IMG/VR virus record: IMGVR_UViG_3300029939_000035
Location: 1 to 27,779 of that record
Reading direction: 5' to 3' (one strand)
DNA length: 27,779 nt
DNA from: a virus
Both the position numbers and the translations under genes were made by a program. The notes beneath the pieces were generated by a model, which was given only the letters and a program-made list of their open reading frames with translations, had not been told where the DNA came from and made no database searches. Below are positions 1-27,779 of this stretch, one piece after another (positions within the stretch are counted from its first letter, which is position 1; the number at the start of each line of letters is the position of its first letter).

Positions 1-119
1 TTCAGCGCGTCAATAATGGCTTCGCGGCCGATGCCCAGGCTTGGCGTCTTTTCCTGCGCCTGGACGGGAATGGCCACCAGCACGAGCAGGCAGGCCCATA
101 TCAATGTATGCATTTTCAT
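1..119 (-). CDS. Exported protein of unknown function (N-terminal part only)
   Basis: Read on the minus strand, ATG at 119 opens a frame that runs off the left edge after 39 codons. A GGAGAA ribosome binding site (plus-strand 127-132) sits 7 bases upstream, which decides this start. The protein begins MKMHTLIWACLLVLVAIPVQ and continues AQEKTPSLG. This is a clear Sec signal peptide: a basic start, a hydrophobic core and an AQA-like cleavage site near residue 21. The mature protein is therefore periplasmic or secreted. Too little is visible to name a family. The gene points away from the phage operon, so it is either host DNA beside the prophage or a cargo (moron) gene carried by it; the window cannot separate the two. 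Confidence 0.75.
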   Translation of the reverse strand, partial: MKMHTLIWACLLVLVAIPVQAQEKTPSLGIGREAIIDAL

Positions 120-200
120 GGCATTGTTCTCCATTTGCGAGTTAGCCGACCACCCTTGAGCGTGTCCCACGCCAGAGTCAAGGCCGTTGCGACATTCGTT

Positions 201-229
201 TTGACATTTTTAGGAGATGCGCCTAACGT
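201..229 (+). promoter_or_regulatory. Candidate sigma70-type promoter
   Basis: A perfect -35 hexamer TTGACA (201-206) is followed after exactly 17 bases by TAACGT (224-229), which matches the -10 consensus at three of six positions. The surrounding DNA is AT-rich compared with the rest of the window. Transcription would start near 236 and run toward the antirepressor genes. It is the best promoter match seen in the left non-coding region. Confidence 0.5.
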
Positions 230-235
230 GTTCGG

Positions 236-325
236 TGCCGGGGCGAAAAGGGTCCCGGCGGGGTTTGGCGACCCCTCCGATCTTACGGCGCTCTCAAGCC
301 GCGCCACCGATGTTGCGCGGCTTTT
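236..325 (+). ncRNA. Candidate small RNA or attenuated leader
   Basis: The promoter at 201-229 and the terminator ending at 325 would define a transcript of about 90 bases with no good open reading frame. It would hold a GGGGT/ACCCC hairpin (260-275) and the terminator hairpin. It could be a free small RNA, or a leader whose terminator controls read-through into the antirepressor genes. I do not recognise a known RNA family. The call rests on signal spacing alone. Confidence 0.3.
297..325 (+). terminator. Intrinsic terminator
   Basis: Perfect 8-bp stem AGCCGCGC (297-304) with GCGCGGCT (315-322), a 10-base loop, and a short run of four T at 322-325. The T run is short but the stem is GC-rich. 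It lies about 60 bases downstream of the predicted start of transcription. Confidence 0.6.
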
Positions 326-326
326 A

Positions 327-403
327 TGGTGGAGCGCAGGGGGCATGCGTGAGCGTGCGCCTCTGTCCGTAAGCGGAGGTTCGCCAACCCCTGCGCTCCA
401 CCA
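327..403. repeat. Perfect 16-bp inverted repeat, 45-base centre
   Basis: TGGTGGAGCGCAGGGG (327-342) is the exact reverse complement of CCCCTGCGCTCCACCA (388-403). As RNA this makes a long stable stem with a 45-base apical region. The first ten bases of the motif recur at 426-435 as a direct copy. The structure has no T run, so it is not a simple terminator. The arms are too close together for an insertion sequence, although a very short MITE-like remnant cannot be excluded. Confidence 0.8.
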
Positions 404-457
404 CCAGACTTTTGGCGAGGTCTCCGGTGGAGCGCGGTCAACCGCGAGCTTACGGAG
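367..457 (+). promoter_or_regulatory. Possible pseudoknot leader over the ribosome binding site
   Basis: CCGTAAGC (367-374) lies inside the apical region of the 327-403 hairpin and is exactly complementary to GCTTACGG (448-455). The last two bases of the latter are part of the GGAG ribosome binding site (454-457) of the gene at 466. Pairing would hide the site and form a pseudoknot. A second CTTACGG copy at 282-288, upstream of the terminator, could compete for the same bases. This is inferred from complementarity only. Confidence 0.35.
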
Positions 458-465
458 CCTATGTC

Positions 466-708
466 ATGACGCAATCCCCACAAAACGACTCGAAGTACGT
501 CCGCGCCAAGGCGGTCGTGGACGATTTCGTTGCCCGCAATCGCGGGCGCGCCGCACCCAACCACTGGGCGTTTCTCGGGCACCTGATGTGGTGCCGAGCC
601 AGAGCGGACAAGGCGTTTCTGTTCGCCCTGCTCCGTGTCGCCTGCTTTCATCTCGCCAAGCAGGCCCTGAAACCCGCCGGATTACCGACTCTGTTTGTGA
701 AGGATTGA
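466..708 (+). CDS. Small phage protein of unknown function
   Basis: 80 residues, starting MTQSPQNDSKYVRAK. The start at 466 is chosen over an upstream in-frame TTG at 412 because GGAG (454-457) lies 8 bases before it. The protein is basic, with a central HWAFLGHLMWC segment rich in aromatic residues and no clear membrane helix or known motif. It ends three bases before the antirepressor-like gene, so the two are surely co-transcribed. Position suggests an early or regulatory accessory role, but no function can be assigned. Its translation may be controlled by the structured leader just upstream. Confidence 0.6.
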   Translation: MTQSPQNDSKYVRAKAVVDDFVARNRGRAAPNHWAFLGHLMWCRARADKAFLFALLRVACFHLAKQALKPAGLPTLFVKD

Positions 709-711
709 GTT

Positions 712-1380
712 ATGACGACTCTGATGACCGTGTCCTTTCATGGGCACAGCCTGAATATGATCGAGCACGACGGCCAGCCCTTCGTTGTGATGAAGCCGCT
801 GGTCGAGGGCATCGGCCTGAGTTGGCAGGGCCAGCACAAGAAGCTCATGGCGAACCAACGGCGCTGGGGTATCAACATCTTGTTGATACCTTCCGCCGGC
901 GGCCCGCAGGAGGCGGCATGCCTGCCGCTGCGCAAGCTGCCGGGCTACCTGATGACCATCGAGCCGCGCAAGGTGCCGGAGCGGATCCGGCCGACGGTCG
1001 AGTTATTCCAGGCGGAATGCGACGACGCGCTCTGGGATTATTGGGAAAAGGGCGTGGCGATCAATCTGCGAAAGGCGGCTCCGGCCGAACTGTCGGAGTT
1101 GCGGGAGCAAGTTACCCTGCTTTCGGCGGAACACATGGACCTGCTGCGGCGCTACATCCGGGTGCTGGAGCGGCAGCGAGGGGTTGCGAACCGGAAGCAG
1201 CGGGCCTCGGGCTGGAAGAACCGGCCGGTGACCGGGGAAGAGGTCGCGGAGATGGTTCGGCGCCACCGCGAAGGCCAGTCGCTCAACGCGATCGGGGCTG
1301 CCCTCAATCGACCGGGGATTACGGTGCGCAACAAACTGCGTGCCGCCGGCGTCCTCACCGGGGAGGCATCCCATGGCTGA
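712..1380 (+). CDS. Phage antirepressor-like protein (P22_AR_N domain)
   Basis: 222 residues. Residues 1-115 match the P22 antirepressor N-terminal family: an opening strand (MTVSFHGHSLNMIEHDGQPF), then VVMKPLVEGIGLSWQGQHKK, and the typical LPLRKLPGYLMTIEPRKVPE. Residues near 125-155 form a helical linker. From about 171 to 213 a helix-turn-helix-like segment (VAEMVRRHREGQSLNAIGAA) may bind DNA, in place of the usual antirepressor C-terminal domains. Proteins of this family counteract prophage repressors or act as early regulators; the target here is unknown. The gene follows the 80-residue gene after three bases and overlaps the start of the next gene by eight. It carries a perfect palindrome at 868-890. 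Confidence 0.8.
   Translation: MTTLMTVSFHGHSLNMIEHDGQPFVVMKPLVEGIGLSWQGQHKKLMANQRRWGINILLIPSAGGPQEAACLPLRKLPGYLMTIEPRKVPERIRPTVELFQAECDDALWDYWEKGVAINLRKAAPAELSELREQVTLLSAEHMDLLRRYIRVLERQRGVANRKQRASGWKNRPVTGEEVAEMVRRHREGQSLNAIGAALNRPGITVRNKLRAAGVLTGEASHG
868..890. repeat. Perfect palindrome (10-bp arms, 3-base centre) inside the antirepressor gene
   Basis: GGTATCAACA (868-877) and TGTTGATACC (881-890) are exact reverse complements around TCT. The symmetry uses an ATA isoleucine codon, which looks uncommon in this GC-rich DNA. The element could be an operator within the gene or an RNA hairpin. It is not followed by a T run. Confidence 0.7.
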
Positions 1381-1558
1381 GCCCCGACCGGACATCGAGG
1401 CGGTGTTGGCGGAGATCAACCAACTGGAATGGGCGACTCGCGGGCTCGCCGAGCTGTGCCTTTCGACCGCCCTCTGCCGGTTCCCGCAGGGCCTTGACGC
1501 CCTGCTGTTTGTCATCGCCGATCGCCTGTCAACAGTGCAGCGCCGCCTTATCGACTGA
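1373..1558 (+). CDS. Small phage protein of unknown function
   Basis: 61 residues starting MAEPRPDIEAVLAEINQLEW. The ATG at 1373 overlaps the end of the antirepressor-like gene and has GGGAGG (1361-1366) six bases upstream, which is the reason for choosing it over in-frame codons further upstream. The protein is predicted to be mostly helical and slightly acidic at its N terminus, with two cysteines (CLSTALC). No motif identifies it. A strong terminator lies 30 bases after its stop codon, so it closes the antirepressor transcription unit. Confidence 0.6.
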   Translation: MAEPRPDIEAVLAEINQLEWATRGLAELCLSTALCRFPQGLDALLFVIADRLSTVQRRLID

Positions 1559-1587
1559 CGCCGCCATCGTTTTCAACGGGTTCCTGG

Positions 1588-1618
1588 GGGCGCGGCCGGT
1601 TCGGCCGCGCCCTTTTTT
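1588..1618 (+). terminator. Strong intrinsic terminator before gemA
   Basis: Perfect 11-bp stem GGGCGCGGCCG (1588-1598) with CGGCCGCGCCC (1602-1612), a 3-base loop, and six T (1613-1618). It ends only 15 bases before the gemA start codon, so it lies inside what would otherwise be the gemA leader. Confidence 0.92.
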
Positions 1619-1633
1619 CGTGCGAGGGCTGCC

Positions 1634-2068
1634 ATGACTGCCAAACCATCCGACGCCGCCCGCAAGAAGGATTTGCAGGCCATCCACGCCATGAAACGGG
1701 AGTTAAAGCTCCCCGATGACGCATATCGGGCCATCGTCCACCGGGCCTCGAACGGCCGGTGCGAGAGTTCGGCGGATATGACCGCGGCCGAACGCGACCG
1801 GCTGCTGGACGGGTTGCGCAAGCTGGGAGGCGGTAAGGACGCGCGCTCGCGGTTTACCGGCGCGCCCCAACATGCCAAGGCGCGCGCCATCTGGATCGCG
1901 CTGTTCGAAGGCGGCGTCGTGAACAACCGGTCCGACCGGGCGCTGGACGCCTATATCAAGCGGCAGACCGGCCAGGAGTTGGGGGCGCTCGACGCCGCCG
2001 GCTGGGGCCGGGTGATCGAGGGGCTGAAATCCTGGGCCGCGCGCAAGGGCGTGGCGTTGCAGTCGTGA
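1634..2068 (+). CDS. gemA: GemA-like regulatory protein (DUF1018, Mu gp16 family)
   Basis: 144 residues, the usual size for the family. The N terminus (KKDLQAIHAMKRELKLPDDA, then YRAIVHRASNG) and the C-terminal block (ARAIWIALFEGGVVNNRSDR, then LDAYIKRQTGQE and VIEGLKSWAARKG) are family hallmarks. In Mu, GemA is linked to changes in host gene expression and DNA topology; its exact reaction is not established. GAGGG lies just before the ATG. The terminator ending at 1618 leaves no room for a normal promoter in between, so expression must come from read-through or antitermination, or from a promoter upstream of the stem. The gene overlaps mor by four bases. Confidence 0.85.
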   Translation: MTAKPSDAARKKDLQAIHAMKRELKLPDDAYRAIVHRASNGRCESSADMTAAERDRLLDGLRKLGGGKDARSRFTGAPQHAKARAIWIALFEGGVVNNRSDRALDAYIKRQTGQELGALDAAGWGRVIEGLKSWAARKGVALQS

Positions 2069-2445
2069 GCGACGCGCTTCCCCCCTCCTTGCGCGATCTC
2101 GCGGCGGTGATCGGGGCATCTGCCGCGCAACGGCTGGTCGAGGCGCTCGGCGGCGTGGAAAAGCAGTATATTCCCAAACGGCCGAAGCCCGACCACGCAT
2201 TGGCGCGGCTGATCGGATGGGATGGGTTGCAGGCGCTGGCGGCGGAATACGGTGGCCACCGTATCGATATCCCGCGAGGGTGCAATATCGGCGGCAAGAA
2301 GCGGCGCGTGGCCGAGGCCCTGGACCGGGGCGCCAGTCCCCGGCAGGCCGCGCTGCTGGCGGGTTGCACCGGGCGCCACGCGCGCCAGATCCGGGCCGAC
2401 CTGAGGGCCGACCCGGTGCAGAGATCGCTGTTCGACGATCCCTGA
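2065..2445 (+). CDS. mor: Mor-family transcription activator
   Basis: 126 residues from a GTG start that overlaps the gemA stop codon (GTGA). The central part (GGVEKQYIPKRPKPDHALAR, then LIGWDGLQALAAEYGG) and the C-terminal helix-turn-helix (KKRRVAEALDRGASPRQAAL, then LAGCTGRHARQIRADL) match the Mor/Mga-like activator family of Mu. In Mu, Mor switches on middle transcription by binding a dyad next to the middle promoter, and the related protein C switches on late promoters. Only one such protein is seen here, so it may do both jobs. Dyads before the endolysin and before the protease gene are candidate targets. Confidence 0.87.
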   Translation: MSDALPPSLRDLAAVIGASAAQRLVEALGGVEKQYIPKRPKPDHALARLIGWDGLQALAAEYGGHRIDIPRGCNIGGKKRRVAEALDRGASPRQAALLAGCTGRHARQIRADLRADPVQRSLFDDP

Positions 2446-2450
2446 TCGGA

Positions 2451-2476
2451 CGGAACTCTTCCGGGGCGACCGGAAG
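2451..2476. promoter_or_regulatory. Candidate activator operator upstream of the lysis/head operon
   Basis: Two overlapping dyads share half-sites. CGGAA-CTC-TTCCG covers 2451-2463, and CTTCCGGGGCGACCGGAAG covers 2458-2476 with 7-bp arms. There is no T run after them, so a terminator is unlikely. The 84-base gap between mor and the endolysin is the natural place for a Mor- or C-type promoter, and a CATTCT -10-like element sits at 2504-2509. The CGGAA-N3-TTCCG pattern recurs at 9489-9507. Confidence 0.45.
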
Positions 2477-2529
2477 GCGCCAGTGGGGGATGGTGCGCCC
2501 GTTGCATTCTCCCGCGCACGAGGCGCCCG

Positions 2530-3165
2530 ATGCTGACCGTCGCAAAGCTGCCCCCTCTCTCGGCTATTCCCGATGCCCTCAAGCCGACGCTGGCCGAAAT
2601 CCTCGGCCGCGAAGGCACCCGCTTCGAGATCGATCCCGACGATCCGGGGGGTGCCACCAGATGCGGGATCGACCTGAGATCCGCCCGGGCTGCCCGGCTC
2701 GACCTGAACGGCGACGGTCGCACCGATCTCAACGATATTCGGGATGTAACCCCGGACCTGGCTGACCGGCTGATTCTCCTCAACTACTGCCTCACTCCGG
2801 GCGTCGACAAACTGCCGGCGCCGGTGCAGCCGGTGATCCTCGATACCACGTTCAACTGTGGGGTCGAGGGCGCGACCCAGGTGCTGCACGCGGCGCTGGG
2901 CGAACTCTCGTTCCCCGCGCTCGCCCGCGTTCCGTTGTCCGGGTGTGCCGGATTGCTGACCGCCGCGATTCAGGCTCACGGGGCGGCCACGACGATCGAC
3001 ACCATCGTTCGCGCCCGCGTCACTCATTACCGGCGCATCGCCACCAGGCGCCCGGCGTCGAGCAAGTACCTCAATGGCTGGGTGCTGCGGGCGCTCCACT
3101 ACGCGTCGCACGGCATGCGCCTGCGCTATGCCACGCTGCTCGGCAGCCACGGAGAAACGCCATGA
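2530..3165 (+). CDS. Endolysin, GH108-type N-acetylmuramidase
   Basis: 211 residues. Residues 26-48 hold the family signature, GREGTRFEIDPDDPGGATRC followed by GID, with the probable catalytic glutamate at E28. The family usually has EGG; here it is EGT. A second conserved stretch, LDTTFNCGVEGATQVLHAAL, matches the family's N-x-G-V-x-x-A element, and the middle contains a D-x-N-x-D-x-R-x-D loop (LNGDGRTDLND) resembling a calcium-binding loop. It would cleave host peptidoglycan for lysis. No signal peptide is visible, so it needs a holin for release. GAGG (2520-2523) lies six bases before the ATG. As in Mu, lysis starts the late block; the next gene overlaps by four bases. Confidence 0.82.
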   Translation: MLTVAKLPPLSAIPDALKPTLAEILGREGTRFEIDPDDPGGATRCGIDLRSARAARLDLNGDGRTDLNDIRDVTPDLADRLILLNYCLTPGVDKLPAPVQPVILDTTFNCGVEGATQVLHAALGELSFPALARVPLSGCAGLLTAAIQAHGAATTIDTIVRARVTHYRRIATRRPASSKYLNGWVLRALHYASHGMRLRYATLLGSHGETP

Positions 3166-3383
3166 AAAGGTTGTTTCTCATATCCGTTTTGGCGGGGTCA
3201 TCGGGCTGCTCGACGATCGGCGCCGAGGTGAGCGCCGCCACCGGCACCACGCTGGCCCAACGTTGCGTGGTCTACCAGGACGTCGCCGAACCGATCGCCG
3301 CGGCGGTTGCGGCCGGCGCCGACACGCTGCCCGAAGAGCAGGCGCTGGTCGCGGCGTTCAACGCCGTCAACTGCCCGAACTGA
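3162..3383 (+). CDS. Small predicted lipoprotein in the lysis cluster
   Basis: 73 residues starting MKRLFLISVLAGSSGCSTIG. The start overlaps the endolysin stop codon (ATGA) and has GGAG at 3151-3154. A short hydrophobic signal ends at C16 in SSGC, an imperfect lipobox, so the mature protein may be lipidated and anchored in a membrane. The rest is small and alanine-rich with two more cysteines (QRCVVY and VNCPN). Position next to the endolysin suggests a lysis accessory or spanin-like role. It lacks the proline-rich pattern of Rz1, so that remains a guess. Confidence 0.6.
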   Translation: MKRLFLISVLAGSSGCSTIGAEVSAATGTTLAQRCVVYQDVAEPIAAAVAAGADTLPEEQALVAAFNAVNCPN

Positions 3384-3392
3384 GGGACGCCA

Positions 3393-3791
3393 ATGCGCTC
3401 GAACCTATTGTTTGTCATCCCGATCGCTCTGGCGGCCGGGGCTCTCCTGGCCCTCGGGCTATGCGGCACTGCGGCGAGTGCCACCGGTACGATCCCCGGC
3501 GATCCGGTGATAGCGTCGATCGGTTGGATTACCGACCATCTGACCACGGTGGTCGGCGTGGCCCTTGCATTGTTGGGCGCGGTGTCGCAGGTGGCGGCGC
3601 GGTTCAATCTCGGCCGGCTCGGCGCGGTCGACTCCCGGCTCCAGACCGCGGTGCTCTGGCTGGCCGGCAATTGGGGCTATGCAGTCAACGCCGCCGAGTT
3701 GGTGGAGTTGTACCGCGTCGCCGGCCCCGAGGCGGCGCTCGCCCGGCTTGCCGAACTGGCTAACGCGAGAGGTTCTTCCCCGGGCGCCTGA
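3393..3791 (+). CDS. Small membrane protein, holin candidate
   Basis: 132 residues. A hydrophobic N-terminal segment (about residues 5-30, FVIPIALAAGALLALGLCG) could be a signal peptide or first membrane helix. A second helix lies near 45-66 (TTVVGVALALLGAVSQVAAR). The C-terminal half is soluble and helical (AELVELYRVAGPEAALARLA). A protein with one or two membrane helices beside an endolysin that lacks a signal peptide is the natural holin candidate, but no holin family motif is recognised. GAGGGA lies just before the ATG. The gene sits 9 bases after the lipoprotein gene and 49 before the DUF2730 gene. Confidence 0.55.
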   Translation: MRSNLLFVIPIALAAGALLALGLCGTAASATGTIPGDPVIASIGWITDHLTTVVGVALALLGAVSQVAARFNLGRLGAVDSRLQTAVLWLAGNWGYAVNAAELVELYRVAGPEAALARLAELANARGSSPGA

Positions 3792-3840
3792 TGATCAGCG
3801 ATCGGCATTGCCAGACTGATTGTGAACTGAGGGGGTGACG

Positions 3841-4242
3841 ATGATCGATTGGTGGACTGCCGAATGGACCGCCAACGTTTTCCGACTCGTGGGACTGCTC
3901 GGAGGCGCCGTCGCAGCCACGATTGCGTTGGCGCTGTGGTTTGCGCGCACCGCGCTGGTCAGCAAGGAGGAGCTGCGTCGCCAGCGCGAGATCTACGACC
4001 AGATACATGAGGCTATCGAGCAACGACTGTCAGAGGGTGAGATTAAATTCGCGGCACTCCATGCAGATCTTTCCCGGTTACCTGACCAAAGGGACGTAAT
4101 GGCTTTGACGGGGAGGGTCTCGGCGGTAGAGGGATCAGTTCAGGCGCTTTCCGCCAGCATTGAGGGGGTGGGGGCCGCTTTGGGCCGGCTCGAACGGCAA
4201 CTCGACATGCTCATCGGTTTTCACCTGAAGGAAAAATCATGA
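3841..4242 (+). CDS. DUF2730-family phage protein
   Basis: 133 residues. One membrane helix (about residues 12-35, VFRLVGLLGGAVAATIALAL) is followed by a long predicted coiled coil (about 40-130), with QREIYDQIHEAIEQRLSEGE and further heptad-like repeats through SIEGVGAALGRLERQLDMLI. This layout and the place between lysis genes and the gp26-like gene match DUF2730 of Mu-like phages. The function is unknown. ATG at 3841 is preferred over GTG at 3835 because the G-rich ribosome binding site (3829-3835) covers the GTG. The gene overlaps the next by four bases. Confidence 0.72.
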   Translation: MIDWWTAEWTANVFRLVGLLGGAVAATIALALWFARTALVSKEELRRQREIYDQIHEAIEQRLSEGEIKFAALHADLSRLPDQRDVMALTGRVSAVEGSVQALSASIEGVGAALGRLERQLDMLIGFHLKEKS

Positions 4243-4541
4243 CGAGCTTTACCGACGATTGGGCGGCCTCACGGCGCGTGTTCGTCCTGCGCCTGCTTGT
4301 TGAGGTCAAGGGAGAGGCCAACGAGAGCGTCATCTATAAGGCGGCTTTGCGCGGCGGATTTTCCCGTGATACCCGCGACACCATCCGCCAGGACCTTGAT
4401 CGTCTACGTCAGGCCGCCTGTGTGACCGAGGAGTGGCTTGGAGACAGCCTGCGCGTGGTCAGGATCACCGAACGGGGCGACGATGTTGCCCATGGGCGCA
4501 TTGAGGTTCCCGGCATCGAGTGCTCACGCTGGGACCGCTGA
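4239..4541 (+). CDS. Mu gp26-like small protein with winged-helix look
   Basis: 100 residues. The order NESVIYKAALRGGFSRDTRD, TIRQDLDRLRQAACVTEEWL, then RVVRITERGDDVAHGRIEVP is typical of the small ArsR-like protein found between DUF2730 and DUF3486 genes in Mu-like phages (VpaChn25_0724-type). The fold looks like a winged helix, suggesting nucleic acid binding or a packaging role, but the function is not established. It overlaps the DUF2730 gene by four bases and its stop is one base before the DUF3486 start. Confidence 0.72.
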   Translation: MTSFTDDWAASRRVFVLRLLVEVKGEANESVIYKAALRGGFSRDTRDTIRQDLDRLRQAACVTEEWLGDSLRVVRITERGDDVAHGRIEVPGIECSRWDR

Positions 4542-4542
4542 T

Positions 4543-5100
4543 ATGGGACGCCCTTCGAAAATCGACCGACTGCCGGAGGAAATTCGTGAGCTGATCGCCG
4601 ATCTGCGCCACCAGGGGCGCACCATCGACGAAATCCTTTTCCCTCTCCGAGAGATGTTGCCGCAGTCGGAACAGCCCAGTCGCTCGGGCATGGGCCGTCA
4701 CATCCAACGCATCGACGTGCTGGCCAAGCGGGTCGGCGTCGCCGACGCCATGGCTGACCGGCTGGTTGGCGCCGGCGACGACGGCGCCATCGACCGGATG
4801 GTGCGAGCCGGGGCTCGGGCGCTGGGGGCGGTGTTCTTCGACCTGGTGTCGGCAGAAGAAGAAGGCGTCCCGGTCGTCATTGATCCAAAGAACGCTAAGC
4901 TGCTGTCCGAGACGTTGCGGAATATCAGCCACGCGCGCCGGATGGACATTGAGACCGTGGCGCGGGCACGAGCGGAAGAGCGCAAGGCGATAATTGCCGA
5001 AAAGAAAAAGCAGCTTGATGAACTGGCGGCCAACGCCTCTCCCGGCGCTCTTGATCTGAAGACCCTGGAAGAAGCGCGGCACGCCATGGGGTTTGGTTGA
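4543..5100 (+). CDS. DUF3486-family protein (Mu gp27-like), probable small terminase
   Basis: 185 residues starting MGRPSKIDRLPEEIRELIAD. The N-terminal third is helix-turn-helix-like (GRPSKIDRLP, then GRTIDEILFPLREM and SGMGRHIQRID), followed by long helices ending in KKKQLDELAANAS. This is the DUF3486 arrangement. These proteins lie directly before the large terminase and are thought to be the DNA-recognising small subunit; that role is inferred from position. The ATG at 4543 begins one base after the previous stop codon, and the end overlaps the terminase start (TGATG). Confidence 0.78.
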   Translation: MGRPSKIDRLPEEIRELIADLRHQGRTIDEILFPLREMLPQSEQPSRSGMGRHIQRIDVLAKRVGVADAMADRLVGAGDDGAIDRMVRAGARALGAVFFDLVSAEEEGVPVVIDPKNAKLLSETLRNISHARRMDIETVARARAEERKAIIAEKKKQLDELAANASPGALDLKTLEEARHAMGFG

Positions 5101-6515
5101 TGGCGGAGCCGCTGATTACCTTTCTTCCCTATCAGAAACGCTGGCTGGACGATAGGAGCCGGTTCAAGATCGGCATGTTCGCGCGCCAGACGGGCAAGAC
5201 CTTTTCGACCTGCGGCGAGATCGTCGACGATTGCGTCCAGGCGATGATCTCGGGACGGCGGGCGCGGTGGATCATCCTGTCGCGCGGCGAGCGGCAGGCC
5301 CGGGAGGCGGTGGACGAGGCGATCAAACCATTGTGCCGGGCGTTCTTTATTCTGTATCGCGCGTTCCTTAAAACCGCCCACGCGGTGCAGTTCTCCGAGG
5401 ACGAGTTCAGGGCCGACGACGCGGTTTACAAGACCTTTGAAGTGACGTTTCCCGACGGCTCTCGTATCACCGCGTTGCCGGCCAATGCCGATACCGCCCG
5501 CGGCTTTTCCGCCAACGCCTTCTTGGACGAATTTGCCTTCCACCACGACAGCCGGGCGATCTGGGCGGCGTTGTTTCCGGTGGTGTCGAAAGGGGGTTTG
5601 AAGCTGCGTGTCACCAGCACCCCCAACGGTAAGAGCAACAGGTTTTACGAGTTGATGACCGCGACCGATACCGTCTGGTCACGGCACACGGTGACGATCC
5701 ACCAGGCGGTGGCGGATGGGCTCGACCGGCATATCGACGAACTGCGGGGCGGCCTGGGCGACGACGAATTGTGGCAGCAGGAATACGAGCTGAACTGGCG
5801 TGACGAGGCCGGCGCGTGGCTGCCGTTCGATCTGATTTTCGCCTGCGAGGACCCGGACGCGGGCAAGCCGCTGCTCTATCAGGGGGGGCCGGTCTATATC
5901 GGCAACGACATCGCGGCCGGCGGCGGTGATCTGTGGGTGGCGTGGGTCTGGGAGCAGGTCGGCGACGTGCTGTGGTGCCGCGAAATCCAGGAACGGCGCC
6001 GCGCCAGCTTCGCCGAGCAGGACGCCATCATGGACGACCTGTTCGGCCGCTATCGGGTGGTCAGGCTGGCCATGGACCAGACCGGCATGGGCGAGAAGCC
6101 GGTGGAGGACGCGAAAGCGCGCTACGGGGACGCCCGGGTCGAGGGCATCCATTTTACCGCGCCGGCCAAGCTCTCGCTCGCGGGCCTGGGCAAGGCGCGG
6201 TTCGAGGACCGGAAGGTGCGGGTTCCGGCGGGCAATATCGCGCTGCGCGCCGATCTCCACAGCCTGATCAAGCTGGTCGGCGCCACCGGCCTGGTGCGCT
6301 TCGTGGCGCCCCGCGAAGGCGGCAGCCACGCCGACCGGACCTGGGCGGCCTTCCTGGGGATATCCGCGGCGGATGTCGGCACGGTGCCGATCGAGTTCGC
6401 GGCCGGGCCGCCGCGGGAGAGCGTCGCCGCCTTCGGGCCAACGGCGGACGGCCGCGGAGACTCTCACGAGGATTTCAGCGGGCCGTCAGGCTTTCACGGG
6501 TGGATACGACCATGA
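5100..6515 (+). CDS. Terminase large subunit (Mu gp28-like)
   Basis: 471 residues, normal for the family. The ATPase half has a terminase-type Walker A (ARQTGKT, residues 28-34) and a Walker B (AFLDEFAF) with D143 and E144. The C-terminal RNase-H-like nuclease half shows a metal-binding aspartate pattern: D270 in YIGNDIAAG, D326 in LAMDQTGMG and D412 in HADRTWAAF. It would pump DNA into the prohead and cut it. In Mu-like phages packaging proceeds by headful from integrated copies. ATG at 5100 overlaps the preceding stop by one base, and the end overlaps the portal start by four. Confidence 0.93.
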   Translation: MAEPLITFLPYQKRWLDDRSRFKIGMFARQTGKTFSTCGEIVDDCVQAMISGRRARWIILSRGERQAREAVDEAIKPLCRAFFILYRAFLKTAHAVQFSEDEFRADDAVYKTFEVTFPDGSRITALPANADTARGFSANAFLDEFAFHHDSRAIWAALFPVVSKGGLKLRVTSTPNGKSNRFYELMTATDTVWSRHTVTIHQAVADGLDRHIDELRGGLGDDELWQQEYELNWRDEAGAWLPFDLIFACEDPDAGKPLLYQGGPVYIGNDIAAGGGDLWVAWVWEQVGDVLWCREIQERRRASFAEQDAIMDDLFGRYRVVRLAMDQTGMGEKPVEDAKARYGDARVEGIHFTAPAKLSLAGLGKARFEDRKVRVPAGNIALRADLHSLIKLVGATGLVRFVAPREGGSHADRTWAAFLGISAADVGTVPIEFAAGPPRESVAAFGPTADGRGDSHEDFSGPSGFHGWIRP

Positions 6516-7990
6516 CCGACACGTCGACTGTTCCCGACTTTTCCGCAATCGCCACCATCGGGAACGATATTACCCGGGGGTTGGTACTGCCCGACCTGCC
6601 GTTGCCGCCCCTCGACATGATCCTGGCTCAAAGGGGGGGGGACTACCGGGCGTGGGATTGGGTGGCGACGGATCCGCTGGTGAAATCCTGTTTCCAGCAA
6701 CGCCAGTTGGCGCTGGTGTCGCGGCCGTGGACGGTCGAGCCGGGCGGTTCCTCGGCGTTGGACCGGGCGGCGGCCGACAGTCTCAAGGCGCAACTGGATC
6801 ACATCGGCTGGAACCGGGTCACGGCGAGGATGTTGTACGGACTTTTGTACGGGTTTTCGGTCGCGGAGACGCTCTATGCCCGGGACGGCGGAGAGATCGT
6901 GCTCGACCAGCTTAAGGTGCGCCGCCAGCGCCGGTTCTGCTTCGACGGCACCGGGCGGCTGCGGCTGCGCACGCTCGGGGCACCGTTCGGGATGCCGTTG
7001 CCGGACGCCAAATTCTGGACGTTTTCCTGCGGTTCCGACCATGATGACGACCCCTACGGGGTGGGACTCTGTTCCTGGCTCTACTGGCCGGTGTGGTTCC
7101 GCAGGGGCGGCCTCAAGGCGTTCCTGCGTTATCTCGAAAAATACGCCCAGCCGACGGTGATCGGCACCTATCCCCCTACAGCCTCGGAGGCCGAAAAGGA
7201 CCGGTTGCTGGAGGCGGCCTACGCGGTCGCCTCCAGCACCGCGGTGCGCCTGCCCGAGGGCAACACCATCAAATTGCTGGAGGCCGCGCGCGGCGGCCAG
7301 GCCAATTACGGCCAGCTTGACGATCTGATGCGGGACACGATTACGTTGGTGATCCTCAGTCAGACCATGACCAGCCACAACGGCAGTTCGCTTTCTCAGG
7401 CAAAGGTCCACGAGGGCGTAAAACTTGAGGTGGTCCAGTCCGACGGCGAGATGATTGCGGAGTCGTTCCACGACGGCCCGGCGACTTGGCTCACGTCCTG
7501 GAACTATCCCGGGGCCGCGGTGCCGGTGGTGCGGCGCATCGTCGAGGACGCCCCTGATCGGGCGGCGCTGGCCAACACCGACGTTGCTCTCGCCGGCATC
7601 GGCTGGCGCCGCACCCCTGAGGATTTCGCCAAGACCTTTGGCGATGGCTATATTTACAGCCCTCCGGTCCAGCCGGCGCCCCCGGCGCCGGGGACGGCGC
7701 CGGCCGATCTCGATCCGGCATTCGCGGAACCCGACGGCAGCGTCTCGCCGCTGAACGCGCTGTTGCACGCCTATGTCGGGCAACTGGCTGACACCGCCGA
7801 TCCCGCGGTGGCGGCGATGATTTTGGAGGTGCGCCAGCTCGCCGGGAGTTGCACGACACTGGAGGAACTGCGTGACCAACTGCTGACGCTCTATCCCCGG
7901 CTGGACGTGACGCCGCTGGCGGCGGCGTTGCAGCCGGCGCTCACCGCCGCCGATCTGGCCGGACGTGCCAACGCCGCGGGCAGCGAGTAG
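6512..7990 (+). CDS. Portal protein (DUF935, Mu gp29-like)
   Basis: 492 residues starting MTDTSTVPDFSAIATIGNDI at the ATG that overlaps the terminase stop codon. Family blocks include VATDPLVKSCFQQRQLALVS, LYGLLYGFSVAETLYARDGG, KFWTFSCGSDHDDDPYGVGL, FLRYLEKYAQPTVIGTYPP and LVILSQTMTSHNGSSLSQAK. A proline-rich linker (PPVQPAPPAPGTAPA) precedes a helical C terminus. It forms the dodecameric DNA gate at the capsid vertex, to which terminase and head-completion proteins dock. A run of nine G at 6633-6641 lies within codons for R-G-G-D near residue 42, a possible slippage site. Confidence 0.93.
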   Translation: MTDTSTVPDFSAIATIGNDITRGLVLPDLPLPPLDMILAQRGGDYRAWDWVATDPLVKSCFQQRQLALVSRPWTVEPGGSSALDRAAADSLKAQLDHIGWNRVTARMLYGLLYGFSVAETLYARDGGEIVLDQLKVRRQRRFCFDGTGRLRLRTLGAPFGMPLPDAKFWTFSCGSDHDDDPYGVGLCSWLYWPVWFRRGGLKAFLRYLEKYAQPTVIGTYPPTASEAEKDRLLEAAYAVASSTAVRLPEGNTIKLLEAARGGQANYGQLDDLMRDTITLVILSQTMTSHNGSSLSQAKVHEGVKLEVVQSDGEMIAESFHDGPATWLTSWNYPGAAVPVVRRIVEDAPDRAALANTDVALAGIGWRRTPEDFAKTFGDGYIYSPPVQPAPPAPGTAPADLDPAFAEPDGSVSPLNALLHAYVGQLADTADPAVAAMILEVRQLAGSCTTLEELRDQLLTLYPRLDVTPLAAALQPALTAADLAGRANAAGSE

Positions 7991-7996
7991 CGGGCG

Positions 7997-9244
7997 ATGG
8001 CGGTTTTCGGGGTCTCGCTGCCGTTCCGCGAACAGATCGCGTATTTTGCGCAAAAGCTCAATTTGCCGACCGGCCACTGGACCGATATTTTTCATGGCGA
8101 ACATGCGCGCGCCTTCGTGGTGGCGGGCGCCAATCGGGACGCGATCGTCGAGGATTTCCGGGCCAGCCTGACCAAGGTCACCGACGAAGGGATGGCTTAC
8201 GATCAGTTTCTCAAGGACTTCGACCGCATCGTCGAGACCCATGGCTGGTCGTACCGCGGCGGCCGGAACTGGCGGTCGCGGGTGATCTATCAGACCAACG
8301 TCGCCACCAGTTGGGCGGCCGGCCGCTACAAGCAGATGACCGACCCGGCGGTGCGGTCCTATATGCCGTACTGGCGCTATCGCCACTGCGACACCGTGGT
8401 CCATCCGCGCCTGCAGCATCTGGCTTGGAACGGCCTGGTGCTGCCGTGGGACGACGGGTGGTGGCAGACTCACTATCCGCCCAACGGCTGGGGCTGTCAC
8501 TGCTGGGTGGAACCGCTCTCGCGGCGCGACTTGGCGCGTCTCGGCAAGACCGGTCCCGATCCGGCCCCGGCGATCAATTGGACGGAACGCCGGATCAATA
8601 CCCCGACCGGGCCGGTGACGATGAAGGTGCCGGAAGGCATCGACCCGGGCTGGGGCTACAATGTCGGCGAAGCGGCGTGGGGACGGTCGGAACAGGCGTT
8701 GCTGATGGAGCAGGCGGCGGCGTGGCGGCCGACCGAGGTGCCCCGGCGCGCGGCCGAAGCGAATGCGCCGCCGCTGCCCGATCTGCCGGTGGACGCGCCT
8801 CGCGCCGCTCTCGCCCATCCGGTGCCCCGGGGTGACGTGACGGCGCTCCGGGCCGCGCTCCGCCGCGCCATCGGCGGCGACGCGGCCGACTTCACGGATC
8901 CTCGGGGCGAGCCGGTACGGATCACCCAGGCAGTGGCGGATCACGTCATCGAGGCTCCGGACAAACGGTGGGACGGCCGCGAGGCCTTTTGGCCGTTGAT
9001 CCCCGAGCTGGTCACCGACCCCGCCGAAGTTTGGGTGGACTTCGCCGGCAACGCAGCCTCGGGCCGCGTTGCCGTGCGGCGGCGGTATGTCAAGGTGATC
9101 AAGCTGGGCAAAGTGCGCTCGCTTGGTCTGGTCGCCGACGCGGTGGACGGCTACTGGGTGGCGCTGACCCTGTTCCGCGGGAAGCCGGATTACGCCGACA
9201 CCTTGCGCACAGGCGTGCGGTTGTGGGGGCGCCCCGAGGGGTGA
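7997..9244 (+). CDS. Mu gpF-like head morphogenesis protein with C-terminal PBECR-like nuclease domain
   Basis: 415 residues. The N-terminal part (about 1-185) is the gpF/SPP1 gp7 head protein: VIYQTNVATSWAAGRYKQM, YMPYWRYRHCDTVVHPRLQH, then NGWGCHCWVEPLSRRDL with a cysteine/histidine cluster. It sits at the portal and helps build and possibly eject the head contents. After a proline-rich linker (about 250-290), residues 300-415 form a separate domain (VADHVIEAPDKRWDGREAFW, PAEVWVDFAG, DGYWVALTLFRG). This resembles the PBECR (barnase/EndoU/colicin/RelE-like) nuclease domains often fused to phage head proteins. That assignment is from pattern recall, not a search. The gene ends before the longest gap of the head operon. 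Confidence 0.85.
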   Translation: MAVFGVSLPFREQIAYFAQKLNLPTGHWTDIFHGEHARAFVVAGANRDAIVEDFRASLTKVTDEGMAYDQFLKDFDRIVETHGWSYRGGRNWRSRVIYQTNVATSWAAGRYKQMTDPAVRSYMPYWRYRHCDTVVHPRLQHLAWNGLVLPWDDGWWQTHYPPNGWGCHCWVEPLSRRDLARLGKTGPDPAPAINWTERRINTPTGPVTMKVPEGIDPGWGYNVGEAAWGRSEQALLMEQAAAWRPTEVPRRAAEANAPPLPDLPVDAPRAALAHPVPRGDVTALRAALRRAIGGDAADFTDPRGEPVRITQAVADHVIEAPDKRWDGREAFWPLIPELVTDPAEVWVDFAGNAASGRVAVRRRYVKVIKLGKVRSLGLVADAVDGYWVALTLFRGKPDYADTLRTGVRLWGRPEG

Positions 9245-9354
9245 GGGCTACGGTCGCCCGCGCGCGCCGCCCCGCCCGGCAGCCGGCCAGCGGTGCGCGG
9301 CCCGGCCGGTGCCTGCAAGTCTCAATATAGGATATCCGGGCCAGCGAGGCAACA

Positions 9355-9383
9355 GCGCGGCCGGGAACCGGCCTTTGCCGCGC
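9355..9383 (+). terminator. Nested hairpin, weak terminator candidate
   Basis: GGCCGG (9359-9364) pairs with CCGGCC (9368-9373) around GAA and is followed by only three T. An outer pairing GCGCGG (9355-9360) with CCGCGC (9378-9383) is an alternative. The structure is strong but the T run is short. It lies about 110 bases after the gpF-like gene. Confidence 0.35.
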
Positions 9384-9488
9384 CGTTAAAGGGGTTTTTA
9401 AACGGGTCCGGCGATCGGGACGGGGTTTGCTACCCTCCCGCGCCCGGACGCGCCAGCGGGGCTCTCTCGTGGTTTTTCCTGGCGGCTC

Positions 9489-9507
9489 CCCCGGAAGGGT
9501 TCCGGGG
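9489..9507. promoter_or_regulatory. Candidate operator before the protease/scaffold operon
   Basis: CCCCGGAAGGGTTCCGGGG is a perfect dyad with 8-bp arms and a 3-base centre. Its core CGGAA-N3-TTCCG is the pattern also found at 2451-2463 upstream of the endolysin. No T run follows. Two copies of one symmetric site, each in front of a block of late genes, suggest control by one protein, with Mor the obvious candidate. Confidence 0.45.
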
Positions 9508-9569
9508 TGTTGGGAGGGTGCCCGGCGCCCATGGTGCGATCGCAACCGCCCTCACGCGCCAGAACGAAG

Positions 9570-10574
9570 ATGCCCCCAGCAACGCTAACCCCGGCCGACC
9601 CCGAGATCGAGATATTTGCCGCCGGCACCCACACCGCCGCGAGCGGCGTAGCCATCACCATGACGCCGGCCGACCTCGCCGGGATTGCGGCGGCCTACGA
9701 CCCGGGGCGCCACGAGGCGCCGCTGGTGATCGGGCACCCCACCACCAACGGACCGGCCTACGGCTGGGTCCAGCAACTGCGGGTCACTGGCGACCGGTTA
9801 CTGGCGCGCCCGCACCAGGTCAATCCCGAATTCGCGGAACTGGTGCGCAGCGGCGCATACAAAAAGCGCTCGGCGTCGTTCTGGGGACCGTCCGCGCCCG
9901 GCAACCCGACGCCGGGCCGGTTTGCGCTGCGGCATGTGGGGTTTCTCGGCGCGATGCCGCCGGCGGTGAAGGGGCTGAAGGCGTGCAACTTTGCCGATGG
10001 CGACGACGTCACGGTGTTTGAATTCGCGGATCAGCCGCGGGAGGAGGAGCGCAGGATGGATGAGGATATGAAAAAACGGCTTGAGGCGGCCGAAGCGAAA
10101 GCGCAGGCGGCCGAGGACAAACTTCGAACGTCGGAGGCCGATAAGGCCAGGTTGGCGGCGGTCATTACCGACTTCGCGGAGCGCGACCGGACCAACCGCC
10201 GGGCGGCTGACCGGGTGCGTCTCGACGGGCTGCTCAAAGAGGGCCGGGTGCTGCCGCGCGAGACGGCAGCCCTCGGAGCGCTGGTGCAATTCCTGGGCGG
10301 GGTCCCGGACGGCGTCGTCGAGTTCTCCGAGGGCGACGGCACCGCCAAAGTTACGATGGGCGCCACGGACCTGCTGTTCGACCTGCTGGGAAAACGCCCG
10401 AAGATCGTTTCGTTCCAGGAGCACGCCCCCGCCGCCGGTGGCGGCACAATCGACTTTTCGGACCCCATCGCGATTGCCGACGCCGCCGCAGCCTACGAGG
10501 CGCAGATGTCGAGCCGTGGCACTCCCGTAACCAGCAGCGCCGCGGTGTTGCATGTAATGAAGGGGCGCCCGTGA
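9570..10574 (+). CDS. Phage head maturation protease with C-terminal scaffold region (Mu gpI-like)
   Basis: 334 residues from the ATG at 9570. The N-terminal part matches Mu I-type proteases: EIEIFAAGTHTAASG, MTPADLAGIAAAYDPGRHEA, PLVIGHPTTNGPAYGWVQQL, and AYKKRSASFWGPS, followed by LRHVGFLGAMPPAVKGL. From about residue 163 the protein becomes a charged coiled coil (MKKRLEAAEAKAQAAEDKLR) and then a C-terminal scaffold-like part. The protease would trim scaffold and other head proteins during prohead maturation. The start is uncertain: ATG 9531 and GTG 9507 are in frame, and none has an ideal ribosome binding site. I prefer 9570 because family homology begins there and the operator dyad lies upstream. 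Confidence 0.8.
   Translation: MPPATLTPADPEIEIFAAGTHTAASGVAITMTPADLAGIAAAYDPGRHEAPLVIGHPTTNGPAYGWVQQLRVTGDRLLARPHQVNPEFAELVRSGAYKKRSASFWGPSAPGNPTPGRFALRHVGFLGAMPPAVKGLKACNFADGDDVTVFEFADQPREEERRMDEDMKKRLEAAEAKAQAAEDKLRTSEADKARLAAVITDFAERDRTNRRAADRVRLDGLLKEGRVLPRETAALGALVQFLGGVPDGVVEFSEGDGTAKVTMGATDLLFDLLGKRPKIVSFQEHAPAAGGGTIDFSDPIAIADAAAAYEAQMSSRGTPVTSSAAVLHVMKGRP
10056..10574 (+). CDS. Nested scaffold protein from an internal start (Mu Z-like)
   Basis: An ATG at 10056, in frame with the protease gene, is preceded six bases upstream by GGAGGAGGAG (10040-10049), the strongest ribosome binding site in this area. The 172-residue product (MDEDMKKRLEAAEAKAQAAE onward) would be the coiled-coil and C-terminal part alone. 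In Mu, gene Z is a separate start inside I and gives the scaffold, so the same design is expected. It would line the prohead and be removed by the protease. Confidence 0.68.
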   Translation: MDEDMKKRLEAAEAKAQAAEDKLRTSEADKARLAAVITDFAERDRTNRRAADRVRLDGLLKEGRVLPRETAALGALVQFLGGVPDGVVEFSEGDGTAKVTMGATDLLFDLLGKRPKIVSFQEHAPAAGGGTIDFSDPIAIADAAAAYEAQMSSRGTPVTSSAAVLHVMKGRP

Positions 10575-10993
10575 ATTTTCTGCGTCCAGTCCAGACCGTC
10601 ACCGCCCAGGGGCCGGTGCATCATCGCCAGATCGTGGCCTGGGGCACCGGCGACGGCACCGGCAAGGCCGCGACGGGGCCGCTCGACGCGATCGTCGGCA
10701 TTGCCGATTATCCGGGAGGCGCCTGCGACACCGGCCGCGTCGATGTGGTGCGGGCCGGCATCACCGAGGTGGTGCTGGGCGCCCCCGTCACCCGGGGCGA
10801 CCCGTTGACCTCGGACGCCGCCGGCTGCGCGGTGACCGCGGCCCATCACGGCCATCCCGAGAACCTGGCGGCGGTCTACACCCAGAACGCCACCACCGGC
10901 GCCGCGACCTACGGGCGCATCGTCGGCTACGCCGAAATCAGCGGGGTCGCCGGCGACGTCATCACCGTCCTGGTTGCCCCTGGCCTGATCTGA
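10571..10993 (+). CDS. Capsid decoration/cement protein (DUF2190-like)
   Basis: 140 residues from a GTG overlapping the protease stop codon (GTGA). The protein is small and beta-rich with few charged helices. The pattern of an inner GRVDVVRAGITEVVLGAPVT, then RGDPLTSDAAGCAV and a C-terminal GYAEISGVAGDVITVLVAP, is that of trimeric head-decoration proteins. These bind the capsid surface after expansion and stabilise it. Position directly between scaffold and capsid supports this. Sequence in the family is weakly conserved, so the assignment leans on position and overall pattern. Confidence 0.7.
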   Translation: MNFLRPVQTVTAQGPVHHRQIVAWGTGDGTGKAATGPLDAIVGIADYPGGACDTGRVDVVRAGITEVVLGAPVTRGDPLTSDAAGCAVTAAHHGHPENLAAVYTQNATTGAATYGRIVGYAEISGVAGDVITVLVAPGLI

Positions 10994-11003
10994 GGAGCTT
11001 GCG

Positions 11004-11990
11004 ATGCCCCCCCTTTCCGCCTCCAGTGGAACCCCGTTCGTCGTCCAGCCGGCCCTCACCGCCGTCGCGCTGAGGCGCCGAAATCCCGTCTACATGCTCA
11101 TTGCCGACAACGTCATGCCGCGCCTCGCCGCACTCGGTACCAAACGGTTCCGATGGCTGGAATACGCGCCCGGCGAGAATATGACGGTGCCGGACACCCG
11201 GGTCGGCCGCAAGGGCTCGCCCGCCCGCGTCGAAATGACCGCGGTGGAACATTTCGACGAATGCCTGGATTACGGCATCGAGGACTCGATCCCACTCGAC
11301 GACGTGGCCCAGGCGGCAGCCTCGCTCGCCGGCGGGGGTTTTGCCATCGATCCCGAGGTGCGGGCGGTCGAGGCGCTCACCGATCTGATGGACCTCGATC
11401 GCGAGGTGCGGGTCGCGGCGGTCGCCTGCAATCCGGCATCGTATCTGCCGGCCAACGTTCTGACGCTTGCCGGAAACCAGCAATTCAGCGACTTCGCCGA
11501 CTCCAATCCAATCGATACCATCCTTGGCCTGATGGATCAGATGCTGTTTCAGCCGACGAGCATCACCATGGGCCAGGCGGTCTGGACGGTGCTGCGCCAA
11601 CACCCGAAGGTGGTCATGGGCGTCTTGGGCAATGCCGGTTACTCCGGGGTGGTCAGTCGTCAGCAGGTCGCCGACCTTCTCGAAGTAAAAAGCATCAATG
11701 TCGGGGCGGCCTGGGCCAACAGCGCGCGCCCGGGGCAGCCGGTGACCAGACAAAGGGTCTGGGGCAAGAGTCTATCCATGCACTTCGTTGACCCGACGGT
11801 CACCGCCGATACCGGTGTGACCTGGGGGTTCACGCAGCAATACGCCAACAACGGCGCGGTCAAGTATGCCTCGACCCGGATCGAGCCGCTGGGCCTGCGC
11901 GGGGCCACCGTAATCCGGGTCGGCGAAACCGTAAAGGAGTTGGTCTGCGCTCCCGACTGCGGCGCCCTCATTCTCAATGCGGTGGCGTGA
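11004..11990 (+). CDS. Major capsid protein
   Basis: 328 residues, a typical size for an HK97-fold coat protein without an N-terminal delta domain; the scaffold is supplied in trans by the gene before it. Visible features include VMPRLAALGTKRFRWLEYAP, a helix-rich spine region with CLDYGIEDSIPLDDVAQAAA, and a conserved-looking end (RGATVIRVGETVKELVCAPD). GAGGAG (10992-10997) lies seven bases before the ATG, one of the best ribosome binding sites in the window, fitting a highly expressed protein. It does not closely resemble Mu gpT. The end overlaps the DUF1320 gene by one base. Confidence 0.8.
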   Translation: MPPLSASSGTPFVVQPALTAVALRRRNPVYMLIADNVMPRLAALGTKRFRWLEYAPGENMTVPDTRVGRKGSPARVEMTAVEHFDECLDYGIEDSIPLDDVAQAAASLAGGGFAIDPEVRAVEALTDLMDLDREVRVAAVACNPASYLPANVLTLAGNQQFSDFADSNPIDTILGLMDQMLFQPTSITMGQAVWTVLRQHPKVVMGVLGNAGYSGVVSRQQVADLLEVKSINVGAAWANSARPGQPVTRQRVWGKSLSMHFVDPTVTADTGVTWGFTQQYANNGAVKYASTRIEPLGLRGATVIRVGETVKELVCAPDCGALILNAVA

Positions 11991-12436
11991 TGTACGCCAG
12001 CCAACAGGACCTGACCGATCGGTGCGGCCTTACCGAGATGACCACCTACGCCAGTGACGGCGCCGGTGGCGTGGACGCCGCCAAGGTCGCGGGTGCGCTC
12101 GGCGACGCCGACGCGCTGATCGACCGGCATCTGGCCAGCCGCTACCGGTTGCCGCTGTCGGCGCCCGACGCCGGCCTGACCCGGATCGCCTGCGACGTCG
12201 CCCGCTACGCGCTGCGGGGCGACGAACTCAAGCCCGACAGCATCATCGCGGTCAATTATCAGACCGCGCTGCGGCAGTTGCTGGCGCTCGCCGCCGGAGT
12301 GACCCAGCTTCAAGCTGCCGGGCTGGCGTTGCCTGAGGCGCCCGGCAGCGGGGTGGCGTTCCGACAGGCGCCCCGGGTCTGTCGGGGCTGGCCTCTGGAC
12401 GACCACTGTTTCGGCGGGGAGGACCGGAACCTGTGA
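11990..12436 (+). CDS. DUF1320-family head completion protein (Mu gp36-like)
   Basis: 148 residues starting MYASQQDLTDRCGLTEMTTY. The block VAGALGDADALIDRHLASRY, then RLPLSAPDAGLTRIACDVAR and YALRGD, is the DUF1320 signature. These proteins lie just after the capsid gene in Mu-like phages and are thought to be head-tail connector or adaptor proteins. The ATG overlaps the capsid stop codon (TGATG). The C-terminal tail is rich in cysteine, tryptophan and charged residues and may be flexible. Confidence 0.83.
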   Translation: MYASQQDLTDRCGLTEMTTYASDGAGGVDAAKVAGALGDADALIDRHLASRYRLPLSAPDAGLTRIACDVARYALRGDELKPDSIIAVNYQTALRQLLALAAGVTQLQAAGLALPEAPGSGVAFRQAPRVCRGWPLDDHCFGGEDRNL

Positions 12437-13041
12437 CCGGCGCCCGCGTCACCATCACCGTCGACGACGCCGAGGTCCAGGCGGCGCTGGCCCGGCTGGC
12501 CTCGGCCGGCGACGATCTCAGCGCGCCCATGAAGATGGTCGCCCAGAAATTGCTGGTGTCGACCCGGGACCGGTTTGCGAGCCAGGGCGCCCCGGACGGC
12601 ACGCCTTGGGCGCCGATCAGCGCGGCGTGGAGGACGCGCAAGGAGCAGAAGGGCTGGAGCCCGCTCATTCTGGTCATGCGCCACGACCTGTCCACCAACA
12701 TCGCCAGCCGATCGGACGCCACCAGCGCGGAGATCGGCTCGTCGTTGCCCTATGCCGGCATCATGCAGTTCGGGGGCACGATCCAGCACGCGGCGCGCAG
12801 CCGGATGCAGGCGTGGACGGTGAAGAAGAAACGCGACGACAACTGGGCCGACGGTTACCGCTATGACTGGAAGTTCGCGACGCAGAAGAAGGCGAATTTC
12901 GAGTGCTCGGTCGACATCGGCGCCTTCGTGCAGACCGTCGTCGCGCGTCCGTGGCTTGGGGTCAGCCCCGACGACCGGGCGCGCATCATCGAAATATTTT
13001 CGGATTTTTTTGCCGGGACGGGAGGGGCTCATGTTGGCTGA
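12433..13041 (+). CDS. Virion morphogenesis protein (Mu gpG-like)
   Basis: 202 residues from a GTG that overlaps the DUF1320 stop. The family pattern is visible: RVTITVDDAEVQAALARLAS at the start, RDRFASQGAPDGTPWAPIS, then LVMRHDLSTNIASRSDATSA and LPYAGIMQFGGTIQHAARS. Members are tail completion or head-tail joining proteins (phage virion morphogenesis family, gpG/S type). The C-terminal third (SDFFAGTGGAHVG end) is less conserved. The gene overlaps the start of the tail terminator gene by 11 bases, suggesting translational coupling. Confidence 0.83.
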   Translation: MTGARVTITVDDAEVQAALARLASAGDDLSAPMKMVAQKLLVSTRDRFASQGAPDGTPWAPISAAWRTRKEQKGWSPLILVMRHDLSTNIASRSDATSAEIGSSLPYAGIMQFGGTIQHAARSRMQAWTVKKKRDDNWADGYRYDWKFATQKKANFECSVDIGAFVQTVVARPWLGVSPDDRARIIEIFSDFFAGTGGAHVG

Positions 13042-13456
13042 CGTCATCGCGCGCGTAGGCGCCGAAGTGCCGGCGCTCAAAGAGGTATCGGGAGCCGCGG
13101 CGTGGATTGACGCCATGAGCCACGCGCCCCCGCTCAACCGGCTGCCCCTGGCCTACGTCGTCCCGGTGGCCGATATGGCCGAGTCCAATACCCGGATCGG
13201 TGAGGTCTGTCAGTTAGCCCATCTCCATTTCGGCGTGGTGCTGGTGGTGGGGCCGAGCGTGGCCGACGCCCGGGGCGGCAACCAGGCTATCGCGATCGAG
13301 GGCCTGCGCGCCGCGATCAAGGGGGCGCTGATCGGCTGGCAACCGCCCGAAGCCGAGACGCCGGTGCAGTACACGCATGGACAGATGCTGGGATTGGATG
13401 GCCAAACCCTCTGGTGGGCCGACGGGTTCCAGGCCACCGTTACATTGAGAGGATAA
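13031..13456 (+). CDS. Tail terminator/completion protein
   Basis: 141 residues starting MLADVIARVGAEVPALKEVS. GGAGG (13021-13025) lies five bases before the ATG and decides the start. A helical N terminus is followed by beta strands (LPLAYVVPVADMAE, then HLHFGVVLVVGPSVADARGG) and a helix AIEGLRAAIKGALIGWQPPE, and it ends in a strand (WWADGFQATVTLRG). This is the arrangement of siphovirus tail terminators (lambda gpU-like fold), which cap the tail tube and join it to the head. Position between the gpG-like and tail tube genes fits. Confidence 0.68.
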   Translation: MLADVIARVGAEVPALKEVSGAAAWIDAMSHAPPLNRLPLAYVVPVADMAESNTRIGEVCQLAHLHFGVVLVVGPSVADARGGNQAIAIEGLRAAIKGALIGWQPPEAETPVQYTHGQMLGLDGQTLWWADGFQATVTLRG

Positions 13457-13459
13457 CTC

Positions 13460-13633
13460 GTGGCACACCTACCACTTGCCACTTCCGGCGGCATCTGGCG
13501 CATCGACGAGCACACCGGTCTGCCGGTGCTGGTCGATCCGCCCACCGACCACCATCCGGCGCCCCCGGCAAACCCGGCCGCCCATCCGGCGCCGGTGCTC
13601 CCGGTGCCCGCTTCCGAGGAGACCCACCCGTGA
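13460..13633 (+). CDS. Small proline/histidine-rich protein
   Basis: 57 residues from GTG 13460 to TGA 13631-13633, starting MAHLPLATSGGIWRIDEHTG. AGAGGATAA just before the GTG gives a fair ribosome binding site. The second half is very rich in proline, histidine and alanine (DPPTDHHPAPPANPAAHPAP), so it is probably unstructured. It holds the position of the short DUF2635 (gp38-like) genes of Mu-like phages but the sequence is not clearly that family. The stop overlaps the GTG start of the tail tube gene (GTGA), which supports its being translated. Confidence 0.6.
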   Translation: MAHLPLATSGGIWRIDEHTGLPVLVDPPTDHHPAPPANPAAHPAPVLPVPASEETHP

Positions 13634-14901
13634 GTCCCTATACCGGCAAAATCCACCAGGCGCCGCAGCTGATCCTGGCTGCGGTCGAGACCAGCTACGG
13701 CACCGACGTGGTGCCGGTCACGGCCAACGTGGTCCGCGCCTACGACGTGCAGATCGACGTGCTCAAAAGCACCATCATAACGCGCAACGAAGTGCGGCCG
13801 TTCCAGGGTGCCCAGTTGCGCACCCCGTCCCAGATCAACCGTGGCCTCAAATTCAAGGTCGAGGCCCAGGGGTCGGGCAACGCGGCGACTGCCCCGGCCT
13901 ATACCGCGCTGCTGCGCGCAGCGAAACTGGCGGCGACCAGCGTTGCCGGGCTGGCGACCATCGTCTCCACGGCGCCGGTCCCGGTGAGCGCACCGGCGCC
14001 CCCCGCCGGGGCCTGGACGTTCACCAAGAGCACCGCCTACGCCGGGCTGTGGGACAGTACCGTCACGATCGTCTGCACCACCCCGGGAGCCAGCGGGGTT
14101 GCGGTGGCGACGCTCTCGGCCCCGGCCAGCCCGGACGGCAGCGTGCCGGCCTGGTCCAGCCCGGGGGTGGTGGTAACCAACAACACGCCGCTGACGCTGC
14201 CGGGCGGCGCGAAGGTCCTTCCGACCATCGCCACGCCCTGGGCGGCCGGCGACACCTGGACGATCGCGTTGACGCCGCCCGGCACCGTGTTCGCCCCGGT
14301 CTCGACCAATTTTGATTCGATGACCCTCTATTACTATGGGGACCAGGGGGACCTGCGACGGCTGACCGGGGTTCGGGGCTCGGTGGCGCTGACGGTCGAG
14401 GCCGGCATTCCCTATTGGGATTTCACATACATCGGCCTCTATAACCCGGCCCAGACTGCGGTGATGCCGATCAGCGTCGACCGCTCGGCGTGGCTGTCCG
14501 CGGCGATCGCCAGCCCGCGCACGGTGCCCTATTTCGGGGCGCTGGGGGTGCAGCCGGTGTTCAAGACGGCGACGTTCGATCTCCAGGCCAAGACGAGCTT
14601 TGCCGCCCGGGTCAATCAGGAATTTGTTAATCAGGAGGACCACGACGCCCAGGCCAAGATTACCTGGGACGCGCTGCCGGTCTCGGTCCTGGACCTGGAG
14701 GACGCCATCACCCAGGGGACGACTACGACGCTGGACCTGCGGCTTGGGACCGCCGCCGGCTTCGCGATCCACGTCCACGCCGGCACCGCGTCGGCCACCG
14801 GCTATACGCTGGCCTACGACGCCGGTATTGCCACCCACGCGGTGGACCTCTCGCTCTACCCGGTGCTGGGGGGCGACGATATCAGTTTCAAGGTGATGTA
14901 A
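13630..14901 (+). CDS. Major tail tube protein with inserted or added beta domain
   Basis: 423 residues from GTG 13630 (MSPYTGKIHQAPQLILAAVE), overlapping the preceding stop codon. The N-terminal KIHQAPQLILAAVETSYGTD and the later NRGLKFKVEAQGSGNAAT and FDSMTLYYYGDQGDLRRLTG blocks match siphovirus tail tube proteins. Residues about 100-225 form an alanine/threonine/proline-rich beta segment resembling an Ig-like insertion, which would project from the tail surface. The lack of any sheath gene next to it indicates a non-contractile tail. A 47-base gap with GGGAGA as ribosome binding site leads to the chaperone gene. Confidence 0.75.
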   Translation: MSPYTGKIHQAPQLILAAVETSYGTDVVPVTANVVRAYDVQIDVLKSTIITRNEVRPFQGAQLRTPSQINRGLKFKVEAQGSGNAATAPAYTALLRAAKLAATSVAGLATIVSTAPVPVSAPAPPAGAWTFTKSTAYAGLWDSTVTIVCTTPGASGVAVATLSAPASPDGSVPAWSSPGVVVTNNTPLTLPGGAKVLPTIATPWAAGDTWTIALTPPGTVFAPVSTNFDSMTLYYYGDQGDLRRLTGVRGSVALTVEAGIPYWDFTYIGLYNPAQTAVMPISVDRSAWLSAAIASPRTVPYFGALGVQPVFKTATFDLQAKTSFAARVNQEFVNQEDHDAQAKITWDALPVSVLDLEDAITQGTTTTLDLRLGTAAGFAIHVHAGTASATGYTLAYDAGIATHAVDLSLYPVLGGDDISFKVM

Positions 14902-14948
14902 ACGACAAGAGCCACGACGGTTAACCACCGTTTATCGGGAGACAGAAA

Positions 14949-15371
14949 ATGGCGTTTCGGCCTGTAAAAAATCTTGAGGTCACGCTGGCGATCAGCGCCA
15001 GACACACCGGAGCCGGGGTTAACGGCGCCGATCATACCGTCACGGTCACGGGCCGCATCCTGCGCAATTCCGAGGCGGCGGCGTTCCTGGACGGCCTGCG
15101 GGCGCCCGCGGTGCGCGCCGAGGGCGTGAGCGACGCCGACTGGCTCGCCGTCCAGACCGCGCGCGCCCGGCGGCTGGCAAACTCCGACGCCGAGTTCATG
15201 AAGCGGGTGATCATCGGCTGGGACGCCGACAGCGGCATCGAGGACGAGGACGGCCGGCCGCTGCCGTTTTCGCCGGCCGCTTTGGACCTGGTGCTCGATC
15301 ACCCCTGGTTCCTCGCCGCCGCCGTCCAGGCCTACAACCGGGCGCTCTCGGGCGCGCGCGCGGGAAACTGA
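14949..15371 (+). CDS. Tail assembly chaperone (lambda gpG-like, frame 0)
   Basis: 140 residues starting MAFRPVKNLEVTLAISARHT. Position between the tube and the tape measure, small size, and a programmed frameshift signal at its last sense codons mark it as the first tail assembly chaperone. GGGAGA lies just before the ATG. It would bind the tape measure with the longer frameshifted product while the tail tube polymerises. Most ribosomes should stop at TGA 15369-15371; a minority shift back one base and continue. Confidence 0.8.
   Translation: MAFRPVKNLEVTLAISARHTGAGVNGADHTVTVTGRILRNSEAAAFLDGLRAPAVRAEGVSDADWLAVQTARARRLANSDAEFMKRVIIGWDADSGIEDEDGRPLPFSPAALDLVLDHPWFLAAAVQAYNRALSGARAGN
15362..15368 (+). 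promoter_or_regulatory. Programmed -1 frameshift slippery site
   Basis: The heptamer G GGA AAC is in register with the chaperone frame, codons GGA (15363-15365) and AAC (15366-15368), and the frame-0 stop TGA follows at once. A -1 slip gives GGG AAA pairing and then CTG AGG in the next frame. A perfect hairpin, CGGGCGC (15396-15402) with GCGCCCG (15407-15413), lies about 27 bases downstream, further than the usual stimulator distance. Confidence 0.85.
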
Positions 15372-15715
15372 GGGAGGCCGGCAGGCGCTGGGTGACGGGC
15401 GCGGGGGCGCCCGAGCCCGGGCGGCTGGCGGCCCAACTCCGGCAGGCCGGGTTCGGCGAAGCGGAAATCGCCGCTCAGGTGGCAAACGCGCCGTCGGGGG
15501 TTCCGATCCTCGAAGAGGCGTGGGCGGCGTTCTGCCTGTTCGTGCGCGCGCCCTGGCGACGGTCGCTGTGGGACGGCACGCCGGTAGGTTTGGACTGGCC
15601 CCAGGCCGAGAGTCTGGCGCGCGCACTCGCCGTCCCCTGGAACGCTGAGACGCTGGATGATCTGACCGCGCTGGAGGCGGGCGCGCTGGAGGCGGTGCGC
15701 GATCGTCGCCGATAG
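15368..15715 (+). CDS. Frameshift extension of the tail chaperone (lambda T-like, DUF1799-like)
   Basis: This frame is entered by a -1 slip at 15368 and adds 115 residues to the 140 of the upstream gene, giving a 255-residue fusion. The extension begins LREAGRRWVTGAGAPEPG and contains EEAWAAFCLFVRAPWRRSLW, GLDWPQAESLARALAV and LDDLTALEAGALEAV, a pattern like DUF1799. The fusion product would recruit the tape measure, as lambda gpGT does. An in-frame GTG at 15392 lacks a well-spaced ribosome binding site, so separate initiation is less likely. The tape measure starts nine bases after the stop. Confidence 0.78.
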   Translation: MREAGRRWVTGAGAPEPGRLAAQLRQAGFGEAEIAAQVANAPSGVPILEEAWAAFCLFVRAPWRRSLWDGTPVGLDWPQAESLARALAVPWNAETLDDLTALEAGALEAVRDRRR

Positions 15716-15724
15716 GAGTGTATA

Positions 15725-18700
15725 ATGGCCGGCGCCAACGAGTTGACGGTTGCCCTCAGGATTACCGGCGACGCCAGCGGCCTGAAGGGCGCGACGGACG
15801 AGGCGACGGCCGACCTCGCCAAGGTGCGGGACGAGGCGGCGCGGACCGAAACCGCGTTCGCGCCGGCCAACGGTCCGGGCATCCTGAACCGCCAGCCGCT
15901 TGACCGGCCGTCGCTGCCCGACGGCACCGACGAACTGGCCAAACTGGATCGGGCTCTTGACGGGGTGCTGTCCCGGCTCGACCCGGTCTACGCCGCCACC
16001 AAACGCTACACGACGGCAGTCGACGCACTCAACGAGGGCCTCGAACGCGGTCTGATCGGCGAGCCCCAGTGGGTGAGCGCCATGCAGGGGGCGCAGGCCG
16101 AACTGGAGCGGGCGGCGCCTTCCGGTATCGCGCAAGGGGGCGCGGCAGCCGACGACGCGCGTTTCGCGGCGCTGGCACGCCGCGCCGCCGAACGGGGCGC
16201 CCGGAACAACGCCGGGCGTCCGGCCGAAGCAGCGCATCCCGCGACCGGTATCGGCGAGGAGATCGCGGAGACGGCGCTGCCCTCCGGGGTGCTGGCCACC
16301 GGGGTCACCCACGCCGAACTGATGCCGGACGCGGCCAAGGGGGCGGCGGCCGCCCGTGGCTACGGCACCGAGTTGCTCCAGCTCGATCGCCAGATCGGCT
16401 ACGTCAGCGCCGCGACCTCGACCTGGCAGTTGGGACAGGCCAAACTGAACGACCTGTTGGCCGCGGGCGCGATCACCGCTGCCGAACATGCCGAGCGGGT
16501 TGCCTTCCTCCGGGCGGCCTATGAGACCGGCGCCAGCGCTGCCGAACATTTGGGGCATGGGACCGCCGGCGTCACGCGGGAATTACTGGTGCTGGGCCAC
16601 GAGGGGGTGGCCGGCAACTTCGCCCGCATCCCGGGCAGCCTGATGGTATTGGGCGAGCGTTTCGACGCGGTCGGGGCTGCCATACGGGCGGTCGGGGTCG
16701 GCGGCGTGGCGGCCGGGGTGTTGCTGGTGGGGGCGCTGGCCACGGTGACGGCGGCGGCGCTGGGGGGCGCCGAGCAGATCCGGCGTCTCGACGCCGCGAT
16801 CAAGGCCAGCGGGGGCGCCGTCGGCCTGCGCGGCAGCCAGGTCGATCAGATCGCGACCCAGGCCGCGGCGGCAGGGCACCAGTCGTCGGGGACCTACCAC
16901 GACGTCGCGCTGGCGGCGATCGGCAGCGGCCAGATCGACAGTGCGGTATTGCCCCAACTGCTGGGCGTCACCGCCGACTACGCCGCCGGGACCGGCCAGG
17001 ACGCCGATAAGGCCGGGCACGAGCTGGTCGCGGATCTGGCAAACCCGACCGCCGCCGCGGCGCGCCTCACCGAGCAGTACCACCTGCTGAGCGCCGCCGA
17101 ACTGGAGCATATCGAACGGCTGCAACGGCAGGGCGACCTGGAAGGCGCGCAAATGGCGCTCCTCGACGGGATCAATCGCCGGTTCAAGGGGGCGGCCGAC
17201 GAGGGGCTGAGCGATTTCGACCGGGTACTTCGGAAAATCGGCGACAAAATGCGTCCCATTGGGGACGGAATGGCGGCTCTCGGCAAGCCGACGGCTGTCG
17301 AGCAGATGATCGCGGCGCAACGGGCCAAGTTGGCTCAAACGGGCACAGACAACATCGCGGTGGGAGATGATGCGGCGTTGGGGGACGGCGGTGGTCCAAC
17401 CCTGCACGATTACCAGCACCTGGACCAGCTGGTCACCTGGCAGGCCGAGCGTGACGTCGAGGCGCGCCTCAAAGAAGAAAGTGCGGGACGTCAAACCAGC
17501 ATCAATGCCGGTTTGGACCTGTCCAATACGTTGGATCCCGACGCGGCTAACCAGAAACGGCTTGTCGATCAGAGTATTGCGGCCCAGCACGCGCTTCAGG
17601 CGTTCAAGGACGAATATCCCGACCTTGGCCCCCACAACCTCGGGACGGACGGGATCGCCTATGGGCTGGCCGATCAATTCGCGCGGTTGGCCCGGAGCGC
17701 CGAGGCCGCGTTGCTTCAGGTGCGCAATTACCGCACCCAATTGCAGCAACTCCAACAGCAGCACACCGATATCGAGGCGCTGGCCGGGGTGCCGGCGGGA
17801 CAGCAGCGCCAGTTGGCCGAGACCCACCAGTCGGCCCTGAGGCAGTATCAGGCCGACCCCGATGGCGTCGCCGACGCCGACCAGGCCCGGGACAACGCCG
17901 CGGCCGGGATGGCCACCGCGGCCCGCGACGGCGCGGCCGAGACCGAACGCGGGACCCAGGCGATGCTGCGGCTCGCCGAGGCCACCCGGGGCGGGGCCGC
18001 GGCGGCGCGCGAGGCGGCGCTCGCCAACCAGATCGAGGCCGAGACCGCGAAGGCGTTGCCGGGATTGCAGCGCCAGATCGCCGGCGCCCTGATCGCCCGC
18101 GACGCCGCCGAGCGCAAACTGGGGGAGGCCCAGGCGATCGCCGGGGCCGAGGAGCAGCAGCTGGCCGGCGCGATGGCGCTCTACGGGGTGACCGGTCAGG
18201 CCGCAGACCTGGAACGGCTGGTCGGCCTGGAGCAACGGCGCGCCGAGGCGCTGGCGCACTCCAACCAGCAACTGGACGCCACGGTGGCGCGGCTCGGCGC
18301 CGTCCAGAGCGCCGCGGGGGATGCCACGGGCGGTGTGGACCGGCTGGTCGCGGCGGTGATCAAGGTCGAGAGCCGCGGCAACAACAGCGAGGTCAGCCAC
18401 GCCCACGACGGTCCCTATTACGGGTTGATGCAGGTCGGCCACGCCGCCGCCGCGGACGTTGGTTTTGGGGACGCCGACCTCACCGACCCCAAAACCAATG
18501 TCGCGGCCGGCACTGCGTATCTGCAGAAGATGGTTCGCGATCAGGGCTCGACCCCGTGGGGACTGGCCGCCTACAACGCCGGACCGGGACCGGTGGGCCA
18601 GTGGCGCCAGCAGGGTTTGACCGTCGACCAGATCCCCTGGGCCGAAACCAGGGATTACGTCCGGCAGGTCACCGCGGCGATGGGCGAGCAGGTCGGGACC

Positions 18701-21700
18701 GCCGACAATCTGGCCGGTGCCCAGACCCGGGTCGCGACCGCGCTCACGGCGCACGGCGCCGCGCTCTCGGCCGACGCCCCGCTGACCGAGGCCGACCGCG
18801 CCGCCAACGCGGCCCTGGCGGACGTCTACCGGACGGCGGCCGGTGCGGCCGGCGCCACCAACCAGACGCTCCGCGACGCCGAACTGGTGATGGCGGCGCA
18901 CAAGGCGGCCACCGACGGCTCGCGGGCGTCCTTCGAGGGGTTGCTGCAGGCGATGCGGGACGGCGCGACGCTCAAGGCGACCGCCGATCTCAATAGCCAG
19001 ATCGACGCCCTCAATCGCGAGACCAGCATCTTGCAACAGCAGGTGGCGATCCGTCAGCAACTCGGCTACGGCCCGGAGGGCGATGCCGCGGTCAAGGCGC
19101 GCGGGAACGCCGCGGCGGCACAGGCGGCGGCGGCCGGCTCAAACGACCCGCAGGGGCTGGCGGCCAAATGGCTGGCGGCGACGAATGCTGCCGATGATTA
19201 CAACAAACAACTCCAGGACGGCGAGCAAGAATACAAGAAACACCAGGACGCGCTGAACGACATCGCCCGGCTTGGCGAAAGCTCTTTTGACCGGATCGGA
19301 GGCGCCATTACCCAGGCGTTCGTCCAGGGTCAGGGCGGCGCGCTCGGTTTCAAAACAGTTTTGAAGGGCGTCTTCTCCGAGATCGAACAGGACGTGATCA
19401 AGCTCGGGGTGATCAATCCCATCGAGAATTGGATGCTGGGCTCCGACGCCAAGAAGGCGCGCCCGACCCTCAATGACCTGGTGGGTGCGGACGGCGCCGC
19501 TTCGTCGGCCGGCGGTTCCGACGGCTCCGTCAGCAGCACCAGCCTGTTCGCGGCGCTGTTCGGCGACTCGTCGTCGTCGAGCCCGGGGCTGCTCCTCGCC
19601 CCCCAGAGCGACGGCACGCTGTTGGTGAGTTCCGGCGCCGACGCCGGGGCCGCGGCGAACGCCAATACCCCGGGGTCGGGGGGCACCGTTGACCTGTCGT
19701 CCCTGACCAAACTGCTTTCCGGCTCGGACGGTTCCCGGTTGTCGGACACCCTTGACGACGCCTGGTCGGGCAGTTGGCTGCAATCGCTGTTTGGCGGCGG
19801 CGACGCGGCGTCGGTGCCGCTCTCGAGCTGGGGCGTCGACGCCACGCCCGACTGGTCGACGATTTCGGTGGGATCGGATCAGGCGCTGGCGACGCAAGGC
19901 GCGCTTGACGACGTGCCGGCGACCGACGGATTCGGGGTCGGTTCGGGGTCGGCGTTCGCCCCGGGCGGCCTTGCGGCCGGCAGCGCGTTTGCGCCCGCCA
20001 CCGACAGCGGCGCGCTGGCGACCGCGGCCGGCAGCGGCGGCTTCATGGCCGGCGCCGGCCCCTACGCGCTCGGCGGCATGGCGGCGAGCCTGCTCGGCAA
20101 CGCCATCGGCGGCACCGGGGGAGCGGTCCTTTCGGGCGCCGGCCAGGGCGCCGGCATGGGGGCGGCGCTGGGGTCGGTCATTCCCGGGGTCGGCACGGCG
20201 ATCGGCGCGTTGGGGGGTGCGCTGGTGGGCGGCATCACCGGGCTGTTCGGCAACAGCACGCCGTCGGTCGGCCCCAACGGGGGGACGCGGGTGGCGTTCG
20301 ACGGCGGCACCGGCCAGTTCGTAAGTGGGTTGTCGGGCGGCGACAACGGCTTTAACCCCTCCCAGACCACCGCCGAAGCCAAACAACTCGCCTCCGCCCT
20401 CAATCAACTGGTGGTCGGGGACAATCTGTCGGTCGACACCACGGCGCTGACCGGGATGGGACAACAGGCCGATATCCAGCAGGGCGGAACGCAAGGGGTT
20501 TCGGGAGCGCCGGCGGGTCAGACGGCGGATCAGGTGATCAACAATATGTTGGGGGCCGGGGTGTTTTCCGGCAGCGGGGCGGTCGGAACCTCGCTCGATT
20601 ACCTGACCGGGCAGGCCGCCAACGATAACCCAATCGGTCTACAAAGCCTTCAGACGGCACTCAATTTTGCCCAAGCGCTGCAGACCGCGACCGACGCCGC
20701 CGACACGTTCGGAAGCGGCCTGAGCGGGGCCACCGATGCGGCCAAGAACAGCGCGGACGCCAACACTCAGACGATCAAGGGGCAACTGAGCACCGCCGAA
20801 ACCAGCGGCGTCGAGAGCCAGTGGCAGTCCACCGAGCAACTGTCGCTCAAGAATCAGGTCACGTCGCTGACCGACGCGACCCCGACCACCTCGCTGGGCA
20901 AATCGCTGGCGACGCTCCAGGGGCAAATCGCGGGGGTGGCCGACAACGCGGCGGCGGCCGGGGTCACGCTCGATCAGGGCCAGATCAACGCGCAGCTGAC
21001 CTCCTGGCTGCAATCGCAGATCACCCAGGCGCTGGGGGGAACCGGCGCCGCGGCGTCGACCGGCACCGCCTACGTCGCCGAAAACGCCGCCAACGACTCG
21101 GTGCTGACGGCGGCCGGGGCGTCGACGGGCGCGTCGGATCAATTGCTTCAAAATGAACTGACCAAGCTGCTGGCCGGGATGGATCCGGCGGTGGCGGCGC
21201 AGTTTGCCCAGCAACAGGGGGGCGCCGTGGCCACCGCCTGGGGCAATATGGCGCAGGCGCCGTCGGGCTATACCGTCCGCCGGACCCAGGCCACCCAGTC
21301 CCTCACCGCGGTCGATCAGGGCAGCGGCAGCGTGGCTGCGGTCGATCAGGCGCAGACGGTCGCCAATCTGCAACGGCAGGTAAGCCAAACCCAAGAACTG
21401 AACGCCGCCACCGACGATTACACGCGTAGCCTGATCGAGCAGACCCAGGCCGAAGAAAACGCCGCGGCAACAGCGCAGCAGGCGCAGCAACTTCAGCAAA
21501 TACAGAACCAGCAACAGGTCAACACCGATAATCTCTCGGCGCGGGCGGCCTCGGCAAGCGGAGACTCCGCCGACGCCCAAACGATCAAGCTCGATGTGCA
21601 GCACGAGCAGGAGCTTGATCAGGCGCGGACCGACGGCATGACGGATATCGATCAGTTGATCGCCGTTCAGGACAGCGAGAATGCCCAGTTGCAGGCGCAG

Positions 21701-22735
21701 ATCGCCAACCAGCGACAGGTCAACACCGACAACCTCTCGGCCCGGCTGGCGGCGGCTACCGGAGACTCCGCCGACGCCCAAACGATCAAGCTCGATGTGC
21801 AGCACGAGCAGGAGCTTGATCAGGCGCGGACCGACGGCATGACGGATATCGATCAGTTGATCGCCGTTCAGGACAGCGAGAATGCCCAGTTGCAGGCGCA
21901 GATCGCCAACCAGGAGGCGGTCAACGCGATCAATCTGACCGCGCGCCAGGACGCGACCGAGGGAGCAGCCTATCAGCAGAAACTGGCGCAGACCGAGGCG
22001 CAGTTTCAGCAGGAACGGTACGAGGCGGCACAGGACGGCATGACCGATATGGTTGCTCTGGAACAAACTGAACAGGATGAATTGAACAAAATCGCCCAGG
22101 ACGCCTATCTCTCGCTCTATGACTGGATGCAGGATCAGCTGGCCGGAACCGAAACCCCGGCCAATCAATTGAGCCTGTATCAGGCCCAACTGGCAAACGT
22201 CTATGCGGGCCAGTTCACGGGTGCCGACCAATTGTCCGCGATCGAGCAGGCGACCAGTAACGTGCTGAGCGCGGCCAAAACTTACTTCGGGACCGCGACC
22301 ACCGATTATCAAAATTTTGCGACACAGGTCCTGGAGCAGGTCTCGGCCTGGGCGGCACAGAACGGCATCCCGGGTTTCGATGCCGCGGTGCCAGCGCCAG
22401 AAGGGACGCTCGCGGTGCCCGGCTTCGCCAGCGGCGGCACGTTCACGGTCGGGGGGTGGGGTGGCGTCGACAGCACGCTCGTGAAATTTGCGGCGACGCC
22501 AGGCGAACAGGTCACCGTCACCGGTTCCGGGTTGGCCGGTTCCGGCGCCGCCTGGTCAGCGGGCACCGCGGCGCCGTCCTCGAACGACGCGCTGATCCAG
22601 GAAGTGCGCCAGTTGTGTGCGCTGGTGCAGCAGTTGCTCGCGACGACGGCCCTGGGGCTGCAGGCGCAGTTGGACAGCCTGGCGAACGTCAACCAGACGC
22701 TGCGCACCCGCTCGGATCTGCGGAGGGCCGCGTGA
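15725..22735 (+). CDS. Tail tape measure protein with lytic transglycosylase domain
   Basis: 2336 residues. AGGAG (15714-15718) precedes the ATG. Helical N-terminal regions lead to a hydrophobic stretch (about 315-350) and a lambda-type tape measure core (about 350-500). Around 870-990 is an SLT-type domain with catalytic E882 in IKVESRGN, then YGLMQV and LAAYNAGPGP; it would open peptidoglycan during DNA entry. Near 1186-1240 is the lambda C-terminal-like block SFDRIGGAITQAFVQGQGG. Glycine-rich hydrophobic residues 1440-1510 may insert in the inner membrane. Residues 1931-2064 are a tandem 67-residue duplication. The protein sets tail length, so the tail should be very long, several hundred nanometres by the usual length rule. 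Confidence 0.93.
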   Translation: MAGANELTVALRITGDASGLKGATDEATADLAKVRDEAARTETAFAPANGPGILNRQPLDRPSLPDGTDELAKLDRALDGVLSRLDPVYAATKRYTTAVDALNEGLERGLIGEPQWVSAMQGAQAELERAAPSGIAQGGAAADDARFAALARRAAERGARNNAGRPAEAAHPATGIGEEIAETALPSGVLATGVTHAELMPDAAKGAAAARGYGTELLQLDRQIGYVSAATSTWQLGQAKLNDLLAAGAITAAEHAERVAFLRAAYETGASAAEHLGHGTAGVTRELLVLGHEGVAGNFARIPGSLMVLGERFDAVGAAIRAVGVGGVAAGVLLVGALATVTAAALGGAEQIRRLDAAIKASGGAVGLRGSQVDQIATQAAAAGHQSSGTYHDVALAAIGSGQIDSAVLPQLLGVTADYAAGTGQDADKAGHELVADLANPTAAAARLTEQYHLLSAAELEHIERLQRQGDLEGAQMALLDGINRRFKGAADEGLSDFDRVLRKIGDKMRPIGDGMAALGKPTAVEQMIAAQRAKLAQTGTDNIAVGDDAALGDGGGPTLHDYQHLDQLVTWQAERDVEARLKEESAGRQTSINAGLDLSNTLDPDAANQKRLVDQSIAAQHALQAFKDEYPDLGPHNLGTDGIAYGLADQFARLARSAEAALLQVRNYRTQLQQLQQQHTDIEALAGVPAGQQRQLAETHQSALRQYQADPDGVADADQARDNAAAGMATAARDGAAETERGTQAMLRLAEATRGGAAAAREAALANQIEAETAKALPGLQRQIAGALIARDAAERKLGEAQAIAGAEEQQLAGAMALYGVTGQAADLERLVGLEQRRAEALAHSNQQLDATVARLGAVQSAAGDATGGVDRLVAAVIKVESRGNNSEVSHAHDGPYYGLMQVGHAAAADVGFGDADLTDPKTNVAAGTAYLQKMVRDQGSTPWGLAAYNAGPGPVGQWRQQGLTVDQIPWAETRDYVRQVTAAMGEQVGTADNLAGAQTRVATALTAHGAALSADAPLTEADRAANAALADVYRTAAGAAGATNQTLRDAELVMAAHKAATDGSRASFEGLLQAMRDGATLKATADLNSQIDALNRETSILQQQVAIRQQLGYGPEGDAAVKARGNAAAAQAAAAGSNDPQGLAAKWLAATNAADDYNKQLQDGEQEYKKHQDALNDIARLGESSFDRIGGAITQAFVQGQGGALGFKTVLKGVFSEIEQDVIKLGVINPIENWMLGSDAKKARPTLNDLVGADGAASSAGGSDGSVSSTSLFAALFGDSSSSSPGLLLAPQSDGTLLVSSGADAGAAANANTPGSGGTVDLSSLTKLLSGSDGSRLSDTLDDAWSGSWLQSLFGGGDAASVPLSSWGVDATPDWSTISVGSDQALATQGALDDVPATDGFGVGSGSAFAPGGLAAGSAFAPATDSGALATAAGSGGFMAGAGPYALGGMAASLLGNAIGGTGGAVLSGAGQGAGMGAALGSVIPGVGTAIGALGGALVGGITGLFGNSTPSVGPNGGTRVAFDGGTGQFVSGLSGGDNGFNPSQTTAEAKQLASALNQLVVGDNLSVDTTALTGMGQQADIQQGGTQGVSGAPAGQTADQVINNMLGAGVFSGSGAVGTSLDYLTGQAANDNPIGLQSLQTALNFAQALQTATDAADTFGSGLSGATDAAKNSADANTQTIKGQLSTAETSGVESQWQSTEQLSLKNQVTSLTDATPTTSLGKSLATLQGQIAGVADNAAAAGVTLDQGQINAQLTSWLQSQITQALGGTGAAASTGTAYVAENAANDSVLTAAGASTGASDQLLQNELTKLLAGMDPAVAAQFAQQQGGAVATAWGNMAQAPSGYTVRRTQATQSLTAVDQGSGSVAAVDQAQTVANLQRQVSQTQELNAATDDYTRSLIEQTQAEENAAATAQQAQQLQQIQNQQQVNTDNLSARAASASGDSADAQTIKLDVQHEQELDQARTDGMTDIDQLIAVQDSENAQLQAQIANQRQVNTDNLSARLAAATGDSADAQTIKLDVQHEQELDQARTDGMTDIDQLIAVQDSENAQLQAQIANQEAVNAINLTARQDATEGAAYQQKLAQTEAQFQQERYEAAQDGMTDMVALEQTEQDELNKIAQDAYLSLYDWMQDQLAGTETPANQLSLYQAQLANVYAGQFTGADQLSAIEQATSNVLSAAKTYFGTATTDYQNFATQVLEQVSAWAAQNGIPGFDAAVPAPEGTLAVPGFASGGTFTVGGWGGVDSTLVKFAATPGEQVTVTGSGLAGSGAAWSAGTAAPSSNDALIQEVRQLCALVQQLLATTALGLQAQLDSLANVNQTLRTRSDLRRAA
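21515..21916 (+). repeat. Two tandem 201-bp copies in the tape measure gene
   Basis: Copy one is 21515-21715 and copy two 21716-21916, codon-aligned, 67 residues each. About 153 bases (21560-21712 against 21761-21913) are identical, including silent positions, so the duplication is recent or kept uniform by gene conversion. A third, diverged copy appears to follow from 21917 (AVNAINLTAR against QVNTDNLSAR, then DGMTDM against DGMTDI). Confidence 0.92.
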
Positions 22736-24789
22736 GCCTCATTCGCCTCGCTGAAATCGGCTGCTATATAGCGGCTCCCAGCGCGTCCCAGGTGGCGATC
22801 GGCGGCGGCAGCGCGTCGTTCGTGCTCGCCAACGACTACCGGTTTCCGGTGGGGACGGCCGTCACCGCGACCGCGCAAACCCTGACCTCGGTTGCCAGCG
22901 CCACCGGGCTGACGGTGCAACTGGGGACCTGCTCGCTGGTGCTGGCCGCCGACACCCCGTTCCCGGTGGGCAGCGGCGTCACCTTGACCGATACCGCCTA
23001 CGGCAGCAACGCGCTGGCGGGTTCGGTAGTGTCCTACTCCGGTCTGACCCTGGTGGTCGCGGTCACCACCATTGCCGGCAGCGGCAATTACACCGCCTGG
23101 AGCGTGAGCGGCAACCTCAATACCCTGTCCGGCCTGGTCACGGCCTACGATCCGTCGAGTTATACCCTGACCGTTGCCGTCACCGGCGCGACCGGGGCGG
23201 GCTCCTACGCTGCCTGGGTGATCGGGGGGGCCGTGACCTGGCTGTTCTGTACGGGGCGTGGGTTCGCCGCTCCGGACGGTCCCGGATTTTACGATCCCGC
23301 CATGATCCTGACCGATGGCGGCGTCGACACTGTCTTCGGGGACCTCAAGACCTTCGGGCTGGTGCAGACCAGCGTCGGCGCGATCAAGGTCGGCAATATC
23401 GACGGGCGCCGCGATCACCTGCGCCGCTACGCCTGGCGCGGCTGGACCGCCCGGGAGTTGCTGGTGGACGAGGCCGGCAGCTATGCCTCGGCGGTGGCGA
23501 TCAGGGCCGGCACCATCGAGCAGCCGGTGGGCTCGGTCTCGGATATCCTGTTTCGCTGGCGCGATTGCTCCGAATTACTGCAAAAGCCGGTGCAGCCGAC
23601 CAAGTACTCCGGCACCAACAATGTCATAACAAACGGGGTGGAAGGGCTTCAGACCGACATTTATGGGCAATACAAGCCGTTTCTTCGGGGCTACGCCTAT
23701 AATTTCAGTCCGATCCTGGTCAATGTCGGGCTCGCCACCTACCAGATCAGTGCCGGCCGGATTGACGGGATCACCGCGGTCTGTGATGGCGGCGTCCCGA
23801 TCGGCGCCGGAGTGGCGCACACCAGCCTCGCGGCGCTGCAGGCGGCGACGGTGGCGACCGGGCGCTACGACTGGTATTTCGGGATCGACGGCAGCTACTT
23901 CCGGCTCGGCAGTCTGCCGGCCCGCGGCGTGACCTGCTCCGCCTATGAAGGGGCGCTCCGTACCACCGCTCAAATCGTATTGCGCATCCTGACCCTGGAC
24001 GCCGGGTTTGCCGCGTCGTCGGTCAGTGCTGCCGACGTGGCCGCTCTCGATGCGGTCGCGCCCTGGGAAAACGGGGTGTGGGTCGACACCGGGGGGGCCA
24101 CGCAACTGGACGCGATCAACGCCGTGTTGCCCGGGGCCGCGGCGTGGCTCGCGACCGACCAAGCCGCGGTCTGGCGGCTGGGGCAGATCTCGGCGCCGGC
24201 CGGCCCGTCGGTGCTGACCCTCAAGCGGGTGGTCACGGCCACTGACACGCTGGCAGCCGGGGAGTACGGCTATATCAGCCTGGATCTGGTCGCCAACACC
24301 GACCCCGGGCGTGGCGTGCCGGCCCAGGAGGTGGTGGTCAGCTACGGCAAAAACTATACGGTTCAGGCGGAAGGCACGCTCGGCGGCGACAAAACGTCGC
24401 CCACCGATCCGGTCGGAGGGTTGGGGGTACGCTATCGGCTGGCCAACCAGTGCCTTGACGCGATCAATGCCGCGACCATTCCGACCGCCCAAAAAATTCA
24501 GTGGCCGGTTGAAAACGACCTGCAATGGGAATGTAATCTTCGCAATACTGCGGACGCGATTGCCCTCGCCAACCACTTGGCGACGATCTACGGGGTGCTG
24601 CGCGACACCTGTCAGATCGAATACAAGCCCGATCAAACCTCGATCGTAGCGGCACGCCTGGGCGCGGTCATCACCGTAGTCTCTCCGCGATTTGGTCTCG
24701 CCGCCGGCAAGTTGATGCTGGTGATCGGGGTCCAGCACACCGACCACCACACGGTGGTGCTCACCGCCTGGGGGGCGACCCCGTCATGA
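22732..24789 (+). CDS. Tail tip/hub protein
   Basis: 685 residues from GTG 22732 (MSLIRLAEIGCYIAAPSASQ), overlapping the tape measure stop codon. Residues about 17-173 contain beta repeats ending in GSGNYTAWSVSG and GAGSYAAWVIGG, a pattern seen in several phage tail proteins. The remainder includes LVQTSVGAIKVGNIDGRRDH, LFRWRDCSELLQKPVQPTKY and YGQYKPFLRGYAYNFSPILV. No enzymatic motif is recognised. Position right after the tape measure indicates a distal tail or baseplate hub component of a siphovirus. It overlaps the next gene by four bases. The subunit role is inferred from order only. Confidence 0.65.
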   Translation: MSLIRLAEIGCYIAAPSASQVAIGGGSASFVLANDYRFPVGTAVTATAQTLTSVASATGLTVQLGTCSLVLAADTPFPVGSGVTLTDTAYGSNALAGSVVSYSGLTLVVAVTTIAGSGNYTAWSVSGNLNTLSGLVTAYDPSSYTLTVAVTGATGAGSYAAWVIGGAVTWLFCTGRGFAAPDGPGFYDPAMILTDGGVDTVFGDLKTFGLVQTSVGAIKVGNIDGRRDHLRRYAWRGWTARELLVDEAGSYASAVAIRAGTIEQPVGSVSDILFRWRDCSELLQKPVQPTKYSGTNNVITNGVEGLQTDIYGQYKPFLRGYAYNFSPILVNVGLATYQISAGRIDGITAVCDGGVPIGAGVAHTSLAALQAATVATGRYDWYFGIDGSYFRLGSLPARGVTCSAYEGALRTTAQIVLRILTLDAGFAASSVSAADVAALDAVAPWENGVWVDTGGATQLDAINAVLPGAAAWLATDQAAVWRLGQISAPAGPSVLTLKRVVTATDTLAAGEYGYISLDLVANTDPGRGVPAQEVVVSYGKNYTVQAEGTLGGDKTSPTDPVGGLGVRYRLANQCLDAINAATIPTAQKIQWPVENDLQWECNLRNTADAIALANHLATIYGVLRDTCQIEYKPDQTSIVAARLGAVITVVSPRFGLAAGKLMLVIGVQHTDHHTVVLTAWGATPS

Positions 24790-25904
24790 CGGCGCCGTCG
24801 AGCAACGCCATTCGCGGACTGCCGCGCTGGACCACCGGAGCGATATGGCACCCGCTCTATGGGTCGTATAACGCGGCGTATCCGTGCGGCAATCTCGCCG
24901 TCGAGCCGTTGGCCCGGGTCTGCCGCAGCGCAGGCGTGGCGCCGTCGTCGACCCGGTATCTGGCGCAGTTCGCGCAGCCCTGCGCGGTGCAGCTGGTCTC
25001 GCTGGTCCGGCACACGATCAGTCTCGCCGGGCAGTATCGGTGCCGCCTATGGTCGGGCGCCGGCGTGCCGGTGACGGCCAATCCGGCCACTGGGCAACTG
25101 GCAGGGGTCCATCGGCGCCAGACCGGCGACGCGGTCGTGGTCTGGGCGGCGGCAGGGTCGCTGCCGGCCGGTCTCTCGGACGGCAGCGTCTATACCGTCC
25201 GTGTGGTGACGCCGTGGGCACTCACCCTGCACGTCTCGCCTGCCGACGCGGTTGCCGGGGTCAACCCGGTGGCGCTCGGGACGGCAGGCTCCGGGACGCT
25301 CTACCTGCTCGGCGCGCTGCTCCAGGACACCGGCTGGGCCTCGGCGTGGCCCCCGGCCTTCGATGTGGGTGCCCTGGCGTGGGAGGACCCGCGGTGGTGG
25401 AGCGGGCAATACAGCAGCGACGACATCGCCGGCTATATCTGGACCTACCCGATCCTGTTCGCCGCTCCGTGGCTGGCGCAGAGCGTCACCGTTGAGGTCT
25501 CGGACCCCACCAACGCCGCCGGGTTCGTGGATATCGGCATGATCGATCTGGCGTCGGCATGGCAACTGACGGTCAACTATTCCTATAAAGGCGCCATTGG
25601 GTTCCGTTTTCGTACCCGGTCGAGCGAGCAGGAAGGGGGCGTGCTGGAGTTCGATCGGCGGGCCGCCCCACGGACATTTTCGGGACAGGTCGAAGCGGCA
25701 CCGGCCACCGACGCCTGTCAGTTAACCTTCCAGGATCTGCGTCAAAACGACATCGATACCCCGGCGATGTGGATACAGGCCCCAAACGATCCCAGGCAGT
25801 GGCTGCGGACCTCATTTCTCGCGCGCAACGTCAGTCCCGGACCGATATCGGCGGTAACCGACAATCAATTCAACTTTGTAATAAATATTGAGGAGGTTAT
25901 TTAG
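24786..25904 (+). CDS. Tail tip-associated structural protein, family not recognised
   Basis: 372 residues from an ATG overlapping the hub stop codon. The N terminus (GLPRWTTGAIWHPLYGSYNA, AYPCGNLAVEPLARVCRS) and C terminus (PAMWIQAPNDPRQWLRTSFL, then DNQFNFVINIEEVI) look like one domain. Residues about 110-180 are an inserted beta module (RRQTGDAVVVWAAAGSLPAG, SDGSVYTVRVV, GTAGSGTLYLLG) of a type common in phage tail and fibre proteins. The protein is rich in tryptophan. It probably joins the tail tip to the fibre encoded next, but no direct evidence of function is visible. Confidence 0.6.
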   Translation: MTAPSSNAIRGLPRWTTGAIWHPLYGSYNAAYPCGNLAVEPLARVCRSAGVAPSSTRYLAQFAQPCAVQLVSLVRHTISLAGQYRCRLWSGAGVPVTANPATGQLAGVHRRQTGDAVVVWAAAGSLPAGLSDGSVYTVRVVTPWALTLHVSPADAVAGVNPVALGTAGSGTLYLLGALLQDTGWASAWPPAFDVGALAWEDPRWWSGQYSSDDIAGYIWTYPILFAAPWLAQSVTVEVSDPTNAAGFVDIGMIDLASAWQLTVNYSYKGAIGFRFRTRSSEQEGGVLEFDRRAAPRTFSGQVEAAPATDACQLTFQDLRQNDIDTPAMWIQAPNDPRQWLRTSFLARNVSPGPISAVTDNQFNFVINIEEVI

Positions 25905-25906
25905 TC

Positions 25907-27505
25907 ATGACCCAGATTTTCGCCAATGGAAACATCTATAATGACGGGATTCTCCCTCCCGGGAATATGGGGGCCGGCGGATTTAGGTCAAATTTATTGC
26001 CGATGTTGTCTGATGTCTTGGCAGAATTGAGCGCGCTGGCGGGCGCCGGGGCCACCTCGACGACGCCTCTGACGCTGCCGGGCGCGCCCCCCTTCGGGCA
26101 GACGATCGTGATCCAGGTCCCGGTACCGTTTGCACTCTATACGTTTGTGCAGGGCACCTCGCGCGCAAACCCGGCCCTCCGGTGGTGGGGCAACGTGACC
26201 GCGGTCACCGCTATCAACGTCACGGTGCAAATTACGGCGACGGCGGGAGCCGGCACCGCGGCGGACTGGGTCGTTGTCGCCGTGGTCAGTCCGTCGGCCC
26301 CGGTGTATTCGGATACCGGAGCCCTGAACGCCTGTGCGGTGACGGTCGCGGCTACGCTGCCCGTTATCCCGTTCGGTTATCAGCTCCGGTTCGTGCCGGC
26401 GTACCCCAACAGCGGCCCCTCGACGCTCAACCTCAACGGCACCGGGGCACTCCCGATCACCCGAGCCGACGGCACGCCGCTGCGGGGCCGTGATCTGGCG
26501 ATGGTCCCCACATTCCTCGTCGCCACCGGGTCTGCGTGGATACTGGTGGCGCCCGCTCCGGCGCCAACCGCCGAGATACAGGCCCAGGCGGCCAACTATG
26601 GGGTGGACACCGGCACCGTCAACGCGCTGGCGGTGACGCTGACCCCGGCACCATCGGCGTTGATCGCAGGGCAAATACCACTCCGGGTCAAGGTGGCCAC
26701 CACCAACACCGGCGCGGCAACCCTGAACGTCAACGGTCTGGGGGCGGTGGCGATCAAACTACAAAACGGGACGCCGATACCGGCCGCTTTGCTGGTCGCG
26801 GGCGGGGTCTACGAACTATGTTATGACGGAGCCGCGTTCCAATTGCTCTCCTACAACTCGCCAATTCACGGCTTCGCCATCCTCACTATCTCGCAGGTTT
26901 TTACTGTCCCGGCCGGGATCACGTCTATCAGAGTGTTGGCAATCGGCGCCGGCGGCGCAGGTGGGACGGGTCAAGGGGGGCCGGGCGGGCCGGGCGGGGG
27001 TGCCGGAAACGTCGCAGTTGTCACGCTGGCCGTCACGCCTGGACAGCAGTTGCAGATCACGATCGGGGCGCCCGCCTACGGGACCGGGGGCACCACCAGC
27101 GTCGGAGCGCTCATAAGTGCGACCGGGGGCACCCAGTCGATGAACTGGAACAGTCCCGGCACCGGTGGCGCGAGCGGCGGCGCCGCTGGAAACGACGTAA
27201 ACACGGCCGCGCTGGCAGGTACCTCCATTCCTACCGCGCAGTTCGCGGTGTTCGTGTGGAGCGCCGTCAGCGCGGGGGCGCCGGGGATCGGCGGAGGCTC
27301 CGGCCCGAGCGCGAACGGCGGTGGGGGGGCCGGCGGGCTGCTGTTATCGGGTGCCACGGCCCCCACGGCGGGATCGGGCGTCAGCGGCGGTGGCTGGTAC
27401 GGGGGCGCCGGCGGCGTCGGGTTTGGCGCAGGTGGCGGCGGCAGCGAAACCAACACGACTACGGCGTCGCTGGGCTGTGCTGGTCTCGTGTATATCGAGT
27501 GGTAG
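25907..27505 (+). CDS. Tail fibre/adhesin with glycine-rich C-terminal domain
   Basis: 532 residues. AGGAGG (25891-25896) lies ten bases before the ATG. The N terminus (MTQIFANGNIYNDGILPPGN) probably attaches to the tail. Two similar modules of about 80 residues follow, near 135-215 (DTGALNACAVTVAATLPVIP, then STLNLNGTGALPI) and 231-312 (DTGTVNALAVTLTPAPSALI, then ATLNVNGLGAVAI). From about 325 the sequence is FTVPAGITSIRVLAIGAGGA followed by long glycine-rich loops to the end, as in glycine-rich receptor-binding domains. It would recognise the host surface. DNA at its start is notably AT-rich compared with neighbours, which may mark exchange of fibre modules. Confidence 0.82.
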   Translation: MTQIFANGNIYNDGILPPGNMGAGGFRSNLLPMLSDVLAELSALAGAGATSTTPLTLPGAPPFGQTIVIQVPVPFALYTFVQGTSRANPALRWWGNVTAVTAINVTVQITATAGAGTAADWVVVAVVSPSAPVYSDTGALNACAVTVAATLPVIPFGYQLRFVPAYPNSGPSTLNLNGTGALPITRADGTPLRGRDLAMVPTFLVATGSAWILVAPAPAPTAEIQAQAANYGVDTGTVNALAVTLTPAPSALIAGQIPLRVKVATTNTGAATLNVNGLGAVAIKLQNGTPIPAALLVAGGVYELCYDGAAFQLLSYNSPIHGFAILTISQVFTVPAGITSIRVLAIGAGGAGGTGQGGPGGPGGGAGNVAVVTLAVTPGQQLQITIGAPAYGTGGTTSVGALISATGGTQSMNWNSPGTGGASGGAAGNDVNTAALAGTSIPTAQFAVFVWSAVSAGAPGIGGGSGPSANGGGGAGGLLLSGATAPTAGSGVSGGGWYGGAGGVGFGAGGGGSETNTTTASLGCAGLVYIEW

Positions 27506-27517
27506 GAGATTTTGAAA

Positions 27518-27779
27518 ATGGCCTATTGGATACGTATTGACGAACACAATCTCGGCGTGTGGGCGGACCTCACGACCGGCGATCCCACCGGACGATTTGC
27601 CCCGACGCTCAACTGGGTGGTGGTCCCGGACGGATTGGCCACCGACGCGCTCGCCCGTCAGAGCGGGCTGTCGGTGGCCGCTGACGGGGTGACGGTGCAG
27701 ATCGCCAACGTGGCCGCCTACGCCGCCGCCGCCGTCGTCGCCATGCAGGTGGCGTTCAACACCGCACTGACCGCCGGCA
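27518..27779 (+). CDS. Fibre-associated protein, N-terminal part (cut by window end)
   Basis: ATG 27518 has TAGGAG (27503-27508) nine bases upstream and opens a frame that runs off the right edge after 87 codons. It starts MAYWIRIDEHNLGVWADLTT and continues RFAPTLNWVVVPDGLATDAL, with an alanine/valine-rich stretch (VAAYAAAAVVAMQVAFNTAL) near the end of the visible part. It follows the fibre gene after 12 bases and is probably a fibre accessory or assembly protein, but no family is recognised from this fragment. Confidence 0.6.
   Translation, partial: MAYWIRIDEHNLGVWADLTTGDPTGRFAPTLNWVVVPDGLATDALARQSGLSVAADGVTVQIANVAAYAAAAVVAMQVAFNTALTAG

Follow-up and report, generated by a model that had tools for sequence, protein, structure and literature searches.

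A member of the C4 antisense RNA family ahead of the antirepressor operon of a Mu-like phage, and a third conserved pairing in C4 leaders

C4 antisense RNA was originally discovered in P1 and P7, two phages in which it blocks translation of the antirepressor operon and the prophage stays dormant. The C4 RNA of these two phages was reportedly described by Citron and Schuster in 1990. We compare it below with three further kinds of system: a Salmonella locus with a short RNA upstream of an antirepressor gene, a sequence motif, and two other phage immunity RNAs. In P1 and P7, the C4 hairpin is excised by RNase P and acts as an antisense RNA in its own right, carrying a' and b' loops (PMC5320573); its processing and action in trans are also covered in PMC8198154 and PMC12197685. 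The P1 record is annotated in the order a1, b1, C4, a2, b2, icd, and ant1. PMC2864571 gave the c4-a1b1 motif (Rfam RF03163) its name; in position and role, the motif corresponds to the upstream a1/b1 segment of such loci. For the isrK-orf45-anrP locus of Salmonella Gifsy-1, the published account uses an orf45-based model and a comparison with P4 CI, and mentions neither C4 RNA nor phage P1 (PMC4825925). The P4 CI RNA with seqA/seqC and the P22 sar RNA are phage immunity RNAs that pair with upstream and downstream sites, or repress ant (PMC4825925, PMC12197685); they are different RNA families, set apart here by their description.

We analyzed a 27,779-nucleotide stretch of viral DNA (IMG/VR record IMGVR_UViG_3300029939_000035, hereafter the window). 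The Rfam C4 antisense RNA model (RF01695) matched the plus strand at positions 322-408 with 56.7 bits against a curated cut-off of 45, covering model positions 1-87 of 87; model R1 gave 63.7 bits, and the core stem spans 328-402. As judged by this match, the leader element is a member of the known C4 antisense RNA family. A previous sequence-only reading of this DNA had recognised no known family here, a view that does not stand, since the curated cut-off is passed and the annotated P1 layout is present. Its 16-bp perfect stem is real, positions 327-342 (TGGTGGAGCGCAGGGG) being the exact reverse complement of 388-403. It had drawn a hairpin with CCGTAAGC (367-374) in its loop region; the segment does lie in a loop, that of an inner hairpin, but the element is the branched C4 fold with a closing stem and two inner hairpins rather than one simple hairpin. 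The 87-nt RNA 322-408 has a predicted folding energy of -57.1 kcal/mol (z -7.8), and the longer 236-475 RNA a z-score of -5.8. A fold of this strength and complexity might also suggest a metabolite-binding riboswitch or some other new leader class, but given the full-length C4 match, the P1-like sites, and an Rfam search of the region that, apart from C4 and isrK, returned a single chance miRNA match (E 0.88) and no riboswitch family, we consider this to have practically no chance of being correct. The class of the element is ordinary, and a third conserved pairing is its one new detail.

The window carries all the pairing sites expected from P1, in the same order (a1-b1-C4-a2-b2-gene-ant) and with the same spacing. 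The b' loop CCGTAAGC is the exact complement of GCTTACGG at 448-455 (b2), which overlaps the Shine-Dalgarno sequence GGAG at 454-457, just as the sequence-only reading had placed it; b' is also complementary to CTTACGG at 282-288 (b1), the upstream copy which that reading had regarded as a competitor for the loop. In the 27.8 kb, CTTACGG occurs three times, at 282-288 (+), 449-455 (+), and 367-373 (-), a count reached in 29 of 100 shuffles and unremarkable on its own; the evidence therefore lies in position and in conservation among relatives. A second matched set consists of TTGGCGA at 265-271 (a1, in a hairpin loop) and 412-418 (a2), both on the plus strand, and their complement TCGCCAA at 381-387 (a'), between the inner hairpin and the closing stem. 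The fold and the a' and b' positions are shared with P1, where a' (CTGTCAA) lies in the linker and b' (CACTAAC) in the loop of the second hairpin. In P1, b2 covers the ribosome-binding site and ends at 48459, with icd starting at 48470; the same 10-nt gap separates b2 from the ATG at 466 in the window. That ATG is the start of the small gene, as the one at 461 runs straight into an in-frame stop. The earlier reading had thus found b', b1, and b2 and missed a', a1, and a2, as well as the base-pairing role of the repeat GGTGGAGCGC discussed below.

Upstream of C4, a1 and b1 form a second target pair, probably on the same transcript as C4. They lie within a putative IsrK-like leader RNA at 237-327 (+), to which isrK (RF01394) gave 32.7 bits (E 2.9e-5 for 651 bases searched), short of its gathering score of 50. 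It ends in a terminator-like hairpin at 296-325 (AAGCCGCGC / GCGCGGCTT) with TTTT at 322-325, directly before C4. With E values up to 1 allowed, the c4-a1b1 model was not found in the window; it did match in three further sequences (L007, L020, and L028) and in Gifsy-1. A promoter is predicted at 201-229 (+) from TTGACA (201-206), a 17-nt spacer, and TAACGT (224-229), which would place the transcription start near 236; a promoter scan made no call at this site, and the second hexamer matches at only 3 of 6 positions. A blastn search of 200-720 against phage records returned no match.

Further evidence for the pairings was sought in 81 C4 loci from phages and genomes, 80 of which have distinct a' and b' segments. 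The pairing of each C4 with its own flanks far exceeded that with the flanks of other loci, with z-scores of 20 (a'-a1), 22 (a'-a2), 10 (b'-b1), and 26 (b'-b2), and the observed values were reached in 0 of 2000 permutations, which leave shared ancestry in. Runs of at least 7 exact pairs were found between a' and a2 in 94% of own and 10% of swapped combinations, and between b' and b2 in 75% and 10%, respectively. The b'-b2 pairing is conserved while its sequence constantly changes. The sequence-only reading had named the lack of covariation in relatives as evidence against its loop pairing; instead, covariation proved to be strong. Relatives also retain the full C4 fold and begin with GG where RNase P would cut, a site predicted in the window at GGT 328 (+), in line with the GGW start from which a C4 RNA of ~77 nt would be processed.

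Several C4 RNAs may occur together. The genome of Pseudomonas entomophila WZ006 (L028, G083) has 27 C4 matches, and among its 23 distinct loci, own a2 and b2 were matched (at least 7 nt each) in 17, compared with 2 of 506 cross-combinations; the C4 specificities in this genome are nearly separate. Many C4-like RNAs in one genome have already been reported for Acinetobacter (PMC5320573). In L014, tandem C4 RNAs are present at 1200-1286 and 1480-1566, the upstream copy being without matching adjacent a2/b2 sites.

Downstream of b2, the window encodes a small ORF of 80 aa at 466-708 (+), placed as icd is in P1; neither a Pfam or PHROG match nor a confirmed viral-contig relative was found for it, and no similarity to P1 Icd was seen. 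It is followed at 712-1380 (+) by an antirepressor of 222 aa with a P22_AR_N domain (Pfam PF10547, E 6.2e-38; PHROG 524, anti-repressor Ant, E 4e-50). The sequence-only reading had placed a switchable RNA in front of an antirepressor-like gene, and the PF10547 domain, the C4 family match, and the loop complementary to the ribosome-binding site bear this out. The locus differs from P1/P7 in the P22_AR_N type of its antirepressor, in a small gene without family match to Icd, and in its setting among Mu-like phage genes: GemA- and Mor-like genes, an endolysin, and a terminase lie 3' of the antirepressor (Pfam, PHROG). The same locus was found in a Rhodospirillales bog metagenome contig with one mismatch in 3,377 bases, and the host is likely alphaproteobacterial. 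No other C4 copies were detected in 81 further genomes from the order of the host-like genome; within its class, C4 is rare, with 5 of 385 genomes carrying one, whereas it is common across the phylum sample, at 62 of 398. Within positions 1-119 (-) of the window, a minus-strand gene appears to start, and its product begins much like a signal peptide (ATGAAAATGCATACATTG...), from which the antirepressor operon seems to lie near the phage edge or beside an unrelated gene. There is also an open reading frame of 2336 aa at 15725-22735 (+), which is unusually long given that the phage fragment measures 27.8 kb. In three relatives without a C4 match (L003 1864-1949, L008 1880-1962, and L031 1817-1898), Rfam sRNA-Xcc1 (RF02221) is found directly before the antirepressor gene and may be another antirepressor-leader RNA.

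It is very probable, in our judgment, that a C4-type antisense RNA controls this antirepressor operon and that an a1b1 RNA counters it. This rests on the full-length RF01695 match above the cut-off, the P1 order and spacing, own-site pairing across the 80 loci, the antirepressor downstream, the precedent of P1/P7 (PMC5320573), and the Gifsy-1 isrK mutants (PMC4825925). From the family match, layout, and conserved pairings seen in the window, and by analogy with the named systems, we infer the following steps for this phage. One promoter would give a transcript that opens with the IsrK-like RNA (about 237-325), including a1, b1, and its own terminator. Readthrough would produce the C4 hairpin, presumably excised at the predicted RNase P site, and a' and b' could then pair in trans with a2 and b2 and thereby mask the small gene's ribosome-binding site. 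With the small gene untranslated, the antirepressor, probably coupled to it, would not be made and lysogeny would be kept. The a1b1 RNA, carrying the same two sites, could bind and disable C4, leading to induction. Counted against this mechanism are the small ORF without a family, the isrK and c4-a1b1 scores below their cut-offs, and a Salmonella result considered below.

The exact b'-b2 complement on one transcript is equally what a cis-acting device would need: in an uncleaved leader, the hairpin loop would pair with the ribosome-binding site to form a pseudoknot, and the upstream copy would compete for the loop. Since an unprocessed precursor has to be present, briefly at least, some such pairing could form. 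The C4 of P1/P7 is nevertheless processed and acts in trans (PMC5320573), and the relatives keep both the full C4 fold and a GG at the point of RNase P cleavage; we regard cis control as quite improbable. Of the pseudoknot proposed by the sequence-only reading, the b'-b2 pairing survives as a conserved contact, but its closure in cis is not needed for trans-acting C4 repression.

The Gifsy-1 locus offers a further comparison for this trans-acting C4 mechanism. In the isrK-orf45-anrP region (L118 34131-34316, minus strand), we found a full C4 RNA (69 bits) together with isrK and c4-a1b1, before the antirepressor gene; C4 occupies IsrK positions 103-186 and the antirepressor ATG is at 241. Gifsy-1 has a short upstream terminated RNA with a1/b1 and a readthrough RNA with C4, both of which are predicted for the window, and it shares with the window an antirepressor downstream and a c2 site (see below); it differs in that C4 and the antirepressor are not separated by another gene, and in the window the isrK match is below the cut-off. 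When mapped onto this arrangement, the published isrK mutations G28A/G31A fall in a1 (26-32), C159U/C162U in a' (158-164), and G114 and C175 in the C4 stem. With the a' changes, AnrP translation rose from 4 units to 484 and 926 (PMC4825925), as expected from loss of C4 repression. Supplying IsrK in trans increased AnrP translation approximately 100-fold, and a1-mutant IsrK was without effect (PMC4825925). These mutant results are consistent with C4 acting as a repressor and a counter-RNA lifting the block, and IsrK-AnrP of Salmonella and C4 of P1/P7 look like one and the same device. However, IsrK toxicity was not counteracted when the C4-like STnc1160 was co-expressed, and extra STnc1160 increased it (PMC4825925), which misfits a simple sponge model, as that model predicts opposition to IsrK toxicity.

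Besides the a and b sites, the window contains a third pairing. The motif GGTGGAGCGC, previously noted as a twofold repeat, does occur twice on the plus strand, at 328-337 and 426-435, and in addition on the minus strand at 393-402; three copies were reached in 0 of 100 shuffles. The repeat is one side of a complementarity between the 3' arm of the C4 stem (c', 393-402) and a site between a2 and b2 (c2, 426-435). The c2 complement is GGTAGCAGG in P1, and in Gifsy-1, GGTGGTGA at 203-210 can pair with TCACCACC at 176-183. The published Gifsy-1 structures were modelled over 1-180 (PMC4825925) and so exclude c2. In the 80 loci, c'-c2 pairing tracks with z 12.3, against 0.7, -0.9, and 0.7 for control segments; a downstream match of the C4 5' arm gave no signal in these loci (z 0.7). 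In a comparison of 40 independent pairs of relatives, base pairs whose two sides had both changed were restored in 59% of cells for c'-c2; the C4 stem reached 80%, and decoys 23-31%. The compensatory counts are small (22 vs 15 cells) and include each pair of relatives once per direction. No description of c'-c2 was found in the literature searched, which lay outside the original P1 C4 papers (e.g., 10.1093/nar/20.12.3085).

These data raise the possibility of a two-state leader, in which the C4 fold exchanges with a state where a1b1 pairs with b'a', c' pairs with c2, and C4 is unfolded, the balance being tipped by a1b1 in cis or by the short IsrK-like RNA. This would complement the C4 mechanism, and we hold it to be plausible at somewhat less than even chances. 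The C4 fold and the fold with c'-c2 forced differ by a median of only 0.4 kcal/mol in real loci, compared with 5.9 with c2 shuffled, 7.0 with the upstream part removed, and 5.3 with the upstream part of another locus, the alternative helix being chosen as the best per sequence; the controls imply that own a1b1 and own c2 jointly bring the alternative to balance. Two Gifsy-1 conformers seen on a native gel (PMC4825925) also favor two states, as does the predicted c'-a2-c2 hairpin of the window (-31 kcal/mol, z -4.9). In the partial transcript 237-440, the alternative fold is the predicted minimum. On the other hand, the window itself prefers the C4 fold (stem probability 0.96; MFE -137.6 vs -134.7 with c'-c2 forced), and the tracking score comes from permutations that retain shared ancestry. 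Mere exposure of the ribosome-binding site by the alternative fold is unsupported across relatives, where exposure was inconsistent (higher in 30 and lower in 16 of 65).

The same conservation data, and the fixed position of c2 between a2 and b2, would also suit a third contact of mature C4 with its target, the 3' arm opening to bind there. For this, the 16-pair stem must open, and the order b'-a'-c' against a2-c2-b2 precludes one continuous duplex, which makes a third contact unlikely. Extending the two-state leader to the whole family, we propose only tentatively that C4 leaders are generally bistable, with a conserved c2, that a1b1 (in cis, or as an IsrK-like RNA in trans) together with c'-c2 pairing unfolds C4, and that Salmonella IsrK is a C4 counter-RNA.

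The window thus places a known phage immunity RNA in a Mu-like phage, and the parts that merit follow-up are the third conserved pairing and the identity of the IsrK and C4 systems. As the P1/P7 C4 and Salmonella IsrK-AnrP systems are apparently the same device, mutants already published for one also serve as tests of the other. More than 20 C4 systems can coexist in one bacterial genome with almost no cross-matching, which constitutes a natural set of separate RNA regulators. Finally, the shared third pairing may make C4 leaders two-state switches.
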